Below are positions 1-64,000 of a stretch of DNA of 64,000 bases, piece after piece. The translations under genes were made by a program, and so were the position numbers. The first letter of the stretch is position 1; each line of letters begins with the position of its first letter. The notes beneath the pieces are model-generated. The model saw only the letters and a program-made list of their open reading frames with translations. It had not been told where the DNA came from and searched no databases. Source of the DNA: a virus; IMG/VR virus record IMGVR_UViG_3300032291_002944, positions 1 through 64,000 of that record; one strand, written 5' to 3'.

Positions 1-92
1 GAAAGACGTACCGTATTAAATTCCTTTAACATAGACTTATTTTCTAATATTATTGAGTAAACCGATATAATTTTGTTAACTTCATTATTCAT
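1..92 (-). CDS. Partial ORF running off the left edge, unknown
   Basis: An open frame begins with ATG at 92 and stays open to base 1 (about 30 codons; starts MNNEVNKIISVYSI). It has no recognisable domain in the visible part. A TATTTATA late-promoter-like motif lies 5 nt upstream, which is the main reason to believe it is a real gene start. Only the N-terminus is visible. Confidence 0.55.
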   Translation of the reverse strand, partial: MNNEVNKIISVYSIILENKSMLKEFNTVRL

Positions 93-97
93 ATCCT

Positions 98-105
98 TAT
101 AAATA
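98..105 (-). promoter_or_regulatory. Candidate late promoter, TATTTATA
   Basis: TATTTATA on the minus strand, 5 nt before the ATG of the partial ORF at the left edge. It belongs to the set of identical motifs found before virion genes elsewhere in the window. Confidence 0.55.
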
Positions 106-118
106 GTTATTACCTCAT

Positions 119-145
119 AAAAAAAACCGATATTACTATCGGTTT
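119..145 (-). terminator. Rho-independent terminator after the DUF2061 gene
   Basis: On the minus strand, AACCGATA-GTAA-TATCGGTT forms a hairpin followed by a run of eight T. It overlaps the stop codon of the DUF2061 gene and ends the leftmost minus-strand unit before the next promoter. Confidence 0.8.
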
Positions 146-452
146 ATCTACGTGTATAGTTTAACCTTTTAATAGTGTCCTTAGGTTTTTCAACTTTAGG
201 TTCTTCTACTTTAATAGGTCTTGGTTTTTTATGTTTGTCATTAATACCAAATTTAATCCATCTATACCAAACTCTTTCATGAATATAATATTGAATAGGT
301 TTATAAACTAATTCAAATATTCCAAACGCGGTACCAATTTTAATACTTCCAGTAACCCACCACATAACAATAAAACTAATTAAAGTACTGATTATGCGAT
401 AAGTGATTGTTTTTGCAATGTGTCTTTTAAACGATAATTTATTCTGATTCAT
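144..452 (-). CDS. DUF2061-family small membrane protein
   Basis: A 102-residue protein. The pattern of a basic N-terminus (KRHIAKTITYRI), a first hydrophobic segment at about residues 20-37 with a conserved W, and a second segment ending in HERVW at about 58-62 is that of DUF2061 membrane proteins, common in bacteria and found in some phages; their function is unknown. The C-terminal 35 residues are Lys/Pro/Glu-rich and likely cytoplasmic. It overlaps the upstream HAD-like gene by 14 nt, so both are translated from one message, and a terminator follows directly. Confidence 0.75.
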   Translation of the reverse strand: MNQNKLSFKRHIAKTITYRIISTLISFIVMWWVTGSIKIGTAFGIFELVYKPIQYYIHERVWYRWIKFGINDKHKKPRPIKVEEPKVEKPKDTIKRLNYTRR

Positions 453-834
453 AAGGTTTAATATCTAATGGGATTTCAATATTGGTTAATCCGCCATTTC
501 TAACTAAATTTATTCCAACGGCTCTTTTTATTTCAGGACTTTTAGGGTCAATGTCATTAAGAACAACTCTTGTTCCTCTACCACAATCCATAACTAATTG
601 ATTCCATTTAATACCTACGGTTGTAAGTTCCTCTTCGGTAAATAGTCTATATTTTTCAGGACGAGCGGTTGTAATGATAATTATTGCACCATTTAAATGG
701 TATTCATTAATGTAATCAATAACATCTTGTATTGGTTCTGGTATGGATTCTTCTAATTCACTAAATTTACGGTACTTAATAATTGTTCCGTCAATATCTA
801 CAAATAATGTAGGATTTTTTATTATTTTACTCAT
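439..834 (-). CDS. HAD-like phosphatase (DxDGT motif)
   Basis: A 131-residue protein with an N-terminal FVDIDGTII, the HAD motif I (nucleophile and acid/base Asp at about residues 13 and 15), then IIITTARPE, which fits motif II with Thr at about residue 56, and a later NDIDPKSPE acidic stretch. The size and order fit small cap-less HAD enzymes, as in the 3'-phosphatase domain of T4 polynucleotide kinase or sugar-phosphate phosphatases. The substrate cannot be read from the sequence. It sits in an accessory cluster with a second HAD-like gene just upstream. Confidence 0.75.
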   Translation of the reverse strand: MSKIIKNPTLFVDIDGTIIKYRKFSELEESIPEPIQDVIDYINEYHLNGAIIIITTARPEKYRLFTEEELTTVGIKWNQLVMDCGRGTRVVLNDIDPKSPEIKRAVGINLVRNGGLTNIEIPLDIKPYESE

Positions 835-857
835 AATTATATTTATCTAACTTTAAA

Positions 858-1367
858 TTATTCGTTTAATTTATTAATAATTTTATCTTTGAGAGATGAT
901 TTTTTCAGACCGTCACGATTTCTAGTAATAAAGAATCTATCTCCTTTTCCACCTTCATAATCATTAAACCATTTTTCCATATTAAGGTCATCAATTACAA
1001 CCCATTGTCCAACATCATGTTTGTCAATATAACTTACAATTTCAGATGCTCTCCACATTTCTAATAACAATCCACTATAACCAAAATCTTCAGTAGTATC
1101 TACAGGGTTTGTTTTGATTCCATTAGCCTCAAATATTTTACCCATGGTACCCAAGTTATAATGTAATTTCCAGTCAGAACTTAATACAATTTGAGCTCCA
1201 GTAGATTCCACAATTTCATTTAAAATTTTAACGCAACCTTCATCGTATGGATAAGGAACATCATATTCCTCGGCCCATTTGTAATTGTGTTTGAATTTTT
1301 CACGGTTTCTACTAAACTGTTTATTAGTTGCCAAAACCCCATCAATATCAAGAAATATTGTTTTCAT
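858..1367 (-). CDS. HAD-domain hydrolase
   Basis: A 169-residue protein starting KTIFLDIDGVLAT, a clear HAD motif I. IVLSSDWK around residue 62 fits motif II, and WVVIDDLN near residue 123 fits the acidic motif IV. It resembles the 'HAD domain in Swiss Army Knife RNA repair' type seen in phage and bacterial nucleic-acid repair contexts, but assignment beyond HAD hydrolase is inference. It is separated by 23 nt from the next HAD-like gene downstream; two different HAD enzymes in tandem suggests successive acquisition or paired use. Confidence 0.75.
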   Translation of the reverse strand: MKTIFLDIDGVLATNKQFSRNREKFKHNYKWAEEYDVPYPYDEGCVKILNEIVESTGAQIVLSSDWKLHYNLGTMGKIFEANGIKTNPVDTTEDFGYSGLLLEMWRASEIVSYIDKHDVGQWVVIDDLNMEKWFNDYEGGKGDRFFITRNRDGLKKSSLKDKIINKLNE

Positions 1368-1380
1368 ATTTTAATTTAGA

Positions 1381-1482
1381 TTATCTTCTTTGGTATATAT
1401 TTTGATTACCTCTATCCACTAACCAAATGGCCACAGATACAATTACTAAAATGCTTATAACTACTAATATTTTAATTGCCAT
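1381..1482 (-). CDS. Small single-span membrane peptide (33 aa)
   Basis: ATG at 1482, stop at 1381, giving 33 residues: a short MAIK start, one hydrophobic helix (about residues 4-22) and a polar tail ending NIYQRR. It starts inside the last codons of the gene upstream (11-nt overlap), a typical phage arrangement, and fills an otherwise empty gap. A transmembrane peptide of this size could be a holin-like or anti-defence peptide, but nothing in the sequence decides this. Confidence 0.5.
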   Translation of the reverse strand: MAIKILVVISILVIVSVAIWLVDRGNQNIYQRR

Positions 1483-1633
1483 AATTTTTTAAATTTTTTC
1501 TTAACTCGTTTATTTTTTTTCTTTTTTCGGAATATTCATCATTATCGGTTGGTTTATGTCCTAACAAATTTGCCATGGTTACTTCATATTCTAATGCGAT
1601 GATTTCACTTATAATTTCTTGTTTAGTCATCAT
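1472..1633 (-). CDS. Small charged protein (53 aa), unknown
   Basis: The frame from the double ATG at 1633/1630 to the TAA at 1472 encodes 53 residues: an amphipathic Glu/Ile-rich first half and a Lys/Arg-rich C-terminal helix. Its ATGATGA start overlaps the TGA of the upstream gene, and its end overlaps the start of the small membrane peptide; this chain of overlaps supports real translation. No family recognised. Confidence 0.55.
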   Translation of the reverse strand: MMTKQEIISEIIALEYEVTMANLLGHKPTDNDEYSEKRKKINELRKNLKNYGN

Positions 1634-1962
1634 TTTATGTATTTACAATTATTACAACCTGAACGTCTTCGCTCCCAAAAATGTTTTGGTTCAAGAATTA
1701 TATGGTCAAAGTTAAATACTCTAATAACACTTTCCAAAGAAATTCCATTATTTCCTTTTATGTGATATAAATTCCTTCCCCAATTCCATAATCTGTCATA
1801 ATATTTATTTTTCTTATGTATAAGTATACAGTCTGCGGTTCCATCTAAATAATTACAAATACCAATTTTATAAACATCATCCATAATTTTTTGATTTCCA
1901 AATTCAGAAAGTAATATATTCAAAAATTTATTTTCTACTTTTGTATTTTTTTTGTTGGCCAT
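1630..1962 (-). CDS. Hypothetical protein with C-terminal CxxC
   Basis: A 110-residue protein with a Lys/Asn-rich start, a central part rich in aromatic residues, and a C-terminal tail with CNNC that could bind a metal. No family recognised. It is the first gene of the minus-strand accessory string, facing away from the plus-strand membrane protein at 2071. No late-promoter motif precedes it, so it is more likely an early gene. Confidence 0.6.
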   Translation of the reverse strand: MANKKNTKVENKFLNILLSEFGNQKIMDDVYKIGICNYLDGTADCILIHKKNKYYDRLWNWGRNLYHIKGNNGISLESVIRVFNFDHIILEPKHFWERRRSGCNNCKYIK

Positions 1963-2070
1963 TTACTCAGGCAAAATTTAATATATTTTATGGTTATGTC
2001 TAATAATAGAATATTTATTTTGAAACAGAAAGTCTAAACAAAGACATAAACTATTAATTTTTACATATGA

Positions 2071-2292
2071 ATGACCATGAAAAACAAAACTTGGAGAAAG
2101 ACCTTCCAAGGCAATCTATCACAACTATTTTTAATGTTGGCTCTATTCTTCAATCCATTCGGATTCGATGCAATTCAATATTCTTTAATATTATTGACAG
2201 GAAGTTTATGGAAATCCAACTTCGTGTTGTATTGTATTGCGGCATTCTTTTTTGGACTTTATTATTACTTTCGCAGATTATCTAACAAGTAA
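2071..2292 (+). CDS. Small two-helix membrane protein
   Basis: A 73-residue protein with a short basic N-terminus (KNKTWRKTFQ) and two hydrophobic segments, about residues 16-42 and 50-66, joined by TGSLWKSN. A basic tail (FRRLSNK) suggests both ends are cytoplasmic. The NPFGFDA stretch and overall shape resemble short conserved Bacteroidota membrane proteins, but this is only an impression. An overlapping frame starting at 2067 gives a less protein-like product and was not chosen. It ends exactly where the convergent gene ends. Confidence 0.6.
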   Translation: MTMKNKTWRKTFQGNLSQLFLMLALFFNPFGFDAIQYSLILLTGSLWKSNFVLYCIAAFFFGLYYYFRRLSNK

Positions 2293-2643
2293 TTATTTCC
2301 ATAAAAATTGTATCATAAGAATAATAAAACATAGTACCAAACAAGTGATTGTTTTTGTAGTTAGAGGTTCTTTGAGTAACCACCAAGACATTAATGTGAA
2401 TATGATAACACCAAGGCTAAAACCAATTAAACGATTCGGCCATGTTTGACCTCCCCATAATTCAACCATCACTCTACTTGCTTTAATCACAAAATAACCA
2501 ATTGGTAAACCTAATAACGCCATGACAAATGGATTATCTTTAATCCACTTATTGAATAAATGGCCTTGTAATTGATAATAGGTAAAAACTTGAGAGATAG
2601 TGTAGATTACTAATATATAAATTATAGAAATTAACTTGTTCAT
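2293..2643 (-). CDS. Membrane protein with four predicted helices
   Basis: A 116-residue, strongly hydrophobic protein with spans at about residues 5-22, 38-54, 72-88 and 97-113, and loops carrying WGGQTWPNR. This looks like a small multi-pass inner-membrane protein; no family is named with confidence. It is convergent with the plus-strand membrane gene (0-nt gap). The terminator just upstream of it belongs to the lipoprotein gene, so this gene must have its own promoter in 2644-2671 or rely on readthrough. Confidence 0.65.
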   Translation of the reverse strand: MNKLISIIYILVIYTISQVFTYYQLQGHLFNKWIKDNPFVMALLGLPIGYFVIKASRVMVELWGGQTWPNRLIGFSLGVIIFTLMSWWLLKEPLTTKTITCLVLCFIILMIQFLWK

Positions 2644-2671
2644 ATTATAATAATAGGAAATTTTTACAAAT

Positions 2672-2694
2672 AAAAAACCCCACCGAAGTGGGGG
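2672..2694 (-). terminator. Rho-independent terminator after the lipoprotein gene
   Basis: On the minus strand, CCCCAC-TTCG-GTGGGG is a GC-rich stem with a stable UUCG tetraloop, followed by TTTTTTATTT. It lies about 30 nt after the lipoprotein stop codon and closes the TonB receptor/lipoprotein operon. Its high GC relative to the region makes it a strong call. Confidence 0.92.
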
Positions 2695-2723
2695 TTATTT
2701 TAATCCATATCGTACGGTTATTT

Positions 2724-3926
2724 TTAATTTCCTTTTGTTGGAAATTTTGTCCAACCATTAGTCCAAGTTGGTTTAGATAAAGTTTCAATTTCACTATTAG
2801 TTAAAGTTATTTCAGTATTACCTTCGCTCAACGCTTTTGTTTTAACATCATCTGATGTAATAATAGTAGTTGATTTACTAATAAAGTTTAATGAATTAAA
2901 TGAACCAATTTTATTGTTCTGAAATTTACTTACACCATCTTTGTAAAATTGTGCAGTTTCATTACTTTCCATTGAAAAACCACCTTTCATATATCCAATG
3001 ATTGTAGAATTATATACTTCAAATTGAGTTGCTCTTCTCCATCTCATTGCTAAATTGTGATTTGTTAAAGATGTCACATCGTTTGGTCCAACTAAAATCA
3101 TATTATCTAAAATAGGATGCGTAAATGGTTCTGCAGATGAACCTGTACCATCATTATCACACTCTACACCATTTCCTGCATCTCCGTTATCTACAAATTG
3201 TGGGTCTCTCTTTGATACTGAATACGATACTTTGCCTCTATATCCAAAATCAAAATCAAAATCATCATCTGCAGTTCCGTATGCGTATAAGTTTTTAGGT
3301 GAAACAGTTCCACCAAAGAACTCAAATGCATCATCGTTAGCGTATATAGTTTGAACATTTTCAATGATTGTTGTGCTACCAACTGCACCTAATGTTAATG
3401 CGTTAATTTCGGAGTTTGGCATTGCCGCAATACCAGCGTATTCAATACGAACATATTTTAAAATGCCACTATTATCTAAATCGTTAGTACCACCATAAGG
3501 TCTACCAATTCCACCTTCAATTGTTGGTTCTGATGTTCTATTAGTTTTAGCTCTACCTAATATAACAATACCACCCCAGTCGCCAGGAGTTCTTTCCCCA
3601 ACCGCTCTACCTGATGTAAAAACAATTGGTTTTGATGATGTTCCTTCTGCTATAATCTGAGCTCCTCTTTCAATACATAATGCTCCTTTTTCACTTATAT
3701 CTGACTTGATAATCGTTCCAGGTTGAATGATAAGTTTTGCCCCATCGGTTACATAAACATATCCCTTTAATACCCACTCTTTATCAGAAGTAAGGGTTGT
3801 AGTTGCGGTAATATTACCACTTAAAGTTGTTGATGTTGGTACATTGATTGGTGTGACCTCTCCACCTAAATCTTTAGAACATCCAAAGATTGTTAAAGTT
3901 GTTAATAATACTAATAATTTTTTCAT
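2724..3926 (-). CDS. Surface lipoprotein, beta-helix-like, partner of the TonB receptor
   Basis: A 400-residue protein with a lipoprotein signal: MKKLL, a hydrophobic core, then IFGC with the lipidated Cys at 16. The residues after it (SKDLGGE) are acidic, as in Bacteroidota lipoprotein export signals that send lipoproteins to the cell surface. The body has many short strands and turns (LIIQPGTIIKSD, GDWGGIVILG, AYGTADDDFDFDFG) typical of a right-handed beta-helix. Its start overlaps the stop of the TonB receptor gene by 4 nt (ATGA), so the two are translationally coupled, and a strong terminator follows. In Bacteroidota, genes of this kind often sit beside TonB-dependent receptors; the ligand is unknown. 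Finding it in a phage genome is surprising. Confidence 0.8.
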   Translation of the reverse strand: MKKLLVLLTTLTIFGCSKDLGGEVTPINVPTSTTLSGNITATTTLTSDKEWVLKGYVYVTDGAKLIIQPGTIIKSDISEKGALCIERGAQIIAEGTSSKPIVFTSGRAVGERTPGDWGGIVILGRAKTNRTSEPTIEGGIGRPYGGTNDLDNSGILKYVRIEYAGIAAMPNSEINALTLGAVGSTTIIENVQTIYANDDAFEFFGGTVSPKNLYAYGTADDDFDFDFGYRGKVSYSVSKRDPQFVDNGDAGNGVECDNDGTGSSAEPFTHPILDNMILVGPNDVTSLTNHNLAMRWRRATQFEVYNSTIIGYMKGGFSMESNETAQFYKDGVSKFQNNKIGSFNSLNFISKSTTIITSDDVKTKALSEGNTEITLTNSEIETLSKPTWTNGWTKFPTKGN

Positions 3927-6424
3927 AAGTTATAGTTTAATGTTAATGAAACTGTTGTTTCGTTGTTTATTTTAATTAAAGTACGATTTGGATTTTGGTA
4001 ATATTTAAATGGTTGTCTGAATATATCCGACACTGCTAATTTAATTTCTCCATTTTTGATTTTACGAAGGATAACTATGTCAATTACATCACGAGAGTTT
4101 TCAAATATATCAGGATATCCTTGAAATCCTACTGCAGATATTCTATCTCCAACTCTGTTGTATGATAAGTTTAATGTGTTGTTATTTTTATGTAAGTTTA
4201 ATCCTCCGTTTACTACATAGTTTGATTGACCTTGTAATTGTCTTTTTACTCCGTTTATGGAAACTTCTGAATTGATAAGTGATGTGTTTGAATATAAATC
4301 TAACCAATCGGTTAATTTTTTACGTAGTTCTATTTCAACTCCATATACTAAAGCGTCTTTTGGGTTTTTATATGTTAGTAGTAAATTTGATGGAACTGAA
4401 CCATCTGCAACAATTTGTTCAATTGGGTTAAAAAACTTTTTACCAAAGAAACCAATTGATATGTTTTCACCTGATTTTGGATATAATTCAAACTTTACGT
4501 CTGAATTGAATATATCAGTTTTTTGTAAGTTTGGATTTCCTAATAATTGAGCGTTACGAACAAAGTCATAATATGCAAAATTGGAAACTTCTCTAAATTC
4601 AGGTCTTGCTAATGTTTTACTTAAAGATAATCTAACCTTTGTTTTTTCACTTGTGGAGTAAGTTGCATTTAATGACGGTAATACATCCAAATATTCTCTA
4701 TCTACTGATATTTTTTGTCCACCAAAATCAGATGTTTGAACTTTAAATAAATTGTATTCAGTTCTAACACCTGTATTAATTTTTAATTTATTAATTTCTT
4801 TTTCATACATCACATATCCATTTGCCAAATCAAAATCTGCTGTATATCTATCAGTATTATTAGTTATTTCATTTAATAAATCAACCGATTCGTATCTAAA
4901 TATCCTTGCTTTGAACCCTCTTAATTTCTTCAAGTAACCTACGCCTAATCGAACATCTCCTATGGACTTGTTAAATCCCCCATTAAATGAGTTTTCATCC
5001 ATTACACTCCAAAAGCGATAGGTATCTCTCCATGCTATTGAGTACGGAGTTGATGTGTATAAAGATGATATGTAAGGTGTTACTCTATAATCAGGTTGGT
5101 CTCTTAACATAAGATTATAACCTACATTAAAATCCCAAGTTTTTAATTTTCCCTCAAATTGTGTGTTTAATACTAACTTTTGAATTGAGTTAGATGATTT
5201 ACTATCTACATATTGAACGTTATCGTAGTTTTCGCCAGTTCTACTTAAAAATGATTTTTCATTTTGGTAGTTGGTAAGTGTTTTCCAACTGTAACGATTT
5301 TCACCTAAATAAACAACATTTAATAATCCATTTAGAGATTGTACATTTGAGTAATTTAGGTCTTTGTAATTGTATGCCAATTCAGTTGATGATTGGTAAT
5401 CTAATCTTTCGGTCGTGTTTGCAGAATATGTGTTTCTTGCTGTTGAACTAAATAAAATGTTCCATTTGTTTTTAACAACACCAAATGATAAATTACCGTT
5501 TAAGTTTGGAATGGATGAAAACTCTTCTGATTGAGGTGACCCTATTAATTTAGTATACGCTCTTCTATCACCCAATCCCGCAATTCTATATGTGTTTGTT
5601 GATGGAAATGTTGTTGGGAAATGTATTGGGTCAACCAATTTAAAATCTTGTCCTGTTGACAATGAACCCCAGCTTCCTCCTAAAGATACGTTAAAAAAAT
5701 CTCCTGAAACTTCTTTTGTTGTTATTTGAACTAAACCACCTGCAAAATCACCTGGCAGATTTGCGGATGCTCCTTTGTTAATTATGATGTTATCAATTAG
5801 TGATGTAGGTATTATATCAAATGAGAATGCTCTTCTATCAGGTTCTGTTGATGGTAATTGTGTTTTGTTTAACAGGGCGGAATTATATCTATCTGCCAAA
5901 CCTCTAACTAATATAAACTTATCGTTTTGGATTGTTACACCACTAATTCTTTTGAGAGCATCTCCAACTGTTCTATCGGGTGTTTTTTTAATTGACTCAA
6001 TTGATAAACCATCAGCAACTATGTACGACGCTTTGAGTGTATTAATAAGTGCGGTTGATGTTTCTTTTTTTGATACTTGTTTGACAACTACCTCTTTTAA
6101 TTGAGTAGATTCTTCCTCTAATTTGAAGTCCAAATCATTTTTTTCTGAAGTAAAATAAACTTCTTTTTTTTCAAATGGTATATAACCAACTGAGGTAATT
6201 TTAACGGTGTAAGTAACATCAAGAATTACATTATTGACTTGAAAAATTCCTTTCTCATTTGCCGATGCTCCGTATCTATTTGAAATTGAAATTAATTGAA
6301 TTGTAGACCCAGGAAGAATTTCTCCTTTTTTGTCTTTTATCGTCCCACTAATGTTTGACGTTTTTATCTGTGAAAATCCCGTGATAGAAATCATCAAAGA
6401 TAAGAGTAATAATAGTTTTTTCAT
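3923..6424 (-). CDS. TonB-dependent outer-membrane receptor
   Basis: An 833-residue protein that looks complete. It has a signal peptide (about residues 1-18), a carboxypeptidase-like regulatory domain (SGTIKDKKGEILPGSTIQL at about 25-43, to about 100), a TonB plug (about 130-235, with RTVGDALKRISGV, LVRGLADRYNS and GDFAGGLVQITTKE), then a long beta-barrel of alternating strands to the C-terminus. This is the Bacteroidota type of active importer, driven by TonB-ExbB-ExbD, and it acts in the outer membrane with a surface lipoprotein partner, here the coupled downstream gene. No frameshift or missing segment is seen. Codon use and base composition look like the neighbours. The upstream 213 nt carry three inverted repeats, suggesting regulation. 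Possible roles: nutrient uptake during infection, or changing the host surface to exclude rival phages. Confidence 0.92.
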   Translation of the reverse strand: MKKLLLLLSLMISITGFSQIKTSNISGTIKDKKGEILPGSTIQLISISNRYGASANEKGIFQVNNVILDVTYTVKITSVGYIPFEKKEVYFTSEKNDLDFKLEEESTQLKEVVVKQVSKKETSTALINTLKASYIVADGLSIESIKKTPDRTVGDALKRISGVTIQNDKFILVRGLADRYNSALLNKTQLPSTEPDRRAFSFDIIPTSLIDNIIINKGASANLPGDFAGGLVQITTKEVSGDFFNVSLGGSWGSLSTGQDFKLVDPIHFPTTFPSTNTYRIAGLGDRRAYTKLIGSPQSEEFSSIPNLNGNLSFGVVKNKWNILFSSTARNTYSANTTERLDYQSSTELAYNYKDLNYSNVQSLNGLLNVVYLGENRYSWKTLTNYQNEKSFLSRTGENYDNVQYVDSKSSNSIQKLVLNTQFEGKLKTWDFNVGYNLMLRDQPDYRVTPYISSLYTSTPYSIAWRDTYRFWSVMDENSFNGGFNKSIGDVRLGVGYLKKLRGFKARIFRYESVDLLNEITNNTDRYTADFDLANGYVMYEKEINKLKINTGVRTEYNLFKVQTSDFGGQKISVDREYLDVLPSLNATYSTSEKTKVRLSLSKTLARPEFREVSNFAYYDFVRNAQLLGNPNLQKTDIFNSDVKFELYPKSGENISIGFFGKKFFNPIEQIVADGSVPSNLLLTYKNPKDALVYGVEIELRKKLTDWLDLYSNTSLINSEVSINGVKRQLQGQSNYVVNGGLNLHKNNNTLNLSYNRVGDRISAVGFQGYPDIFENSRDVIDIVILRKIKNGEIKLAVSDIFRQPFKYYQNPNRTLIKINNETTVSLTLNYNL

Positions 6425-6450
6425 ATTTGGTACTTAATTTTACACCAATA

Positions 6451-6485
6451 ATTAGAAATTTAGACGATAAAGTCCAATTTCTAAT
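6451..6485. promoter_or_regulatory. Inverted repeat upstream of the TonB receptor gene
   Basis: ATTAGAAATT and its exact complement AATTTCTAAT flank a 15-nt centre that itself contains GAC...GTC. It is about 26 nt before the receptor start codon, in the likely 5' leader or promoter. No T-run follows on either strand, so an operator or RNA hairpin fits better than a terminator. Confidence 0.45.
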
Positions 6486-6493
6486 ATTATGAA

Positions 6494-6505
6494 ATTGTTA
6501 ACAAT
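6494..6505. promoter_or_regulatory. Perfect 12-bp palindrome ATTGTTAACAAT
   Basis: ATTGTTAACAAT is self-complementary and lies about 70 nt upstream of the TonB receptor start, between two other inverted repeats. It has the form of a dimeric repressor or activator site. In AT-rich DNA such palindromes occur by chance, so support comes mainly from the clustering. Confidence 0.35.
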
Positions 6506-6533
6506 GACAATATGGTTTTAATACTATTATCAT

Positions 6534-6550
6534 TAACCTTTACAAGGTTA
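6534..6550. promoter_or_regulatory. Inverted repeat TAACCTT-TAC-AAGGTTA
   Basis: A perfect 7-bp inverted repeat with a 3-nt centre, about 110 nt upstream of the TonB receptor start and about 90 nt downstream of the tRNA-Glu end. It is the third symmetric element in this gap. It could be an operator, or a weak hairpin ending the tRNA transcript, although no T-run follows. Confidence 0.35.
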
Positions 6551-6637
6551 TAATTAATATTGTTTGAGTCCAATATGTTTATAATATCGGTATAAATTTA
6601 TAATCTTGCTCATGAGGTCATAAAGGGGTAAAGTGAT

Positions 6638-6714
6638 TGGTACTCCGTACGGGGCTCGAACCCGTAATCTTCACCGTGAAAGGGTGACGACTTAACCAAT
6701 TTGTCCAACGGAGC
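6638..6714 (-). tRNA. tRNA-Glu (anticodon UUC)
   Basis: A 77-nt tRNA with encoded CCA. On the minus strand: acceptor GCTCCGT pairs with ACGGAGT (first pair G-U), D stem GAC/GTC, anticodon stem TCACC/GGTGA around loop CTTTCAC (anticodon TTC, reading GAA/GAG), and T stem ACGGG/CCCGT around loop TTCGAGC. All arms close. GAA is very frequent in the acidic virion proteins here, so extra tRNA-Glu may help their translation. The tRNA begins 1 nt after the stop codon of the YkgJ-like gene and is presumably cut from the same transcript. Confidence 0.95.
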
Positions 6715-6715
6715 A

Positions 6716-7099
6716 TTAAGTATTGTTGGAAAGATACTCACACTCATATTCTCTACAAGTTTGAGGTCTTATATCATATATGCTACAAGCCTTTATTTTA
6801 GTATTGTAGAATATACAAGGTAATTTAGGATTAAAAAAATCAACTCTAAATGCGGGATAAGAATTTGGGTTTTGCCAAGCAGTCTTGTAAGGGAATAATT
6901 TTTTACCTTCTTCATATCCAATGAATATGTCTTCTTCATATATTTCTCTTCCTAATTTTGAAGATAAGTTTTTAATAAAATCCTCCGTGTCTGGATGGGG
7001 CCCGATTATATAATCTCTATCTTCTAAAGAACAACAACTGCCGTGGTAACCAGTTCTACCATAACACTTATCACTACATATATTACAATCGGTCCCCAT
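6716..7099 (-). CDS. YkgJ-like cysteine-cluster protein
   Basis: A 127-residue protein with an N-terminal cysteine cluster (CNICSDKC and CC within the first 25 residues) and a C-terminal cluster PCIFYNTKIKACSIYDIRP followed by CREYEC. This is the pattern of the YkgJ/UPF0153 family of putative zinc- or iron-chelating proteins; the biochemical role is not established. The upstream sequence contains TACCTTTG, which fits the Bacteroidota -7 box, but the -33 box is poor. The stop codon is 1 nt from the 5' end of tRNA-Glu, so mRNA and tRNA share a transcript. Confidence 0.85.
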   Translation of the reverse strand: MGTDCNICSDKCYGRTGYHGSCCSLEDRDYIIGPHPDTEDFIKNLSSKLGREIYEEDIFIGYEEGKKLFPYKTAWQNPNSYPAFRVDFFNPKLPCIFYNTKIKACSIYDIRPQTCREYECEYLSNNT

Positions 7100-7128
7100 A
7101 TCTTTTACAAAGGTAATAAAATTTTTAA

Positions 7129-7158
7129 TAAAAAAAAAGAACCTCAGAGAGATTCTTT
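7129..7158 (-). terminator. Rho-independent terminator of the tmRNA gene
   Basis: On the minus strand, AAAGAATCTC-TCT-GAGGTTCTTT is a 10-bp stem (one G-U) with a 3-nt loop followed by at least nine T. It lies 5 nt after the encoded CCA end of the tmRNA. Confidence 0.88.
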
Positions 7159-7163
7159 TTTAG

Positions 7164-7570
7164 TGGTGGAGGTGGCGAGATTCGAACTCGCGTGTTGCAA
7201 TATTAAAATACACAGACTACACGTTTATTCTATTAGTTCTTAATAGACAAATAATTGGTTCCTATTTTAACATTGTTACCAATAACTGTGTCGAGTTCAC
7301 TTTTACTAAGGTAGTCCTCTGAACGAGACCTTTTGATACACTAAGTAGTATCCACTTAAAGAGCTTCTGTTCCCAAGTTATATGCTCACCGACTCGTTTG
7401 TTAGTTCACTATTAAGCTACTGTAACACCAGCTTCTTTGGTTAAACCCAAAGCAGCTAATTTTGCAAATGTATTGCCTGTTATTCTTCTTTACCGTAGAT
7501 TTAAGTCATAGATAAAATCTGACTACGTGCCTGTATACCGTAACTATTCCAGTCAAAACCAGTCACCCCC
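7164..7570 (-). ncRNA. ssrA: tmRNA (ssrA), one-piece
   Basis: A 407-nt RNA gene for trans-translation, which rescues stalled ribosomes and tags the product. The ends form the alanyl-tRNA-like domain: 5' GGGGGTG pairs with 3' CACCTCC (one G-U), discriminator A, encoded CCA, and T arm GCGAG-TTCGAAT-CTCGC. The 5' ATACAG..GCACG can pair with 3' CGTGT..CTGTGTAT to make helix P2. The tag frame ends at tandem stops TAA TAG (7414-7409). Read back from there it encodes AKLAALGLTKEAGVTVA, or four more residues (GNTF) if translation resumes at GGC. This does not end in the usual ALAA/LAA. The gene has an exact Bacteroidota promoter upstream and a terminator downstream. The host certainly has its own copy, so this is a phage extra. 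Confidence 0.94.
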
Positions 7571-7593
7571 ATATTTTAAAGAACTTGTGAACA

Positions 7594-7624
7594 CAAATAT
7601 AAGAATAAATACATTACCGTCAAA
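7594..7624 (-). promoter_or_regulatory. Bacteroidota housekeeping-type promoter of the tmRNA
   Basis: On the minus strand, TTTG, then exactly 19 nt, then TATATTTG. This matches the Bacteroidota primary sigma consensus TTTG-N19-TAnnTTTG with no mismatch. The -7 box ends 23 nt before the mature 5' end, leaving a short leader for RNase P to remove. This indicates host-polymerase (early or constitutive) expression. Confidence 0.85.
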
Positions 7625-7656
7625 GTAAAATTTATCAATATTAATTAATAGGTTGG

Positions 7657-7664
7657 TATTTATA
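7657..7664 (+). promoter_or_regulatory. Candidate late promoter, TATTTATA
   Basis: TATTTATA, 14 nt before the start codon of the gene at 7679. One of the late-promoter-like set. Confidence 0.6.
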
Positions 7665-7678
7665 ATAAAATCGTTTTA

Positions 7679-8815
7679 ATGAGAGTAATAAAATTAACCG
7701 AATCAGACCTTACACAAATAGTTAATAAGGTAATAAGAGAGCAAACAGAGAAACCTGAGAAGCAGGAGAATTTATTGCTTGCGCTTAGAAATTTTGTTAA
7801 AGGAAAAATAACATATAATGATTTATTTGAAGTGGATGAATCCATTGACGATATTCGGGTTAGGACTCCAAGAGGACAATCTTTAATAACAATTAAATTA
7901 GGGGATAAAGATTATTTTTTAGAAGCTATTAATTTAAGTAAAGATGATATGTGGTTTAGAGATATGGTAATGTCTTCATATGGACATTATGAATTCAATG
8001 ACGCGTACACAATAGAAGAAGATTTTAAAGAAGGATATGGTTTTGTTTATGCATTAAACGATGAAAATCGTGATACGTTTAAAGTTATTGCATCATCGGT
8101 ATTACCTAATAAAAAAATTGACTTTGAGAGCGACGAATATAATAAAGAACTACACAAAATACTGTTAGACGCATTCCCAACACAAATTGATTACATTCTT
8201 AATGATTATCAGATAGAAAAAGATTATGAAATGAACGCTGTTGCAAGAGAATCAATTAAATCGGAATTCGATGATAAATTAGAAGAGATAGGTGTTGAAC
8301 TTGGTGGTGACAACAATGAAGTGACTATAACTATTGCAGATTTATTCTCCGAAGCATTACAATTAAACTTATTTAACGAAAGTGCGCAAGAAATGGCTAT
8401 TGAAATCATATCAAACAAGCTGGGTAGTAATATTGGAGGATGGCTTGATAATAGTTATGAATATAGAGATGACAGTAAGTTTGATAAAGAATCATTTAAT
8501 CGAGAAGTGGCGAGACAATTTGAAAAAATAATAGAAATTTTAGAAGAAAAAAGTGATACTGAATACACGATTAAAGACTATATTGATTTTAGAAATCGTG
8601 TTGAATCTAAATTTAAAATAAGAACTTGGTACGAAACTCCTAAAGACAAAGAGATTATTTTTTCAATTAACGGATTTGAACCATCAAGTATGACGGTTAT
8701 GTTAACTGTTAAAGACAGAGGAACCAAATTAACTAAAGAGATTAAAATGGATGAAGAACAATTTACTCAATTTTTATACCAACCTTCGTTATTTAAGTTG
8801 GAAGATATGTATTAA
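7679..8815 (+). CDS. Putative virion protein with a shared N-terminal leader motif
   Basis: A 378-residue acidic protein without a recognised enzymatic domain. Its first 20 residues (KLTESDLTQIVNKVIREQ preceded by MRVI) closely match the start of the 155-residue protein at 33593 and an internal segment of the protein at 19889. In T4-like phages, short N-terminal sequences of this kind, ending at a Glu, direct internal proteins into the prohead and are cut off by the gp21 protease; that role here is inference. A TATTTATA motif precedes it, consistent with a late virion protein. Confidence 0.7.
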   Translation: MRVIKLTESDLTQIVNKVIREQTEKPEKQENLLLALRNFVKGKITYNDLFEVDESIDDIRVRTPRGQSLITIKLGDKDYFLEAINLSKDDMWFRDMVMSSYGHYEFNDAYTIEEDFKEGYGFVYALNDENRDTFKVIASSVLPNKKIDFESDEYNKELHKILLDAFPTQIDYILNDYQIEKDYEMNAVARESIKSEFDDKLEEIGVELGGDNNEVTITIADLFSEALQLNLFNESAQEMAIEIISNKLGSNIGGWLDNSYEYRDDSKFDKESFNREVARQFEKIIEILEEKSDTEYTIKDYIDFRNRVESKFKIRTWYETPKDKEIIFSINGFEPSSMTVMLTVKDRGTKLTKEIKMDEEQFTQFLYQPSLFKLEDMY

Positions 8816-8828
8816 TTGTCTATATTTG
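8798..8828 (+). promoter_or_regulatory. Possible Bacteroidota-type promoter of the peptidase gene
   Basis: TATATTTG, an exact TAnnTTTG -7 box, with TTG 20 nt upstream as a partial -33 box, at the end of the preceding gene. The -7 box ends 4 nt before the ATG, so transcription would start at or inside the start codon, implying a leaderless message or a coincidence. Confidence 0.4.
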
Positions 8829-8832
8829 TCCT

Positions 8833-9669
8833 ATGACACAAAATCTAGATTTATTAAAAGAAGTTCTGAGCGTTCCTACGGTTACATATCATGAAGAACG
8901 TATGGTTGCCTTTTTAGAAAAATGGTTAACCGAAAACAACATACCTCATTATGTTGACAAACACAAGAATGTGTATGCAACCAAACAAGAATCCGAAACA
9001 TTACCTGAAGATTTTTATTTTCCATGTGTAGTTGCTCATACTGACACTGTACATGGTATTGATACAATTAATATTCGTGAAGAGAATTTACGTAATACTC
9101 AAAACCAACTTAAATTATCCTACAAAGCATATAATAATGAAGGTGAACCAACAGGTATTGGTGGTGACGATAAATGCGGAGTATTTGCTTGTTTAACTTT
9201 ATTAGAAGAATTACCTAATTTAAAAGCGGCATTCTTTGCATCTGAAGAATTAGGTTGTATTGGTTCATCAAAAGCAGATGAAAATTTTTTTAATAATGTT
9301 GGATATGCAATTCAGTTTGACGCACCTGAAAACTGGATGATTACAGAAAAATGTTTTGGACAAATTCTATTTGACAGAAATTCTGAATTCTTTGAAGCTT
9401 GTGATAAAGTTTTAACAGAAGGTATGATTAACGAAAACATGAAATACATGGTTCATCCATATACTGATGTTTATGCTTTACGAGGTAAATTTGATTTTTC
9501 ATGTATCAATTTTTCAATTGGATACTACAACTACCATACTAAAAACGAATACGTAATTGTAGATGACGTATTCAATGGAATTGATATGGGTCGTAAAATG
9601 ATTAAAGAACTCGGTAACAAGTTACACTACAAAAAATCAATTCCTTATGAATGGAAAAAACGTTATTGA
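8833..9669 (+). CDS. M20/M28-like metallopeptidase (di-zinc)
   Basis: A 278-residue protein with the ordered ligands of di-zinc aminopeptidases of the M20/M28/M42 clan: HTD (H69, D71), GGDDKCG (bridging D112), SEELG (general base E138 and ligand E139), FDAPE (D163) and a late YYNYH (H235). Its start, LKEVLSVPTVTYHEE, is typical of peptidase T/M20 enzymes. The usual dimerisation (lid) domain is short or missing, so it is more compact than peptidase T (about 400 residues). It may trim peptides in the infected cell or act on peptidoglycan-derived peptides; the substrate is unknown. It ends 2 nt from the convergent LamG gene. A phage-encoded M20-like peptidase is uncommon. Confidence 0.82.
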   Translation: MTQNLDLLKEVLSVPTVTYHEERMVAFLEKWLTENNIPHYVDKHKNVYATKQESETLPEDFYFPCVVAHTDTVHGIDTINIREENLRNTQNQLKLSYKAYNNEGEPTGIGGDDKCGVFACLTLLEELPNLKAAFFASEELGCIGSSKADENFFNNVGYAIQFDAPENWMITEKCFGQILFDRNSEFFEACDKVLTEGMINENMKYMVHPYTDVYALRGKFDFSCINFSIGYYNYHTKNEYVIVDDVFNGIDMGRKMIKELGNKLHYKKSIPYEWKKRY

Positions 9670-9671
9670 CT

Positions 9672-12482
9672 TTAATTACAAAAGAATCCTCCTGTATTTG
9701 GGTCATAAGTATATGATGTCCAAAAGGGATTACTATATCCTCCACAACCACCCCTTCCAGTCCCAAAACAATATCCAAATCTAAAATAATTTCCGTTCCC
9801 TGCTGTCATATATATTGGTGAATCTTCTAAACTACAAAAAGATATTTGTGTATTTTCAAACACCCATGCGTCTAATTCAAAAGGACCTGCTAAATTACAC
9901 ACTGTCCATTCAAATCTACTTCCTTGAGTACCTCCATAATATGTTGCAATATTACAATCGTAAGACTGACTAGTTAAGGTTAAAATCCCTCCATCTCTAG
10001 AATATGAGGCGACTTTACCTCTAAGTTGTATAGTGCTAGTATACCCATCCTGTACAAATGTGTAACATAGACCCACACTAGGAGCTGATGGGATAGGGTT
10101 AAACTGTATATTATAATATGTGTTAGGAATAGTTCTATTATAATTAAAACTTTGAAAATTTGGAACCCCTAAAGAGTCACATGTCGTGGTGTCTACTGAT
10201 GTTACAATACTTGAAGAATTTACTGTGTATTTATTACCATTACCAATTACGTATGTACCACTAGGTGCAGAACCTGTTCCAAGTGTACTTCCTGTTTGAA
10301 GAAAATCACCAATACTAATTGGACCTGAAGACGAAGTAGATGTGATTGTAAAAATTAACTCAGTATAAGTGATAGGAATATTGTAATCAAAACATGCTTG
10401 ATTTCCTGTTGTTGCGGTAGTATATGAGAATGGAGTACGACTTTGTTGACCAATTATTTGCGGTATCCAAGTTACCTTACCACTTGTACTAATCGTTGAT
10501 GAACAATTTCTATATGATATTACATAATTCCCAAAAGGTAAATTATAGTTTCTGAAATCAAAGTCATTGTCATAATTTTGACCAGTTTGATTAACTAATT
10601 CTCTATTTTGTAAATCGTAAACTATTAAATTAGCGACAGGACCATTAACAAATCTTAATTTACTAAATATACCCGTATAATTACCATAAGTAGGATTTAT
10701 TAAAATTGGTGAACATCCTCCAATTTGTGCTTCTAACGATTGAAATATTTTAGGTTCTGCAGGACCAAAACACACAGGAGTTTCTGTTGGCGTTGGTTGT
10801 GGTGGAGTTGCTGATGGAGAAGGTGGTATTAATTGTATAGTTGGTGTTGGAGTTCTAGTTGCTGTAGGTGTGGGACTAATTATTCCAGCACATGTTTGAA
10901 TATTGTAAATTTGACCACCACTTACATCATAAACATACGTACCGTCACTATAAGTTCCACTAGGAATTATTTCAGTATAAGAACAAGAGGTATATACATT
11001 ATCATATAAAACAGGATTACCTGGATGATTATAGGCAAATATTAATGATGGTTCCCCTGTTGGTGTACAATACGCGTCGTTAAATACTGGATATACTGAA
11101 ATTTGAGTGCAATTGTAAGGAGTCGTTGATGGTGTTGGTTGAGGTGTTGTTGATGATGGTGTTGGTGTAGGTGGAATACTACAACTACCATTGAATGTGT
11201 AATAGCCATCACCATTAAATGCGTATACTCCATAACTATCAATAACACAAATATTTGTTATAACATCTCCAGCTTCAACGTATGTTGAAACAGGTTCATC
11301 ATCATTTGTAGGGCATATAATATATTGAAATTGAGTTCCAGTTGTTCCACCATATAGGTCATATGACGAACAACTGTCAAAATCGTATTGAGTTGGCGTC
11401 GGTGATGGTGTAATACTTGCAGTTACAAAAGGAGTTGTTGTAGGTGTTGGTGTACAAGTAATAGCACTATTACACGGGTCTGTATATGTATCATTATATC
11501 TTGGTAGAATTGCGTTGTAGTTTTGAGTAATTTGAGTCTGTGTTAAAGCACTTGTAAAAACTTGAACTACGCCTATTTTACCATCAAAATATTCCGTAGT
11601 ATTTGTTAATCCGACTGTAAGATTAGATGTAACTGATGTACTTGGAGTTCCAGGAGTGTCCTGAACTTTTAAAATACCATTAACATATATTTTTCTTGTT
11701 GTCCCATCCCAAGTTGCTACCGCATTATACCAAGTATTTGTGGTTATAGGTGAATCTGTAGTTGATAAATCGTTTCCCGACCAATAATTTGTTAAGTTTC
11801 CACTTGTTAATCTAAATGCATTTACTTGATTTGTGGAACCATAATTACCATACCCTATTAAACCTTTATTCCCTAATGTATTTGCGTTAAACCAAACATT
11901 TAAAGTATATGGTGTACTTCCTACTGGTATATTATTTACAGATGAGAATGTGATTGAATCGGCTCCATCAAAAACTAAAGTTCCTAAATTCGCAGAATTA
12001 TACGTTGCACCATTTATTGTACCAGTATTTCCATTACCTGAAATATCGTACCAAATAGAATTAACTAAAGGGTAAGAAGCTGTATAACCTGCGTCCAATA
12101 ACAACGATTGATTAGTGGTTACAATTGAAGGGTAGGCTTGATTTTCTATGAAAAGTCCTAAAGTTGCTGACCAAGTAATTGCTTCAGATAAAGTTGCGAA
12201 TGGATTGTAACCTTCAGAAACCGCAATTTTATTTAAAGTTATTAATAACGATGTATCTGTTTTAGCAGATGTTGGAAAACCTACTGGTACTGCATTTGAT
12301 TGAAGTGTTTTACCTAAACTATAACTATCTCCAATTATAAAATATTGATTACATATCCCATAGTCAGTACACCATTGTAATGACCCTTTATTAACACTAT
12401 TGTTAACATCCATAGCAATTGTTCCAAATTGTATGGCGTTTGAGATTGGCGTCGATGGGTTATAAGCAATTAAATTTGGCAT
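9672..12482 (-). CDS. LamG-domain, Thr/Pro-rich virion surface protein
   Basis: A 936-residue protein. The N-terminal part (about 1-130) resembles a phage structural domain. A LamG/concanavalin-like domain follows (about 135-325, with WYDISGNGNTGTINGATY, TLNVWFNA, NTWYNAVATWDG and KIYVNG). Then come small Cys-containing modules separated by mucin-like linkers (TPTPTTTPF, PTPTPSSTTPQPTPS, PTPTATRTPTPTI). One module, around YGGTTGTQFQYIIC, recurs near the C-terminus as YGGTQGSRFEWTVC, an internal duplication. LamG domains bind glycans, so this is likely a surface-exposed fibre or capsid decoration used in host or particle adhesion. It has a TATTTATT late-promoter-like motif. Confidence 0.78.
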   Translation of the reverse strand: MPNLIAYNPSTPISNAIQFGTIAMDVNNSVNKGSLQWCTDYGICNQYFIIGDSYSLGKTLQSNAVPVGFPTSAKTDTSLLITLNKIAVSEGYNPFATLSEAITWSATLGLFIENQAYPSIVTTNQSLLLDAGYTASYPLVNSIWYDISGNGNTGTINGATYNSANLGTLVFDGADSITFSSVNNIPVGSTPYTLNVWFNANTLGNKGLIGYGNYGSTNQVNAFRLTSGNLTNYWSGNDLSTTDSPITTNTWYNAVATWDGTTRKIYVNGILKVQDTPGTPSTSVTSNLTVGLTNTTEYFDGKIGVVQVFTSALTQTQITQNYNAILPRYNDTYTDPCNSAITCTPTPTTTPFVTASITPSPTPTQYDFDSCSSYDLYGGTTGTQFQYIICPTNDDEPVSTYVEAGDVITNICVIDSYGVYAFNGDGYYTFNGSCSIPPTPTPSSTTPQPTPSTTPYNCTQISVYPVFNDAYCTPTGEPSLIFAYNHPGNPVLYDNVYTSCSYTEIIPSGTYSDGTYVYDVSGGQIYNIQTCAGIISPTPTATRTPTPTIQLIPPSPSATPPQPTPTETPVCFGPAEPKIFQSLEAQIGGCSPILINPTYGNYTGIFSKLRFVNGPVANLIVYDLQNRELVNQTGQNYDNDFDFRNYNLPFGNYVISYRNCSSTISTSGKVTWIPQIIGQQSRTPFSYTTATTGNQACFDYNIPITYTELIFTITSTSSSGPISIGDFLQTGSTLGTGSAPSGTYVIGNGNKYTVNSSSIVTSVDTTTCDSLGVPNFQSFNYNRTIPNTYYNIQFNPIPSAPSVGLCYTFVQDGYTSTIQLRGKVASYSRDGGILTLTSQSYDCNIATYYGGTQGSRFEWTVCNLAGPFELDAWVFENTQISFCSLEDSPIYMTAGNGNYFRFGYCFGTGRGGCGGYSNPFWTSYTYDPNTGGFFCN

Positions 12483-12493
12483 TGTATTTTAAT

Positions 12494-12501
12494 AATAAAT
12501 A
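12494..12501 (-). promoter_or_regulatory. Candidate late promoter, TATTTATT
   Basis: TATTTATT on the minus strand, 11 nt upstream of the LamG protein start. Confidence 0.6.
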
Positions 12502-12531
12502 CTAATGAGTTATAAATAAAGAAAACTTACA

Positions 12532-13191
12532 TTATAAAAAGTTTTCCAACTTATCTAAATGACGTTTTACGATTGGATGGTCTTGAATATCTGTAAATTC
12601 TATTCCAGCGTTTTTAAGTTCTTTAATTTGGCCAATAATTGTTTTAATACTACCCTTAACCATTTCTGACATAAAAGGATAATTTTCAATATATTGTGAT
12701 AGTTTAAATTGTTGTTTTGCAAAATCTAATGGGATATTTAAGGCCATTACAAGTTTTGCAACCATTTCTTTACCAAATCTGTCTGCATCCAATTCCATAT
12801 TCCAATATTTTTCATACAAAGTTTCAAAATCCTCTAAATCATAATCTGTTAATGGATTTTTTTCTTTGAATTCGGTCATTTGTTGTTCATGTCTCATTTC
12901 ATGAAAAATGGTGTAAAGAAAATCACCAATGGTATGCATATTTGATGGAGAACAAATGATTATTTGATTTTTTGTTCTTACTCCTCCAAACCCTGTGCTA
13001 CAAGAATTTAAAAATTTTATAGTGTAACCTTTTTCTTTGACGTAATTACCTACAAAGTTTTTGATTACGTCTGCTTTAGATTTTAATTCGTCAGGAAAGT
13101 TTTCTTTAAATTTATTAACTAATCTATCAAAGTTAGATTCTTTTGAAATTCCAATTTCCTCGTTCAATACTTTATGGATTAATTCTTTCAT
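12532..13191 (-). CDS. HExxH metallopeptidase-like protein
   Basis: A 219-residue protein with FHEMRHEQQ, a zinc-metallopeptidase HExxH motif (H97, E98, H101), and a downstream helix NMELDADRFG whose E133 or D136 could be the third ligand, as in ImmA/IrrE and related minigluzincins. It begins MKELIHKVLNEE, similar in style to the leader motif seen in other putative virion proteins of this phage. A TATTTATT motif 4 nt before the start places it with late genes. It could be packaged and act early on a host protein, or act in maturation; the substrate is unknown. Confidence 0.72.
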   Translation of the reverse strand: MKELIHKVLNEEIGISKESNFDRLVNKFKENFPDELKSKADVIKNFVGNYVKEKGYTIKFLNSCSTGFGGVRTKNQIIICSPSNMHTIGDFLYTIFHEMRHEQQMTEFKEKNPLTDYDLEDFETLYEKYWNMELDADRFGKEMVAKLVMALNIPLDFAKQQFKLSQYIENYPFMSEMVKGSIKTIIGQIKELKNAGIEFTDIQDHPIVKRHLDKLENFL

Positions 13192-13195
13192 TGTT

Positions 13196-13203
13196 AATAA
13201 ATA
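13196..13203 (-). promoter_or_regulatory. Candidate late promoter, TATTTATT
   Basis: TATTTATT on the minus strand, 4 nt before the start codon of the HExxH protein gene. Such a short gap implies a nearly leaderless transcript if this is a -10 element. Confidence 0.6.
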
Positions 13204-13236
13204 TAAAAAAAGGGAGAAATAAATTCCTCCCTTTTA
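13204..13236 (-). terminator. Rho-independent terminator after the ClpC-like gene
   Basis: On the minus strand, AAAAGGGAG-N10-CTCCCTTTTTTT directly after the ClpC-like stop codon. It overlaps the promoter motif of the next gene, cleanly separating the two units. Confidence 0.8.
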
Positions 13237-13239
13237 ATA

Positions 13240-15255
13240 CTATCTACCTTTTTTTTGAATTACGACATTTTCGTCAACAACTTTTAGAACATAAGTTTTA
13301 CCTTCAATTATATTCCCCATTAATACTTCATCCGATAACAAATCTTCAACTTTATCTTGAATTGCTCTTTTTAAAGGTCGTGCTCCATACAATTCATCAT
13401 AACCAACTTTAGATAAGTAATCAACCAAAGTATCTTCGTAAGAGATTTTGTATTTCATTTCATTCAAACGAGAAACTAACTTCTTAAGTTCAATTTCGGT
13501 GATTTTTTTAATATCATCGTTTGTTAAAGAGTTGAATACAATCGTATCATCAATACGGTTGATAAATTCAGGTGAGAAGAAATTTTTCATTTCTTTCATC
13601 AAGATTTCTTTTTTCATTTCTTCTTCACCATAAGAAGAACTTGAAAAACCAATACCTGTACCGAAGTCTTGTAACTTCTTCACACCTAAGTTTGAAGTCA
13701 AGATGATTAAGGTATTCTTGAAGTTAATCTTTCTACCTAGACTATCTGTTACGTGACCGTCATCCATAATTTGAAGTAAAATTGTAAACACGTCTTTGTG
13801 TGCTTTTTCAACCTCATCAAATAGGATAACCGAATATGGTTTGTTCTTAACTTTCTCAGTTAATAATCCACCTTCTTCATAACCAACATAGCCTGGAGGC
13901 GCTCCGACTAATTTGGATATGCTATGTTTCTCTTGGTACTCGGACATATCCACACGGATTAATGAGTCTTCACTACCAAACATTTCTTTTGCCAATTCTT
14001 TAGCTAAGTGAGTTTTACCAACACCCGTAGAACCTAAAAATACAAATGAACCAATAGGACGATTTGGGTTGTTAATTCCAAGACGATTTCTTTTAATAGA
14101 TTTTGCAATCTTAATAACAGCTGCGTCTTGGCCAATTACTTTACCAATTAATTCTTTATCCAAGTTCATTAAAGCCTTAGAATCATCTGCACTCATCTTA
14201 TTGACAGGAATTTTAGTCATATTAGACACAACATCATAAACACTCTCAAGAGTAATTTTTTGTTTGTCTTTAGACATCTTCTCCTCAAACTTAGCCTTCT
14301 CTGACTCAAGTTTAGATAATAATTTCTTTTCCTTATCTCTAAGCTCTGCTGCTTGTTCGTAGTTTTGTTTCTTAACTACGTCCAATTTTTGATTCTTAAT
14401 CTCAGCGGCTTGACGTTTAAGTTCTTCAATCGCTTCAGGAACTTTTAACTCAGTCTGCATTCTAGCCCCAACCTCATCCAAGATATCAAATGCTTTATCA
14501 GGAAACTCACGGTCAGTAATGTAACGGTCAGCAAGTTTCACACAGGTTTCAATAACCTCATCGCTATAAGATACCTTATGGAATTCTTCATACTTGTCAC
14601 GAACGTTTTTCAAAATTTGAATTGTTTCAGCAACTGTTGATGGGTCTACAATGACTTTTTGAAATCTACGTTCTAACGCTCCGTCCTTCTCAATGTTCTT
14701 ACGGAACTCATCTAATGTAGTTGCTCCAATACATTGAAGTTCACCACGGGATAAAGCTGGTTTAAAGATGTTTGAACCGTCCATAGAACCTGAAGAGTTA
14801 CCTGAACCAACCAAAGTATGAATCTCATCAATGAAAACAATGATGTTAGGATTCGCGTGAAGTTCTTCAATAATAACTTTCATTCTTTCTTCAAATTGTC
14901 CACGGTACTTTGTACCAGCAACAACTGAAGTTAAATCCAAGTTAACAATTCGTTTGTCAATTAAATTACGAGGGCAATCCCCGTTAACAATTTTGATAGC
15001 CAAACCTTCAACCAAAGCGGTCTTACCACAACCAGGTTCTCCGATGATGATAGGGTTATTTTTCTTTCTACGAGATAAAATTTGGGCAATTCTCAAAATT
15101 TCTCGTTCACGACCAATCACAGGGTCAAGTTTACCTTCAGCTGCTAATTTGTTTAAATCACGGCTAAAGTTATCCAAAACAGGTGTGTTGCTTTCGGAAG
15201 AAGCTTTTTGTTTTTTACTCATCATTTTGTCGTCGTCGTCCATTAAGTCGTTCAT
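13240..15255 (-). CDS. ClpC-like AAA+ unfoldase with UVR linker and ClpP-docking loop
   Basis: A 671-residue two-ring HSP100 protein. The first AAA module has GEPGCGKT (72-79) and FIDEIH (141-146). A linker carries a UVR-type helix (about 290-312, NYEQAAELRDKEKKLL), typical of ClpC. The second AAA module has GSTGVGKT (408-415), ILFDEVEKAH (477-486) and the GYVGYEEGG pore loop. The D2 insert has GIGFSS (IGF at 535-537), where ClpA, ClpC and ClpX carry the tripeptide that docks on ClpP. The usual N-terminal adaptor-binding domain (about 150 residues) is missing, replaced by an acidic start. No ClpP gene lies in the window, so it would use host ClpP. It is divergent from a UVR-domain protein that may be its adaptor. 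Confidence 0.93.
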   Translation of the reverse strand: MNDLMDDDDKMMSKKQKASSESNTPVLDNFSRDLNKLAAEGKLDPVIGREREILRIAQILSRRKKNNPIIIGEPGCGKTALVEGLAIKIVNGDCPRNLIDKRIVNLDLTSVVAGTKYRGQFEERMKVIIEELHANPNIIVFIDEIHTLVGSGNSSGSMDGSNIFKPALSRGELQCIGATTLDEFRKNIEKDGALERRFQKVIVDPSTVAETIQILKNVRDKYEEFHKVSYSDEVIETCVKLADRYITDREFPDKAFDILDEVGARMQTELKVPEAIEELKRQAAEIKNQKLDVVKKQNYEQAAELRDKEKKLLSKLESEKAKFEEKMSKDKQKITLESVYDVVSNMTKIPVNKMSADDSKALMNLDKELIGKVIGQDAAVIKIAKSIKRNRLGINNPNRPIGSFVFLGSTGVGKTHLAKELAKEMFGSEDSLIRVDMSEYQEKHSISKLVGAPPGYVGYEEGGLLTEKVKNKPYSVILFDEVEKAHKDVFTILLQIMDDGHVTDSLGRKINFKNTLIILTSNLGVKKLQDFGTGIGFSSSSYGEEEMKKEILMKEMKNFFSPEFINRIDDTIVFNSLTNDDIKKITEIELKKLVSRLNEMKYKISYEDTLVDYLSKVGYDELYGARPLKRAIQDKVEDLLSDEVLMGNIIEGKTYVLKVVDENVVIQKKGR

Positions 15256-15309
15256 ATTCTTATAATTTTTAACAAAGGTCTAACAAATTTTGTACATTGC
15301 CAAACATTT

Positions 15310-15322
15310 TGACAAATTGTCA
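15310..15322. promoter_or_regulatory. Palindrome TGACAA-A-TTGTCA upstream of the ClpC-like gene
   Basis: A perfect 6-bp inverted repeat with a 1-nt centre in the 211-nt gap between the divergent ClpC-like and UVR genes. A TGACA half-site recurs at 15352 and 15360. The clustering suggests a regulatory protein site controlling one or both genes; no matching regulator is identified. Confidence 0.45.
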
Positions 15323-15351
15323 TAGTTTTTTTTTAATAATTAAAAATATAC

Positions 15352-15367
15352 TGACATATTGACATGT
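15352..15367. promoter_or_regulatory. Tandem TGACAT half-sites
   Basis: TGACATATTGACATGT contains two direct TGACAT copies 8 nt apart. They match the half-site of the palindrome 30 nt away and lie just upstream of the TTTG -33 box of the UVR gene promoter. Probably part of the same control region. Confidence 0.35.
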
Positions 15368-15416
15368 TGTAAATTATTTCTATAATTATGTAAGAAAAAA
15401 CTCAGTTGGTACTATT

Positions 15417-15447
15417 TTTGATACCACAAAGATAAATAATAAATTTG
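15417..15447 (+). promoter_or_regulatory. Bacteroidota housekeeping-type promoter of the UVR gene
   Basis: TTTG, exactly 19 nt, then TAAATTTG: a full match to TTTG-N19-TAnnTTTG. It ends 19 nt before the ATG of the UVR protein. This points to early expression by host RNA polymerase, unlike the late-promoter-like motif on nearby virion genes. Confidence 0.8.
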
Positions 15448-15466
15448 AAAATAAAAAATTAATACT

Positions 15467-15844
15467 ATGAAAAGAAATTATAATGACGTGTTCAGATTCA
15501 TTGATGAAATGTTTGGACAATTTGATTTTAACCCTACGGGTGGAGAGTGGAAAACTCAAACTAAAACATCTTCTGATGGGACAAGTAAAATAACGACCCA
15601 TTATTGGAGTAATGATAAATCAGATTCAAAAACTGAAAATGTCGAAAAATTGAAGGCTCAACTCGAATATGCGATTGAAAATGAAGATTTTGAATTAGCT
15701 GTTGCTTTGAGAGATAAAATTAAAGGTCTTGAAACAAACCGAGAATTAATTACAAAACTTGAATTGGAACTGAAACAATCTATACAAGAACAAAATTTTG
15801 AAAGGTCTATTGAAATTAGAGACCAATTAAGAAAACTAAAGTAA
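15467..15844 (+). CDS. Two-UVR-motif protein, possible ClpC adaptor
   Basis: A 125-residue protein. The first half (about 1-55) is variable and polar. The second half has two UVR helices in tandem: about 61-89 (ENEDFELAVALRDKIKGLE) and about 97-125 (QEQNFERSIEIRDQLRKLK). UVR motifs mediate contact between UvrB and UvrC and, in McsA, with ClpC. It lies back-to-back with a ClpC-like gene whose linker also carries a UVR helix, so an adaptor or regulator role for that unfoldase is a reasonable inference. It has a perfect host-type promoter and its own terminator, making it a single-gene early unit. The McsA zinc fingers (CxxC) are absent. Confidence 0.78.
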   Translation: MKRNYNDVFRFIDEMFGQFDFNPTGGEWKTQTKTSSDGTSKITTHYWSNDKSDSKTENVEKLKAQLEYAIENEDFELAVALRDKIKGLETNRELITKLELELKQSIQEQNFERSIEIRDQLRKLK

Positions 15845-15852
15845 TTTTCAGA

Positions 15853-15876
15853 CCCTCACCAAATGGTGGGGGTTTT
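15853..15876 (+). terminator. Rho-independent terminator after the UVR gene
   Basis: CCCTCACC-AAAT-GGTGGGGG followed by TTTT, 9 nt after the UVR gene stop. The stem has one G-U pair. Confidence 0.85.
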
Positions 15877-15877
15877 G

Positions 15878-15885
15878 TATTTATA
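15878..15885 (+). promoter_or_regulatory. Candidate late promoter, TATTTATA
   Basis: TATTTATA directly after the UVR terminator and 3 nt before the next ATG. It starts the long plus-strand morphogenesis run. Confidence 0.65.
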
Positions 15886-15888
15886 TGT

Positions 15889-16227
15889 ATGAAACCATTT
15901 GAGAAATTTTTAAATGATAGTTTAGGAACAAAAGAATTACTTGAGATTTACCTTGAGTTAAGAAAACATTTTCAAGAACTAGGATTTAGTGAGGATAATT
16001 TAGTTGAACCTCCAACATATACTAATGAAATGTTTATGTTACAAAAAAGATTTCAAAGTACTTTAAAAGCTTTATTAAATCAAGTTAATTCTTATGGTTT
16101 TAAAGTGGACAGAACGGAATTTGGAGAGTACATTCAACCACTATTAAATAAAATTAACGAATTAACACCACTAAGCGAAAATGGGTATAACGAAGGAGGA
16201 AATCAAGGGGACGAAGATTTTGAATGA
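15889..16227 (+). CDS. Hypothetical late protein (112 aa)
   Basis: A 112-residue protein, mostly alpha-helical by composition, starting MKPFEKFLNDSLG and ending in an acidic, Asn/Gly-rich tail. No family recognised. Its position at the head of the morphogenesis block with its own late-promoter-like motif suggests a virion or assembly role. Its last 47 nt overlap the frame of the KTSC gene. Confidence 0.6.
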   Translation: MKPFEKFLNDSLGTKELLEIYLELRKHFQELGFSEDNLVEPPTYTNEMFMLQKRFQSTLKALLNQVNSYGFKVDRTEFGEYIQPLLNKINELTPLSENGYNEGGNQGDEDFE

Positions 16228-16423
16228 AATTAAATCGTCAAACATCAAGAGAACTGAGTACGACACTGAAACAAAAAAGTTAGTAACTGAGTTCAATAAT
16301 GGATTGAAATATGAGTACAGTGATGTACCTCATAGTATCTATACACAATTTAGAAAAGCCGAATCACAGGGTAAATTTTTCATTTCAGAAATATCAAAAA
16401 AATATTCATACAAAAAAGTATAG
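16181..16423 (+). CDS. KTSC-domain protein
   Basis: An 80-residue protein whose body matches the KTSC domain: SSNIKRTEYDTETKKL, VTEFNNGLKYEYSDVP, IYTQFRKAESQGKFF, ISEISKKYSY. KTSC domains are short and widespread in phages, with a proposed nucleic-acid link; the biochemical role is unknown. The ATG at 16181 gives a 47-nt overlap with the preceding gene. A TTG at 16220, just before that gene's stop and about 20 nt after a purine run AAGGAGG, would start right at the domain and is a plausible alternative start. Confidence 0.75.
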   Translation: MGITKEEIKGTKILNEIKSSNIKRTEYDTETKKLVTEFNNGLKYEYSDVPHSIYTQFRKAESQGKFFISEISKKYSYKKV

Positions 16424-16432
16424 TATTCCTAC

Positions 16433-16440
16433 TATTTATA
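16433..16440 (+). promoter_or_regulatory. Candidate late promoter, TATTTATA
   Basis: TATTTATA, 4 nt before the ATG of the nucleotidyltransferase gene. Confidence 0.6.
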
Positions 16441-16444
16441 ATGT

Positions 16445-17170
16445 ATGAGTAATTTCAAAAAAATTCTTGATAGTTTTTCTGTTAAAGACACTTTAAATCC
16501 AAAAGTGTGGGAAAATCCCGAAAATCCTGACAAATCGGTTATGATACCAAAAATCAGGGAAACACTTTTGCGTATTGCCGAAAAATTTATTGAGTATTTG
16601 GGAGAAGATGTTTTTGTTGAGGATATTGTTTTAACTGGTTCTTTAGCAAATTATAATTGGTCTGAATTTTCTGACTTTGACTTACATGTTCTTGTTGATT
16701 TAAAACAATATGAAGATGATACGGATTTATATAAAGAATTATTTAATTTGAAAAAACAAGTATTCAACGATAAACATAATATCAGAATTTATGGATACGA
16801 TGTTGAAGTATATTCTCAAGATGTTGAAGAGGAACACTATAGTTCAGGAGTTTATTCTGTAATGAATAATGAATGGGTTAGTGAACCAGAAAAATTTAAA
16901 AGTAATGTTGATAAGACAATTTTAGAAAAAAAGATTAAAAATTGGACAGAAAAAATAGATTCTGCAATTGAAGAAGAAAAAGATTTAGAAAAAATTAAAA
17001 CTAAACTTAAAGATTATAGAAAATCTGGATTAGAAAAAGACGGTGAATTATCATATGAAAATTTAGTTTTTAAATTCTTAAGAAGGTCAGGACACATTCA
17101 AAAATTATTTGATACCGCTAATAAAGAGCTTGATAAAGAGTTGTCAATTGAAAGAACTATAACTGAATAA
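16445..17170 (+). CDS. Nucleotidyltransferase-fold protein
   Basis: A 241-residue protein with the pol-beta-type nucleotidyltransferase signature: LTGSLANYNWSEFSDFDLHV (G65-S66, then D77 and D79), and a later DVEVYSQD giving a third acidic position near residue 118. This is the GS-x10-DxD pattern of minimal nucleotidyltransferases. The C-terminal 90 residues are a charged helical region. Such genes occur near head genes of T4-like environmental phages, but the substrate is unknown. Possible roles include tRNA or protein modification (AMPylation-like). The late-promoter-like motif suggests late expression or packaging. Confidence 0.8.
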   Translation: MSNFKKILDSFSVKDTLNPKVWENPENPDKSVMIPKIRETLLRIAEKFIEYLGEDVFVEDIVLTGSLANYNWSEFSDFDLHVLVDLKQYEDDTDLYKELFNLKKQVFNDKHNIRIYGYDVEVYSQDVEEEHYSSGVYSVMNNEWVSEPEKFKSNVDKTILEKKIKNWTEKIDSAIEEEKDLEKIKTKLKDYRKSGLEKDGELSYENLVFKFLRRSGHIQKLFDTANKELDKELSIERTITE

Positions 17171-17193
17171 TTAAATTATTCCTATTAATCGTA

Positions 17194-17201
17194 TATTTAT
17201 A
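17194..17201 (+). promoter_or_regulatory. Candidate late promoter, TATTTATA
   Basis: TATTTATA, 13 nt before the ATG of the Thr/Pro-rich protein. Confidence 0.6.
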
Positions 17202-17214
17202 AAGAAAAAATTAG

Positions 17215-17973
17215 ATGGCATTCAATTATTATATAGCATCGTATTGTAGTTCTTCGGCACAATTGTTTATCAAGTCCGAGGATTCACTTATTATTGGTAA
17301 AATTTATGACTTAATTATCAATGGAAATAACGGTTGTTATACTATTGGTGAGGGAATTGACACTCCTTTAGCATCAACTGCCACAATATTTAATGGTCCA
17401 TGGAACACATGTTTAGAATGTTTGGGAGATGTTACACCAACTCCAACTGCATCTGTAACTCAGACTCCAACAAATACACCAACAGTAACGCAAACTCCAA
17501 CTAACACTACAACTAAAACTCAAACGCCAACACCTACTAACACACAAACTCCAACTAACACTGCAACCAACACACAAACTCCAACTAATACCGCAACAAC
17601 AACTCAAACTCAAACACCAACTAACACTTCAACTCAAACTCAAACACCAACTAACACTTCAACAAGAACTCCAACCCCAAGTATTACCGCATCTCCAACT
17701 GGAACTGCGGCAATTACACCAACTCCTACAGGAACACCAAATACAACACCAACAGCAACTCCAACACCTAGTGTGACTATTGGATTTGTTAAATATGTTA
17801 ACCAACAATATGAATATACTATTGGAATGTTAGGTAACGTTAGCGGTGGGACTCAGATGGTTCCTTCAGGAGCAACGGTACCTTATCAAGTAATGACAAG
17901 TGAAGATGGTGATGAAGTAATTGTACAACTAAACGCAATCTCATTAGGAGGATTTAACGGATTAAACAATTAA
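17215..17973 (+). CDS. Mucin-like Thr/Pro repeat virion protein
   Basis: A 252-residue protein in three parts: an N-terminal Cys-containing module (about 1-75, with two CxxC-like pairs), a low-complexity stalk of about 115 residues built from QTPTNT(A/S)T-type repeats, and a C-terminal beta-rich module (about 190-252). The stalk recalls the linkers in the LamG protein at 9672, and the N-terminal modules share Cys-rich character with it. It is probably a decoration or fibre protein; extended Thr/Pro stalks are typical targets of O-glycosylation, and this genome carries many glycosyltransferases. That link is inference. Confidence 0.72.
17437..17772 (+). repeat. Short tandem repeats encoding the Thr/Pro stalk
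   Basis: Degenerate tandem repeats of units such as CAAACTCCAACTAACACT, with a near-identical pair near 17611-17670. Being in frame and imperfect, they can lengthen or shorten the protein stalk by slippage without frameshift. They are coding repeats, not a CRISPR array. Confidence 0.75.
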
Positions 17974-17995
17974 AAATAAATAAATAATACAAGAT

Positions 17996-19504
17996 ATGGC
18001 AAATTTAAAACCAATCGGAAGTGAAAAATTACAAGGCCAAGATAAGATAAGTAGGATTATGGAAATTGCTCGTTTCAACGAAGTTCTTCCACAACCTATT
18101 AATGAAACTTCAAAGTCTGAATTTTCAGTTTCTTTGGCCGATGGTAACAACTATCAAATTGTTAAAGAAAGACAAGGATATATCATCAAGAAAACTATTT
18201 CTGAATCCGATACAGATTATATTGAACCTATGAAAAATAGAAAATACTATTCTTCATATTCTCAAGCATTAAAAAGATTAAACTTAGTTGCTGGAGAATT
18301 AAATAGGATTAATGAAAATGACGAAGGTGTTTCATTATATGGTGAACAAAAAAAATTTACATTAAAAACTCCAAAACCTGCAATTGAGGCTCCAGCACCA
18401 GCTGCTGAAGTACCTGCGGCACCTCCTGCAGTACCGTCACCTGAATTACCAGCATCACCAATGGGAGATGAAATGGGTATGGGAGATGAATTGGCTCCTG
18501 AGATTGATGACGTTGATGTAGATGTTGACATTGATGCAACTGAAAAAGAAGATGATGACGAACAAGTTACATTCAAAACTATTCAAAAATTAACTGGAAA
18601 ACTAACACAAAAAATTAGAGTTTTAGATAACAACGAAGGAATGACTTCTGAAGATATTAAGTATGTTATTAACATGGTATTATCTTCGTTAGACTTGAAA
18701 GAATTATCTGAAGAAGATAAAGAAGATATCGTAAACAAATTTGACGATGAAAACGTTGATTTAGGTGCTGATAGCATGGATGGAGAAGATTTGACTGACG
18801 ATAGTGAAGTTGAAGATATCCAAGCAGATTTTGACCTTCCTATTGAAGGTGAAATGGATGAAGACGCGTATTTCGTTCCAATGGATGATGAAAGTGAATA
18901 TGAAGGTGAAGGAAACTTTGGAAAAGGTTCTGATTGGAATGTACCAACTCGTAAAGGAAAAATGTATGGTTCATTTGGAGATGGTAACTGGATAGATGAT
19001 ATCGGTCAACAACACCAAGGCGAATTTGATTTTGACTTTGATGAAGAAGAATTTGAAGATTTCCCATCATTTGACCAAAAACATGGCGGAAAACATCAAT
19101 GGTTTGCTAAGGGAGACCATGGCAGCAATATGTTTAACTCATATAAAGAGAAACACGGTTCACCATTCAAAGTTAGAACACGTAGAAAATCTGATAATGG
19201 TGCAATCTTAGATAGTATCTTTGGAGAATCTAAAGTTGACAAAGTAATTTCAAAATACTTTGAAACGTCTAAAAAAGAAATCTTAGAAAACAACGAAAAG
19301 AAAAACCAAAAAAACTTAGAAGTTAAAAAAGTTATGCAAACAGTTGTAACAATGACTGAGACATTTGAACAAGAAATGGCAGCTAAGAAATTCTTACAAG
19401 AAAACTCTAACTCTAAATTTATAGGAATTACAAATAAGAAAAATTTAGTATTTGAAAACAAAGGTGAACAAGTTAAGATTTCACCAGAGGGTAATATATT
19501 ATGA
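17996..19504 (+). CDS. Large acidic head-region protein, unknown
   Basis: A 502-residue protein with a folded N-terminal part (about 1-120), an Ala/Pro-rich hinge (about 125-160), a very acidic central part (about 165-340, many DVDVD and DDE runs), a basic patch (about 370-400, RTRRKS) and a C-terminal helical domain (about 405-502). No family recognised. It heads a string of four overlapping or near-overlapping genes leading to the terminase, so a role in head assembly or packaging is likely. TAAATAAATAATA lies upstream, but not the exact late motif. Confidence 0.7.
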   Translation: MANLKPIGSEKLQGQDKISRIMEIARFNEVLPQPINETSKSEFSVSLADGNNYQIVKERQGYIIKKTISESDTDYIEPMKNRKYYSSYSQALKRLNLVAGELNRINENDEGVSLYGEQKKFTLKTPKPAIEAPAPAAEVPAAPPAVPSPELPASPMGDEMGMGDELAPEIDDVDVDVDIDATEKEDDDEQVTFKTIQKLTGKLTQKIRVLDNNEGMTSEDIKYVINMVLSSLDLKELSEEDKEDIVNKFDDENVDLGADSMDGEDLTDDSEVEDIQADFDLPIEGEMDEDAYFVPMDDESEYEGEGNFGKGSDWNVPTRKGKMYGSFGDGNWIDDIGQQHQGEFDFDFDEEEFEDFPSFDQKHGGKHQWFAKGDHGSNMFNSYKEKHGSPFKVRTRRKSDNGAILDSIFGESKVDKVISKYFETSKKEILENNEKKNQKNLEVKKVMQTVVTMTETFEQEMAAKKFLQENSNSKFIGITNKKNLVFENKGEQVKISPEGNIL

Positions 19505-19899
19505 GTTATTTAACTTACGTAAACGGTTTAGGGCCTAATTATAAGGGAGACAATCTTTACGAGTTTATTTTTTCTGATAGTTTAGAAGATGTGTGGGGTG
19601 ATGGATGGGATAACAAACCATCAAACAGTTACCCGACACCACCTGAACTACAATACATTAAAAAAGTTGGAGTTCTGAGAAATACTAATATAAAATTGGA
19701 ATTGATTCAGAACTCCGATTTTTTTTCTATGGTAGATGCAATTGACGATGTTGTTGCTTTAGCTTGGGAAGAAGATGACCAAAACGGCCAAAAAAGATTG
19801 GTATTCCGATATGGTAGTACCGAAAAAGAAATAAAAGACAAACTCTATGAGAGAGATTTGATTTTAGAATTTGAACAGAAAGTAGTATATGAAAATTAA
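19501..19899 (+). CDS. Hypothetical head-region protein (132 aa)
   Basis: A 132-residue mixed alpha/beta protein with no recognised domain. Its ATG overlaps the stop of the previous gene (ATGA) and its end overlaps the next start by 11 nt, so it is translated as part of the same string. Conserved-looking aromatic stretches (DVWGDGWDNKPSNSYPTPPE) suggest a folded protein, perhaps a small head or neck component, which is inference from position. Confidence 0.65.
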   Translation: MSYLTYVNGLGPNYKGDNLYEFIFSDSLEDVWGDGWDNKPSNSYPTPPELQYIKKVGVLRNTNIKLELIQNSDFFSMVDAIDDVVALAWEEDDQNGQKRLVFRYGSTEKEIKDKLYERDLILEFEQKVVYEN

Positions 19900-20785
19900 C
19901 AAAAAAACCCTTGAACTTATAGAAAACGGTTTATCTTCGAAGACTGTTTCCAAATTAACCGAATCACAAATTGACGTTTTACATAAAAAATTAGTTACAG
20001 AACAAATTAACGTTTCAAAAACAGATACTGCAACAATTACTAGGTTAAAAAGTGAAAAAAAACCTTTCCAAGTTTATGAAAAAGAACTTGATGAAGAGGA
20101 AGAAGTTACAGTTGACCCAAATAAAGAAACCGAAACACAAGACCCAAAACAAGTAGGCCCATCATCTGATGATGGATTTGGTGATGAAAATGACGGTATG
20201 GGTATGTTCGAAAATGAGGCAGACCTTAAGCCAGGTCAACCTAATCCATGGGCTATATGTCACGCACAGGTTGGACCTAAAAAAACAAGAAAATTTGAAA
20301 GATGTGTACAATCTGTAAAAAAACAATTGGCAGAAGGAAAAAATCCACTATCTTTGTTCTTAGAAAATGAAATATCTAAGCTTGTGGAAAAACACATACA
20401 ACCAAAAATGACAAAAGGAGAATTATTAAAATATCTTTCAGAAGGAGAACACAGTAAATCGGATAATGATACTAAAACGGCACCTGTAAGAACAAAACCT
20501 GATGTTAAACCTAAAACAAGACCTGGACATCCGATGAAAAATCCTAATCCAGGTGAAAAACCAAGTCCTAAGGCAAAAACTAATGTGGATGAAAATAATC
20601 CTGCAGAGGCTCCGACTATTGCGCCTACAAGAACAAAACCTGATGTAAGACCAAATAAAAGACCTTCACATCCAATGAAAAACCCAAATCCTGGTGAAAA
20701 ACCAAATCCTAAGGCCAAAAAAATAAGTCCTGAGGTTGCCAAGGATAAAGTTATTGATACTATTATGAACATTTTAAAAAAATAA
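19889..20785 (+). CDS. Virion-type protein with leader-like motif and Pro/Lys repeats
   Basis: A 298-residue protein. Residues 22-39 (KLTESQIDVLHKKLVTEQ) match the leader motif of the proteins at 7679 and 33593. A central Cys-containing segment reads NPWAICHAQVGPKKTRKFERC. The C-terminal third has two copies of a 32-residue Pro/Lys-rich repeat (RTKPDVKPKTRPGHPMKNP and a close variant) 47 codons apart. Basic repeats of this sort could bind DNA or packaged material. It sits between head-region genes just before the terminase; function unknown. Confidence 0.7.
   Translation: MKINKKTLELIENGLSSKTVSKLTESQIDVLHKKLVTEQINVSKTDTATITRLKSEKKPFQVYEKELDEEEEVTVDPNKETETQDPKQVGPSSDDGFGDENDGMGMFENEADLKPGQPNPWAICHAQVGPKKTRKFERCVQSVKKQLAEGKNPLSLFLENEISKLVEKHIQPKMTKGELLKYLSEGEHSKSDNDTKTAPVRTKPDVKPKTRPGHPMKNPNPGEKPSPKAKTNVDENNPAEAPTIAPTRTKPDVRPNKRPSHPMKNPNPGEKPNPKAKKISPEVAKDKVIDTIMNILKK
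20483..20578 (+). repeat. Coding repeat, copy 1 of 2 (32 codons)
   Basis: Encodes PVRTKPDVKPKTRPGHP and on through NPNPGEKPSPKAK. Copy 2 starts 141 nt downstream at 20624. Copies differ mainly at third positions and a few residues, consistent with an old in-frame duplication. Confidence 0.85.
20624..20719 (+). repeat. Coding repeat, copy 2 of 2 (32 codons)
   Basis: Encodes PTRTKPDVRPNKRPSHP and on through NPNPGEKPNPKAK, the partner of the copy at 20483. Confidence 0.85.
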
Positions 20786-20787
20786 TT

Positions 20788-22101
20788 ATGGATAAGAATG
20801 TTAGAGAACAATTAGATTATGGTGACACACCCGAAAGAATGGACCCGAAGTTAGAAAAAAAACTAGCGAGTCCTGAAAGTTTATATGGGTCAAATCCTGC
20901 AATGAAAAAAGGTCCTGCTGATGTACAAAGATTAGTTAGCCAAAGATTTAAAAAAGTTGCTGACAAATTAAGAGAAGTAACAAAAATTGAAAATCTTAGT
21001 TCTAAACAAGTTCAAGGGATGGTTTATGAGGAAATGATGGCCAAATTACCTATGATTATACAAATTGAAGCAAGACACAAAGAAGAGTTAGAAGAACTTG
21101 CAAAACAAGCCTCAATGGAAGAGACTGAAATTCCTGAAGGATGGGTAAAAATTATTGCCGAATTAGGTTCAAGAATTGATACATCAAACTTTCAAATGGA
21201 ACCAAAGAAAGAAAAAGAAGATGAGGAAGATAAAGAACCTAAATTAGAAATTCCATCATTTGATGTTTCAGATTTAACTGATGAAGAAGAGTTTGAACTT
21301 GAAAAACATAAAAGAAATATTATCAATGCAATCATACAAGGAGCTGCAAAGAAAGGACATTATGTTTTTCAAAAACCTAATATTAAAGAAAGATTAAACG
21401 AAATTGACCCAAGATTATATCCTGCTTATTTAGGGATTATGGCAATCAACGATTTCATGTATTTTACAATGGAACAAATGATTGAAATGATGAGTCAAAC
21501 AGGCAATGGAGTTGCTGGTAAAGTAGAATTAGACCCTGACGATGAAGACGGTGATGATGGAGGAGAAGGTGATGATTCTGATACTGTGATTAAAGCACAA
21601 GGAATGATTTTTCCAATTCTTTGTCACGAAATTATCAAAGGTATTGAAGAATCAAAAGGAAGATACGGTTTACCAACATCAGACACAATGCGTGAAAAAG
21701 TAAAAGGAGCTGTTGATATATTACCTAATGAACCAATGCAATTGAGAATAGGACCTGAAATCGCCGAAAAATTAAGATTGGCATTACCTGACGAAATGTT
21801 TGATAAATCAAACAAAGGTCTAATAAACTGGTTTCATATTTTGTTATACCAAGTACCTGCCCAAGAATTCTTGGATATTGTTGGAAATGCTATCTCTGAG
21901 GACGAATCAAAAATTAAAAAGGCAACTTCAAGATTTCAAGAAATCATGAAAGAAGCTGCCGAAATGAAAAAAGAATTTGATGAATATAAAGAAGACAATG
22001 ATTCTTCTGATTTTTCAGGTTCTAATGATTTTGGAAACGACGACGATGATGACGATTTAGACGATTTCTTAGGTAGTTTAGGTATATCAAGACCTAAATA
22101 A
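20788..22101 (+). CDS. Conserved-type head protein upstream of terminase
   Basis: A 437-residue protein: a charged helical first half (about 40-140), a central folded part (about 175-340, with DPRLYPAYLGIMAINDFMY and ILCHEIIKGIEESKGRYG), and a strongly acidic tail of consecutive Asp ending DDFLGSLGISRPK. No family recognised. An acidic tail ending in a short hydrophobic peptide is common in phage assembly proteins that dock on partners. It ends 8 nt before the terminase GTG start, so a small-terminase, neck or assembly role is possible; none is proven. Confidence 0.7.
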   Translation: MDKNVREQLDYGDTPERMDPKLEKKLASPESLYGSNPAMKKGPADVQRLVSQRFKKVADKLREVTKIENLSSKQVQGMVYEEMMAKLPMIIQIEARHKEELEELAKQASMEETEIPEGWVKIIAELGSRIDTSNFQMEPKKEKEDEEDKEPKLEIPSFDVSDLTDEEEFELEKHKRNIINAIIQGAAKKGHYVFQKPNIKERLNEIDPRLYPAYLGIMAINDFMYFTMEQMIEMMSQTGNGVAGKVELDPDDEDGDDGGEGDDSDTVIKAQGMIFPILCHEIIKGIEESKGRYGLPTSDTMREKVKGAVDILPNEPMQLRIGPEIAEKLRLALPDEMFDKSNKGLINWFHILLYQVPAQEFLDIVGNAISEDESKIKKATSRFQEIMKEAAEMKKEFDEYKEDNDSSDFSGSNDFGNDDDDDDLDDFLGSLGISRPK

Positions 22102-22109
22102 TTTAATTA

Positions 22110-23870
22110 GTGAATAAAGAACAACTAATAATTGAAGTTACGAAGTGCATGAGGAATACACCTTACGCACTTCGTACTTATTTACAGACATACGATAATA
22201 CAGTTTCAAAGTATGTCCCTTTAGACCTTTTCCCTGACCAAATATCTTTGATAGAAGATTACGACAATTACAATGAAAATATTGCTTTAAAGTACAGACA
22301 GGCAGGAGTTTCAACAGTAACGGCCGCTTGGGCATCTAAAAAATTAGCCTTTGCAAAAAAAACCAAGCCAGAAAAGATTCTAATAATTGCCAACAAACTT
22401 GATACGTCAATGGAGATGGCGAACAAAGTTAGAGGATTTGTTGAGCAATGGCCATCATGGGTAGGTATTGGATTCTCACAAGAGAAAAACTCACAAAGAC
22501 ACTTCAAACTAAATAATAATTGTGAAGTTAAGGCGGTTGCAACCTCAAAGGATGCACTACGTGGTTATACCCCAACAATTCTTATATTTGATGAAGCGGC
22601 CTTTATTGAAGCTGACAGTGATTTCTGGTCAGCTTGTATGGCTTCACTATCTACGGGTGGTAAAGTAATTGTGGTATCTACGCCAAATGGTTATGATGCA
22701 ATCTATTACGAAATCTATGACCAAGCATTAAGAGGAATGAATGATTTTAAAATCTCTGAAATGTATTGGCATCGTGACCCTCGTTACACAAAAGACTTGT
22801 ATATGGTTAAAACCAATGATTTGGTTCACTATCTATTAAATAGAGAAGATTATCCTAAAGATGTTGTAATAGATTTATCTATGAATAATCCATATGATAG
22901 AGACCATTCTGTAGTAACAAAGTACATTGAGGATGGGTACAAACCATGTTCTGCCTGGTTTGAAGGTATGGTTAAAAAATTAAAATACGATAGACGTAAA
23001 GTAGCACAAGAATTAGAGTGTAATTTTTTGGGTTCAGGTGATAACGTATTTGATTCTGAGTTAATGCAAAATATTGCTAAAAATCAACTTAGAGAACCTC
23101 AAGCAAAGTTAATGGGTAGTGGATTATGGATATTCAAAGAACCTGTTAACGGCCATAAGTATGTGATGGGTGTTGACGTTTCAAGAGGAGACTCTGAAGA
23201 CTTTTCATCTATCCAAATTATTGATTTTGACGAAAGAGAACAAGTATTAGAATATGTGGGGAAAGTACCGCCAGATGTTTTGGCAGAAATTGCCTACAAA
23301 TGGGGTACAATGTATAATGCCTATTGCGTGGTTGACTTAACTGGTGGTATGGGTGTTGCAACTGCAAGAAAATTACAAGAATTGTCTTATCAAGGTGGTT
23401 TCTATATTGATGGTGTTGATACCAGTAATAAATGGAAATGGGACCCAAAAGTTAATGACAAGATTCCTGGGATTAACTTTAACGCAAAAAGAGTTCAAAT
23501 TATATCCGCCCTTGAGGAGGCTTGTAGACATGGATTTAGAATCTATTCAAATAGAACCTATAACGAAATGAATACTTTTATTTATATCCATGGTAGACCT
23601 GACCACCAAAAAGGACACCATGATGACTGTATTATGGGTTTATCTATGGCAATTTATGTTGCAGAAAAATCATTCCAATCATTAGAAAAAGTAACTAATC
23701 ATACTAAGGCAATGATTAATTCTTGGTCAACCGCAGTTAATGAAAATAAAAACTCATCTGAGTTTTTCAATCCATTGGTTCCTCAAATGGGTAGAGATAG
23801 TATGGGACATAACAGAAGCACATCAAAAGAGGATTATCAAAAATATGGATGGTTATTTGGTGCTAGATAA
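22110..23870 (+). CDS. Terminase large subunit (gp17-like)
   Basis: A 586-residue DNA-packaging motor. The start is GTG at 22110; no in-frame ATG is nearby upstream, and the reading frame and spacing fit. ATPase: YRQAGVST (62-69) is the Walker A region in the variant form with the Lys replaced and an Arg earlier; LIFDEA (158-163) is Walker B; VVSTPNG (188-194) is the coupling motif. The C-terminal nuclease has GVDVSRGD (acidic D356), VVDLTGG (D409) and GHHDDCIMG (D505/D506). The length is near that of T4 gp17 (610). It packages DNA through the portal, encoded directly downstream as in T4. Confidence 0.95.
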   Translation: MNKEQLIIEVTKCMRNTPYALRTYLQTYDNTVSKYVPLDLFPDQISLIEDYDNYNENIALKYRQAGVSTVTAAWASKKLAFAKKTKPEKILIIANKLDTSMEMANKVRGFVEQWPSWVGIGFSQEKNSQRHFKLNNNCEVKAVATSKDALRGYTPTILIFDEAAFIEADSDFWSACMASLSTGGKVIVVSTPNGYDAIYYEIYDQALRGMNDFKISEMYWHRDPRYTKDLYMVKTNDLVHYLLNREDYPKDVVIDLSMNNPYDRDHSVVTKYIEDGYKPCSAWFEGMVKKLKYDRRKVAQELECNFLGSGDNVFDSELMQNIAKNQLREPQAKLMGSGLWIFKEPVNGHKYVMGVDVSRGDSEDFSSIQIIDFDEREQVLEYVGKVPPDVLAEIAYKWGTMYNAYCVVDLTGGMGVATARKLQELSYQGGFYIDGVDTSNKWKWDPKVNDKIPGINFNAKRVQIISALEEACRHGFRIYSNRTYNEMNTFIYIHGRPDHQKGHHDDCIMGLSMAIYVAEKSFQSLEKVTNHTKAMINSWSTAVNENKNSSEFFNPLVPQMGRDSMGHNRSTSKEDYQKYGWLFGAR

Positions 23871-23871
23871 C

Positions 23872-23879
23872 TATTTATA
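23872..23879 (+). promoter_or_regulatory. Candidate late promoter, TATTTATA
   Basis: TATTTATA directly after the terminase stop, 28 nt before the portal ATG. Confidence 0.6.
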
Positions 23880-23907
23880 ATTTCAAGGTTTTAAGTAAAA
23901 TTGTATT

Positions 23908-25752
23908 ATGAATGATAATAATTTAACGGTATGGCAGAGGCTTTCTAAAACGTTCGGCCCGAATTCTTTACTAAAGCAAGATTATCCAACTTTTAAGTTT
24001 GATAAGAAAGAACTTTTGCGTACAACAAATCGTGATGAATATGAAAAAGAAAAATTACAAGCCCAACAATCGTTTTATTTGTCTAATCAATGGTCTAAGG
24101 TTGAAAATAACTTATACTCTCAAGCAATTTATTATGAGCCATCAAGATTGTCTTCGCAGTACGATTATGAATCTATGGAGTATACTCCTGAGATTTCCGC
24201 AGCGCTAGATATCTATTCTGAAGAATCCACAACAACAAATGAAGATGGTTTCATTCTTCAAATTTATTCTGAATCAAAAAGAATTAAATCAGTATTAGCT
24301 GATTTATTCAATAACAATTTAGATATTAACACTAACTTACCAATGTGGACAAGAAACACTTGTAAGTATGGTGACAACTTTGTTTACTTAAAATTAGACC
24401 CTGAAAAAGGTATTGTTGGTGTACAACAGTTACCAACTATTGAAATTGAAAGACATGAGATTGGTGTGAATCAAAAAATTTCAGTAGACATTACTCAAGA
24501 ACCTGATAAAGATAAAAAAGCATTACACTTTACTTGGAAGAACAAAAACATGGAATTCCAATCGTGGGAAATTGCCCACTTTAGATTATTGGGTGACGAT
24601 AGAAAACTTCCTTATGGTACTTCTATGTTAGAAAAGGCCAGAAGAATTTGGAAACAATTATTGTTATCTGAAGATGCGATGTTAATTTATCGTACATCAA
24701 GAGCACCTGAAAGAAGAATGTTCAAAGTATTCGTAGGTAATATGAATGACGATGATGTTGAAGCATACGTAAATCGTGTTGCCAACAAATTCAAAAGAGA
24801 ACAAGTTGTTGATAGTAAAACTGGTAACGTTGATATGAGATTCAACCAAATGGCGGTTGACCAAGATTATTTTATCCCTGTTAGAGACCCAGCAGCTCCA
24901 GACCCAATTACAACTTTACCTGGTGCAACTAATCTTTCTGAAATTGCAGATATTGAATATATCCAAAAGAAATTATTAACGGCTCTTCGTGTTCCTAAAG
25001 CATTTTTAGGTTTTGAAGAAGTTGTTGGTGATGGTAAAAACTTATCATTACAAGATATCCGTTTTGCTCGTACTATTAATAGAATTCAAAAAAGTATGAT
25101 TGCAGAATTGAATAAAATTGCAATCGTTCACTTATTTTTACTTGGATTTGAGGATGAGTTACAAAATTTTACATTAGGACTTACAAATCCATCAACACAA
25201 GCCGATTTATTAAAAATTGATGTGTGGAAAGAAAAAGTATTATTATACAAAGATTTAGTTTCTGACCCAGGAAATGGTATCCAACCAACTTCTTCAACAT
25301 GGGCTAAGAAACATATTTTTGGATTCTCTGATGAGGAAATCAGACTTGATTTACAACAACAAAGAATTGAAAGAGCTGTTGGAGAAGAACTTAAAGCAAC
25401 TCCAACTGTTATTACTAAAACAGGTTTATTTGACAATATTGACAAATTATATGGTAATGGAACTGCAGGAACTCCTGCGGCACCTGCTGCGGGTGGTGAA
25501 ACAGAAATTGGAGGAGAACCATCTTTGGGAGGAGCATCTGAATTTGAGACCGCGGCTGGACCTGAAGAAACAACACCACCAGAATTACCCGCTGGACCTG
25601 AGGCTGAAATAACTCCAGAATCCAAAAATCCTAACATGAATATCCTATTAGAAAAAAGTATTTTTAGGGGGTCAACATTCTTAGATTTGGGTCAAGGACA
25701 AGAATCTTTAGGAGAAATTTCAAAAGAATTGGATAAGTTACTAAACTCGTAA
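23908..25752 (+). CDS. Portal protein (gp20-like)
   Basis: A 614-residue protein. The pattern ESMEYTPEISAALDIYSEEST, then MWTRNTCKYGDNFVYLKLD, KARRIWKQLLLSEDAMLIYRTSRAPERRMFKVFVG and VPKAFLGFEE is that of T4-type portal proteins (crown, stem and clip segments). The C-terminus has an Ala/Pro/Glu-rich stretch (about 520-575) and a tail NILLEKSIFRGS. It forms the dodecameric DNA gate at one capsid vertex and docks the terminase, encoded just upstream. The length exceeds T4 gp20 (524) mainly through the C-terminal extension. Confidence 0.93.
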   Translation: MNDNNLTVWQRLSKTFGPNSLLKQDYPTFKFDKKELLRTTNRDEYEKEKLQAQQSFYLSNQWSKVENNLYSQAIYYEPSRLSSQYDYESMEYTPEISAALDIYSEESTTTNEDGFILQIYSESKRIKSVLADLFNNNLDINTNLPMWTRNTCKYGDNFVYLKLDPEKGIVGVQQLPTIEIERHEIGVNQKISVDITQEPDKDKKALHFTWKNKNMEFQSWEIAHFRLLGDDRKLPYGTSMLEKARRIWKQLLLSEDAMLIYRTSRAPERRMFKVFVGNMNDDDVEAYVNRVANKFKREQVVDSKTGNVDMRFNQMAVDQDYFIPVRDPAAPDPITTLPGATNLSEIADIEYIQKKLLTALRVPKAFLGFEEVVGDGKNLSLQDIRFARTINRIQKSMIAELNKIAIVHLFLLGFEDELQNFTLGLTNPSTQADLLKIDVWKEKVLLYKDLVSDPGNGIQPTSSTWAKKHIFGFSDEEIRLDLQQQRIERAVGEELKATPTVITKTGLFDNIDKLYGNGTAGTPAAPAAGGETEIGGEPSLGGASEFETAAGPEETTPPELPAGPEAEITPESKNPNMNILLEKSIFRGSTFLDLGQGQESLGEISKELDKLLNS

Positions 25753-25760
25753 TATTTATA
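25753..25760 (+). promoter_or_regulatory. Candidate late promoter, TATTTATA
   Basis: TATTTATA immediately after the portal stop codon, 18 nt before the next ATG. Confidence 0.6.
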
Positions 25761-25778
25761 TTCAAAATACCTTTAGAA

Positions 25779-26477
25779 ATGACGTTCGGACAAATCAAAT
25801 CCACAATTGAAAACAGCTTGATTGAATCTTATCAAAACGAGAAAGATTTCAAAAAGTCACTTAAAGAATTCAAACACAATGTTTTGAGTAATAAAACTAT
25901 GTCAAAGATATATTCTTTGTATGACCAGTTAAGTACCCCTCAAAATTTATCCGAATCTGACGCTAAAGATTTTTTAGAAGAAGGCATTAATTTGATTCAA
26001 AAATTATTACCTATTATTAAATTGCCATCAACATTAACTGAAAATGTTGAAAATAAATATTCTCATATTGATTCTATTGTTTATCTAAATAAATTAGATT
26101 TACATGAAAGAATTAATTCTAAAAAGAGTATTATCAAAATTTTAACGTCAAACAATGGTATTTTAAAGGAATCTATTAATATTCCATTAAAATCTATGGT
26201 TAGTATTGCTAACCAAACACTAAAGAATTACATTGATACTCTTGATGAAAATTCTAAAAAAGAATTTTTTCTAATTATTTCAGAAGACACGGCGTCACTT
26301 GAGACTAAGTTTGAAACTATCCGTGAGAGTGCAGTAACTAAGCTTCAAACAATTTTAGAAAAAGAAGAGGAGTTTGAAATGAAGACAAAGTTATCAGAAA
26401 CAATTGATAGGATTAAAAACGAAAAGTTTGACCAAATGAATTTTTTAAAAATAAAAAATTTAGAGGAATCTCTTTAA
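25779..26477 (+). CDS. Helical prohead-core-region protein, unknown
   Basis: A 232-residue, highly charged protein that is mostly helix, with a C-terminal coiled-coil-like stretch (about 175-232). No family recognised. In T4 the interval between portal and protease genes holds small prohead core proteins (gp67, gp68), so by position and composition this may be a scaffold core component. Its end overlaps by 4 nt the end of the minus-strand bS21 gene. Confidence 0.65.
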   Translation: MTFGQIKSTIENSLIESYQNEKDFKKSLKEFKHNVLSNKTMSKIYSLYDQLSTPQNLSESDAKDFLEEGINLIQKLLPIIKLPSTLTENVENKYSHIDSIVYLNKLDLHERINSKKSIIKILTSNNGILKESINIPLKSMVSIANQTLKNYIDTLDENSKKEFFLIISEDTASLETKFETIRESAVTKLQTILEKEEEFEMKTKLSETIDRIKNEKFDQMNFLKIKNLEESL

Positions 26478-26659
26478 TCGTTGTTTAATTTTTGTTTATA
26501 GATTGCTTTTAATTTCTTCACTCTTTTGGTAATCGATTTCTTAATAAACTGTTTTCTTTCAAAAAGTATTTGATTTTGTTTAGTCTTGATAACTTTAGAT
26601 TTTAAAGTCTTCAAGGCTCTCTCAATACTTTCGTTATTTTTGATTTCTATTATTAACAT
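26474..26659 (-). CDS. rpsU: Ribosomal protein bS21 homologue
   Basis: A 61-residue basic protein: MLIIEIKNNESIERALKTLK, then a Lys/Arg-rich middle, RKQFIKKSITKR and KKLKAIYKQKL. This is the bS21 layout, closest in style to Bacteroidota versions that start MLIIP(I/V)K. A longer frame exists from 26731, but the first 24 residues are unlike S21, so the internal ATG at 26659 is chosen. bS21 sits at the 30S platform beside the anti-Shine-Dalgarno; in Flavobacteria it helps occlude it. A phage copy could replace host bS21 and bias initiation to phage mRNAs. It lies antisense within the head operon. Confidence 0.88.
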   Translation of the reverse strand: MLIIEIKNNESIERALKTLKSKVIKTKQNQILFERKQFIKKSITKRVKKLKAIYKQKLNND

Positions 26660-26758
26660 ATAATACAAATATCTATAATTTTCACAAAATTTTTGACAAT
26701 CGTTATAAAATGTGTTATTTTTTAAATACAAAATAAACGATTACCAATGTAACAGTTA

Positions 26759-27196
26759 ATGAAAAAAGGTAAAAGCGTAAAATTAAATCTATATAACCCG
26801 ATTAAATCAGTATACGGGACTGTGGATTCAAAAAATTTAAAATCACTCTATATAAATATTCAATCTTGGGTAACGCCAAAAAAAGAGTACGATAATTGGA
26901 ACCGAGTTGTTTCAAGTTTAAACAGAGACATTAAGACATCAGTATTTAATTCTATTGATATGTCAATATTCAAAGAAAGAAGTATTATTGACTTAGACTT
27001 AAGAACAAGTGGGCTATCCTACGGTAAAAAATCATTTTTAAATCTTGAAGTTAATTTATATACAAATCAAGAAATTGACTTTAAATCTCAAGAAATTAAA
27101 GAATCTGTTAAAATTATTATTAAAAATATATTTAATAATGCGGTTGAAAATAACAAATATTTTGATTTTTCAATTTCAAAAAATGAGGGAATCTAA
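26759..27196 (+). CDS. Hypothetical protein beside the prohead protease
   Basis: A 145-residue mixed alpha/beta protein with a basic start (MKKGKSVKLNLYNPIKS). The central part (FKERSIIDLDLRTSGLSYGKKSFLNLEVNLY) suggests a compact beta-rich fold. No family recognised. It is on the plus strand between bS21 and the protease gene and is probably part of head assembly. No late-promoter-like motif was found directly before it. Confidence 0.62.
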   Translation: MKKGKSVKLNLYNPIKSVYGTVDSKNLKSLYINIQSWVTPKKEYDNWNRVVSSLNRDIKTSVFNSIDMSIFKERSIIDLDLRTSGLSYGKKSFLNLEVNLYTNQEIDFKSQEIKESVKIIIKNIFNNAVENNKYFDFSISKNEGI

Positions 27197-27215
27197 TAAA
27201 GATACTCTTTTGATA

Positions 27216-27223
27216 TATTTATC
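27216..27223 (+). promoter_or_regulatory. Candidate late promoter, TATTTATC (one mismatch)
   Basis: TATTTATC, 14 nt before the prohead protease ATG. The last base differs from the TATTTAT(A/T) set. Confidence 0.45.
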
Positions 27224-27237
27224 TTAAAAAAGAATTA

Positions 27238-27960
27238 ATGAAAAATTTAAGAATCTTAGAGGCCAACGAATTAGGCCACGGAATATTAATTGAAATGGAT
27301 GCTGGTACGGTATCACCAAAAGACCATCGTAATTTTGAAATTCTAAAAGAAGCCGCAACACTTGATTACAGAAATCCTTTTGAATTCTATGCTGTTCTAC
27401 AAAAGTATGACACTCCAAATAGAAACGGTAGATTTTATCCTGAAAGAATTTTAAAGAGAGAGGCCGACAATTATAAGAAAGCAATTACTAAGGGTTTATC
27501 AACATCAGAACTTAACCACCCTGAGTCGTCATTGATTGACTTAGACAGAGTATCTCACATCATCACTGATATATGGTGGGATAAGAATATATTGATGGGG
27601 AAACTCAAACTATTAACTTCACCAGGATTTCACGAAAGTGGAATTGTTTCAACAAAAGGAGACCAAGCGGCTAACTTAATGAGACAAGGTGTAACAATGG
27701 GAGTTTCATCAAGAGGAGTAGGTTCGTTAAAAAAAGTGGGAGAAAGAAATGAAGTACAAGATGACTTTGAATTAATTTGTTTTGACTTAGTATCTTCACC
27801 ATCAACACCTGGAGCTTATTTATTTTCTAATCCTGATGAAAGAAGTAAATATGAAGAGAATTTAGATGAAGAAAAAAGAATGAAACAATCAATAGATACT
27901 ACATCATCAAACAAATCACTTGACTTAATGAAAAAATTGAACGATTATTTAGGAAAATAA
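27238..27960 (+). CDS. Prohead protease (gp21-like serine protease)
   Basis: A 240-residue maturation protease. Recognisable parts: AVLQKYDTPNRNGRFYPERIL (substrate-cleft region), STSELNHPESS with catalytic His94, the strand IITDIWWDKNILMGKLKLL, and MGVSSRG with the nucleophilic Ser (157 or 158). This is the herpesvirus-assemblin-like fold of T4 gp21 and its relatives. It would cut the scaffold, the capsid protein and leader-bearing internal proteins after Glu, as in T4. It lies upstream of scaffold and capsid genes in T4 order. Confidence 0.92.
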   Translation: MKNLRILEANELGHGILIEMDAGTVSPKDHRNFEILKEAATLDYRNPFEFYAVLQKYDTPNRNGRFYPERILKREADNYKKAITKGLSTSELNHPESSLIDLDRVSHIITDIWWDKNILMGKLKLLTSPGFHESGIVSTKGDQAANLMRQGVTMGVSSRGVGSLKKVGERNEVQDDFELICFDLVSSPSTPGAYLFSNPDERSKYEENLDEEKRMKQSIDTTSSNKSLDLMKKLNDYLGK

Positions 27961-27969
27961 ATTAATAAT

Positions 27970-28179
27970 ATGGAAGAAAAATATTTTGTTGCAAAAGTTC
28001 AGTATGATTTACCTGATGAAAATTCAGGAAAGATTAAAAAAATTAGAGAGGAAAAACTTGTTAAAGGTTACTCTGTGACAGATGTGGAAGCTAAAGTCAC
28101 AAAAAAGTATGAAGGTTTTACACACGATTGGAGAATCACTTCAGTTTCTGAAAGTAAAATTGACGAAGTTATTGAATAA
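27970..28179 (+). CDS. DUF4494-like small protein
   Basis: A 69-residue protein: EKYFVAKVQYDL, EEKLVKGYSVTDVEAKV, YEGFTHDWRITSVSESKI. The plan (substrate-like strand, a 'vdAlsvTEAEa'-like helix, a terminal strand) resembles the DUF4494 family common in Bacteroidota and their mobile elements; function unknown. It follows the protease by 9 nt and is closed by a terminator. Confidence 0.6.
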   Translation: MEEKYFVAKVQYDLPDENSGKIKKIREEKLVKGYSVTDVEAKVTKKYEGFTHDWRITSVSESKIDEVIE

Positions 28180-28184
28180 TTATA

Positions 28185-28211
28185 AAAGTGGTCTTTGACC
28201 ACTTTTTTTTT
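28185..28211 (+). terminator. Rho-independent terminator
   Basis: AAAGTGGTC-TTT-GACCACTTT followed by T: a perfect 9-bp stem with a 3-nt loop and a 9-nt T-run overlapping the stem. It separates the protease unit from the next late unit. Confidence 0.92.
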
Positions 28212-28220
28212 GCTTAGACA

Positions 28221-28228
28221 TATTTATT
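28221..28228 (+). promoter_or_regulatory. Candidate late promoter, TATTTATT
   Basis: TATTTATT, 10 nt after the terminator and 15 nt before the next ATG. Confidence 0.6.
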
Positions 28229-28243
28229 GTAAACACAAAAAAT

Positions 28244-28573
28244 ATGTTATTTAATCTATCTCTTAAAAATGTTGACGCATCTATAGACTTATTTGTTGTA
28301 AGTGGTTCATCATGGTCCAATTGTTTATCTTATGCTGAAGGCACAGAAAAAGAAATTCAATCAATTATTTTGTCAAATTTTAATAATATTATTTTAAATG
28401 ACACATCATTAAGTGGATTTTATTTAATTGTATTAAAAGACATAACAACATCAGATACATCAAATAATATCATTTATGATACATTTGATAATTCATCTAC
28501 TTGGGCTCTAAGCCAATCAAATAAAGAAGTAATAAACATACAATATCAAAAAAGGTCGTTTATTGCTATCTAA
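28244..28573 (+). CDS. Hypothetical late protein (109 aa)
   Basis: A 109-residue Ser/Asn-rich, beta-strand-leaning protein without charged runs. No family recognised. It sits between a terminator/promoter pair and the scaffold gene, so it is its own late unit. A small virion protein such as a capsid decoration is possible. Confidence 0.6.
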   Translation: MLFNLSLKNVDASIDLFVVSGSSWSNCLSYAEGTEKEIQSIILSNFNNIILNDTSLSGFYLIVLKDITTSDTSNNIIYDTFDNSSTWALSQSNKEVINIQYQKRSFIAI

Positions 28574-28599
28574 AAAATAAACTTTTTGAAATTTGATAC

Positions 28600-28607
28600 T
28601 ATTTATT
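28600..28607 (+). promoter_or_regulatory. Candidate late promoter, TATTTATT
   Basis: TATTTATT, 23 nt before the scaffold ATG. It may also drive the capsid gene, which has no such motif of its own. Confidence 0.6.
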
Positions 28608-28630
28608 AGGTATAAAAAAATTAATTTTTC

Positions 28631-30169
28631 ATGCAAGAAAATAAATCATTAGTACAAGAGGCACTCATTCAAATGAAAAACGTTGAAGAGGCAATTGCCG
28701 AAAATGCAAAAGGAATACTTGCTTCAACAATGAAGGAAGAAATCAACCAATTAGTAAAAGAATCTCTATCGGAACAAGATGAAGAAGAAGACGAGATTGA
28801 AATAGATGCTGCTATGCCATCATTAGGTGATGAAGAAGATGCAGTTGATAATGACGATATGGGAATGAACATTGATATGGACATGAACATTGACTCTGAC
28901 AGTCCAATAGATTTGACTGACGCTACTGACGAAGAAATTCTAAAAGTATTTAAGGCTATGGGTGAAGAAGACGGAATCATTGTTAAAAAAGATGGCGACG
29001 AAATTCATTTATCAGACGATAATAACGATGTAGAATATTTAGTTAAACTTGGCGAATCAGAAGACGACGAAGAAACAATGAACGAAATGGATGAAACAGA
29101 TGAATCAGTTGATGATGTTATCGCAGCAATTTTTGATGGCGATACTTCAGATGTAGAAGCTTCTGACCTTGAATATGAAGGGTACGAAATGGAAGAACAA
29201 GAAGACGACGAAGAAGTTGTTTACGAAATTTCATTAGATGAAGAAAACGAAGATGAATTGGACGAAGAAATGGAAGATGAAATGTACGAACAAGAAGAAG
29301 ACTTGGACGAACAAGAAGAAGATTTAGATGAAGAATATTTCACTAATGAATCAAAATCTTCGGTAAAACCTAAAGGTGTTGGAATTGGTAAAGGACCAAA
29401 ATTCTCTTATGACAATAAGGCAAAAGGAGGATTTGATGAGGACAAAAAAGAAGGTCCAAAATCAGTTGGTACTGGTAAAGCTAAATTTGAATACAAGAAA
29501 GGTGCTAACATGGAAGGTAAATCTAAAGTTGTTAAAGCGGAAACAAAAGAGGGTGATTACGGAATGAATAAGGGTGACAAATCTAAGACTCACAAAGATG
29601 ATGAAGATTACACTACTAAAAAAGGTGATACTCTAAAAAGAAAAGCGTTTGAAAAAGAAGAAACGAAAGAAGCTGCAAGAACTTATGGAATGGGGTCCAA
29701 AGAAGGTAGAGGATTAAGAAAAGGTATTACAAACAACAGAAACTATGTTTATGATAACGGTGTAACTGTTGAATCTTTAGAAGCGGAAGTTTCTATGTTA
29801 AGAGAGAAAAATGAAGAATATAGAAAAGCATTAAATGTTTTCAGAGAGAAATTAACTGAAGTTGCTATATTCAATTCTAATCTAGCTTACGCAACAAGAT
29901 TGTTTACTGAACACTCTACAACTAAAAAAGAAAAAATTAACATTCTTAGAAGATTTGACGATGTTGATACACTTAAAGAATCAAAAGGTCTTTATAAATC
30001 AATCAAAGAAGAATTAACTAAAGTGGATTCAAAATCAATAAATGAATCGGTAGGACAAAAAATTAATAACACAGTTTCTACAGGTTCATCTACTACTTTA
30101 ATTGAATCTAAAACTTATGAGAATCCTCAATTCATGAGAATGAAGGATTTAATGAGTAAGTTACAATAA
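28631..30169 (+). CDS. Prohead scaffold/core protein (gp22-like)
   Basis: A 512-residue protein just upstream of the capsid gene. Residues about 1-45 are a helix (KSLVQEALIQMKNVEEAIAEN); about 45-240 are extremely acidic (Glu/Asp runs); about 245-375 are Lys/Gly-rich with repeated short motifs (PKGVGIGKGPKFSYDNK, PKSVGTGKAKFEYKK); about 385-470 form a coiled-coil (SLEAEVSMLREKNEEYRKAL). The C-terminal coil plus acidic body and the position between protease and capsid genes match T4-like scaffold proteins. It would be degraded by the prohead protease; its Glu-rich body offers many cut sites. Confidence 0.82.
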   Translation: MQENKSLVQEALIQMKNVEEAIAENAKGILASTMKEEINQLVKESLSEQDEEEDEIEIDAAMPSLGDEEDAVDNDDMGMNIDMDMNIDSDSPIDLTDATDEEILKVFKAMGEEDGIIVKKDGDEIHLSDDNNDVEYLVKLGESEDDEETMNEMDETDESVDDVIAAIFDGDTSDVEASDLEYEGYEMEEQEDDEEVVYEISLDEENEDELDEEMEDEMYEQEEDLDEQEEDLDEEYFTNESKSSVKPKGVGIGKGPKFSYDNKAKGGFDEDKKEGPKSVGTGKAKFEYKKGANMEGKSKVVKAETKEGDYGMNKGDKSKTHKDDEDYTTKKGDTLKRKAFEKEETKEAARTYGMGSKEGRGLRKGITNNRNYVYDNGVTVESLEAEVSMLREKNEEYRKALNVFREKLTEVAIFNSNLAYATRLFTEHSTTKKEKINILRRFDDVDTLKESKGLYKSIKEELTKVDSKSINESVGQKINNTVSTGSSTTLIESKTYENPQFMRMKDLMSKLQ

Positions 30170-30218
30170 AGTAAAAAATAAAAATAAAATAAAACTTAAA
30201 AACAAACTATACTAAAAA

Positions 30219-32018
30219 ATGGGAGCATTATTAGATTCAGGTCTTGTTGGTAATATAGGTCTTAAGCACCTTAAAGTTATCAAAGAGGACACAATTAACA
30301 AATGGGACAAATTAGGATTCTTAGAGGGTCTTAAAGGTCACATGAGAGAAAACGTTGCACAATTATATGAAAACCAAGCATCGTATTTAATTAACGAAGC
30401 ATCATCTACATCTGATACAGGTGCATTTGAAACAGTTGTTTTTCCAATTGTTAGACGTGTATTCTCTAAATTATTAGCGAATGATATCGTTTCAGTACAA
30501 GCTATGAATTTACCTATCGGTAAATTATTCTACTTCGTACCAAACATTCAATCTTACGAAGTTGAAACAGCGACTAATGGTCAACACTACGCACCTTATG
30601 GTTCACCAAACGCAAGTGCAGGTCAAACACCAAACAGTGGTTATGACTATAACAACACTAAAGACCTTTACGATAGATTCTACGAAGGTAACGAACCAGC
30701 TTTAGACCCACCAGGTTTATTTGACTATTCTAAAGGACAATTTTCTGCAATTACTGCTGAGGTTGGTACTGTAGCTTGGTTAGCTGACCAATTAGTTCCT
30801 TCTGCATATACTACTTCTGATTACAGAAAAGTATTAATCGTTATGTCAGGTTTCGCATCTGATGGAGCTGGTAAATTAATCGGACCAGACGGTCAACCAA
30901 TGGATAATGAAGCTTTCTTATCTGACTTAACTGTTTATGGTGTTGCTACTAACTGGTATACATCTGCTAACACAACTAACCCTTACTTATTTAGAGTTGT
31001 AACTCAAAGATACGGTAAAGGTATTGTAAATTACGGTAATAACAACGCTACATTAGTATTCCCTAACAGTAAAACTGATGGTGGTCAATATGACAACTTA
31101 TGTGATGCTCAAGGTAAGATTTACTTAGAGGTTGATTTACAAGTACCAGTTTGTATTACTTGTGGAGGTTCAATGGACGGTTACACAGGTTCTACATTCT
31201 CTTCTTCTACCGCTGCTGACAATGCGTTCACAGCAACTTATAGAATCTATAAGAACTTAGAATTTGAAGATAAAATTGGTGAGGTTTCATTTGATTTAAT
31301 GTCAGTAACAGTTTCTGTAACTGAAAGAAAATTAAGAGCTCAATGGTCTCCAGAAATGGCACAAGACGTTGCAGCATTCCACAACATTGATGCTGAAGCT
31401 GAATTAACAGCTTTATTATCTGAGCAAGTTGCAGCTGAGATTGACCGTGAAATCTTAAGAGATTTACGTAAAGGAGCAGCTTGGAACTTACGTTGGGATT
31501 ACAATGGATGGAAGAGACTGGGCGGTAGTGCAGTACCTTACACTCAAAAAGACTGGAATCAAACTTTGATTACAGCTATCAACCAAATTTCAGCTCAAAT
31601 CCACAAGTCTACTTTAAGAGGTGGAGCTAACTGGATTGTTGTTTCTTCTGAAATCAGTGCTATCTTTGATGACTTGGAGTACTTCCACGTATCAAACGCA
31701 GCTCCTGAGCAAGACCAATACAACATGGGTATTGAAAGAGTAGGTACTTTAGCTGGTCGTTACCAAGTTTATAGAGACCCTTACTTCCCTGCTAACCAAG
31801 TGTTATTAGGTCACAAAGGTACATCTTTATTAGATACTGGTTACATCTACGCACCGTACGTACCTTTACAATTAACTCCAACAATGTACAATCCGTTTAA
31901 CTTTACACCAATCAAAGGTATCATGACTAGATACGCTAAGAAAATGGTTAATAACAGATTCTACGGACGTATCACAGTTGACGGTGTTAGAACTTTCGAC
32001 TTAAGAGAATTGAGATAA
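30219..32018 (+). CDS. Major capsid protein (gp23-like)
   Basis: A 599-residue HK97-fold capsid protein. AFETVVFPIVRRVFSKLLAN followed by DIVSVQAMNLPIGKLFYFVP is the typical gp23 N-arm to E-loop signature, and the C-terminal part (NMGIERVGTLAGRYQVYRDP and FTPIKGIMTRYAKKMVNNRF) fits the A-domain. The gene is richer in G+C and in preferred codons than its neighbours, as expected for the most abundant protein. The 49-nt leader is A-rich (AAAAATAAAAATAAAATAAAA-like), which favours initiation in Flavobacteria. No own late motif was seen; it likely reads from the scaffold promoter. A bidirectional terminator follows. The mature N-terminus is probably created by gp21-type cleavage. Confidence 0.95.
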   Translation: MGALLDSGLVGNIGLKHLKVIKEDTINKWDKLGFLEGLKGHMRENVAQLYENQASYLINEASSTSDTGAFETVVFPIVRRVFSKLLANDIVSVQAMNLPIGKLFYFVPNIQSYEVETATNGQHYAPYGSPNASAGQTPNSGYDYNNTKDLYDRFYEGNEPALDPPGLFDYSKGQFSAITAEVGTVAWLADQLVPSAYTTSDYRKVLIVMSGFASDGAGKLIGPDGQPMDNEAFLSDLTVYGVATNWYTSANTTNPYLFRVVTQRYGKGIVNYGNNNATLVFPNSKTDGGQYDNLCDAQGKIYLEVDLQVPVCITCGGSMDGYTGSTFSSSTAADNAFTATYRIYKNLEFEDKIGEVSFDLMSVTVSVTERKLRAQWSPEMAQDVAAFHNIDAEAELTALLSEQVAAEIDREILRDLRKGAAWNLRWDYNGWKRLGGSAVPYTQKDWNQTLITAINQISAQIHKSTLRGGANWIVVSSEISAIFDDLEYFHVSNAAPEQDQYNMGIERVGTLAGRYQVYRDPYFPANQVLLGHKGTSLLDTGYIYAPYVPLQLTPTMYNPFNFTPIKGIMTRYAKKMVNNRFYGRITVDGVRTFDLRELR

Positions 32019-32038
32019 TCAATATTCTTGATGATAGT

Positions 32039-32069
32039 AAAAAAGGGACAAGTAATTGTCCCTTTTTTT
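32039..32069. terminator. Bidirectional rho-independent terminator
   Basis: AAAAAAGGGACA-AGTAAT-TGTCCCTTTTTTT is symmetric and can stop the plus-strand capsid transcript and the minus-strand gene at 32068-32292. It overlaps the stop codon of the latter. Confidence 0.9.
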
Positions 32070-32292
32070 ATTCGTCAGTTTTTATTGAATTTAATATTCT
32101 TATTGATTTAGAAATTAATTCGGCTTCTTGAAGAGAATATATACTATGTTGATGGGCATATTCTAATGCTTGTATTAACATATAAAATGCCTGGTCAAAG
32201 TTTAAGTTATTAACTATCAGTTCAATGTCTTCAGGTTTATAATAGGCAACACTATTAAAAAGTAATCCTAATGGTTTTTTTTCTTGTTCCAT
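32068..32292 (-). CDS. Small helical protein (74 aa), unknown
   Basis: A 74-residue all-helical-looking protein (EDIELIVNNLNFDQAFYMLIQ, AELISKSIRILNS). No family recognised. It faces the capsid gene across a shared terminator. Its start codon is 28 nt from the divergent gene at 32321, so promoters overlap here. Confidence 0.55.
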   Translation of the reverse strand: MEQEKKPLGLLFNSVAYYKPEDIELIVNNLNFDQAFYMLIQALEYAHQHSIYSLQEAELISKSIRILNSIKTDE

Positions 32293-32307
32293 AATGTGTT
32301 ATTGCGA

Positions 32308-32315
32308 TATTTATA
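32308..32315 (+). promoter_or_regulatory. Candidate late promoter, TATTTATA
   Basis: TATTTATA, 5 nt before ATG 32321. It lies inside the longer frame from 32294, which argues for the downstream start. Confidence 0.62.
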
Positions 32316-32320
32316 ATAAT

Positions 32321-33016
32321 ATGAAAAATAAAAGTATTAGTGAAGCAACAGGGTCAGGAAGTTCTGGACATTTTAAAGTACCAATTGTTTTAGCACCTCA
32401 GGCATGGACTGAAGAACAATTAGGACCATTTAATATTCCTGTTTATCGCTACACTAATGCTGAGTTAGCATATGAAGAGGCCGATGGAGACTATAAAGAA
32501 ACTCCTGAACAAAGAGAAAAAATTGAAAATAGAACTGATAAACTTTCAAAAGTTGATATGTATTTGAAACAATTTTATACCGACCAAAATGATGATGAAG
32601 GAGGTGACATTGGTAATGTTGAAAATCCTGAAGATGTGATAGATAAAGCCGTTGGATTTCTTAAAGAGGATTTGGCAGTTTGGTTTGGTAAAAAGAAAGC
32701 TCCAAAAGGTAGTTCACAACCTAAAGGACCATGGGTAAACATTTGTCGTAAAAAAGAAGGTGGTGGCCATCCACCATGTGGTAGACCTGAAGCTAGTGAT
32801 AAAGGGTATCCTAAATGCCGTGCTGCGGGTGTTGCAAGTAAAATGAGTGATTCTCAAAAAAGAAGTGCTTGTCAACAAAAAAGAAAGGCAGAAAAAACAC
32901 ACTCAAAAAGTGGTACAGGTAATAAACCAAAAATGACTCATTACAAGCCAAAAAATGAATCTCTTAGAGATGCAATAAAAAACGCCTTAAGAGAACAATT
33001 TAATATAATTCCTTAA
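32321..33016 (+). CDS. Cys-rich putative virion protein
   Basis: A 231-residue protein. The in-frame ATG at 32294 would add nine residues, but the TATTTATA motif lies inside that stretch, so the start at 32321 (MKNKSISEATGSG) is preferred. The C-terminal half has four or more Cys in a basic context (WVNICRKKEGGGHPPCGRPEA, YPKCRAAGVASKM, RSACQQKRKAEK), probably a metal-binding fold like the Cys/Lys-rich domains found in many T4-like phage proteins. The tail (NESLRDAIKNALREQ) resembles the leader motif placed at the C-terminus. Function unknown; likely packaged. Confidence 0.68.
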   Translation: MKNKSISEATGSGSSGHFKVPIVLAPQAWTEEQLGPFNIPVYRYTNAELAYEEADGDYKETPEQREKIENRTDKLSKVDMYLKQFYTDQNDDEGGDIGNVENPEDVIDKAVGFLKEDLAVWFGKKKAPKGSSQPKGPWVNICRKKEGGGHPPCGRPEASDKGYPKCRAAGVASKMSDSQKRSACQQKRKAEKTHSKSGTGNKPKMTHYKPKNESLRDAIKNALREQFNIIP

Positions 33017-33025
33017 AGCGGTTTA

Positions 33026-33511
33026 TTAATTTTTAAACAACAAAGAAACAAAATTCTGCCAAGTTTCAACGTCATTCTCATTTCTACCAATATTTGCAGA
33101 ATAACAAGTTAACACTACGTTATCTTTTGTATAACCTTTATTCCTATCTAATCTATCTAAGGAAGGTTGTTGGGGGTGTTTCGTTTGACTTGAGGGGATT
33201 ATAGGAATTTTAAACCAAAAACACAAACCATTCTGGTTTTTATACATTTCGTTTATATCATCTACTGTTAAAGTATGTTCTTTTTTTCTTTTAGAATCGT
33301 GTATTAATGTGTTTTGCCATAACCTAACTCGTCTTTCTTTTTGTTTAATTCCTTCAGATTTTCTATACTCTAAGTTTTCTCTTCTTTTTTTCTTACCTAA
33401 TCTACCTATTTCTAAGGAACAAACTATACATTTTAGTGTTCGTTGTGAAGAATAAAATTCATTTTTACTTTTACTAACCCCGCATATTTTACATATTTTT
33501 TGTGTATCCAT
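33026..33511 (-). CDS. HNH-type endonuclease with N-terminal zinc finger
   Basis: A 161-residue protein. An N-terminal CKICG...CIVC pair forms a zinc finger, a Lys/Arg-rich helical middle follows, and the C-terminal PSLDRLDRNKGYTKDNVVLTC matches the beta-beta-alpha metal HNH/His-Me fold of phage homing endonucleases. The frame extends to 33535, but a TATTTATT motif lies within the extra part, so ATG 33511 (MDTQKICKICG) is chosen. It lies between two structural genes, as free-standing homing endonucleases do in T4-like phages; whether it is active is unknown. Confidence 0.75.
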   Translation of the reverse strand: MDTQKICKICGVSKSKNEFYSSQRTLKCIVCSLEIGRLGKKKRRENLEYRKSEGIKQKERRVRLWQNTLIHDSKRKKEHTLTVDDINEMYKNQNGLCFWFKIPIIPSSQTKHPQQPSLDRLDRNKGYTKDNVVLTCYSANIGRNENDVETWQNFVSLLFKN

Positions 33512-33514
33512 AGT

Positions 33515-33522
33515 AATAAATA
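33515..33522 (-). promoter_or_regulatory. Candidate late promoter, TATTTATT
   Basis: TATTTATT on the minus strand, 3 nt before ATG 33511 of the HNH gene. Confidence 0.55.
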
Positions 33523-33543
33523 TACGGACATGCAAAAAAAAAC

Positions 33544-33569
33544 AAAAAAAAGGAAAATAATTTCCTTTT
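33544..33569 (-). terminator. Rho-independent terminator
   Basis: On the minus strand, AAAAGGAAA-TTAT-TTTCCTTTTTTT after the gene at 33593. The stem is AT-rich but perfect with a long T-run. It ends the 39.8-33.6 kb structural transcript. Confidence 0.78.
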
Positions 33570-33592
33570 AATATAACATTGACGATATGGTT

Positions 33593-34060
33593 CTAACAAT
33601 ATGGTGATGAACATTTTTTCTTTCCATCAAGACCTGGTTTAGTCCCTTTACATACTTGGACCCCATAACCATTACTATAAGCCGAGGGAAAGATTTTAAA
33701 CTTACCTTTAGCCGCAGCCAAACCTCTAGCACATAATTTAGTTCCTGTTTTCTTTTTGCCTTCAGCCATCATTTCTTCGTAATCAACATATTCTTCTTCT
33801 TTTTCGAATTCATTTTTGAAAAAATCAAATACTTGGTCTATGTTGACCTTTGCTTCAGTGATATGGTCATCGGCCCAATCATGTCCATTATTGATTAACT
33901 GGTCAACCATTTGGGGGTCCATATCCAACATCATTTCACATTGTCTTTTGATTTGTTCTAAATTACTGAAAAACATATAATTTGCTTCTTCTTGTTCTTT
34001 AAGAACTTTGTTAACAAGTCTATTTAAATCTTGTTCTGTAAGTTTTACTATCTTTGTCAT
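33593..34060 (-). CDS. Leader-bearing Cys/Lys-rich virion protein
   Basis: A 155-residue protein. The start (KIVKLTEQDLNRLVNKVLKEQ preceded by MT) matches the leader of the 7679 protein almost residue for residue. A helical middle follows, then LCARGLAAAKGKFKIFPSAY and SNGYGVQVCKG, a Cys-flanked basic module seen in many tailed phages, ending CSSPYC. Probably an internal head protein that is targeted by the leader and trimmed by the prohead protease. It starts inside the stop of the upstream structural gene (4-nt overlap). Confidence 0.7.
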   Translation of the reverse strand: MTKIVKLTEQDLNRLVNKVLKEQEEANYMFFSNLEQIKRQCEMMLDMDPQMVDQLINNGHDWADDHITEAKVNIDQVFDFFKNEFEKEEEYVDYEEMMAEGKKKTGTKLCARGLAAAKGKFKIFPSAYSNGYGVQVCKGTKPGLDGKKKCSSPYC

Positions 34061-35559
34061 TTTTTATTTACGATATTAAACGTTAATTGTTTTTTATAGG
34101 TGTCTTTCTCACCTGATGTATTTACTTGAATATCAACATAATATTGATTAGGTATTTTATCTCTCATATCAAATATAAAGTAATACTCGTTTGGTGTTCT
34201 ATTAATTGGAGTCCAATCTTGAACTTGCACTTCTGTTGTACCTTCTCTAACATATACTCTATAAAACGCTGAAATATTTTGTAATGGTACTTGTCCTGTA
34301 TAGGCCTTCTTAATTGTAACCCCAACCTTTCTGATGTCAGAATTAAGTATTTGTTCGTTTTGTAATATGCCATAAAAATCAAAACCGAATTTGGTTGGGT
34401 CTTGAGACACCGCTCCGATTTGGATTCCTGATGAATATGGTAATAGGGTGAACTGATTTGTTACGTTTGGAAGACTTTGTCCGTTAATAGTTAAACCTGA
34501 CCATACATCGTAGAATAAACACGGTGTAGGTTGATTTGTAAACCCGTTAGGTACAACAACTTCATAAACTCCTTTAGTTCTTAAACAAGTGTTTAAAGAT
34601 GACATACCACTAACTGCATCTCCATTTCTATCTTCAATCCTAACAAAGGGGTCAGAATCCAAATTAACCAAATCTCCATTTTGATAAACATAAAGGAACA
34701 ATTTATTTTCTTGGTTTTTTAAGAACACATTTCTATCGTCTTTAATTAAGTCGTCATATGTTGTTAACATATATGGTTGATAAAATGTTTGTGTTTGTCT
34801 TGAGAAGAACGCAACACTATAACTTTCGGTTAAACCTGTTAAGTTTTCAATTTGAGGTAGGTAGGCTAATCCCCATCCTGTAACACCTGTAATTGAACCA
34901 TTAAGGACACCGTTAATTTCATTTGACATATCCATGTTAATGTCCTCATTACCTAATTCAAAATGTTGTCTTGCAACAATTGTTAAACCTGAGTAATTAA
35001 CCGTTCCTTCATTTTTGTTATTATAAATTCCTTGTTGAGACCAATTTGAAATTGTGGATGTTTGATACCAGTTAGATGGTCTTGTAGAATAGGCTCTACT
35101 ATCCACATATGTTAAGGGGGCCGAACCTCCTATGGCACTATTCTGAGCTAAGTTAAAATCGTTGTAATCATAACCAACTCCTTCATCCCAATCTTGAGCT
35201 GGACCTGTCGCACCTGACGCCTGAGGGATTCTAAATAAAATTAGGTCAAATGATGTCGCTCGTCTTCTTTCGTTTGACATAAACGAATTTAAGAGTTCAT
35301 TATCAAATGACGATGTATTTGTCATCTTTAATGTGTGAGTCATTGCTGAAGTACAACCTGTTGAAATTACCCCTGATACAATATTTTCTCTAAGTAATGC
35401 TAAATCTAAATCAAAAATGAATCTAGTATATCCGTAATTAGGTATTACGAAATCAGACGCACCAAAATTTAATTCAATAACAGGGTTTCTTCCCGTGTTG
35501 ACGTAAGAATTTGATATGATAGTATTATTCTTATCTATGTATGACCTTAAGATTGACAT
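34057..35559 (-). CDS. Large structural protein with Ig-like beta domains
   Basis: A 500-residue, beta-rich protein with few charged runs. It begins MSILRSYIDKNNTIISNS and TGRNPVIELNFG; the C-terminal part (FYRVYVREGTTEVQVQDW, YYVDIQVNTSG) looks like Ig-like or fibronectin-like strands. No specific family assigned. It sits next to the gp5-like baseplate gene and has a perfect TATTTATA, so a tail, baseplate or fibre-attachment protein is the best guess. Confidence 0.68.
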   Translation of the reverse strand: MSILRSYIDKNNTIISNSYVNTGRNPVIELNFGASDFVIPNYGYTRFIFDLDLALLRENIVSGVISTGCTSAMTHTLKMTNTSSFDNELLNSFMSNERRRATSFDLILFRIPQASGATGPAQDWDEGVGYDYNDFNLAQNSAIGGSAPLTYVDSRAYSTRPSNWYQTSTISNWSQQGIYNNKNEGTVNYSGLTIVARQHFELGNEDINMDMSNEINGVLNGSITGVTGWGLAYLPQIENLTGLTESYSVAFFSRQTQTFYQPYMLTTYDDLIKDDRNVFLKNQENKLFLYVYQNGDLVNLDSDPFVRIEDRNGDAVSGMSSLNTCLRTKGVYEVVVPNGFTNQPTPCLFYDVWSGLTINGQSLPNVTNQFTLLPYSSGIQIGAVSQDPTKFGFDFYGILQNEQILNSDIRKVGVTIKKAYTGQVPLQNISAFYRVYVREGTTEVQVQDWTPINRTPNEYYFIFDMRDKIPNQYYVDIQVNTSGEKDTYKKQLTFNIVNKK

Positions 35560-35572
35560 TAATGCTTTTTAA

Positions 35573-35580
35573 TATAAATA
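35573..35580 (-). promoter_or_regulatory. Candidate late promoter, TATTTATA
   Basis: TATTTATA on the minus strand, 13 nt before the start of the 500-residue structural protein, just after the stop of the gp5-like gene. Confidence 0.62.
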
Positions 35581-37146
35581 CTAGTTAAGTCTAATATTTT
35601 TGTTAAGAATCTTATTTACCGCGTTTTGAAGTTCAGTTAATATATCTTGAACGTTACTTCCATCTTGAGTTACAGGTACTGGAGGTAATCCAGGGTATGC
35701 GTGAGTATGTGTTACCATAAATCTAACAATTAAATTTATTAACTCCATAAGTTCTTCACCTCTAACTAAACTTGATGTTTTTGGAATAATATCGTCAACA
35801 AATTGTTCTCCTGTAATACCATATAATGTGTTATCAAAGTTAATTTTACCTTTTCCTGGTATAGAAGATAGATGAGAAAGTAAAAAAACTTTATCACTAC
35901 CTAAAGCTCCATATGTTGTGGGAGTAGTGGTAAATGTTGAAACGGGTATTACTGTTTTTTTAGTTTCAAGAGGTATCCCAACTTTATTTTTTGCATATAC
36001 TAAACCATAACCTCCTTGTTGAAGAGCCGAGTATAATTTAACTTTATTGAATATGTTTTTTATATTTTCAACTTCGGCTCCATCAGAATTTACATAACTT
36101 GCAGATAATGATGGATTTAAATATGAATATGTTAAATTATTTGGTCTATAAAAGAATGGAAATTTACCACTTTCAGCTAAAGCAAGTGTTAAGTTAAGCG
36201 ATGGTGATATTTCGGCTCCTGTTAATGGGTCAGTAACTCCTGCAGTTCCATTACATTTATTTATGAAATTGTTAATGAATTTAACTGTATCATATTCTGA
36301 TAATAATGTGAACGGTACCGAATCAATTAAAGATTTTAAATTTTCTTTAATAACACTACCAACAGTTAAATTTTTAGAATTTGTTGATATATCTGGTTTT
36401 AAACCGTAAAGATACACACTACCCGAAAATTTATTTTGAGTATTTTCAGGGTTAGTTATCACCCACTCAACCAAATATTTTACCTGAATTACTTTTTGTT
36501 CAAATTCTACAACAACTTTATCATCTTGTTTAACTTTAGTTGTACCAATTCTTGATAATTGTAAAAATCCTCTTTGTGGATTACCTGTTGGTATTACGTT
36601 TGGAATTAAAGTAGTTGATTTAAACTTACCAGCTCTTAATAATATTTCATTTTCCTTAACAATTAAATCCGCACTTCCTCTACCTAAAAGGGCATTGTCA
36701 CCTGGTTCAGGGAATACACCTTTATGAGTAGCCTTATCAGCATATGTTCCGTCTTGATTTTTTAAAGGTTTAGGATTGGCTAATTGAGTACCTGTACCTG
36801 TAAATTTATTTCCCCCAACATAATATTCAAAAAGAATTGACGTTGGAGATGAAAATGTGTTTTGAATGTAATATTGATTTTGATATTTAAATTCACTATT
36901 AACATAAATTACTTGGGCTAATTCTTCTATCTTTGGTACTTGATACATAAAATATGGCATCAAAGGATTAAAGATAAACGGGTCTCTACTTGTCCATACA
37001 TCTTTTTTCTCATCCCAAGGTGGGTCAGTAATACTTTTTACAATATCATCATAATTATCAACTAATAATTTGGCTCTAATCCTACCCAACATCATTGGGT
37101 CACGATTATCCATAACGACTACTTGAAAAAATATTGGCTCACTCAT
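35581..37146 (-). CDS. Baseplate hub protein with gp5-like OB domain
   Basis: A 521-residue protein. The N-terminus (FFQVVVMDNRDPMMLGRIRAKL) is the OB-fold signature of T4 gp5-type baseplate spike proteins, including the 'DPxxxGRIR' core, followed by PPWDEKKDVWTSRDPF. The C-terminal half is extended and beta-rich, ending with a His-rich stretch (MVTHTHAYPGLPPVP) reminiscent of metal-binding spike regions. There is no lysozyme domain, unlike T4 gp5. It would form the hub that carries the membrane-piercing needle. It overlaps the next gene upstream by 1 nt (TAATG). Confidence 0.75.
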   Translation of the reverse strand: MSEPIFFQVVVMDNRDPMMLGRIRAKLLVDNYDDIVKSITDPPWDEKKDVWTSRDPFIFNPLMPYFMYQVPKIEELAQVIYVNSEFKYQNQYYIQNTFSSPTSILFEYYVGGNKFTGTGTQLANPKPLKNQDGTYADKATHKGVFPEPGDNALLGRGSADLIVKENEILLRAGKFKSTTLIPNVIPTGNPQRGFLQLSRIGTTKVKQDDKVVVEFEQKVIQVKYLVEWVITNPENTQNKFSGSVYLYGLKPDISTNSKNLTVGSVIKENLKSLIDSVPFTLLSEYDTVKFINNFINKCNGTAGVTDPLTGAEISPSLNLTLALAESGKFPFFYRPNNLTYSYLNPSLSASYVNSDGAEVENIKNIFNKVKLYSALQQGGYGLVYAKNKVGIPLETKKTVIPVSTFTTTPTTYGALGSDKVFLLSHLSSIPGKGKINFDNTLYGITGEQFVDDIIPKTSSLVRGEELMELINLIVRFMVTHTHAYPGLPPVPVTQDGSNVQDILTELQNAVNKILNKNIRLN

Positions 37147-37352
37147 TACTTATTTCTTTGTTCGTACTCTTTTAATGTTTTATTATATAATTCTTCAACA
37201 CTATCTAAATACATAGTTAGATTTATAATATTAGTTCTTGTTAAATCAAAATCGGTAGATAGTTTATCCATCATTTCAATCAATCTTGAGTTAGGTAAAT
37301 TTTTTAAATCACCTTGTTCTTTTAAAATAGTATCAAATTCTTCTGTTGTCAT
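37146..37352 (-). CDS. Small helical protein (68 aa), unknown
   Basis: A 68-residue acidic helical protein (EEFDTILKEQGDLKNLPNSRL, TMYLDSVEELYNKTLKEYEQ). It is stitched between the two large baseplate-type genes (TAATG overlap downstream, 1-nt gap upstream), implying co-translation in fixed ratio. Perhaps a baseplate or tail chaperone; not recognised. Confidence 0.62.
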   Translation of the reverse strand: MTTEEFDTILKEQGDLKNLPNSRLIEMMDKLSTDFDLTRTNIINLTMYLDSVEELYNKTLKEYEQRNK

Positions 37353-37353
37353 A

Positions 37354-39468
37354 TTATCTTGTTTTTCCTACAAATTTTGAACAAAATGCGGGGTTTACCG
37401 CACATTTTGCGTCAATAGTTGTTTCAACTTTACCGTTTTCAGAATTTTCTTTATCCGCTCCTTTAAATCCTGCTAATTGAGCTAATACCATTAAATTTGG
37501 AGAACCATCAGGTAAAGTACCTGTAGGTATACCTAATTCTTGTAAAAATTCTATTGTATTTATTGTTGACCTGTTAGGGTCAGTTCCTGGCAAAAATCCT
37601 GACAAAGCTAAAAGTGGTGCTGGTATATCATCAGTAGTTAAACCCGTACTTTGTGATATTAAATTTAACAACAATAGAATGTCATTAACTAAGGATTTAC
37701 ATCTTCTATAATCGTCAATTAATTGTGAAATTATTAAATAATAATTTAATATTTGTAATAGAGATGTTATAATTGTATATTTTTTTAGAACTCGACTTCT
37801 TACTATATCTTGATTTATGAAGAATAGTAAATTAATAATATCTTTTTCTAATATTTTATATAAAGTTTTTAAAAAAATTGCGCCTATTTTTGAAACTACT
37901 TGAATATTAAATGTTTTAAATAGTTTAAGAAAATCTATTGAGTTATTCACAATATTATTAACCCCACCTAAATTTGTATTACCTGATTGAATAAATGTGT
38001 TACCCGATGTTATCGCTTGATTATATGTTGATATACCCTCAGACTCAACAACTTTTAATAAAACAAAAATAGGTAATAACACTTTAGGCGATAATATTGA
38101 CGCTGCAAGTGCTATAGGTATTTGATTTAATACATCTTGGTTAATTGCAACTTCAACATTTAAATTTGTGGGTATAAAAAGTTTCCATTCAGGATTTTGA
38201 TAAAGACTATCAATAATTGAACTTATACTTTCAACTTGTTGTTCTGTAGTTTGACCACTTAAAGTACTTCTAAAGTCAATCAATTGAGAAACTATGTTTT
38301 CATAATCAACAGGTAATTTAATGTTATTACAATCTTCAAATTCAACAACTTTATTTTGAATGTTGGTTACATTTAAATCTATACTTCTTAAGTCCACTTC
38401 AGTAAATTCAAAAAAGGTTTCATCAACACCATCTAATTCGGCAATTTTCGAAATACCACTAACATCAATTTCTCTTCTCGAATCAAAACAAAGTCCTAAT
38501 ATTCTTTGAAGTAATAAATAAAATTTTGAATTTTGTGTGATTTCGTCAGCACTTAAGTTGGCTTTCATAGAAATTGCACCTGAAAGTACATTTATTAATG
38601 ATGATGTAATATCAACACTATCAACTAATTTAAGTGTACTATAATAATCTATTAAAAAATCCCCAACATTATTTCCTGATTCTTCATTGTCCCCTGTTAA
38701 AGGTTCTTTATCAAGTAATGCGAATCTATAACAATCTTGTGTTACCCCAAATTCGTTAGTTTTAGTATATTGAAAATCAAATAATGGTTGACCCGATGTT
38801 CCTTGGTAATATTTTCCAAATTCAGTATAAAACGACCTGCCTAAATTTGATGAATCCATTCTTTGATTTAATTCCTTATTCATTGGAAATGGTTCTTTAC
38901 CACCATAAGGTCTTAAAAATCCAGGTTCAGTATTTACTTCAACCGCTTCATAAAATACTTTACCGAGCGCGGAGTCAGGAGAGTTTTTTAATATATTAGC
39001 GATATCTAAAGACTCAACTGGAACATATATACCTTCACCTTCAGGTAATGTTGAAAGTGGGTTAACATTTAAATTCGATACAGAAAATCCTTTAAATGTT
39101 TGTTCTTGTGAACAACCTAAAATGTGTATTGCCTCATCTGATATGATTTTTCTAACATCAGGTTCAATTTTTACTAAAGTCTCAATTAGTTTTCTTCTCA
39201 AATAATCCAGAGTACTACTACCTGAACCACTTACCAGTCCAATTAAATCAAGTAATTGTGTAAAAGATGTTGGAGGATTTCTTAAATATCTTTTTTGTTG
39301 TTCTTGAATTTTGTCTAATTGAGTACTAGTTGAATTAATACTTTTAGATGCAGAATTAGCCGCTGATGACTTTAACTCTTTAGCACCCGCAGATGCTTTA
39401 GTAAAAGCAACTACAGCTTTAGTTCTACTTTTGGCGGAACCCCAACTTTGTGATAAATCTATTGCCAT
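37354..39468 (-). CDS. Large baseplate/tail-region structural protein, unknown
   Basis: A 704-residue protein. It has an Ala/Ser/Lys-rich N-terminus (about 1-70), a long middle with strands and helices, then a hydrophobic helix-rich zone at about 505-620 (ILSPKVLLPIFVLLKVVESEG, IGAIFLKTLYKILEKDI, LLQILNYYLIISQL) that could insert in or contact membranes. It ends with Cys pairs (KCAVNPAFCSKF). No family recognised. Set between two small genes upstream of the gp5-like hub, it may be a hub or wedge component. Confidence 0.66.
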   Translation of the reverse strand: MAIDLSQSWGSAKSRTKAVVAFTKASAGAKELKSSAANSASKSINSTSTQLDKIQEQQKRYLRNPPTSFTQLLDLIGLVSGSGSSTLDYLRRKLIETLVKIEPDVRKIISDEAIHILGCSQEQTFKGFSVSNLNVNPLSTLPEGEGIYVPVESLDIANILKNSPDSALGKVFYEAVEVNTEPGFLRPYGGKEPFPMNKELNQRMDSSNLGRSFYTEFGKYYQGTSGQPLFDFQYTKTNEFGVTQDCYRFALLDKEPLTGDNEESGNNVGDFLIDYYSTLKLVDSVDITSSLINVLSGAISMKANLSADEITQNSKFYLLLQRILGLCFDSRREIDVSGISKIAELDGVDETFFEFTEVDLRSIDLNVTNIQNKVVEFEDCNNIKLPVDYENIVSQLIDFRSTLSGQTTEQQVESISSIIDSLYQNPEWKLFIPTNLNVEVAINQDVLNQIPIALAASILSPKVLLPIFVLLKVVESEGISTYNQAITSGNTFIQSGNTNLGGVNNIVNNSIDFLKLFKTFNIQVVSKIGAIFLKTLYKILEKDIINLLFFINQDIVRSRVLKKYTIITSLLQILNYYLIISQLIDDYRRCKSLVNDILLLLNLISQSTGLTTDDIPAPLLALSGFLPGTDPNRSTINTIEFLQELGIPTGTLPDGSPNLMVLAQLAGFKGADKENSENGKVETTIDAKCAVNPAFCSKFVGKTR

Positions 39469-39469
39469 A

Positions 39470-39838
39470 TTATTTCATTTTATATGTCTCCTCGTCATTA
39501 GAAACATCTTTCTCTATAAGATTTTGAATCAAATCATCATCTAAATCGGCAAGAGAAAAAGATTCATTGTTGTTACTATTTGATTTTTCCCAAATACTCG
39601 ATTGAAGTTTTGATAAACTAATTTTTTTCTCAACACAATCATTAACAATTTTTTGTTGTTTTTCAATCACAGGACCAATAGTTGTCATGTCAGATGGATT
39701 TTTTAACAGAGCTAACATCTTATTTTGGATTCTAATCGCTGTCTGTCTTTGTTCTACAAGTTCGTTGTAGATTTCTTGCATTAAAGATAATATAGATTCC
39801 TTACTAAAATTAATTTCTTTACGTTGTGGTCTAGGCAT
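39470..39838 (-). CDS. Small coiled-coil protein (122 aa)
   Basis: A 122-residue mostly helical protein (SKESILSLMQEIYNELVEQRQTA, LSKLQSSIWEKSN), coiled-coil-like in its first 80 residues, with an acidic tail (LADLDDDLIQNLIEKDVSNDEE). No family recognised. It is the first gene of the structural string with its own late motif and ends 1 nt before the 704-residue gene. Confidence 0.62.
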   Translation of the reverse strand: MPRPQRKEINFSKESILSLMQEIYNELVEQRQTAIRIQNKMLALLKNPSDMTTIGPVIEKQQKIVNDCVEKKISLSKLQSSIWEKSNSNNNESFSLADLDDDLIQNLIEKDVSNDEETYKMK

Positions 39839-39841
39839 ATC

Positions 39842-39849
39842 TATAAATA
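39842..39849 (-). promoter_or_regulatory. Candidate late promoter, TATTTATA
   Basis: TATTTATA on the minus strand, 3 nt before the start of the 122-residue gene. It separates the structural string from the sigma factor gene upstream. Confidence 0.6.
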
Positions 39850-39853
39850 CTTT

Positions 39854-40603
39854 TTAATCTGTTTTCATTCGTGATTGAATGACAAGGTATAATTTTTTGA
39901 ATCTTTTTATTGCACTTCTAATTTCTTTTGTACTTAAATTAGTCATTTCTCTTAAAGACAATAAAATAACATTTTTATTGAATTTGTTATTATCTGCTCC
40001 TGAAAATATAGTTTCATAATTGTCAAATAAATCTGCCAATGCATATCCCAATTTTCTTTCGTTATCATTCAAGTTTTCAGACTCAATAAAGTCTTTTAAT
40101 TCTCTAATGTATTCTGTAATGATTACGCTTGTATCTACAACCTCTTCATCTATTCTGTACATCATATCGGGCCTTTCCTCAATACTTTCAGACATATCCT
40201 CATATGAAACTTTTCTATTAATTTCTTTTTGGTCTTTAATAATTTGACCCATTAAATAATTTTTACAGATTGTCCCAAAATAAGAATATGCTTTCTTTTC
40301 TTTTGATGGTTTGAACTTATCAACTTTTGTCATCAAAAAAGAATGAGTATCACAATGAATTTCAGTAAAATTCATATCTTTACGATATAGTTTATATCGT
40401 CTTATAATAGATGAAATCATTTTATCTAAAGGACCTCTTAAAAACTGATTGTATATTTTATTTTTTTCTTCGGAAGTTTCCGCTAATAGAAAATTTCTAA
40501 CAGCGGTTTCTTCCCTAACATCAAAATAATTTTCTTTTACAGCCTTTCGTCCTCTTTTTTTAGATAAAACATCTTCTGTTGTTGCAGATAAAGTTTCGGA
40601 CAT
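39854..40603 (-). CDS. Late sigma factor, gp55-like
   Basis: A 249-residue protein of the sigma-70 superfamily, reduced as in T4 gp55. KKAYSYFGTICKNYLMGQIIKDQKEINRKVSYEDM is a region 2-like helix pair (core binding and -10 contact), preceded by FTEIHCDTHSFLMTKVDKFKP. The C-terminal part has a helix-turn-helix-like stretch (LLSLREMTNLSTKEIRSAIKRFKKLY), a region 4 remnant. T4 gp55 directs host polymerase to TATAAATA; the related TATTTAT(A/T) found throughout this window is the obvious candidate target. The stop is 15 nt before the first such motif downstream. It shares the minus-strand operon with PhoH. Confidence 0.82.
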   Translation of the reverse strand: MSETLSATTEDVLSKKRGRKAVKENYFDVREETAVRNFLLAETSEEKNKIYNQFLRGPLDKMISSIIRRYKLYRKDMNFTEIHCDTHSFLMTKVDKFKPSKEKKAYSYFGTICKNYLMGQIIKDQKEINRKVSYEDMSESIEERPDMMYRIDEEVVDTSVIITEYIRELKDFIESENLNDNERKLGYALADLFDNYETIFSGADNNKFNKNVILLSLREMTNLSTKEIRSAIKRFKKLYLVIQSRMKTD

Positions 40604-41409
40604 TATACTGTTTCTGATTGATATTTTATGGTTCTATCGTCCACAAAGAAAAATTCCTTCTTCGCTGTTTGAATCCAAAATTTAACTTCATCATCAATCA
40701 TTCTATCGTCACCAAATTTGTAGTTATAGAAGATAGAACCTTCTCTCATATTTGTATGTTTATATCCTAATTTTGGAATTGTCATAATAGATACTGAGTT
40801 ATAAGATAATCTTAATAAAAACTCGTAAACAAACGTTAATTTAATTGATGGTTTAAATCCACCAAAATCTTCAATAACTTCTTTCTTAATTACAGAACCA
40901 GCTGTTTGGAAATTTTGGTAGTCTTGTAATGTTTCATTTGTTAAAATACCCATTTCTTGGCTAAAGTTAGCAGCAAATGTTGCTTCATTAGTGAAACCTG
41001 CAAACATACCTTTTTCATCCGTCTCAACAACAACAGGTAAAAACATTTGAACTTCGGGATATGCTGCAATGTATTTTTCAACATTTTTAAACCAAATCGA
41101 TGAATATTCATCGTCAAATTCAAATAATGAAATCCATTTACCTTTAGCATTTTTAACACCAAAATTAACTTGGTCTGCATAATTTGGTGATTTATCCCAT
41201 AATAATTTAGTCACATTTAACGTTCCAAAATCATACCCTTCTAAAAGAGTAACTAATGATTCTTCAGACGTATGAACAATTACTAATTCTTCAAATTCAA
41301 CAGTTTGTGATTGAATTGATTTAATTGCTTTTTCAAAATATTCATCAAAGTTTCTGGCTTTAGATGATTTAATTGGTAGTATAATTGATAGTGATAATTT
41401 GTTGCTCAT
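40603..41409 (-). CDS. Family 2 (GT-A) glycosyltransferase
   Basis: A 268-residue protein: SLSIILPIKSSKARNFDEYFE, AIKSIQSQTVEFEELVIVHT, then WISLFEFDDEYS, which holds the nucleotide-sugar DD motif. This is the GT2 GT-A fold. A longer frame begins at 41442, but the Met at 41409 gives a 1-nt gap to the upstream gene and starts just before the first strand, so it is chosen. It presumably adds one sugar in the glycan pathway of the operon. Its stop overlaps the sigma factor start. Confidence 0.8.
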   Translation of the reverse strand: MSNKLSLSIILPIKSSKARNFDEYFEKAIKSIQSQTVEFEELVIVHTSEESLVTLLEGYDFGTLNVTKLLWDKSPNYADQVNFGVKNAKGKWISLFEFDDEYSSIWFKNVEKYIAAYPEVQMFLPVVVETDEKGMFAGFTNEATFAANFSQEMGILTNETLQDYQNFQTAGSVIKKEVIEDFGGFKPSIKLTFVYEFLLRLSYNSVSIMTIPKLGYKHTNMREGSIFYNYKFGDDRMIDDEVKFWIQTAKKEFFFVDDRTIKYQSETV

Positions 41410-41410
41410 A

Positions 41411-42463
41411 TTATTCTTCAGTTTTAGAAATTTGTTGTTCAAATGAATCCGCTCTAAGTGTTAAGTAATTTTCAAATAATGAAATTATTTTAGACTCAAA
41501 TTCTTGTTTATTCGTATAGTTTTCAACAGTTTGTTTCATACTGTCATAAAGTTCAGGTGTAATGTTATCTTCTAACCAATTTTGTATAAAATCTGCAATT
41601 ACATCACATAATAATGTTTCATCAGTAATCCAAATACCGTTATCATCCGTCATCCATTCAGGTCTAATGTTAGGTACTTTACCAATTACTGGTACATTAG
41701 AAGCCATAGACTCTAATGGGAATGTTCCGAATCCACTTTTATCGTCAATCCAAACACTTAAAAAACATTCTCTTAAAGAGTTTGCAAATTCTTTTTCAGA
41801 TAATCCACGTAAATCTCTAAACGTAAACCATCTATATTGGGGGAATCTTAAATAAAATGTTTTGATAAGATTAATTGTATCTGATTGTTCCCTAGTGTGA
41901 ATACCAATTATTGGCATTGCTGGCAACGCTTTAGGTGAAAATTCTGAAGATATTAAAGGTTTAACAATGTCAAAACTTGCTTGTCTCATTACTTTCTCAA
42001 TGTGTTCTTGTTGTATTTGACTTGTAGTAATACATTTTAAGAAACCGTATTGAAACCAGTTTTGTCCTGGTTGTAATGTCTCAACAATTTGTGAATAAGC
42101 TTGTGCTAATACAATTTTTGCACAAGGTAAATTTTTAATTTGTTCCATTACATACCCAAATAGTTCAGGTACAATAATAAAATCTTCAGGAGCAATTTCT
42201 AAATTTTGTCCTTCAATTGCTTTATGAGGAATTTCCATATATTCCTCTTCTAACCAAGCTACCACACCTGCGTAATCTGCTTTTTCATGAAGAATGATTG
42301 GATTGTATCCGTTATCTATAAGAATTTTTGCCATCTGATAAATTAATTTTATAGATGCTTTGGCATTTCCTTTTGTGTCTTGGACAAGAAAATAAATTCT
42401 TGCCTTCTTATCTCTAAGAATTTGAATTGATTGTTTAACTTTTTCTTGTAATGTGTTTTCCAT
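41411..42463 (-). CDS. GT-B glycosyltransferase
   Basis: A 350-residue protein with a two-Rossmann layout: N-terminal YFLVQDTKGNAKASIKLIYQMA and EDFIIVPELFGYVME, and C-terminal GIHTREQ, WFTFRDLRG, WIDDKSGFGTFPLESMASNVPVIG, where the E of PLESMA is the usual GT4-type acceptor/nucleotide contact. It likely transfers a sugar from a nucleotide donor in the cytoplasm. Part of the long minus-strand glycan operon. Confidence 0.78.
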   Translation of the reverse strand: MENTLQEKVKQSIQILRDKKARIYFLVQDTKGNAKASIKLIYQMAKILIDNGYNPIILHEKADYAGVVAWLEEEYMEIPHKAIEGQNLEIAPEDFIIVPELFGYVMEQIKNLPCAKIVLAQAYSQIVETLQPGQNWFQYGFLKCITTSQIQQEHIEKVMRQASFDIVKPLISSEFSPKALPAMPIIGIHTREQSDTINLIKTFYLRFPQYRWFTFRDLRGLSEKEFANSLRECFLSVWIDDKSGFGTFPLESMASNVPVIGKVPNIRPEWMTDDNGIWITDETLLCDVIADFIQNWLEDNITPELYDSMKQTVENYTNKQEFESKIISLFENYLTLRADSFEQQISKTEE

Positions 42464-42464
42464 A

Positions 42465-42770
42465 TTAATAATGATTGATAAGTTTTTTGTTTAATAAACT
42501 ATTAAATGCTAGTTTGAATGGTATACTTGCTTTTGAAGCGGTATCAGATTTTTTAAGACCTAAATTATCATCAATTTCATCTCTTTCCGATAATATAGTT
42601 TCTAATAATAATTTTACCATTTCAAATTTTATGATGTTGATTTTTGTTTCAGTTCCTCCTGAAAATTCATCATATTGTGATGAATCACTTACAACAGGGT
42701 CGTTCATGTCCAAGTAATTTTCAATTTCATCTAAATCTATATAATAATTTTCTCCTAAGACATTAAGCAT
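42465..42770 (-). CDS. Hypothetical acidic protein (101 aa)
   Basis: A 101-residue acidic helical protein (YIDLDEIENYLDMNDPV, KFEMVKLLLETILSERDEIDDN). No family recognised. It overlaps the HAD-like gene upstream by 8 nt and lies 1 nt from the GT-B gene, so it is part of the operon. Confidence 0.6.
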   Translation of the reverse strand: MLNVLGENYYIDLDEIENYLDMNDPVVSDSSQYDEFSGGTETKINIIKFEMVKLLLETILSERDEIDDNLGLKKSDTASKASIPFKLAFNSLLNKKLINHY

Positions 42771-43365
42771 ATATTTCTTTAATTTTTGTTTTTAACTCTT
42801 TTAAACTTGTTATTGAATGTTCAACTTCAACATCTTTGTTGTAAGAAGTATCGTATTTAATAACAATCTTTGATTGTGGATGGTCTAATAATAGTTTAGG
42901 ATTTGCCGTAAGTAAAACATCTATTGAACCCCACATAGAATTTATTGTGGATTCACTATAAAATTTTACTGTTTCTACTAAACATCCAAATTTAGATATG
43001 AAGAATAATGATGCGGGTTTTGATTTTCCAATTTCATCTGAAACTATTAAAACATCATGTTCATCTCTAATGTCTAAATAAAAATCATTAAAATCCATCA
43101 TACTTGATACTTCAATAGAGCCAGCGTGCCCAAAAATTTCCATAGTATGTTCTTTATATAAAAAATCATAGAGGTCATTTTTATCTTTGAATGTTAAATG
43201 TTTCTCAATGTTTAATGTTGTCAAATCAGAAATAACTTTATATTCAAAATCGGATTTTTCTTCTTCTTCTATAAATGGATTTTCAATATACCATTTTTCA
43301 TATTGTTCTTGAATCTTTTTTAAAGTATCCCTTAGTACACCATTAAGTTCTATCGCAATTCTCAT
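42763..43365 (-). CDS. HAD-like protein with Asp-to-Glu change in motif I
   Basis: A 200-residue protein beginning MRIAIELNGVLRDTLKK. The layout of a HAD phosphatase motif I is clear, but the first catalytic Asp is Glu (ELNG, where DxN/D is expected). Motif II may be VLIVSDEIGKSKPAS, which also has Lys for motif III. T4-like phages carry similar proteins starting IAVDLNGVLRD, so this is a recognisable family member with an altered nucleophile, possibly catalytically weak or binding-only. It overlaps the PhoH gene by 4 nt. Confidence 0.65.
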   Translation of the reverse strand: MRIAIELNGVLRDTLKKIQEQYEKWYIENPFIEEEEKSDFEYKVISDLTTLNIEKHLTFKDKNDLYDFLYKEHTMEIFGHAGSIEVSSMMDFNDFYLDIRDEHDVLIVSDEIGKSKPASLFFISKFGCLVETVKFYSESTINSMWGSIDVLLTANPKLLLDHPQSKIVIKYDTSYNKDVEVEHSITSLKELKTKIKEIYA

Positions 43366-44096
43366 TCTTCGTATCTTTTTAATATTTTAGTAATTAATGA
43401 ATTTCTAACTATATCTTCTGCTTGAAATTCAAAAACACCAATATCATCCATGTTTTTAAATTTTTGGATTGCATCATACAATCCACTATGTTTAATATCT
43501 TTGTATCTATCGGTCTGTTCTAAATCACCTGAAATAAAAAACTTAGAATTAAATCCAATTCTTGTTAATAATAATTTCATTTGATTTGGAGTTGAGTTTT
43601 GAGCTTCCTCAAAAATTAATATTGAGTTGTCAATATTCATTCCCCTCATAAACGCTAAAGCAAATACCTCAACTGCTTCAATCTCTTTTAGTTTGTCTCG
43701 TGATTCTTTTCCAATAATTTTATTTAACAAATAATATGATGGAAAAATATATGGGTCTAATTTTTCTTCAACATTTCCAGGTAAACTACCAAGTTTTTCT
43801 TCAGCTTCAACTGCTGGTCTTACAATGATGATTTTTTCATAAGGAGTTTCAGGGTCACTTAATAGGTCAATTGCACTTTTCATTGCAATATAACTTTTAC
43901 CAACACCTGCAGGACCTGAACAAATTGTTATTTGATTTTTGGTTAACTGCTCGTAATAAATTCTTTGATTGTCAGATAAGAATTTTTGTTTAGTTTTCTT
44001 TTTAACAATTGAACATATTAGTTCTTTTTTTGTTTTTACAACTTTCTCTTCACCTGAAGGAGTTGGTGTTGGATACTTTTTCGGTCTTGTCGCCAT
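43362..44096 (-). CDS. phoH: PhoH-family ATPase
   Basis: A 244-residue protein: N-terminal basic Pro-rich lead, then ICSGPAGVGKSYIAMKSA (Walker A 61-68), IIIVRPAVEAEEKLGSLPG, ILIFEEAQNSTPNQMKLLLTR (Walker B, with Glu-Glu), and FFISGDLEQTDR. This is the helicase-like P-loop core of PhoH, one of the commonest phage accessory genes. Its role is unsettled (RNA-related or phosphate-linked). It overlaps the HAD-like gene downstream and is 7 nt from the epimerase gene. Confidence 0.92.
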   Translation of the reverse strand: MATRPKKYPTPTPSGEEKVVKTKKELICSIVKKKTKQKFLSDNQRIYYEQLTKNQITICSGPAGVGKSYIAMKSAIDLLSDPETPYEKIIIVRPAVEAEEKLGSLPGNVEEKLDPYIFPSYYLLNKIIGKESRDKLKEIEAVEVFALAFMRGMNIDNSILIFEEAQNSTPNQMKLLLTRIGFNSKFFISGDLEQTDRYKDIKHSGLYDAIQKFKNMDDIGVFEFQAEDIVRNSLITKILKRYEE

Positions 44097-44103
44097 TCAC
44101 TTT

Positions 44104-45195
44104 TTATTTAACTTTATGCTTATCTAAGCTACCAGATTCTCTTCTATAAACGGATTTACCGTCAGGGCTTTCAAAAATCCAATCTGTGTTTAATTCTCTG
44201 TCATCAACTTGAGATTTAATCCAGTTGTAAGTTTTTGTAAGTCCTAATAATAATGGTTGATTAACTTCCCAACCAATTTTTTCTCTATAAAGTTGGTTAT
44301 CTGAGTTTCTACCTTTAACACCTAAAGGACATTTGAATCCGTATTTATCAACAAATTCTTGACCTTCAATATTTTTAATACCGATGTTTTTACTTGAAAT
44401 ACTAATTGCCATTTCGGCAAGTTGGTTAATGGTTACCATTTCTTCGCTACCAATGTTTACAGGTCCTGTAAAATCACTTTCCATTAATCTTAATACCGCT
44501 TCAATACATTCGTCAACATATAGGAATGAACGAGTTTGTAATCCGTTACCCCATACCTCAATAATATCTCCATCTTTAGATTCTGCTGCCTTTCTACACA
44601 TTGCCGCTGGTGATTTTTCTCTACCACCTTGCCATGTACCTTGTGGTCCAAAAATGTTATGAAATCTTGCAACTCTAACATCTAAACCGTAGTTTCTATT
44701 ATATGCCAAATAAAGTCTTTCAGAGAATAACTTTTCCCATCCGTACTCTGAATCTGGATTTGCAGGATATGCCGATGATTCTTCACAGTTTGGATTTTCG
44801 GGGTCTAACTGATTATGTTCAGGATACATACACGCAGAAGATGAGTAAAATACCTTCTTAACTTTCTTTTTAACACATTCGTGTGCAACATTTAAATTAA
44901 TAGTTGCTGAGTTGTGCATTACGTTTGCATCATTTTCTCCAGTAAAGATGTATAATGCACCACCCATATCGGCAGCTAATTGATACACTTCATCCACATC
45001 TTCTTCAATAACTAACTCAACAACTTTAGGGTCTGTTAAGTCACCTAAAATAAATTCATTACAAAATTCATCTTGAAAGAAATATTCATGTTTTTTAATA
45101 TCACATACTCTTACGTGATTTCCTTCTTCTTTTAATCTTTTGGCTAAGTGTCCACCTATGAACCCTCCTCCACCTAATACTACTATTTTTTTCAT
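44104..45195 (-). CDS. GDP-mannose 3,5-epimerase-like (extended SDR)
   Basis: A 363-residue extended short-chain dehydrogenase. GGGGFIGGH (8-16) is the NAD site; ADMGGA (75-80), SSACMYPE with C122, EYGWEK with Tyr151/Lys155, and RFHNIFGPQGTWQGGREKSP with K194 follow. The Cys and Lys positions match the acid/base pair of plant GDP-mannose 3,5-epimerase, which makes GDP-L-galactose (and GDP-L-gulose). This resemblance is closer than to GDP-fucose synthase. It probably makes an unusual L-hexose donor for the GT10/GT11-like transferases in this operon. Confidence 0.85.
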   Translation of the reverse strand: MKKIVVLGGGGFIGGHLAKRLKEEGNHVRVCDIKKHEYFFQDEFCNEFILGDLTDPKVVELVIEEDVDEVYQLAADMGGALYIFTGENDANVMHNSATINLNVAHECVKKKVKKVFYSSSACMYPEHNQLDPENPNCEESSAYPANPDSEYGWEKLFSERLYLAYNRNYGLDVRVARFHNIFGPQGTWQGGREKSPAAMCRKAAESKDGDIIEVWGNGLQTRSFLYVDECIEAVLRLMESDFTGPVNIGSEEMVTINQLAEMAISISSKNIGIKNIEGQEFVDKYGFKCPLGVKGRNSDNQLYREKIGWEVNQPLLLGLTKTYNWIKSQVDDRELNTDWIFESPDGKSVYRRESGSLDKHKVK

Positions 45196-45205
45196 TTTTT
45201 TAATT

Positions 45206-46108
45206 TTAGTTCATTTTATATTCTAAGTATAGGTCATTTCCTTGAAAAATAACTTTCTTATTTGTACATTTATTTGGACTTCCAACATAACAACCTAAGT
45301 AAGGAGGCGCATTAAGTTTTGTAGAATAAACAACTTCTTTACCACAACAAATTTTAAGGTTTATTGGTAATTCCTCGTTGGTTATATTCATAAAATGAGT
45401 TTCATCGTTTGTTACGGATGTTATTTTTAATTTAATTTTAGAAAAATCATTATACCTGATGTATTGTAAATCAATTGGCGTTTTATTAACTATTATATTG
45501 TGATTATCTAAATGATGTTTTAAGTTAACTTCATTTTGGGTTGTGAAATTAATGTCATCATTTTCAGACATCCAATAATCTAATCGGTTCATGTATACCT
45601 CCATAAGATTTCTAGCACCAATTGCAAACCTATCATTGTACCCTTGAAAGTTATCTTCAGATGGAGTTATTATAGAATCCTCAAATAACTTCCAATTAAA
45701 AATACTTTTAAATTCTAAATCAGGTCTTAACCTCATAACATAATCAAATATCATGTTATTATTTTTTTCATATTCCTTAACCATATTGAATACAGATTGG
45801 AATTGTTTTAATTGATAATAAATTAACCTTGGGTCGTTTTCACTATCAAGTTGGAAATCTTGGTATTTGTATTTTGATTTTTGATAACTTAAATCGGGGA
45901 GGATACAATCCTCCTCAATTTTAATCATAGACGATATATTAAAAAATTCTAATGGTAAATTGATTATTTTACCATTTTCTTTTGCAAATGAGGTGAAAAA
46001 TTTTAATTCATATTCTGTGTTTGTTAAAATCAAATTATTAAAAATAGAAGGTAAACATTTATCAAAACTTCTATATTGACCTGAAATACAAATGGCAACT
46101 TTCTTCAT
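45206..46108 (-). CDS. Putative glycosyltransferase-like protein
   Basis: A 300-residue protein starting VAICISGQYRSFDKCLPSIF, with DYVMRLRPDLEF near residue 143. The pairing of an 'ISGQxRSF' strand with a later 'RLRPDL' acidic motif is a pattern seen in uncharacterised glycan-cluster proteins thought to be GT-A-like transferases; activity is inferred. The position between an epimerase and an FkbM methyltransferase gene supports a glycan role. Confidence 0.65.
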   Translation of the reverse strand: MKKVAICISGQYRSFDKCLPSIFNNLILTNTEYELKFFTSFAKENGKIINLPLEFFNISSMIKIEEDCILPDLSYQKSKYKYQDFQLDSENDPRLIYYQLKQFQSVFNMVKEYEKNNNMIFDYVMRLRPDLEFKSIFNWKLFEDSIITPSEDNFQGYNDRFAIGARNLMEVYMNRLDYWMSENDDINFTTQNEVNLKHHLDNHNIIVNKTPIDLQYIRYNDFSKIKLKITSVTNDETHFMNITNEELPINLKICCGKEVVYSTKLNAPPYLGCYVGSPNKCTNKKVIFQGNDLYLEYKMN

Positions 46109-46110
46109 AA

Positions 46111-46737
46111 TTATTTTTTAAAATATACCATACCCCATTTTTCTTTTCTTTCCGAATTTAATAATTCTATAAAATTAAAGTCTTTTAATTTTTCCCAATG
46201 AATATGTTCATCAAACAAAATTTCATCTGCTTCTGTAAATGCGAAAGAATTATATCCTAATTTATTTAAATGTTGTATGGTTAAATCTATTTTAGATTTT
46301 TGTTCTTCTGCCCATTCAAATGCAAACAAAGTATCTGGTAAAAATTTAGTAAAAGAAGTTAAAAGTTCATATTCATATCCTTCTACATCAATTTTTATAT
46401 AATCAGGTATCCCATATTGTTCAATAACAGAATCTAATGTAACAGTTTCTATTTGAATATGATTGTCCCAATTGTAACTTCCAGTAAATCTTGAGTTTGT
46501 AACCCAATCTTCAGATAAAGTTGAAATAGTATCTGCGTTAGATATTTTAAAAGTTTGAGTTCCGTTTTTATTTGACACTCCTCTTTCGTCAATAATAACC
46601 AAATCATTTGCAAATCTACCTCTTAATAAATTTGCTAATCTTGGATTTGGTTCAAAACAAACCACTTTATTAGCAACAGTAATAAATTGGGCGACTGTCT
46701 TACCAACATTAGCACCTATGTCAAAAATTAAATTCAT
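46111..46737 (-). CDS. FkbM-family methyltransferase
   Basis: A 208-residue SAM-dependent methyltransferase: FDIGANVGKTVAQF (motif I, SAM glycine loop at about 5-11), VVCFEPNPRLANLL, then SVIEQYGIPDYIKIDVEGYE, the FkbM hallmark with acidic IKIDVEG. It is probably an O-methyltransferase acting on sugars of the glycan. It starts right at the stop of the next gene upstream. Confidence 0.86.
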   Translation of the reverse strand: MNLIFDIGANVGKTVAQFITVANKVVCFEPNPRLANLLRGRFANDLVIIDERGVSNKNGTQTFKISNADTISTLSEDWVTNSRFTGSYNWDNHIQIETVTLDSVIEQYGIPDYIKIDVEGYEYELLTSFTKFLPDTLFAFEWAEEQKSKIDLTIQHLNKLGYNSFAFTEADEILFDEHIHWEKLKDFNFIELLNSERKEKWGMVYFKK

Positions 46738-47673
46738 TTAATCAAAATGTTTTTGGTATATGTCAAAATATTCAACAGTTTTAGCTGGAAGTAAATCCCT
46801 GTAATCTTTTATGTTATCTATAAGATTTAATGTTCCTCTGTATCCAATAACTTCATTCTCTAAATTTTTAACCAAATCTTGTGGATTTCTCGCTTGGTAA
46901 ACTGAAGCCTTCGCAAAGATGACCGAGTTAGGGAAGTAATGTTGCATAACATATGCTCCCCAAATATCATCCATTCTACCTGTGTATGGAAAGACAGAAT
47001 AATATTTAAGAACATCTCTGTGTAAGAAAGTGTTTTGCGAATTAAATGGTGTAAGTTGTTTTGTTGTGAACGGGTCAAATGAATTAAATTTTACGATTGG
47101 TTTTTTACTTAATCTACAGATTGCATCAATGTCAGGGTCTCCATCCCAAAATTCTGCTTGAACCATTGGAGTAATTTTTATTTTACCCTTATATTCAATA
47201 TTGTTTTTAACTTGTAGATATTCAATAGGGAATCCTCTGTGCCAAAGGTCATTATGTTCGGTTGTTGATATCGCATCAAAATATGGACAAGAGATGTTTT
47301 CATATTCATCAACCTCAATTTCCTGTCCCAGTAAAATATTATCACCCCAGGAACTATATGGAATGTTATCATCATCAACAGTTGCAACAATATCTGCACC
47401 ATTTTGGTATGCAAATACAAATCCAATATTTCTTCTTTGAATTGTTTTCCAACCAATTATTTCAGACAATGCGGGATAAAGTTCATCTTGAACATCAGGA
47501 GTTAAATAAACCACATTTTTATGGTCCTCAACTAATTTCTCATATTCTTCGTGAGGAGTTTTTGTGTCACCCACAATAACAAAAATAAAATCTTTATTAT
47601 CTGCAATATCACAGAATTTGTGAGTTGCTTCAGTTGGTGAATTAATTGTTGTTGTAATTATAAATTTTTTCAT
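46738..47673 (-). CDS. STELLO-like glycosyltransferase
   Basis: A 311-residue protein: FIITTTINSPTEATHKF, VVYLTPDVQDEL, WKTIQRRNIGFVFAYQNGAD, then IVATVDDDNIPY (DDD nucleotide-sugar site). This order fits the STELLO/DUF288 glycosyltransferase-like family, otherwise known from plants and protists and from bacterial glycan clusters. Acceptor unknown. It lies in the middle of the operon. Confidence 0.7.
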   Translation of the reverse strand: MKKFIITTTINSPTEATHKFCDIADNKDFIFVIVGDTKTPHEEYEKLVEDHKNVVYLTPDVQDELYPALSEIIGWKTIQRRNIGFVFAYQNGADIVATVDDDNIPYSSWGDNILLGQEIEVDEYENISCPYFDAISTTEHNDLWHRGFPIEYLQVKNNIEYKGKIKITPMVQAEFWDGDPDIDAICRLSKKPIVKFNSFDPFTTKQLTPFNSQNTFLHRDVLKYYSVFPYTGRMDDIWGAYVMQHYFPNSVIFAKASVYQARNPQDLVKNLENEVIGYRGTLNLIDNIKDYRDLLPAKTVEYFDIYQKHFD

Positions 47674-47674
47674 A

Positions 47675-48280
47675 TTAATATACTAAATAAATGTGGTTAC
47701 CTTCTTCTGTGTTTATAATTGTATAATCGGGATTAATTGCGTAAAGTAATTCTTTAAATTCTTGTAGTGATGGGAAATTACCTTGTCCTAAATCTCTACA
47801 ATCATCAATTAACATTACGTGGTCTTTTCTATTACTTGCTTTGTTGATTGTAATTAATTCTTCTCTCAATGGACCATCTAACATACTGTGAGCGTCTAAT
47901 AAAATAAAAAATCTTTCATCAGGTAGCTCTTCTAAAACTGAAGATAATACTTCGGTCGAGTTACCAAATAAGAATGTTAAATTTTCATTTGTTTGATTAA
48001 TTTCCTCATATAATTCTCTATAACTTTTTCCATCATACGGATTTTTGTCAGGAAATAATTCAACAGTAAATGCTACGTCAAAATGTTCTGCTAAGAAAAT
48101 AGATGTTCTTGCATCATGAGTTCCTGTTTCAATTGCGAAGTTAATATCTTTAAGATTTGATATTTGGTCTTGGTATCTGTAAAGTAAACTTACAAATACG
48201 TTTGGAATAGGGAGGCTTTTATGTACGTCAGACATTTGTTCCCATCTACTGTCTCCAGTATAGTCTAAATTTAATTTCAT
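47675..48280 (-). CDS. Class I SAM-dependent methyltransferase-like
   Basis: A 201-residue protein with INFAIETGTHDARTSIFLAEHF in place of motif I (ETGTHDGRT-like, as in CmcI/cephalosporin-hydroxylase-type methyltransferases), VAFTVELFPDK, RFFILLDAHS and HVMLIDDCRD. Likely modifies a sugar of the glycan. It lies 1 nt from the STELLO-like gene. Confidence 0.7.
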   Translation of the reverse strand: MKLNLDYTGDSRWEQMSDVHKSLPIPNVFVSLLYRYQDQISNLKDINFAIETGTHDARTSIFLAEHFDVAFTVELFPDKNPYDGKSYRELYEEINQTNENLTFLFGNSTEVLSSVLEELPDERFFILLDAHSMLDGPLREELITINKASNRKDHVMLIDDCRDLGQGNFPSLQEFKELLYAINPDYTIINTEEGNHIYLVY

Positions 48281-48281
48281 A

Positions 48282-49316
48282 TTAGTTATTAGTTATAATA
48301 CATTTTAATACTCCGTCACCATAATCAGCAACTAAATCAAAGGCTTTTTGAATATCTTCAAACTTAAATTCGTGAGAAATAATTTTTTCAATATCTATAT
48401 CACCTGTGTAGTTTTTAACGCAATCTTCTAATGTTTGATTTGAGCGTCTAATATTTTTGATAGTTAATTCTTTTGTTCTCATTCTGTGAGGATTGTAGTT
48501 TACCATATCAGATTCAGGTATACCAATCAATGCGACTTTACCATTTACCGATGCGACATTAATACATCCATCAATTGACTCTGCAGTTCCTCCTGTATCA
48601 ACAGTAATTATTGTACCCATACCATGAGTCATTTCTTTAATTTTTCTGTTGTAATCGTCAGCAAGTAAAAAAGAATCTGTCGCTCCAAATTCTTTTGCAA
48701 AATTAACCCGATAAGGTAATTTGTCTATCATGAAAATATCTTTCAATCCTGCCTTTTTCAAAATAGAAAACATACAAAGTCCTATAGGGCCTGCTCCAAA
48801 TATTGTTGCTGATTCTGTAAACTTAGGTTCAATTAAATTCGCGGTATGTAAACAAACTCCTAAAGGTTCAAGTAAACTCGCCAAATTAAATGACATGGAA
48901 TCAGGAATTTTGGCTAGTTGTAGTTCTTCAACAATAACATAATCTGAAAACGCACCTTGAGCATTTGCGCCCATAAATGTACCTTTTTCACATAAATTAT
49001 GTTTACCTTTCATTGACCAATATGATGTAACACACGGCATTCCAGGTTCAACGGCAACTCTATCTCCTTCTTTAAATTTGGTTGACCCATTACTATCAAC
49101 AATAACTCCTGATGGTTCGTGTCCCATGTACATGGGTAATGGATTTTTAAAAGACCCAAGTCCTCCCTCTTTGAAATAGTGCATATCGGAACCACAAATT
49201 CCAACCGACTTAATTGCGACAAGTATTTGTCCTTCTCTTAATAATGGAATCTCTTCTTCAAAGATTTCAATTTTTCTTATTTGAGTTAACTTTGCTACTC
49301 TGTTTTTCATAATCAA
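48282..49316 (-). CDS. Zinc-type medium-chain alcohol dehydrogenase
   Basis: A 344-residue MDR dehydrogenase. SVGICGSDMHYFK gives the catalytic-zinc Cys, MGHEPSGVIVD the zinc His-Glu, and GAGPIGLC the NAD-binding glycine motif. The structural-zinc Cys loop is reduced (one Cys at HNLCEKGTF), so the second zinc is probably absent. It most resembles sorbitol or threonine dehydrogenases and could oxidise a polyol or sugar alcohol. The start at 49310 (MKNRVAK) is equally possible; either overlaps the aminotransferase gene by about 45-50 nt. Confidence 0.85.
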   Translation of the reverse strand: MIMKNRVAKLTQIRKIEIFEEEIPLLREGQILVAIKSVGICGSDMHYFKEGGLGSFKNPLPMYMGHEPSGVIVDSNGSTKFKEGDRVAVEPGMPCVTSYWSMKGKHNLCEKGTFMGANAQGAFSDYVIVEELQLAKIPDSMSFNLASLLEPLGVCLHTANLIEPKFTESATIFGAGPIGLCMFSILKKAGLKDIFMIDKLPYRVNFAKEFGATDSFLLADDYNRKIKEMTHGMGTIITVDTGGTAESIDGCINVASVNGKVALIGIPESDMVNYNPHRMRTKELTIKNIRRSNQTLEDCVKNYTGDIDIEKIISHEFKFEDIQKAFDLVADYGDGVLKCIITNN

Positions 49317-50430
49317 TTAGTGCTTGTTTTAAAACATCACATATGTAATCAACCTCATCTAAAGATAATTCAGGATACAGCGGTGGGCATATATGATGAT
49401 TACAATAATAATCGGTTTTTGGTAAATTTACATAGGAAAATTGGCTTTTATATAAAGGTTGTTGATGTACAGGTATTTTATAAACCTCACCAGTTAATAT
49501 AATATTTTTTTCTTTACAGTATTTTTTTAACCAAACACTGTCAATTGGCGTCTTAATAATTGCCTTATAATACGAACAAACACCTTTTCCTTTTTGCTTT
49601 AATACAAAGTATTTGGTTTCTTTTAGATTAGTAAAATATCTTTCTAATAACTCAGTTCGTTTACCAATTCTTGAAATAACTCTGTCGCATTCAATACTTC
49701 CTAATAATCCAGTAAATTCATTTATTTTAAAATTGTTACCTCCATCATTAATGATAATACCCCCATCATTGTTATCCCTACCAAAGTTTTTTAAAGACTT
49801 CATTTTTTCATAAAGTTCTTTGTTGTTTGTAGTTATCATTCCACCTTCGCCAGTTGTCATAACTTTTGTTGGAAAAAATGAAAAACATCCGATTGAGCCT
49901 ATAGTCCCTGCTTTGTGTTTTTCATTAACTGAACAATGTGCATGTGCTGCATCTTCAATCAAATGAACTTTATTCTTTTTACATAGGTTAACTATCTTAG
50001 AAATTCTATTAGATATAATCCCTCCAATGTGAACAATTATAACCGCTCCAACTTCAGGATTTAATTTTTTTTCTAAATCATCAGGGCATATTGAAAATGA
50101 ATCTGATTCCATATCAACCAATTCAACAATACCTCCAGCATTTGTGACTGCAACACTTGTTGCGAAGAAAGTGTTTGACGGCATTAAAACTTTTTTACCT
50201 CTAACATCAATTGACTTCAAGGCCAATTCAATTGCCGTAGTTCCATTAGAACAAGCAAGTGTGTACTTTGAGTCAGAAAGTTTGGCGAATTTATTCTCAA
50301 ATTCTTTTACGTATTTAGATTCACCTAATGGTCTATCAGATGATAAAATGTCCCAAGAACCTTTTAAGAATTTTAATTTTGACATAACGTCAAATTTAAG
50401 TTTGAATATAGGTATATTAAAATTTTTCAT
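49267..50430 (-). CDS. DegT/DnrJ/EryC1-type sugar aminotransferase
   Basis: A 387-residue PLP enzyme of the sugar aminotransferase family. SNGTTAIELALKS (phosphate contact), VHLIEDAAHAH (Asp160 to the pyridine N), FSFFPTKVMTTGEGG (Lys189 forms the Schiff base), and the tail QPLYKSQFSYVNLPKT are all conserved. It aminates a keto-sugar nucleotide. The next gene downstream is a dehydrogenase and the next upstream is a LbH acetyltransferase, so an N-acetylated amino sugar is the likely product of this part of the pathway. Confidence 0.9.
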   Translation of the reverse strand: MKNFNIPIFKLKFDVMSKLKFLKGSWDILSSDRPLGESKYVKEFENKFAKLSDSKYTLACSNGTTAIELALKSIDVRGKKVLMPSNTFFATSVAVTNAGGIVELVDMESDSFSICPDDLEKKLNPEVGAVIIVHIGGIISNRISKIVNLCKKNKVHLIEDAAHAHCSVNEKHKAGTIGSIGCFSFFPTKVMTTGEGGMITTNNKELYEKMKSLKNFGRDNNDGGIIINDGGNNFKINEFTGLLGSIECDRVISRIGKRTELLERYFTNLKETKYFVLKQKGKGVCSYYKAIIKTPIDSVWLKKYCKEKNIILTGEVYKIPVHQQPLYKSQFSYVNLPKTDYYCNHHICPPLYPELSLDEVDYICDVLKQALIDYEKQSSKVNSNKKN

Positions 50431-50432
50431 TA

Positions 50433-51077
50433 TTATAAATGTTTTTTTATTTTTGCTGGTACTCCAGCGACCATTGTATGTGATTGAACGTCTTTTGTTA
50501 CAACAGAACCTGCAGCAACAATAGAATCATTTCCTACAGATATCTTTGGAATTAATGTACTACTTGCACCAATGAATGACCCTTGGCCAATATTAACGTA
50601 TCCACATAAAGTTGTGTTTGGTGAAATTTGTGAAAAACTATTAACATTACAATCATGTTCTATAATTGAGCCTGTATTAATAATTGTACAATTATGGATT
50701 GAAGCGTCAATATGAATTACCGCATTTGGACAAATTAAATTTCCATGACCTATTTTTGATGTTTCAATAAGTGATGTGGGATGAATACAATTAATTGGTT
50801 CTTTATTCGTATAATTTTTAATTAACTCATAATGTTTTTTTCGTAATTCATTATCTCCAGTTGCAATGAAATATTCTATGTTTTCGTCTTTTAATGTGTC
50901 CAAAGATTCTTCAACTGTTCGGAATAACCGATTAGTTGTAATTTCATCACAAAAACATTCAACATAACATAATGAGTGATTTGGATGGGTTAGACTAAAA
51001 ATATTTGTCGCAATTTTTGCTCCAGCATTACCCCCAATGATAAAAATTGTTTTTAAAATTCTTTTTACTGTTACCAT
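50433..51077 (-). CDS. NeuD/PglD-like sugar acetyltransferase
   Basis: A 214-residue protein with an N-terminal Rossmann-like part (IFIIGGNAGAKIATNIF) and a C-terminal left-handed beta-helix of hexapeptide repeats (IGHGNLICPNAVIH, NIGQGSFIGASSTLIP, VGNDSIVAAGSVVTKDV). This is the NeuD/PglD layout of acyltransferases that acetylate an amino-sugar nucleotide. It sits next to the aminotransferase gene, matching sequential steps. Confidence 0.86.
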   Translation of the reverse strand: MVTVKRILKTIFIIGGNAGAKIATNIFSLTHPNHSLCYVECFCDEITTNRLFRTVEESLDTLKDENIEYFIATGDNELRKKHYELIKNYTNKEPINCIHPTSLIETSKIGHGNLICPNAVIHIDASIHNCTIINTGSIIEHDCNVNSFSQISPNTTLCGYVNIGQGSFIGASSTLIPKISVGNDSIVAAGSVVTKDVQSHTMVAGVPAKIKKHL

Positions 51078-51078
51078 T

Positions 51079-51909
51079 TTAAATTAATTCTATTGGTAAA
51101 TCTTCATTGAACATTCCCCAATTATCCGAGTTTGTTGTTTCGGCAAAATCTTTAATGATTGAATTTTGGTCTGACATAGGAGGTACAGATTCATCTTCAT
51201 CCCTGTTTCCATTTTTACCGTGATTAAGATGGAAGATGTAATGGTCTAATACTTCAATAGTTGAGTAGTACGAGGCTTTCTTCATAACATTAGTGTCAAT
51301 ACCACAACCAAACAAAACCGACTCTTCAAATCCTTTCATTTGATTCCAAACGTTTTTATGTCCAATTTGATAATCCCCACAACAATTTATTAAAGACCAC
51401 TTATCTTCTTTACTATCAATTATATCTTTTGGCCTATATGAATCTTTATTGTTCCAAATTGAATTATATAACTCTTCATATGATTGAAACCCTAAATGAA
51501 AATTTTCATCCACATCTCTTCTTGAAACGGTATAAAATGTGTTTTCTTTTAAGATAGAATTGTCTAATGGTGTTGAAACAATGTCTATATTGGTTGAAAT
51601 AATATAATCATTTTCAGTTCTTCTTATTGCGATGTTTCTACCAATAGATTCTATAATTGTATAGTTCGCAATATGAGGATATTTTTCAGATAAAAATTTA
51701 TTAGGAACCTGAATATATTTTAACCTTTTAGTATGGGGTAAGTTATTTTTAATGTTAGAAATAACCCCTTCACCATTTTTCGTTTTCCAATCAACAAAAA
51801 TAACTTCATCGTGGTTTTCAATTAAAGACGTGAGTGACATAGTAGTTCTTTTATGTAAATTACCACCGTAATCGTCATTTCTTGAAGTTAAAATTACTGA
51901 TTTTTTCAT
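51079..51909 (-). CDS. Putative GT-A glycosyltransferase
   Basis: A 276-residue protein: SVILTSRNDDYGGNLHKRT, VIFVDWKTK, IRRTENDYIISTNIDIV (DxD-like ID), and GCGIDTNVMKKAS. It resembles GT2-type transferases but lacks a clean DxD, so assignment is moderate. It overlaps the FkbM gene by 1 nt. Confidence 0.68.
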   Translation of the reverse strand: MKKSVILTSRNDDYGGNLHKRTTMSLTSLIENHDEVIFVDWKTKNGEGVISNIKNNLPHTKRLKYIQVPNKFLSEKYPHIANYTIIESIGRNIAIRRTENDYIISTNIDIVSTPLDNSILKENTFYTVSRRDVDENFHLGFQSYEELYNSIWNNKDSYRPKDIIDSKEDKWSLINCCGDYQIGHKNVWNQMKGFEESVLFGCGIDTNVMKKASYYSTIEVLDHYIFHLNHGKNGNRDEDESVPPMSDQNSIIKDFAETTNSDNWGMFNEDLPIELI

Positions 51910-52562
51910 TAGATTAACTTATACAATTTATCACAAAACATTTTACCGTTTACGGAACTTCTATGATGAGTACTATCTTTAATAAATTCAAATCCTTTTG
52001 AAATAATATAATCATTAACTTGAGTTTCAAAATCCGAACCTAAATCGGATACTTCAATAATAATATATTTAAAACTTTTTATACCATCACCAATACCTTC
52101 AAGTACTTGTAATTCAGCACCTTCAGTATCAATGTTTAATAAATCATAATTTGAAAACTCTAATCCTTCTCTTTCAAACAAAGTTTTAATTGTTATTGTT
52201 TTTGTTTTAATAACATCTCCTTGTTGTGGAATTAATGAACTTGAATCAGGGTTACCACGAGGACAATACAAATCTAAATTTAAACCATCAACATTCCAAG
52301 CTGCGTAGTTGTATATTTTTTGACCAAATTTTTCAATTTCATTTTTAAACATTTCATATGAATCTGAATTTGCTTCTAAAAAAATTGAATTTCCTCCACA
52401 ATAATGCGCATATTGTTTTGCCTCCCAAGCATCCCAAGCTCCAATATGTAGAACTCCTTTAGGTGTCCATTCTAAATTATAAAATAAACCTTTGTTGTTT
52501 CCAAAATTATCAGTTCCAACTGGATTGGGGTCTAAGTCCCAAAAAGCTCCGAATAAACTCAT
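51909..52562 (-). CDS. FkbM-family methyltransferase (second copy)
   Basis: A 217-residue protein: VLHIGAWDAWEAKQYAHYCG (SAM loop variant), NSIFLEANSDSYEMF, and FSNYDLLNIDTEGAELQVLEG, the FkbM acidic hallmark. It differs clearly from the copy at 46111, so they probably modify different sugars rather than being a recent duplication. Confidence 0.82.
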   Translation of the reverse strand: MSLFGAFWDLDPNPVGTDNFGNNKGLFYNLEWTPKGVLHIGAWDAWEAKQYAHYCGGNSIFLEANSDSYEMFKNEIEKFGQKIYNYAAWNVDGLNLDLYCPRGNPDSSSLIPQQGDVIKTKTITIKTLFEREGLEFSNYDLLNIDTEGAELQVLEGIGDGIKSFKYIIIEVSDLGSDFETQVNDYIISKGFEFIKDSTHHRSSVNGKMFCDKLYKLI

Positions 52563-52563
52563 A

Positions 52564-53235
52564 TTATTTTCTTCTTAATATTATTTCTTCAGTTGCGTAA
52601 CCAACATTATTAATTTGTAATATTTCCCAATCAGTTGCTTTTTCACGTATCCATTTTTCACTTATAAAAACAACTTTGATTATTTCTTTACCATTCCAAC
52701 TATTAAAATCTGCTTGTTTATTTCCATCATGTTTGTGTTTATTATCATCGTTTAACATTCCATCATACATCACAAAAATACATCCTGGATTTGCAACTTC
52801 TGCTAAATTTTTAAAAACATCTGATTTAAATTCTAAAGGAATATGAGGAAGAACCGCGTTAGTAAACATGAAATCAAATTTAATTGGAAACTTATCAACA
52901 AAACTTTCAGTTAAATCAGATTGAACAAATTTTAACCTTTCAGTCTCATATTGTTTTGCATAATTAATTCTATTGTTAGATAAATCAATTCCATAAGTTT
53001 TTTCAAAAGTTTCACTTAAAACTCTGGTAAAATAGCCTTGAGCACAACCAACATCCAAACAATTTTTATTAACATTTTCATCAATTAAGTTTTTAATTTT
53101 TGGAATTAAATTTTCTTTCATCCAATTTACATCTCTTTCAAGATATCCAGTCTCAGCACCAGGAGTTCCTGCAGGGTTAATCAAACTTTCGTCTTCAAAA
53201 TAATTTTTTAAGGCTTCTTTAATGTTGTGTATCAT
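52564..53235 (-). CDS. Class I SAM-dependent methyltransferase
   Basis: A 223-residue protein with CLDVGCAQGYFTRVLSE (motif I GxGxxG-like DVGCAQG), KTYGIDLSNNRI, KFVQSDLT, FDFMFTNAVLPHI and NPGCIFVMYDGM. A complete Rossmann methyltransferase without extra domains. Substrate unknown; glycan O-methylation fits its neighbours. Confidence 0.85.
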   Translation of the reverse strand: MIHNIKEALKNYFEDESLINPAGTPGAETGYLERDVNWMKENLIPKIKNLIDENVNKNCLDVGCAQGYFTRVLSETFEKTYGIDLSNNRINYAKQYETERLKFVQSDLTESFVDKFPIKFDFMFTNAVLPHIPLEFKSDVFKNLAEVANPGCIFVMYDGMLNDDNKHKHDGNKQADFNSWNGKEIIKVVFISEKWIREKATDWEILQINNVGYATEEIILRRK

Positions 53236-53236
53236 G

Positions 53237-53620
53237 TTATTGGTATTTAATGTACTCTTTTATTTCTCTGATTTCAGAGTCTGTTATTTTATTTATTTGG
53301 TTTTTTAAACTAAATCTTTCATCATTAGTAAAATATACATTTCTCGCCAACTCAACAAATTCTTCATCAAATTTTTTTTCACTTTCTAAAACTCTAAGTT
53401 TATCTTCGATGTCCCAAAGTTTAGAATTAGTTTTAACTAAAATGTTATATAATGTTTCAAGTTCTTTAATATCTAAATAAACTGAAGATAAGTTGTATAA
53501 TAATTCAAATTCTTTATTTATGTATTCTAATTTTTCTTCATTGGTTATTTTTGTTTTTTTTACTTGTAGAATTGATAATTTATCAATTAATTCTCCTACG
53601 CTTACTGGTGTATAAATCAT
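53237..53620 (-). CDS. DUF6165-like protein
   Basis: A 127-residue coiled-coil-like protein starting MIYTPVSVGELIDKLSILQVK. The 'PVSxGELIDKLxIL' start followed by long charged helices matches the DUF6165 family, repeatedly found in glycan and tetratricopeptide-type glycosyltransferase clusters. Function unknown. Confidence 0.72.
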   Translation of the reverse strand: MIYTPVSVGELIDKLSILQVKKTKITNEEKLEYINKEFELLYNLSSVYLDIKELETLYNILVKTNSKLWDIEDKLRVLESEKKFDEEFVELARNVYFTNDERFSLKNQINKITDSEIREIKEYIKYQ

Positions 53621-54321
53621 AATATATAAGTTAAATCTTTATCAAACATGTGTTCTACTTGGTGAAAACTTGGAGGGTCATGTCTTGAATAAACTGTAAC
53701 ATTTTTTAATCCAAGTTTTGTTATAATATATAATATTGAAGTTTCAACAGTATAAATGTGTTTTGCTTTCAATAAAAGTCCTATCCAATCAAATAAGTTA
53801 TCCCAACCAAGATATTCCATCTCAACAGAATTTTCATATTGACCCATATGGATACATGGTTTAGAATCAGGAGGTGAACCAAACATTCTATTAACAAAAA
53901 CAAATTCTTTATCTTGTACTCCAAAATGGTCAATTAATTTTTGTTCCCTTTCAAAATTTCTTTTAAAAGAAAAATGGTCTATCCAATCTGAATAGTCCAT
54001 GTTTAACATCTTGTATTTTGCATGCATTACTGAACAATCAAAATGTCTATCAAAATGTTGAATTGGTAAATAGATTGAGTCGTCTGAAATTTGTTCTGGT
54101 TTACTATACCCCTCCCTGTAAATATTTTTATGAGGAAAGTTATCATTTTCATTTATAAAATTTAATCCATCAATTTTGATGTAATCTTTTATAAATTCAA
54201 ACTGAGGAATTACTGGCCACCAAACTTCATACCCTTTAGAAATACAATCTTTTGCAATTTTTTGACAAAAGAAAATATCTCCAATACCTGCGGGTTGTCT
54301 TATTAAACAAATTTTAGACAT
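53617..54321 (-). CDS. GT9-like glycosyltransferase
   Basis: A 234-residue protein: ICLIRQPAGIGDIFFCQKIA, VWWPVIPQFEF, then FVFVNRMFGSPPD, WIGLLLKAKHIYTVETSILY and VTVYSRHDPPSFHQ. The first strand and the 'GDIF' turn recall the heptosyltransferase/GT9 fold. The late TVETS/ILY piece matches the 'DSG/TE' nucleotide pocket. Activity is inferred. Confidence 0.62.
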   Translation of the reverse strand: MSKICLIRQPAGIGDIFFCQKIAKDCISKGYEVWWPVIPQFEFIKDYIKIDGLNFINENDNFPHKNIYREGYSKPEQISDDSIYLPIQHFDRHFDCSVMHAKYKMLNMDYSDWIDHFSFKRNFEREQKLIDHFGVQDKEFVFVNRMFGSPPDSKPCIHMGQYENSVEMEYLGWDNLFDWIGLLLKAKHIYTVETSILYIITKLGLKNVTVYSRHDPPSFHQVEHMFDKDLTYIL

Positions 54322-55132
54322 AATGAATTAAATAATTTTCATAAATCCAATCATCAAGGACACTGTATTTTTGTACTCTATCATAATTGTCTTTTATTGC
54401 ATCTATTTTAGAATTATATAATTCTTCACTTAAAGTTGAAACATCAAAATTACCATCAAAAAAAATAATTCCATCTGGGTTAAAATAATCCACAACTTTT
54501 TTAGTACCCATATAAATAGGAATAGTACCTGTTGCAAAACAATCTAATATTTTTTCAGTAAAGTAAGTGTCATAGGTATCGTTTTCAACACAGAAAGAAA
54601 AACGGTAGTCTTTTAAACCGATTTCTTTATTTGGAATTTCTTGAATTCCTCTACCAAATACATCAATTTTATCTTGATTTGCCATTGCAAAATCATGTCT
54701 GATTTCATGTTGACTAGTCCATCTTTTATTGGATGTAATCATAGATGCCATTTTAGTTTTTGGATGTACTCCAAATTCTTTAATATAACTACCGTATGCT
54801 GGAGTCCATTTAAATTTGGGACTTAATTGTAATAATTCATCATTATGAGTCCAAATTTGTTCAAATGTTTCAAGTACTGTATCTAAATTATTTTTTATGT
54901 TATCTATTGCACCACCATCAAATTTTCTTGATTCAATAACCCAAAGAAATTTCTTTTTATTTCCACCGTCAACTTTGTGGTCTTCAATTCCTTTAAACAA
55001 ATCGTTATCTAAATAAACCGATATTGGATTGTCATAACTATTAAAACACCATTCAATATGAACTGGTGCTTTGTTCGCAGTTGACCCTTTGTCGTGTGCG
55101 AAATTTCTTGATAACATGTTTAACTTAACCAT
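54314..55132 (-). CDS. GT10-type (alpha-1,3-fucosyltransferase-like) glycosyltransferase
   Basis: A 272-residue protein. The C-terminal half has the GT10 signature: YRFSFCVENDTYDTYFTEK followed by ILDCFATGTIPIYMG, equivalent to the GDP-fucose site of alpha-1,3-fucosyltransferases. The N-terminal half is degenerate, with FLWVIESR and WTHNDELL. The donor is expected to be a GDP-L-sugar. Since the operon encodes a GDP-mannose 3,5-epimerase and no GDP-fucose synthase is seen, GDP-L-galactose is a plausible donor. Confidence 0.8.
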   Translation of the reverse strand: MVKLNMLSRNFAHDKGSTANKAPVHIEWCFNSYDNPISVYLDNDLFKGIEDHKVDGGNKKKFLWVIESRKFDGGAIDNIKNNLDTVLETFEQIWTHNDELLQLSPKFKWTPAYGSYIKEFGVHPKTKMASMITSNKRWTSQHEIRHDFAMANQDKIDVFGRGIQEIPNKEIGLKDYRFSFCVENDTYDTYFTEKILDCFATGTIPIYMGTKKVVDYFNPDGIIFFDGNFDVSTLSEELYNSKIDAIKDNYDRVQKYSVLDDWIYENYLIHYV

Positions 55133-55929
55133 CCGTCTTCGTAATTAACTTCTAATACTGTCCAATATGATTCGTAGATATCTTGGTAGTTTCTTGGACC
55201 TCTTGGGCCAAACCAAATTGAAGGAGCAACTATTTTTTTATTTGGATTAGGGTTTAAGAATGTTCCCCACCATGAGAATGTAGAATTAACCATGATGTGG
55301 TTTTTACATAAAGACATCAACCACATTTCTCTGTAATCAACATCATCAACATATGTTACATTTTCAAACTTTAGGTTTTCTTTAACCCATTCTTTATCAT
55401 CACTAAAAACAAATACGTGAGAATACTCACCAATTTCTTTTAACGCCCTTTCAACATATTTTTCATTTGCAATTGGGTGAATATCAGGATTCATAAAACA
55501 ATCTCCTCTACGAATATGAATTGATAAAGTATTTTCTTGGTTTAATTCAGGATGTTTTTCATACATTTCTTGAATAAATTCTTCTGTTGGTGAAAATATT
55601 TTTCTAATCTCATCGTAATATTCAAAAAAGTTTTTACTGCTTTGAAAATATCCGTCAAATACTGTGTCATGGTCTTTTGCATAAACATCAATGTATTCCC
55701 AAGGTCCTTCACTAACTTTTTCAAATCCGTCAATACTCTCAACAAATTTCATGTTTCTAAAAATATTATCAAGATAGTTTTCTGCTTGTCTCCCTTGCAT
55801 TGGAGTCCATGAATGTGGAACAAAAACTGCTTCTCTGTTTAATTTTTTGGCATGTGCTAAAGCATGTGCCGCTTGGAAAAGTTGATTTCCCAATCCACCC
55901 ATTAAATTACAGGATATTAAATTACTCAT
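55120..55929 (-). CDS. GT11-type (alpha-1,2-fucosyltransferase-like) glycosyltransferase
   Basis: A 269-residue protein with the family's three motifs in order: NLMGGLGNQLFQAAHALAHA (N-terminal loop), LSIHIRRGDC (GDP-fucose-binding HxRRGD), and MVNSTFSWWGTFLNPNP (NSTFSWW). The match is strong. It overlaps the GT10-like gene by 13 nt, so two GDP-L-sugar transferases are translated together. Confidence 0.9.
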   Translation of the reverse strand: MSNLISCNLMGGLGNQLFQAAHALAHAKKLNREAVFVPHSWTPMQGRQAENYLDNIFRNMKFVESIDGFEKVSEGPWEYIDVYAKDHDTVFDGYFQSSKNFFEYYDEIRKIFSPTEEFIQEMYEKHPELNQENTLSIHIRRGDCFMNPDIHPIANEKYVERALKEIGEYSHVFVFSDDKEWVKENLKFENVTYVDDVDYREMWLMSLCKNHIMVNSTFSWWGTFLNPNPNKKIVAPSIWFGPRGPRNYQDIYESYWTVLEVNYEDGWLS

Positions 55930-56654
55930 CTAATTAGTTTTTTTAATTTAGTTTTATTTCTGATTATGTTAGAACATCTTTCTTGTTCTCTGTGTCCTCC
56001 CCCAGTTGCACTACCAATTTTATGGTCGTTGTATGGTGATTCTGCATTATAAACATAATATAATTTTGGTAAAAATCTATAATTTTTGTCTCCTGCTAAT
56101 TCTAATAATGAAAAAGTGTAAGCAACGTCAGCTGCTGATTTAAAATAAGAACCGTCATCATCTCTTAAATAACTATCAGGAATTGCCTTCCATAAAAAAG
56201 TTTTCCAAGTTCTTAAATGAGAAAATCTAAAGGCATCTTTTCTAACTGTTTCAGGATTACATTTTGACGAAAATCCCGAGTCTCCATTAGAGTACATAAA
56301 TGAACCATTAGTTAACCAAACTTGGTCATCGGAATACATATTTCTAATGTCTGAAACAATATCAGAGCTTAATAAAAAATCATCCCCATCAATTTCTATG
56401 ACAATATCTTCATCATCGAATTGAGTAATTAGTTCATTTAAATTTTTTAATTTGAATTTTTTTTCTTGATTAACAATTAATTTAAAACGAGAATCGTCCC
56501 CAATTAATTTTTTAATAACTTCAACTGTATTGTCGGTTGACATATCATCAATTAAATAAACTTCAAAATCTTTATCCGTTTGAGATTTAAGAGTTCTGAT
56601 ACAGTTTTTTATATATTTTTCGGCATTCCAAAAACAACAAACAAATTTTATCAT
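55926..56654 (-). CDS. Family 2 glycosyltransferase
   Basis: A 242-residue GT-A enzyme: IKFVCCFWNAEKYIKNCI, SQTDKDFEVYLIDDMSTDNT (nucleotide loop) and DEDIVIEIDGDDFLL (DGDD metal site), then WKTFLWKAIPDSYLRDDDG. A standard GT2 enzyme. It overlaps neighbours by 4 nt on each side. Confidence 0.88.
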   Translation of the reverse strand: MIKFVCCFWNAEKYIKNCIRTLKSQTDKDFEVYLIDDMSTDNTVEVIKKLIGDDSRFKLIVNQEKKFKLKNLNELITQFDDEDIVIEIDGDDFLLSSDIVSDIRNMYSDDQVWLTNGSFMYSNGDSGFSSKCNPETVRKDAFRFSHLRTWKTFLWKAIPDSYLRDDDGSYFKSAADVAYTFSLLELAGDKNYRFLPKLYYVYNAESPYNDHKIGSATGGGHREQERCSNIIRNKTKLKKLIR

Positions 56655-57811
56655 TGTAAATTAATTACGAATCCTTCAGGTTTTGTACCTTGTTTATAGA
56701 ATTTTAATCTACCATTATAACTTTCTGATAGATAATTTAGTTTAGAACTAATTGCGTCAATCTCAATAACATTTACCATGTATCCTTCGTTTAACAAATC
56801 TATACACAATTGAAATTGTTGAGACTCTTCCAAAATATCGGTTCCTCTTTTGTATGTAATATAGTTCATTACAAATGGATTTGATTTATCTGGATTTAAA
56901 TTAACATAATAATCTTTTAAGAAAGTTGCGTGTTCTTTATTAAACAAATCCACAGTTAATGGTAAATTTAATTCCATACCTAAATTTTTGGCGTAATGAC
57001 CTAACGCTCTATTGTCTCTTGGTAAACATGGCCCACCAAATCCAAATCCATATTTCATATATTTTTTACCAACTCTTGTGTCACCACCGATTGCACTTAA
57101 AACCATATCAATTTCACCTTTGATACCTGCCTTTGTCATGATATCACCCATCATGTTGGCGTAACTGATTTTAGTTGTCAAGAAACAGTTGATACCTATC
57201 TTGGTTATTTCCGCAGCTTTAGATGACATAACATATGCGTTGACAGAAGTTGTTTGTATTTTATTATAAATTTCAATTAACTCATTTGCTAAATCTTGAT
57301 AATCTGTGCCAATTAAAACAATATCTGATTGTTCTAACCCTTTTACAATTTCACCTTGAGCAATAAACTCTGGATTATAAGCAACTTGAATATTAAACAT
57401 ATTCAATCTTTGTTGAATCTGTTCCGTATCACCAGGATTAGTCGTACATCCAATAATAAATTTTTTATTATAAAGTGGTATTTCTAACGCCGAAGCGGTA
57501 TTAAAATTTCCAGAAACTTCAAACACTTTTGACGTGTCATAGTTACCCTCAATAGTTGACGGAGTTGCTACAAATGTAAAAATAGTGTCACAATTTTTTA
57601 TAATTTCTATGTTGTTTGTTGTTGCGCTAAGTTTAGTAGATTCAAACAACATATTTTGTATTAACGGTTCATTTGTAATACAAATTTTTTGGTTAAGATT
57701 GTAAACATAATCTTCTCTAACGTCAGATACTAAAACTTCGTAACCATTTTTTTCACATAATAGAGCAAATGTAAGACCTAACCTACCTGCACCAATTACT
57801 CCTATTTTCAT
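56651..57811 (-). CDS. UDP-glucose/GDP-mannose dehydrogenase family
   Basis: A 386-residue NAD-dependent nucleotide-sugar dehydrogenase: GVIGAGRLG (4-12), SKAAEITKIGINCFLTTKISYAN (K204, N208), and FGFGGPCLPRDNRALG with the nucleophilic Cys262. It oxidises C6 of UDP-glucose, GDP-mannose or a related sugar to the uronate. The C-terminal domain is divergent and shorter than usual. With the epimerase and aminotransferase it completes a varied nucleotide-sugar toolkit. Confidence 0.88.
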   Translation of the reverse strand: MKIGVIGAGRLGLTFALLCEKNGYEVLVSDVREDYVYNLNQKICITNEPLIQNMLFESTKLSATTNNIEIIKNCDTIFTFVATPSTIEGNYDTSKVFEVSGNFNTASALEIPLYNKKFIIGCTTNPGDTEQIQQRLNMFNIQVAYNPEFIAQGEIVKGLEQSDIVLIGTDYQDLANELIEIYNKIQTTSVNAYVMSSKAAEITKIGINCFLTTKISYANMMGDIMTKAGIKGEIDMVLSAIGGDTRVGKKYMKYGFGFGGPCLPRDNRALGHYAKNLGMELNLPLTVDLFNKEHATFLKDYYVNLNPDKSNPFVMNYITYKRGTDILEESQQFQLCIDLLNEGYMVNVIEIDAISSKLNYLSESYNGRLKFYKQGTKPEGFVINLQ

Positions 57812-58602
57812 ATAATTTCTTTTTCTTTCAAATTAAAAATTGGTATTGAAACCATTTTATGTTTATTTTTATTATTGAAATTTAAGTACTTTTCAATAAC
57901 TTTGTATTCTTTATTAGAATATGAAAGTTTATTGAGTCCATGTTCCATAACCCATTCTAGTTCTTTATATGTTGCTCCAATTTGGTCTTCATCAGTTCTG
58001 TCATCTTCCCATAGACCATCAGTCGGTTCCGCATCAATAATTTCTTGAGGTACACCTAGGTAACGACCAAGTTCCCTAACTTCAGTTTTATATAGGTCGG
58101 CAATTGGAGAAATATCAACACCTCCATCACCATATTTGGTATAAAATCCAACACCAAAATCCTCAACTTTATTTCCAGTGCCAACCACTATTCCATTTAC
58201 GGATGCCGCAATTTGATATAATGTAATCATTCGTAATCGTGATTTTGTATTTGCAAATCCTAATTCTGAATTGAACCTATTTTTGAATAATGGGTGAGAT
58301 TGAAATTCTTGAAAAGTTTTAGTCAAATCAACATGGTAACCTGAAACATTTTTTTTATATTTTGTCGATAAAAATTCAATCTGTTTTATAGATAATTTAG
58401 TATTTTTTTCGTTTGAATAAATTGGCATTCCAACTATAATAGTAGGAAGTCCTGTTTCTGCACAAAGTGTTGACACAACCGCAGAATCAATCCCTCCAGA
58501 TACACCAACAATTAATTCACTTAAATTATTTTCTTTGACATAATTTGTAATCCATAATTGGATTTCTTTTGATAAGTTTTCATAATCAATAATTCTATTC
58601 AT
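57808..58602 (-). CDS. nadE: NAD synthetase (NadE, ammonia-dependent type)
   Basis: A 264-residue N-type ATP-pyrophosphatase. LIVGVSGGIDSAVVSTL holds the SGGxDS motif (35-40), VVGTGNKVEDFGVGFYTKYGDGG and DISPIADLYKTEV line the deamido-NAD site, and PTDGLWEDDRTDEDQIGATYKELE is the NadE-specific P2-type loop. No glutaminase domain is present. It makes NAD from nicotinate adenine dinucleotide and ammonia. It lies between the dehydrogenase gene and a glycosyltransferase. It could feed NAD to the sugar enzymes, or restore NAD depleted by host defence systems. Confidence 0.9.
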   Translation of the reverse strand: MNRIIDYENLSKEIQLWITNYVKENNLSELIVGVSGGIDSAVVSTLCAETGLPTIIVGMPIYSNEKNTKLSIKQIEFLSTKYKKNVSGYHVDLTKTFQEFQSHPLFKNRFNSELGFANTKSRLRMITLYQIAASVNGIVVGTGNKVEDFGVGFYTKYGDGGVDISPIADLYKTEVRELGRYLGVPQEIIDAEPTDGLWEDDRTDEDQIGATYKELEWVMEHGLNKLSYSNKEYKVIEKYLNFNNKNKHKMVSIPIFNLKEKEII

Positions 58603-60230
58603 TATATAATTTTTAAGTATTCTTCTTTTATTTGTTTTGCAACATTCATAGTATAATATTTTTCTAAATCTGTTGGTGGATTAAATTTTTCTTTTGATAA
58701 AATAAATCCAGCAGAATCAACTTTATAAATCCAACTTGGTTTACCACATAACCATCCCTCAATTGTAGTTCTTCCTAATTGAATTCCCGCAGTTTCCTCA
58801 CACTTGTATATAAAGTTTTCAACTGACCAAGTAGGTGGGAAATGTTTAACATGAGGTTCATTTAAAACTAAAGGTAAATAATTTCCTTTATCTTCACCAA
58901 CTAACCAAAGTTCTTTACCTTCTTCTTTAGTTCGTTCCATTAAATCCAAAATTGTTTCTTTTCTTAAGTAATCAATTGTACCAACAAATAAAACCGCATT
59001 CTCAACTTTAACATTAGATTTTGGTTTGAATTTTTCATTGTCTAATGGATTATATATTACATCAACAGACTCTTCAGGTATTTCAAATTTATTAACAATA
59101 TGGTCTTTAATTTCAGGTCTAATTGCAATGTACTTCTTAATTGATTCATGTTTGATAGGGTCTTCCAATTCAATAACTTCAGAGTGAATGGAATATATTT
59201 TATCTATTTCGGGATAAAATTGAATCATTCTTTCTGCAACAGGTTTATGTTGTATATGAATAATATCATAGTTAACTTCCGAGACACGATACATCATATT
59301 TTCAGTTGACGGTTTAAAACCTTCAGGAGAATTAAACCCCCACTTTCCATCACCAAGTTTAAACCCTGGAGATTCTTCAAATGAAAGACATTTGATACCA
59401 ATTTTTTTTGCCATGTCTGTTAGCGGTCCACCAATTTGAGATATGACTGTAACATCACAGTTAAGTTTCAATAAACTTTTTGCAAGTTCATACACATATA
59501 ATTCAGAACCTGTAAAAGTTCTGAAGAATAAACATGATAATAAAACTTTGATTCTTCTTGTGGGGTCAAATGGAAGTTTAATCGGTAAACTATCTTTATA
59601 TTTTTCAGCAAATAATTTTCTATTTTCTTCCCATTGTTCGTTTGTTTGTCCAATAGATTTGTGAGTTACTCTAACGTTAGTAATAACACCAACCTTAACT
59701 CCTTGTAAATGGTTTTCAAAACAGAATGGAATATCATAAAAGTGAAATCCTTTAAAGTCTTCAATAAAATTAGACTTGATTCTTTTTTTATGAATTCCCA
59801 TAAATAAACCATCAACAATAACAGTTTCAAATATGTTATTGTGGAATGATTCGGAATATTTTGATTCCCATTTTTTTCCTTCGTGTTCATGGTTTACAAT
59901 GCCAACCATTTTTTTCCTATTTTCCCACCATTGTCCACTTGCGGGCATTGATGTGGAACCTGCCATACCAATAATACCAAAATCACTTTTTTCAAAATGT
60001 TTTAATACTTTGTTGTACCAACCTGTCGCCTCAAAATAAATGTCATCGTGACAAAGGATTACAATGTCAGTATTGGACTCTTCAAGTATTTCATTATAAA
60101 CTTGAGCAAGAGATTTCTCACCGTTGTTTATTTTTTCAATAACTTCTAAATTTTTAAATCCCGAACTTTTTTTGAGATAATCAATAAATTTTGGATTATG
60201 TTCTCTTGTTGAATAACCTACTGTAATCAT
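58602..60230 (-). CDS. Two-domain glycosyltransferase (StrF-like plus GT4-like)
   Basis: A 542-residue protein. Residues about 1-215 are a GT-A domain of the StrF-like type (SNTDIVILCHDDIYFEATGW with HDD; VIVDGLFMGIHKKRI). Residues about 220-540 are a GT-B domain (KVLLSCLFFRTFTGSELYVYELAKS, YSIHSEVIEL, VLFVGTIDYLRKE, VENFIYKCEETAGIQLGRTTIEGWLCGKP). Two different catalytic folds on one chain suggests it adds two sugars in turn. It overlaps nadE by 1 nt. Confidence 0.82.
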   Translation of the reverse strand: MITVGYSTREHNPKFIDYLKKSSGFKNLEVIEKINNGEKSLAQVYNEILEESNTDIVILCHDDIYFEATGWYNKVLKHFEKSDFGIIGMAGSTSMPASGQWWENRKKMVGIVNHEHEGKKWESKYSESFHNNIFETVIVDGLFMGIHKKRIKSNFIEDFKGFHFYDIPFCFENHLQGVKVGVITNVRVTHKSIGQTNEQWEENRKLFAEKYKDSLPIKLPFDPTRRIKVLLSCLFFRTFTGSELYVYELAKSLLKLNCDVTVISQIGGPLTDMAKKIGIKCLSFEESPGFKLGDGKWGFNSPEGFKPSTENMMYRVSEVNYDIIHIQHKPVAERMIQFYPEIDKIYSIHSEVIELEDPIKHESIKKYIAIRPEIKDHIVNKFEIPEESVDVIYNPLDNEKFKPKSNVKVENAVLFVGTIDYLRKETILDLMERTKEEGKELWLVGEDKGNYLPLVLNEPHVKHFPPTWSVENFIYKCEETAGIQLGRTTIEGWLCGKPSWIYKVDSAGFILSKEKFNPPTDLEKYYTMNVAKQIKEEYLKII

Positions 60231-60235
60231 TTCTA

Positions 60236-60844
60236 TTAAATTCCTGTGCTACCGAATCCATTATTTCCTCGGTCTTTATTATCTACTTTTTCAACTAATT
60301 CAAGGTTAACAAATTTACCATTCATGACAGGACATAAAACTGCTTGAGCAATTTTCATTCCTTTCTTAACTGTAAATGTTTCATTTGATGTATTGAATAA
60401 AATAACCTTAATCTCTCCAGTATAACCTTGGTCAACAGTGCCAGGGGTATTCAAACAAGTAATACCGTAGTTGATTGCTAATCCACTTTTAGGACGAACT
60501 TGAATCTCATAACCTTCGTCAAAAGAAACTTTTAATCCTGTTGATACTAACGCTCTTGATAACGGAGCCATGTCTAATTCTTCAATAGAATATAAATCAA
60601 ACCCTGAATCAGAAGGATAAGCATATCCAGGAAAAATTGCGTCTTCATGGATTGTTTCTATTTTTATTGTTTTTGTTTTCATTGCGGTTTCCATTTCTTT
60701 TTGAATTTCATCAAAAGAAATATTACCAAAAAGGTTATCTAAACCTTCGTAACTTTTTTCGTCGGGTTCAATACCCATTTGATTTTTTAACGATTCAAAT
60801 TGTTCTTGAATTTGACTAAGTAAATTCGGGTCTAATGTTTTCAT
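60236..60844 (-). CDS. dut: dUTPase with N-terminal extension
   Basis: A 202-residue protein. All five motifs are present: SDSGFDLYS (78-86), RPKSGLA (117-123), NTPGTVDQGYTGEIKV (132-147), KGMKIAQAV (161-169) and RGNNGFGSTG (192-201). The enzyme is trimeric and converts dUTP to dUMP and pyrophosphate. About 55 extra N-terminal residues, acidic and helical, precede the core; internal Met51 and Met55 would give a normal-length enzyme, but the long form overlaps the exonuclease stop by 4 nt, which favours it. Confidence 0.93.
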   Translation of the reverse strand: MKTLDPNLLSQIQEQFESLKNQMGIEPDEKSYEGLDNLFGNISFDEIQKEMETAMKTKTIKIETIHEDAIFPGYAYPSDSGFDLYSIEELDMAPLSRALVSTGLKVSFDEGYEIQVRPKSGLAINYGITCLNTPGTVDQGYTGEIKVILFNTSNETFTVKKGMKIAQAVLCPVMNGKFVNLELVEKVDNKDRGNNGFGSTGI

Positions 60845-61545
60845 TTTTTTAATTCTACTATTTTTTTTATTACGTCAATTAATACTGACACATCTTTTTC
60901 ACAATATTCTACAATACCTTTAATATCTTTTTTTACCCAAAAAGCTTCGTGTACTTTATTTCCTGTAACTTCCATATTCTTAGAAGATTCAACACCTAAA
61001 GAAACACACATAAGTTCTAAAGAAGCTATAGAACCGTAACTACCATATTGCCATAATTCTTTGGTGTCTAACGCCTTAACTTCCCAAGGTTTAGTGTCGT
61101 GACCTGGTAATATTTTTGGAGGTAAGATTCCATTTATAATCATTCGTTTTGCTAACATCGGAATATCGAATCCTTTGACATTATGACCACACAAGAAAAA
61201 TCCAAGTTCTCCAACTCTGTATAAAAGTTTTTGAACATCTAATAACATTTTTCCTTCATCAGGGTCACTAAATGACTGCATTTTAATTTCACCATTGTCC
61301 ATTACAAATGCAACACTGACACAGGCGATTCTTGCAAATTCAGGTACTAAAGCAGACCTATTAACAAACATTGTTCCAACAGGTTTGTCGGCATCTTCAG
61401 GGAATCTTTTTTGGAACCAGTCTAAATAATTTTCAAATTGGAACGAAAGAGCCTCGTTGTTTTTGACTAATGAATCCCAATCGGGTTGAACTCCGACGGT
61501 CTCAATATCAATAAATAAAAGTTTGGTAATAGGTATGTTTATCAT
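60841..61545 (-). CDS. DEDDy 3'-5' exonuclease
   Basis: A 234-residue DnaQ-fold exonuclease: LLFIDIETVGV (ExoI), LCGHNVKGFDIPMLAKR (ExoII, HNxxxFD) and IVEYCEKDVSVLIDVI (ExoIII, YxxxD). It resembles the predicted PolB-like 3'-5' exonuclease family. It likely works on DNA (repair or proofreading in trans) and, oddly, is embedded among glycan genes together with dUTPase. Confidence 0.87.
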   Translation of the reverse strand: MINIPITKLLFIDIETVGVQPDWDSLVKNNEALSFQFENYLDWFQKRFPEDADKPVGTMFVNRSALVPEFARIACVSVAFVMDNGEIKMQSFSDPDEGKMLLDVQKLLYRVGELGFFLCGHNVKGFDIPMLAKRMIINGILPPKILPGHDTKPWEVKALDTKELWQYGSYGSIASLELMCVSLGVESSKNMEVTGNKVHEAFWVKKDIKGIVEYCEKDVSVLIDVIKKIVELKK

Positions 61546-62753
61546 ATGATTGATTTATAAAATTCTGCTCTACTTTTTGTTACTACATTTAAATCGTATG
61601 TGTCTTTAACTGTCTCATATAATCTTTCTCCCATGTCCTTAGCCATGTTAGGATTCTTAATAAGTTTTTCAATATATTTTGCCCAATCTGAGTGGTTTCT
61701 TTGCTCATCAACTAATATACCATTACCATCAACAAAATTACCGTGGTCTAAACAATGTTTGATATCAATCGTATATGGGCCTAAGTTTGAAGCAATAATC
61801 GCTTTCTTATAGAATCCAGCCTCAATTACTTTTAATTGAGACTTCATTCGGTTAAACATATGATTCTTAATTGGTGCTAAAGAAACGTCAAACTTTGAAT
61901 AATTTTTGGCATAAGACGTAACAGGTTTTGTCCATACTCTTGAGTATGACTCACTATTTTCATTATCATAAGTTTCTTGACTGTAATTTAATAAATGTTT
62001 TTTATATTCTTCAGAGACTGTTGAATAATTTTGAGTAAATATTTTTTCATATGAAGCCCAAACAGTTTCATGAGGCAAAATATTTCTTTTGTTATGTTCT
62101 CCAGTTGCTGAGTTAATTTCAGTTACAGTTCCTCTTGTATCAAAACCACACAATACAAATTGGAATTTGTCTTTCAAATGAGTAATCTTACTTAAAGATT
62201 GGTCTAATAATTGAATATCGTGTAAGTGAGATGAACCTCCTAACCAACCAAAACGTAATCTATCAGATTCTGCATTTGGTTCTTTAAATTGAGATTCATT
62301 TGGATTAATTGCGTTAGGGAACACAAATACATTAGGATTAATCTTTTTGATTTCATCTGCAAATAACCCTGTGGTTGTTGTTACATATTTTGCAACTTTA
62401 AGGTTTGCAACAATTTTTTCATTAATCTTATTAAACTTAATGACATCGTGAATCGGGTGTTCTTTACCTGGCATCCAATAGTCGTCAATATCATCAACAG
62501 TGATAACACCTAATGAATTTAACATTTGAATTAATCGGTTTGCTCTATCAAAATCAGGTCCAATACTTCTATGGAATGATACTATTTGATAATCAGTCCA
62601 AAAGTTGACATCATCATATGGTGGTTCATACACGATATCTACGTGGAAATCGTCTCCATATAAATTCTGAAGAAAGACGTGAGGGTCTACGGACCTAAAT
62701 TTACCAACACCTGTACGGTCGGATGGTACTACTAAAATTTTGATTTTTGACAT
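61542..62753 (-). CDS. GT-B (GT1/GT4-like) glycosyltransferase
   Basis: A 403-residue protein: ILVVPSDRTGVGKFRS, IVSFHRSIGPDFDRAN, VITVDDIDDYWMPGKEHP, RFGWLGGSSHLHDIQLLDQSL, KFQFVLCGFDTRG, and MKSQLKVIEAGFYKKAIIAS, with Glu at the usual E-x7-E-like site. It is the first gene of the long glycan operon (minus strand), 4-nt overlap with the exonuclease gene. No late-promoter motif was found upstream. Confidence 0.83.
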   Translation of the reverse strand: MSKIKILVVPSDRTGVGKFRSVDPHVFLQNLYGDDFHVDIVYEPPYDDVNFWTDYQIVSFHRSIGPDFDRANRLIQMLNSLGVITVDDIDDYWMPGKEHPIHDVIKFNKINEKIVANLKVAKYVTTTTGLFADEIKKINPNVFVFPNAINPNESQFKEPNAESDRLRFGWLGGSSHLHDIQLLDQSLSKITHLKDKFQFVLCGFDTRGTVTEINSATGEHNKRNILPHETVWASYEKIFTQNYSTVSEEYKKHLLNYSQETYDNENSESYSRVWTKPVTSYAKNYSKFDVSLAPIKNHMFNRMKSQLKVIEAGFYKKAIIASNLGPYTIDIKHCLDHGNFVDGNGILVDEQRNHSDWAKYIEKLIKNPNMAKDMGERLYETVKDTYDLNVVTKSRAEFYKSII

Positions 62754-62808
62754 ATTAAATTATTGTATTCAATAAAATATAATAACTTATGTCAGATAAA
62801 GAAAGGGG

Positions 62809-63447
62809 TTAAGATAATTTTTTAATTTTAGTTACCTTACCTTCAAAAACGTGCTTACCAACTTTGAAACTGAATATTTCATTAGACTTTTCAGTACTCT
62901 CAGCAATTAAACCGTTTTCTGATAAAGCATCCTTAACCGCTTCCTTAATCATCTTTTGAATTAACTTATAATCTATAGATGATGTTGTAGGTTGTGTTTG
63001 AGGTTTTGATTGAGGTGCCTGAGCTGTTTGAGGTTTTGCGGAGTCTGGTAAATAATTACTCCCATTTTCTTTCATTAATCTTGATGCTCTTTCAATCAAG
63101 TCATCTGATAATGTTGCGGTTTGTTGTTGAGGTTGCGCAATTGGATGTTCCATCATTAATTTCTTAATTTCATCAGGAAGTCTAGAATTTTTAATAGCAT
63201 CAACTGTTGGATTACCTACAGGTTTTGTATTAACTCTTGGAGCTTCAGATAAATAAGGTTGCATAACTTGCCCTTGTTGAGGTGATTCTTGTAAGAATTC
63301 TTGAGGAATATTATATTTTGCTTGAGGTATATCAAACTCTGGCGTTAACATTTGATTAGACTGTGGTCTATAGTTACTTTTAGAAAGTCCTTCTGTTTTG
63401 TCCATTATGGCTTTAGACGCCATAAGTTTTTGCATTAATTGGTCCAT
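62809..63447 (-). CDS. Putative virion protein, Gln/Pro-rich
   Basis: A 212-residue protein: a helical start (MDQLMQKLMASKAIMD), a long Gln/Pro-rich linker (about 30-150, PQSKPQTQPTTSS) and a C-terminal domain (about 155-212, LIQKMIKEAVKDALSENG and FSFKVGKHVFEGKVTKIKKL). No family recognised. Such linker architecture is common in phage structural or assembly proteins. Confidence 0.62.
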   Translation of the reverse strand: MDQLMQKLMASKAIMDKTEGLSKSNYRPQSNQMLTPEFDIPQAKYNIPQEFLQESPQQGQVMQPYLSEAPRVNTKPVGNPTVDAIKNSRLPDEIKKLMMEHPIAQPQQQTATLSDDLIERASRLMKENGSNYLPDSAKPQTAQAPQSKPQTQPTTSSIDYKLIQKMIKEAVKDALSENGLIAESTEKSNEIFSFKVGKHVFEGKVTKIKKLS

Positions 63448-63456
63448 GTTTTAAAA

Positions 63457-63882
63457 TTAAACTGTTTGTTGTTCTGGGGTTGGAGGTGTGACTGGATTAT
63501 TATCAAACTTTGCAATTGTAATAATACTAGTCATGCTCTTATCCCCATTAAAATTATAACCTGGGTGTGGTTGATTGTAAACCTCACCAGTAGGTTTCAA
63601 GGATAAGATTTTATCTAATCTAAATAATCTCCATCCTGGTAATGGTTTTTCACCTTTATATGCGGTGTGGGATGCTCCTTCACGGTCCCAGCCTCTCATC
63701 ACTAAATTACCTGCTTTACTTTTACCTAAAGCAACTGGCTCAACTTCACGTATACCTCTACCACCTGGCTCATCACCATCATAGTAAATTGTAATAACTT
63801 GCTTTTTATTGACCGCGTCTTGTACACTACCAATAGATGCAATTTCACAAAGTAATCCTTTTAATGACTCTTGAAGTTTCAT
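63457..63882 (-). CDS. WYL-like domain protein with leader-like N-terminus
   Basis: A 141-residue protein. ITIYYDGDEPGGRGIREVEP, LVMRGWDREGASHT and GWRLFRLDKILSLKPTG fit a WYL-type ligand-binding (Sm-like) beta fold: the conserved Arg/Tyr and 'FRLDRI'-like strand are present. The start (MKLQESLKGLLCEIAS) has the short amphipathic, Glu-ending style of T4-like prohead targeting sequences. Similar WYL-like proteins occur in marine T4-like phages. Its start overlaps the stop of the upstream gene by 1 nt. Confidence 0.66.
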   Translation of the reverse strand: MKLQESLKGLLCEIASIGSVQDAVNKKQVITIYYDGDEPGGRGIREVEPVALGKSKAGNLVMRGWDREGASHTAYKGEKPLPGWRLFRLDKILSLKPTGEVYNQPHPGYNFNGDKSMTSIITIAKFDNNPVTPPTPEQQTV

Positions 63883-64000
63883 TAGAAATTAGGGTAAGGT
63901 TTTGATGAGTTAAATTTATTAATTTTAATTTCATTTTTTCTTTCTACAACGTCAGTAATAGTTCCTGCTGCAGTATTATATACGTCAAGAAAAACACCAG
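63882..64000 (-). CDS. C-terminal fragment of a gene cut by the right edge
   Basis: A frame open from base 64000 to the TAA at 63882 encodes about 38 residues ending FNSSKPYPNF, with a preceding strand-rich stretch (GVFLDVYNTAAGTITDVVE). Too short to name. The TAATG overlap with the WYL-like gene shows they share an operon. Confidence 0.55.
   Translation of the reverse strand, partial: GVFLDVYNTAAGTITDVVERKNEIKINKFNSSKPYPNF

Follow-up and report, generated by a model that had tools for sequence, protein, structure and literature searches.

We found a gene pair in the genome of a T4-like phage, encoding a TonB-dependent receptor and a lipoprotein, that very probably serves phosphorus supply during infection. 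In the reading that we judge likely, the pair is a phage-borne, host-derived phosphorus-scavenging cassette, which is switched on by host PhoB and supplies phage DNA synthesis. Comparison of viral sequences indicates that uncultured T4-like phages widely carry the pair and exchange it among themselves, so that it is not peculiar to the phage of the window, by which we mean the whole stretch of 64,000 nucleotides that was analysed.

Identification of the gene pair

The window belongs to a virus record 69,380 bases long, with T4-type genes for the portal, the major head protein and the terminase, and a search with the head protein gave the Flavobacterium phages vB_FspM_immuto as the closest named isolates, which fits a Bacteroidota host. 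An earlier note, made from the letters alone, had described a full-length receptor with signal peptide, regulatory domain, plug and barrel, coupled to the lipoprotein by a 4-nt overlap, closed by a terminator and surrounded by phage genes including the tmRNA. Pfam analysis and a structure model confirmed the receptor architecture, the two genes share ATGA at 3923–3926, and the terminator and the phage surroundings were borne out as well (Table 1).

Table 1. Features of the receptor–lipoprotein locus and its surroundings in the window
Feature	Position	Strand	Description
TonB-dependent receptor	3923–6424	−	833 aa, intact; signal peptide, CarboxypepD_reg-like domain, TonB box, plug, barrel
Receptor domains (Pfam)			CarbopepD_reg_2, residues 25–114; Plug, residues 140–230; OMP_b-brl_3, residues 509–831
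Receptor TonB box			EVVV, residues 111–114
Lipoprotein	2724–3926	−	400 aa, intact; lipobox Cys16; C-x-[KR]-[DE]-LGG signal
Intrinsic terminator after lipoprotein	2678–2693	−	CCCCACTTCGGTGGGG then T-run
Candidate Pho box	6485–6501	−	11-bp-period direct repeat TTAACA-ATTTC-ATAATA; sole exact match in the 64-kb window
-7-like promoter element	6448–6454	−	TAATTAT, 30 bp after the repeat
tRNA-Glu (UUC)	6638–6714	−	upstream border of the cassette
Phage tmRNA	7164–7570	−	
Downstream flanking phage gene	2293–2643	−	116 aa; orthologue adjoins the 6716–7099 orthologue in the empty-site phage L265
Upstream flanking phage gene, CxxCxxCC-type	6716–7099	−	127 aa; other side of the empty site
PhoH-family gene	43362–44096	−	same phage (context only)

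The receptor has a plug, a large beta-barrel, a TonB box and an export signal, the full set expected of a TonB-dependent transporter. Structural prediction of both proteins, proposed in the earlier note, was carried out with AlphaFold. The receptor model (pLDDT 86.0) was a plug-plus-barrel TonB transporter and matched solved TonB transporters with E values down to 2e-25, one of them a B12 transporter from Bacteroides that has a surface lipoprotein; the fold matches were generic for TonB transporters, most of which serve iron or B12. The lipoprotein was modelled as a confident beta-helix (pLDDT 91.7) with many conserved acidic residues. It had zero Pfam or NCBIfam matches, and a sequence search against solved structures returned nothing for either protein. 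Comparison of the lipoprotein fold with the PDB and viral models gave weak matches only, none with E <0.001, and we therefore claim no enzymatic function for it.

Part of the Cys-plus-acidic surface-export-type signal described earlier was upheld: the lipobox is present, but the full motif is not, the residues CSKDLGG offering K/R and one acidic residue only, presumably just a part of the Bacteroidota surface-export motif. This signal is conserved across phage copies, and the lipoprotein is predicted to be displayed on the cell surface. The TonB box is retained in phage receptors. The CarboxypepD_reg domain, N-terminal in the receptor, is its most variable part among phages; it is lacking from three receptors of about 750 aa (L036, L045 and L088), which still have signal peptide, TonB box, plug and barrel.

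The PhoH gene, found in the window's phage and 15 other records, was not counted as evidence. The tag predicted for the tmRNA of the window (GNTFAKLAALGLTKEAGVTVA) is of unusual length and has three stops; that of the relative L266 is short, VEEAVVEA. Arrays of 10–14 tRNA genes lie near this locus in the relatives L265 and L268; the window has tRNA-Glu alone.

Distribution and phylogeny in phages

The earlier note had regarded an outer-membrane receptor pair in a T4-like phage as very unusual and proposed a search of related phage genomes, which showed the pair to be widespread. Searching viral contigs with the lipoprotein as query gave 135 encoding stretches, of which 80 were kept; relatives of the lipoprotein thus occur in at least 80 viral contigs, and the receptor gene lay directly upstream in all 72 contigs with enough upstream sequence. 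T4-type portal and head proteins were found in 17 and 14, respectively, of 47 of the longer contigs, among them one of 326 kb. The fecal 'Bacteriophage sp.' entries MT838075 and MT837092, which are unverified short scaffolds, were left out of the phage evidence, and MT838075 grouped with Parabacteroides in the trees. An empty site was seen in phage L265 (13255–14083), whose head protein is 94% identical to that of the window's phage and in which the two flanking genes are direct neighbours and the pair is missing.

In trees of both proteins the phage copies formed one clade inside the Bacteroidota (SH support 100 each). The receptor phylogeny, another check proposed earlier, placed this clade next to the Chitinophagaceae, whose loci L105 (both proteins) and L106 (lipoprotein) were the nearest bacterial ones and adjoin PHO4, DUF47 and porin genes. 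Purifying selection on the phage copies was strong, with dN/dS mostly 0.04–0.2 over deep divergence, and the pair thus represents host-derived genes fixed in phage genomes under selection, as auxiliary metabolic genes are. Phages with an 86–96% identical head protein carried a pair from another sub-branch (receptor ~61–65% identical), or none in the sequence examined, whereas those with the nearest pair (lipoprotein 92–93%) had head proteins only ~48% identical over the matched part. This discordance indicates that the cassette moved between phage lineages.

Receptors of L002 and L005 were nearly identical (dS 0.09) and their lipoproteins divergent (dS 0.53), a contrast pointing to recombination inside the cassette. 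A 634-kb huge phage (LR745206.1, 68002–93084; L101) carries a distant pair with the lipoprotein first, which branches apart from the main phage clade and was possibly captured separately. At L266:16376–19053, L267:7384–10086 and L269:2475–5750, related phages encode TonB receptors or outer-membrane proteins of the CarboxypepD_reg type that differ from the receptor of the pair (OMP_b-brl_4 or Plug types). In one close relative such a TonB receptor gene directly adjoins the tmRNA, and in another relative a TonB receptor gene is near the head gene. The locus is possibly an outer-membrane gene hotspot in related phages.

Bacterial homologues and phosphate linkage

Bacterial receptors and lipoproteins were 30–38% and 38–58% identical, respectively, to the phage versions, and the two genes are adjacent in Bacteroidota genomes too. 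Their neighbours included Pit-type PHO4, DUF47/PhoU-like proteins, a phosphoesterase and porin-like proteins (no Pfam match, the label coming from sequence reading and the published OprP neighbour), as well as response regulators and kinases whose best scores, below the curated cut-offs, were to PhoB and to PnpS/PhoR-type models. Among 40 bacterial loci with full flanks, 14 had at least one phosphate-type gene nearby, 10 had both regulator and kinase, and 4 had PHO4 (P ~7e-4, on the rough assumption of two copies per 3500 genes); as only 14 of the 40 have such a neighbour, the family may not be limited to a single substrate.

In F. johnsoniae, the TBDT Fjoh_0545 and lipoprotein FII Fjoh_0546 belong to the phoBR operon, and their transcripts rise by log2FC 8.0 and 9.9, respectively, under Pi depletion, and under Pi depletion only, not N or Fe limitation (PMC8115612). 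Judged by Pfam content and by gene order in Flavobacterium locus L179, where phoR-phoB is divergent from the pair as in the published operon, Fjoh_0545/0546 closely match the phage family. The phage receptor shows the PUSIV-type combination of CarbopepD_reg_2, Plug and OMP_b-brl_3 beside a beta-helix lipoprotein, and groups with phosphate-linked bacterial pairs through L105/L106. The likeness to the PUSIV pair Fjoh_0545/Fjoh_0546 extends to the Pfam set pf07715, pf13715 and pf14905, to an adjoining lipoprotein of pectin-lyase fold and to the phosphate-linked locus in its relative L179 (PMC8115612). The two differ in size, PUSIV-type bacterial relatives having ~940 and ~460 aa against 833 and 400 in the phage, and in setting, as the phage pair lies apart from phoBR, in a phage operon. 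ElpS, a Caulobacter surface lipoprotein of Pi starvation, has been published as related to the Flavobacterium FI–FIII lipoproteins (PMC2996285); its resemblance to the phage protein, a putative phosphate-starvation lipoprotein, follows from that published description.

Candidate promoter and accessory genes

The regions upstream of phage receptor genes yielded the consensus TTAAYA-N5-WTAAYA, consisting of two half-sites in an 11-bp register, the period of classical Pho boxes. The repeat scored >=11/12 in 26 of 39 dereplicated phage upstream regions and in 5% of shuffles, and was combined with TAnTTAT 30–32 bp downstream in 23 of the 39, against a mean of 1.3 and at most 3 in shuffles; the distance between the two elements is typically fixed at 30–31 bp. 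Phage loci amounting to 2.4 Mb of strand sequence, not dereplicated, contained 35 copies of the full architecture at the receptor as against 8 in other places, an enrichment of ~1200-fold at the receptor; two of the eight (L079/L080) apparently precede the true receptor start, judged by the alignment start, and the other six lie just 3' of the lipoprotein, two of them preceding a glycosyltransferase. A generic phage promoter was rejected, the architecture being almost confined to the cassette, and sigma-70-type promoter scans gave chance level only.

The repeat learned from phages was present before 41 of 66 bacterial receptors versus 33 of 258 control genes (P=3e-15), with perfect sites ~60-fold denser before bacterial receptors than elsewhere. 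Twelve pst loci contained three perfect sites, all before pstS, in only 2 of ~9 genomes checked, which leaves PhoB a likely, though unproven, binder of the phage repeat. The core of the Riemerella PhoP motif is TTTAACA (PMC9603813). A secreted protein of ~240 aa with no Pfam match recurs close to the pair, in 19 of the 80 phage loci (L045:11233–11961 and relatives); in L039–L041 this protein is preceded by the repeat promoter found before the receptors.

Downstream of the pair, some phages encode a glycosyltransferase of family 2 and a phosphoesterase of the calcineurin type. This phosphoesterase is 39–40% identical to those of the Flavobacterium phoBR locus and beside Chitinophaga locus L106; by analogy with PlcP–glycosyltransferase systems, the two enzymes may remodel lipids under phosphate starvation. 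In relative L268, which lacks the pair, genes for a phosphoesterase and a glycosyltransferase occupy the same region. No TonB gene was found in the 29 phage records searched, which together with the retained TonB box suggests that host energy is needed.

Proposed function and alternative explanations

We propose that, in an infected Bacteroidota cell short of phosphate, host PhoB would bind the direct repeat at 6485–6501 and switch on the receptor–lipoprotein mRNA. The lipoprotein, as a surface beta-helix, would capture or process a phosphorus-containing ligand, which the receptor, powered by host TonB-ExbBD, would bring into the periplasm; there, host phosphatases together with Pit/Pst could supply phosphate for phage DNA, to the probable benefit of the phage. 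More tentatively, the pair may be part of an exchangeable outer-membrane phosphorus island in large Bacteroidota T4-like phages, comprising receptor, surface lipoprotein and, in some, the glycosyltransferase and phosphoesterase, perhaps swapping phospholipids for glycolipids; wired to host PhoB through its own Pho box, such an island would reprogram the surface only at phosphorus scarcity.

The earlier note had suggested uptake of a limiting nutrient, iron or phosphate, or surface remodelling to block superinfection. Uptake is supported, and phosphate is favoured by the phosphate-linked homologues, the published Pi-induced pair and the shared direct-repeat promoter. That another nutrient is taken up during infection, such as glycans or iron complexes, is improbable: the generic fold matches to iron and B12 transporters speak for it, as do the Mar_Mega_1 and LR745206 megaphage receptors, published as SusC-like carbohydrate uptake genes (PMC9723777), but there is no SusD partner, phosphate genes stand beside bacterial homologues, the published pair answers Pi depletion and not N or Fe, and the promoter repeat is specific and common to phage and bacterial genes. 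Surface remodelling, in which a phage-made receptor alters or masks the host surface against other phages, we consider quite improbable. TonB receptors are common phage entry sites, and different ones lie at or near the same locus in relatives; beyond that, nothing found points to superinfection exclusion, and a decoy would need neither the conserved TonB box and plug, the purifying selection and the ever-present lipoprotein partner, nor the phosphate-type companion genes and promoter.

It is very improbable that the pair is passenger cargo of no benefit to the phage, patchy as it is among close relatives, given the low dN/dS over deep divergence, the conserved promoter and repeated transfer between phage lineages. 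An assembly chimera or bacterial contamination, raised in the earlier note and suggested by the bacterial families to which both proteins belong, can be dismissed with near certainty: the pair is found in at least 80 independent viral contigs within one phage clade, a relative has the empty site, and, far from near-identity to one host chromosome, the nearest bacterial receptor is only ~37% identical.

Relation to known systems and significance

The best-known phosphate genes of phages are those of cyanophages, whose products work in the periplasm or cytoplasm; cyanophage pstS/phoA are thought to be under host PhoB control. Like these, the pair probably represents host-derived phosphate-acquisition genes in T4-like phages, but its proteins are unrelated, of the outer membrane, TonB-dependent and from phages of Bacteroidota hosts. 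With SusCD/PusCD it shares a TonB transporter, a surface lipoprotein and a CarboxypepD_reg domain, but the phage partner is a beta-helix and not SusD-type; SusCD-type glycan uptake was rejected, as a SusD partner (pf07980/pf14322) is missing. Mar_Mega_1 and LR745206 also encode a TonB receptor, and the LR745206 locus a lipoprotein of this family, but on a distant branch and before the receptor.

Phosphate genes in phages are of a known kind, and an earlier paper described a TonB receptor in a megaphage (PMC9723777). Within the literature searched, what looks new is the pair at the outer membrane, together with its promoter and the modular island. A phosphate reading is now on offer for megaphage TonB receptors labelled as carbohydrate genes. 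What many uncultured phages of Bacteroidota seem to have taken over is the step at the outer membrane, coupled to a host-type switch; this provides a concrete, testable case of phages sensing host nutrient status in a phylum important in organic phosphorus recycling.

Follow-up and report, generated by a model that had tools for sequence, protein, structure and literature searches.

A viral DNA stretch of 64,000 nucleotides (the window; positions 1 to 64,000 of IMG/VR record IMGVR_UViG_3300032291_002944, which is 69,380 bases long and has T4-like terminase, portal, and major head proteins) almost certainly carries, at positions 7164 to 7570, a genuine tmRNA gene whose tag is 21 residues long. 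Sequence comparison with related phages gives good support to the view that this tag is selected as a peptide. The best explanation, which we put slightly below an even chance, is phage-controlled trans-translation with a tag that is read by a phage ClpCP; we infer both the recognition of the tag by ClpCP and the benefit to the phage.

The tmRNA gene and its reading frame

The gene and its elements lie on the minus strand, as follows.
7164..7570 (-), one-piece tmRNA gene with encoded CCA (ARAGORN and RF00023)
7133..7161 (-), intrinsic terminator, directly 3' of the CCA (fold z -4.7)
7594..7624 (-), Bacteroidota-type promoter TTTG-N19-TATATTTG (motif scan)
7504..7524 (-), pseudoknot 1 helix 3, AGUCA 7524-7520 with UGACU 7508-7504 (pairing in relatives)
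7488..7517 (-), pseudoknot 1 helix 4, UUUUAUC 7517-7511 with GGUAAAG 7494-7488 (read from the sequence)
7481 (-), A four nucleotides before the resume codon, counterpart of E. coli A86 (conservation in relatives)
7415..7477 (-), tag frame, 21 codons from GGC (7477-7475), GNTFAKLAALGLTKEAGVTVA, with stops TAA TAG TGA at 7414-7406
7427..7460 (-), hairpin of helix 5, within the tag frame (fold z -4.3, alignment with host tmRNA)

A preliminary description had placed a phage tmRNA with complete ends here, and its coordinates and strand were confirmed by an RF00023 covariance-model match that runs end to end (positions 1-374) at 77.9 bits against a cut-off of 47 (E 1.5e-28). Read directly, the acceptor stem of the window tmRNA is GGGGGUG/CACCUCC and includes G3:U70 (7568 and 7170). 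This AlaRS pair is present in 72 of 81 relatives, and an acceptor stem of at least six pairs is likewise found in 72. The promoter ends 23 bases upstream of the gene. Its strict motif is not rare in the window (5 seen versus 3.1 expected), but when slightly relaxed the motif precedes 65 of the 86 distinct homologous tmRNAs, versus 1.2 expected. With a promoter and a terminator of its own, the gene is predicted to be a separate transcription unit. Helix 3 forms its five pairs in every one of 79 sequences, and each pair shows compensatory changes; in the alignment, helix 4 shows a U-A to C-G exchange between the window and relative L084. The decayed gene that the preliminary description had allowed for is ruled out by the helix 3 covariation, the acceptor stem, the promoter, and the terminator. 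Compared with its nearest relative, L094, the window has an almost unchanged inner tmRNA region but strongly divergent 5' and 3' tRNA-like ends, a pattern suggesting that the tRNA-like domain was exchanged through recombination.

The position of the resume codon follows from several lines of evidence. In the RF00023 alignment, GGC falls on the consensus resume codon. All 73 distinct upstream sequences have an A at -4 from this GGC and a T or C at -5. In E. coli, A86, four nucleotides before the resume codon, is the "ruler" that sets the frame (PMC2481249). Because the model alignment, the A at -4, and the helix 3 pairing together fix GGC, the tag should read as listed above, preceded by the tmRNA-borne alanine. 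The resume frame is open in all 49 distinct sequences of the larger pattern-selected group described below (group 1), whereas stops interrupt the two alternative frames in 46 and 47 of them. Resumption at GGC and a noncanonical tag without an ALAA ending, both proposed beforehand, were thus upheld; an ALAA end reached from another resume codon or in another frame was looked for and is ruled out by the alignment, the A at -4, and the stops in the other frames. A UAA in the helix-5 loop was also rejected as the phage stop, being out of frame, derived from UUA-ACN codons, and absent in the CUU-AUC subgroups. The tandem stops TAA TAG reported earlier are indeed present and are followed by TGA. They are confined to the window and its nearest relative, most relatives closing the frame with just one TAA, TGA, or TAG, so we regard them as a local detail outside the conserved design.

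Spread and constraint of the long tag

Chromosomal tmRNAs of Bacteroidota (RF00023; tags such as GENNYALAA) share with the phage gene the one-piece form, a GGC resume codon in an AAUAAC(U/A) context, the first nine tag residues in register, a helix 5 that starts at codons 8-9, and G3:U70. Their tags end in LAA or MAA, at a UAA that follows codon 9 within the helix-5 loop; among the 30 best-scoring loci of a phylum sample, a nonrandom draw, 28 Bacteroidota tags have 9-10 residues and end in LAA or MAA. In contrast, the phage tag runs 12-13 codons further, through the loop and 3' strand of helix 5, and lacks LAA; in the window the hairpin spans tag codons 7-17. The earlier reading of a Bacteroidota-like nine-residue start continued by 12 more residues therefore holds, since the start is in register with host tags and the stop comes 12 codons later. 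The marks of a canonical ssrA degradation tag (about 10 residues, an LAA-like end, and a stop in the helix-5 region) are absent from the phage tag.

We collected homologous tags from IMG/VR by two DNA patterns. The first, built from the first 13 tag codons, gave 80 loci among the matches listed (group 1), with 21 residues in all but one, which has 22. The second used the first eight tag codons only and gave 40 loci (group 2), all with tags of 21-22 residues. At least 120 pattern-selected records hold a homologous tag with an open frame and a stop at 21-22 residues, and these encode 50 distinct peptides. A sample independent of the tag, obtained by searching terminase relatives for tmRNAs, gave ten tmRNAs, and each of the ten has a tag of 21 or 22 residues. 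The first-13-codon pattern had no match in GTDB genome contigs, and on this ground we ruled out acquisition of the tag from cellular genomes.

Constraint on the peptide was measured outside the search patterns. For codons 9-21 of group 2, pN/pS is 0.35 in the resume frame versus 0.96 and 1.64 in the other two frames. We discounted pN/pS for codons 1-13 of group 1, because the residues there were selected by the search pattern; for the last five codons of this group the ratio is about 1. K6, G11, L12, and E15 are invariant in the 62 distinct 21-residue forms, of which K6 lies inside both search patterns and the other three lie outside the group 2 pattern, and the last residues are variable. The 22-residue forms have Q in place of E15. 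The conserved core is K..A.LGL..E, with variable inner positions, and is followed by a small hydrophobic C terminus; the commonest ends are VAA, VTA, VVA, and VGA, TVA, VTI, VEA, and VKA also occur, and LAA is absent from the C terminus. The group 2 and 22-residue forms have a different fold and keep GL at 11-12 through different codons. Three tag codons differ between the window and L094, all synonymously, and two of these changes (TTG/TTA and ACC/ACT) swap G-C for A-U in helix 5, which indicates that both the peptide and the hairpin are kept.

Other phage-encoded tmRNAs differ from those of this clade. The Bxz1-like Mycobacterium phage Alice also has a long tag without an LAA end (25 residues, ATDTDATVTDAEIEAFFAEEAAALV), but its sequence is unrelated and its genome has no Clp ATPase match. 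The tags of Bacillus phage G (AKLNITNNELQVA) and Streptomyces phage Jay2Jay (ANSNVAFALAA) have only 13 and 11 residues; phage G has a ClpX-sized match, and Jay2Jay has no Clp ATPase match. OM43 phage Melnitz has a two-piece tmRNA, for which protein tagging for recycling has already been proposed (PMC9004378), and tmRNA plus SmpB has been reported from huge phages (PMC7162821). The tmRNA-like molecule of Mycobacterium phage DS6A also departs from the host form but consists of the tRNA-like domain only, without a tag frame, and a similar molecule inhibits tmRNA (PMC4131195). A recent survey, with a tmRNA database of 97,179 sequences, gives 79 phage sequences and a commonest tag length of 10 (PMC11915505). 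In the literature we found no description of a conserved long phage tag of this kind and nothing specific on a phage tmRNA together with phage Clp. Neither blastn with the window tmRNA nor tblastn with two tags returned an annotated phage relative, the latter being weak evidence because a 21-residue query is insensitive. The novelty of the clade tag is judged against the collections searched.

Huge phage LR756508 has a 447-nt tmRNA (L254 1501-1947; 92434-92880), a ClpC with 51% identity, and a weak match to ClpP. Read from GGC, this tmRNA would encode a tag of 36 residues with the end PAAV, for which a pattern scan found no relatives; ARAGORN reads another frame. Two short tmRNA-like matches above the Rfam cut-off, L255 (LR756508 414804-414915) and L256 (LR756511 2250-2386), are apparently tRNA-like domains only, as in DS6A. 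Huge phages LR745206 and LR756502 have ClpC and no tmRNA above the cut-off. Together with Alice, these two show that long tags are not unique to the clade and that long tag and Clp are separable.

Phage Clp proteins and neighboring genes

Several genes near the tmRNA gene may bear on the fate of tagged proteins or on the host.
13240..15255 (-), ClpC unfoldase of 671 aa that lacks the N-domain and has an IGF tripeptide; candidate tag reader (domain and structure-sequence matches)
15467..15844 (+), McsA-like small protein carrying two UVR motifs, encoded divergently from clpC (domain match)
12532-13191 (-), HEMRHE (HExxH) protein beside clpC
8833..9669 (+), M20-type peptidase (Pfam 1.4e-4, just under the cut-off; PepT-like 1.6e-6)
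2724-6424 (-), TonB-dependent receptor (833 aa) and adjoining secreted protein, apparent cargo

The window ClpC shares with Firmicutes ClpC (6em8) both AAA+ modules, which carry Walker motifs, and the UVR-bearing middle region, and it has a ClpP-docking tripeptide; the ClpP of relatives shares its catalytic triad with Firmicutes ClpP (1y7o). However, the N-terminal adaptor-binding domain of Firmicutes ClpC is missing: the phage protein has no Clp_N match, and it aligns with S. aureus ClpC from residue 146 onward. The docking tripeptide IGF is present in 72 of 75 clpC readings, duplicates included. A ClpC-like unfoldase was found in 60 of the 68 records searched and a Clp_protease domain (ClpP) in 22 of 32 clade records, at about 1e-58, with the Ser-His-Asp triad intact in all six relatives read. 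Fourteen fragments that bear the tmRNA are 100 kb or longer, some of them near-duplicates; all 14 have ClpC and ten have ClpP, and the other four gave no ClpP match. In relative G036, whose ClpC is 96% identical to that of the window, clpP is found some 16 kb past the tmRNA gene, a position whose equivalent falls outside the window's record. We rejected co-occurrence of ClpC and tmRNA as proof of function, since almost every clade member has ClpC and the fragments are partly redundant, so that co-occurrence does not separate shared ancestry from function. SmpB was found in 1 of 44 clade records (L280, in G075, 22121-22555), directly downstream of the tmRNA gene, so the remaining members would need host SmpB.

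The UVR protein is a possible partner of ClpC; in G075 an Hsp20 gene stands beside clpC at its position. The HEMRHE protein is kept in G036 and G075, had no family match in the libraries tried, and is possibly a metalloprotease. The M20-type peptidase might serve peptide recycling, and its membership in the module is uncertain. In G075, the receptor-like gene close to the tmRNA gene is a different one. We rejected the TonB receptor gene as a basis for host assignment, since it gave one weak Chitinophagaceae match; the Bacteroidota-type promoter and the type of the tmRNA point to probable Bacteroidota hosts for this clade of T4-like phages.

Possible fates of tagged proteins

The proposed pathway would begin with a Bacteroidota-type tmRNA ancestor in which the tag stop shifted from the helix-5 loop to beyond the hairpin. 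The phage tmRNA would be charged by host AlaRS and loaded into stalled ribosomes by host SmpB; resumption at GGC and read-through of helix 5 would then add alanine plus a tag of 21-22 residues. The nine-residue host-like start would no longer be terminal and would be followed by the conserved core and the small hydrophobic C terminus. As a tmRNA is already present in the host, selection has most likely acted on the tag. Rescued proteins would most likely be handed to the phage-controlled N-domain-less ClpC with phage ClpP, and this ClpCP would replace or compete with host machinery that reads a C-terminal LAA. The presence of ClpP in relatives, the retention of IGF in phage ClpC, and the internal position of the conserved part of the tag favor reading by the phage unfoldase. 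This internal position, as opposed to the C terminus that host ClpX reads, also counts for avoidance of host ClpXP. Escape of the tag from host ClpXP and its reading by the phage unfoldase, as proposed beforehand, are plausible but unproven. A phage-private trans-translation, in which phage ClpCP reads the internal motif and rescued proteins are diverted from host proteolysis, is possible, and we hold it tentatively, at clearly less than an even chance. A tight link between tag and Clp is disfavored by Alice, which has no Clp ATPase match, and by the two huge phages that have ClpC without a full tmRNA. Several clade tags ending in -VAA could be host degrons, which counts against such a link as well, and phage ClpC and ClpP may have other substrates.

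The tag might instead be an ordinary host degron, read by ClpXP or ClpAP/ClpCP through its small hydrophobic C terminus, with the phage tmRNA as extra rescue capacity and the added residues as an accident of the lineage. LVA and AVAA ends are known degrons, the commonest clade ends are of the -VAA, -VTA, -VVA, and -VGA type, and the host retains its own Clp system. We consider this account unlikely, although it has to be taken seriously, because the C terminus is the least conserved part of the tag and also occurs as VTI, VEA, and VKA, while the tag length is fixed and the four core residues are invariant in the 21-residue forms. The tmRNA might serve rescue only, with stable or neutral products and with phage proteins and protease capacity spared in infection. 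Survival of E. coli rests on ribosome release and not on degradation (review, PMC8012679), and the loss of LAA fits this reading, but we find it rather doubtful, since a neutral tag needs neither peptide constraint nor a fixed length over 12 extra codons.

That the amino acid conservation is a by-product of RNA structure in helix 5 and its neighbors seems improbable. Codons 7-17 do lie within the hairpin, but the constraint is frame specific, the group 2 and 22-residue forms fold otherwise and still have GL at 11-12 with other codons, and the compensatory pair that separates the window from L094 is synonymous. The internal, adaptor-binding-motif-like position of the conserved part would also suit a nonproteolytic mark, such as one for a phage binding partner or for localization; no candidate partner was identified and solved structures offered no convincing relative of the tag, and we give this reading very little credence.

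This clade turns the question of why phages carry tmRNA genes into a direct biochemical one, namely, whether phage ClpCP reads the tag while host ClpXP does not. It combines a conserved, peptide-constrained, non-host tag with an unfoldase and a peptidase of its own, and its tags indicate that a tmRNA tag can extend through helix 5 and remain so across a large clade. The tag and phage ClpCP could yield an orthogonal degron-protease pair.
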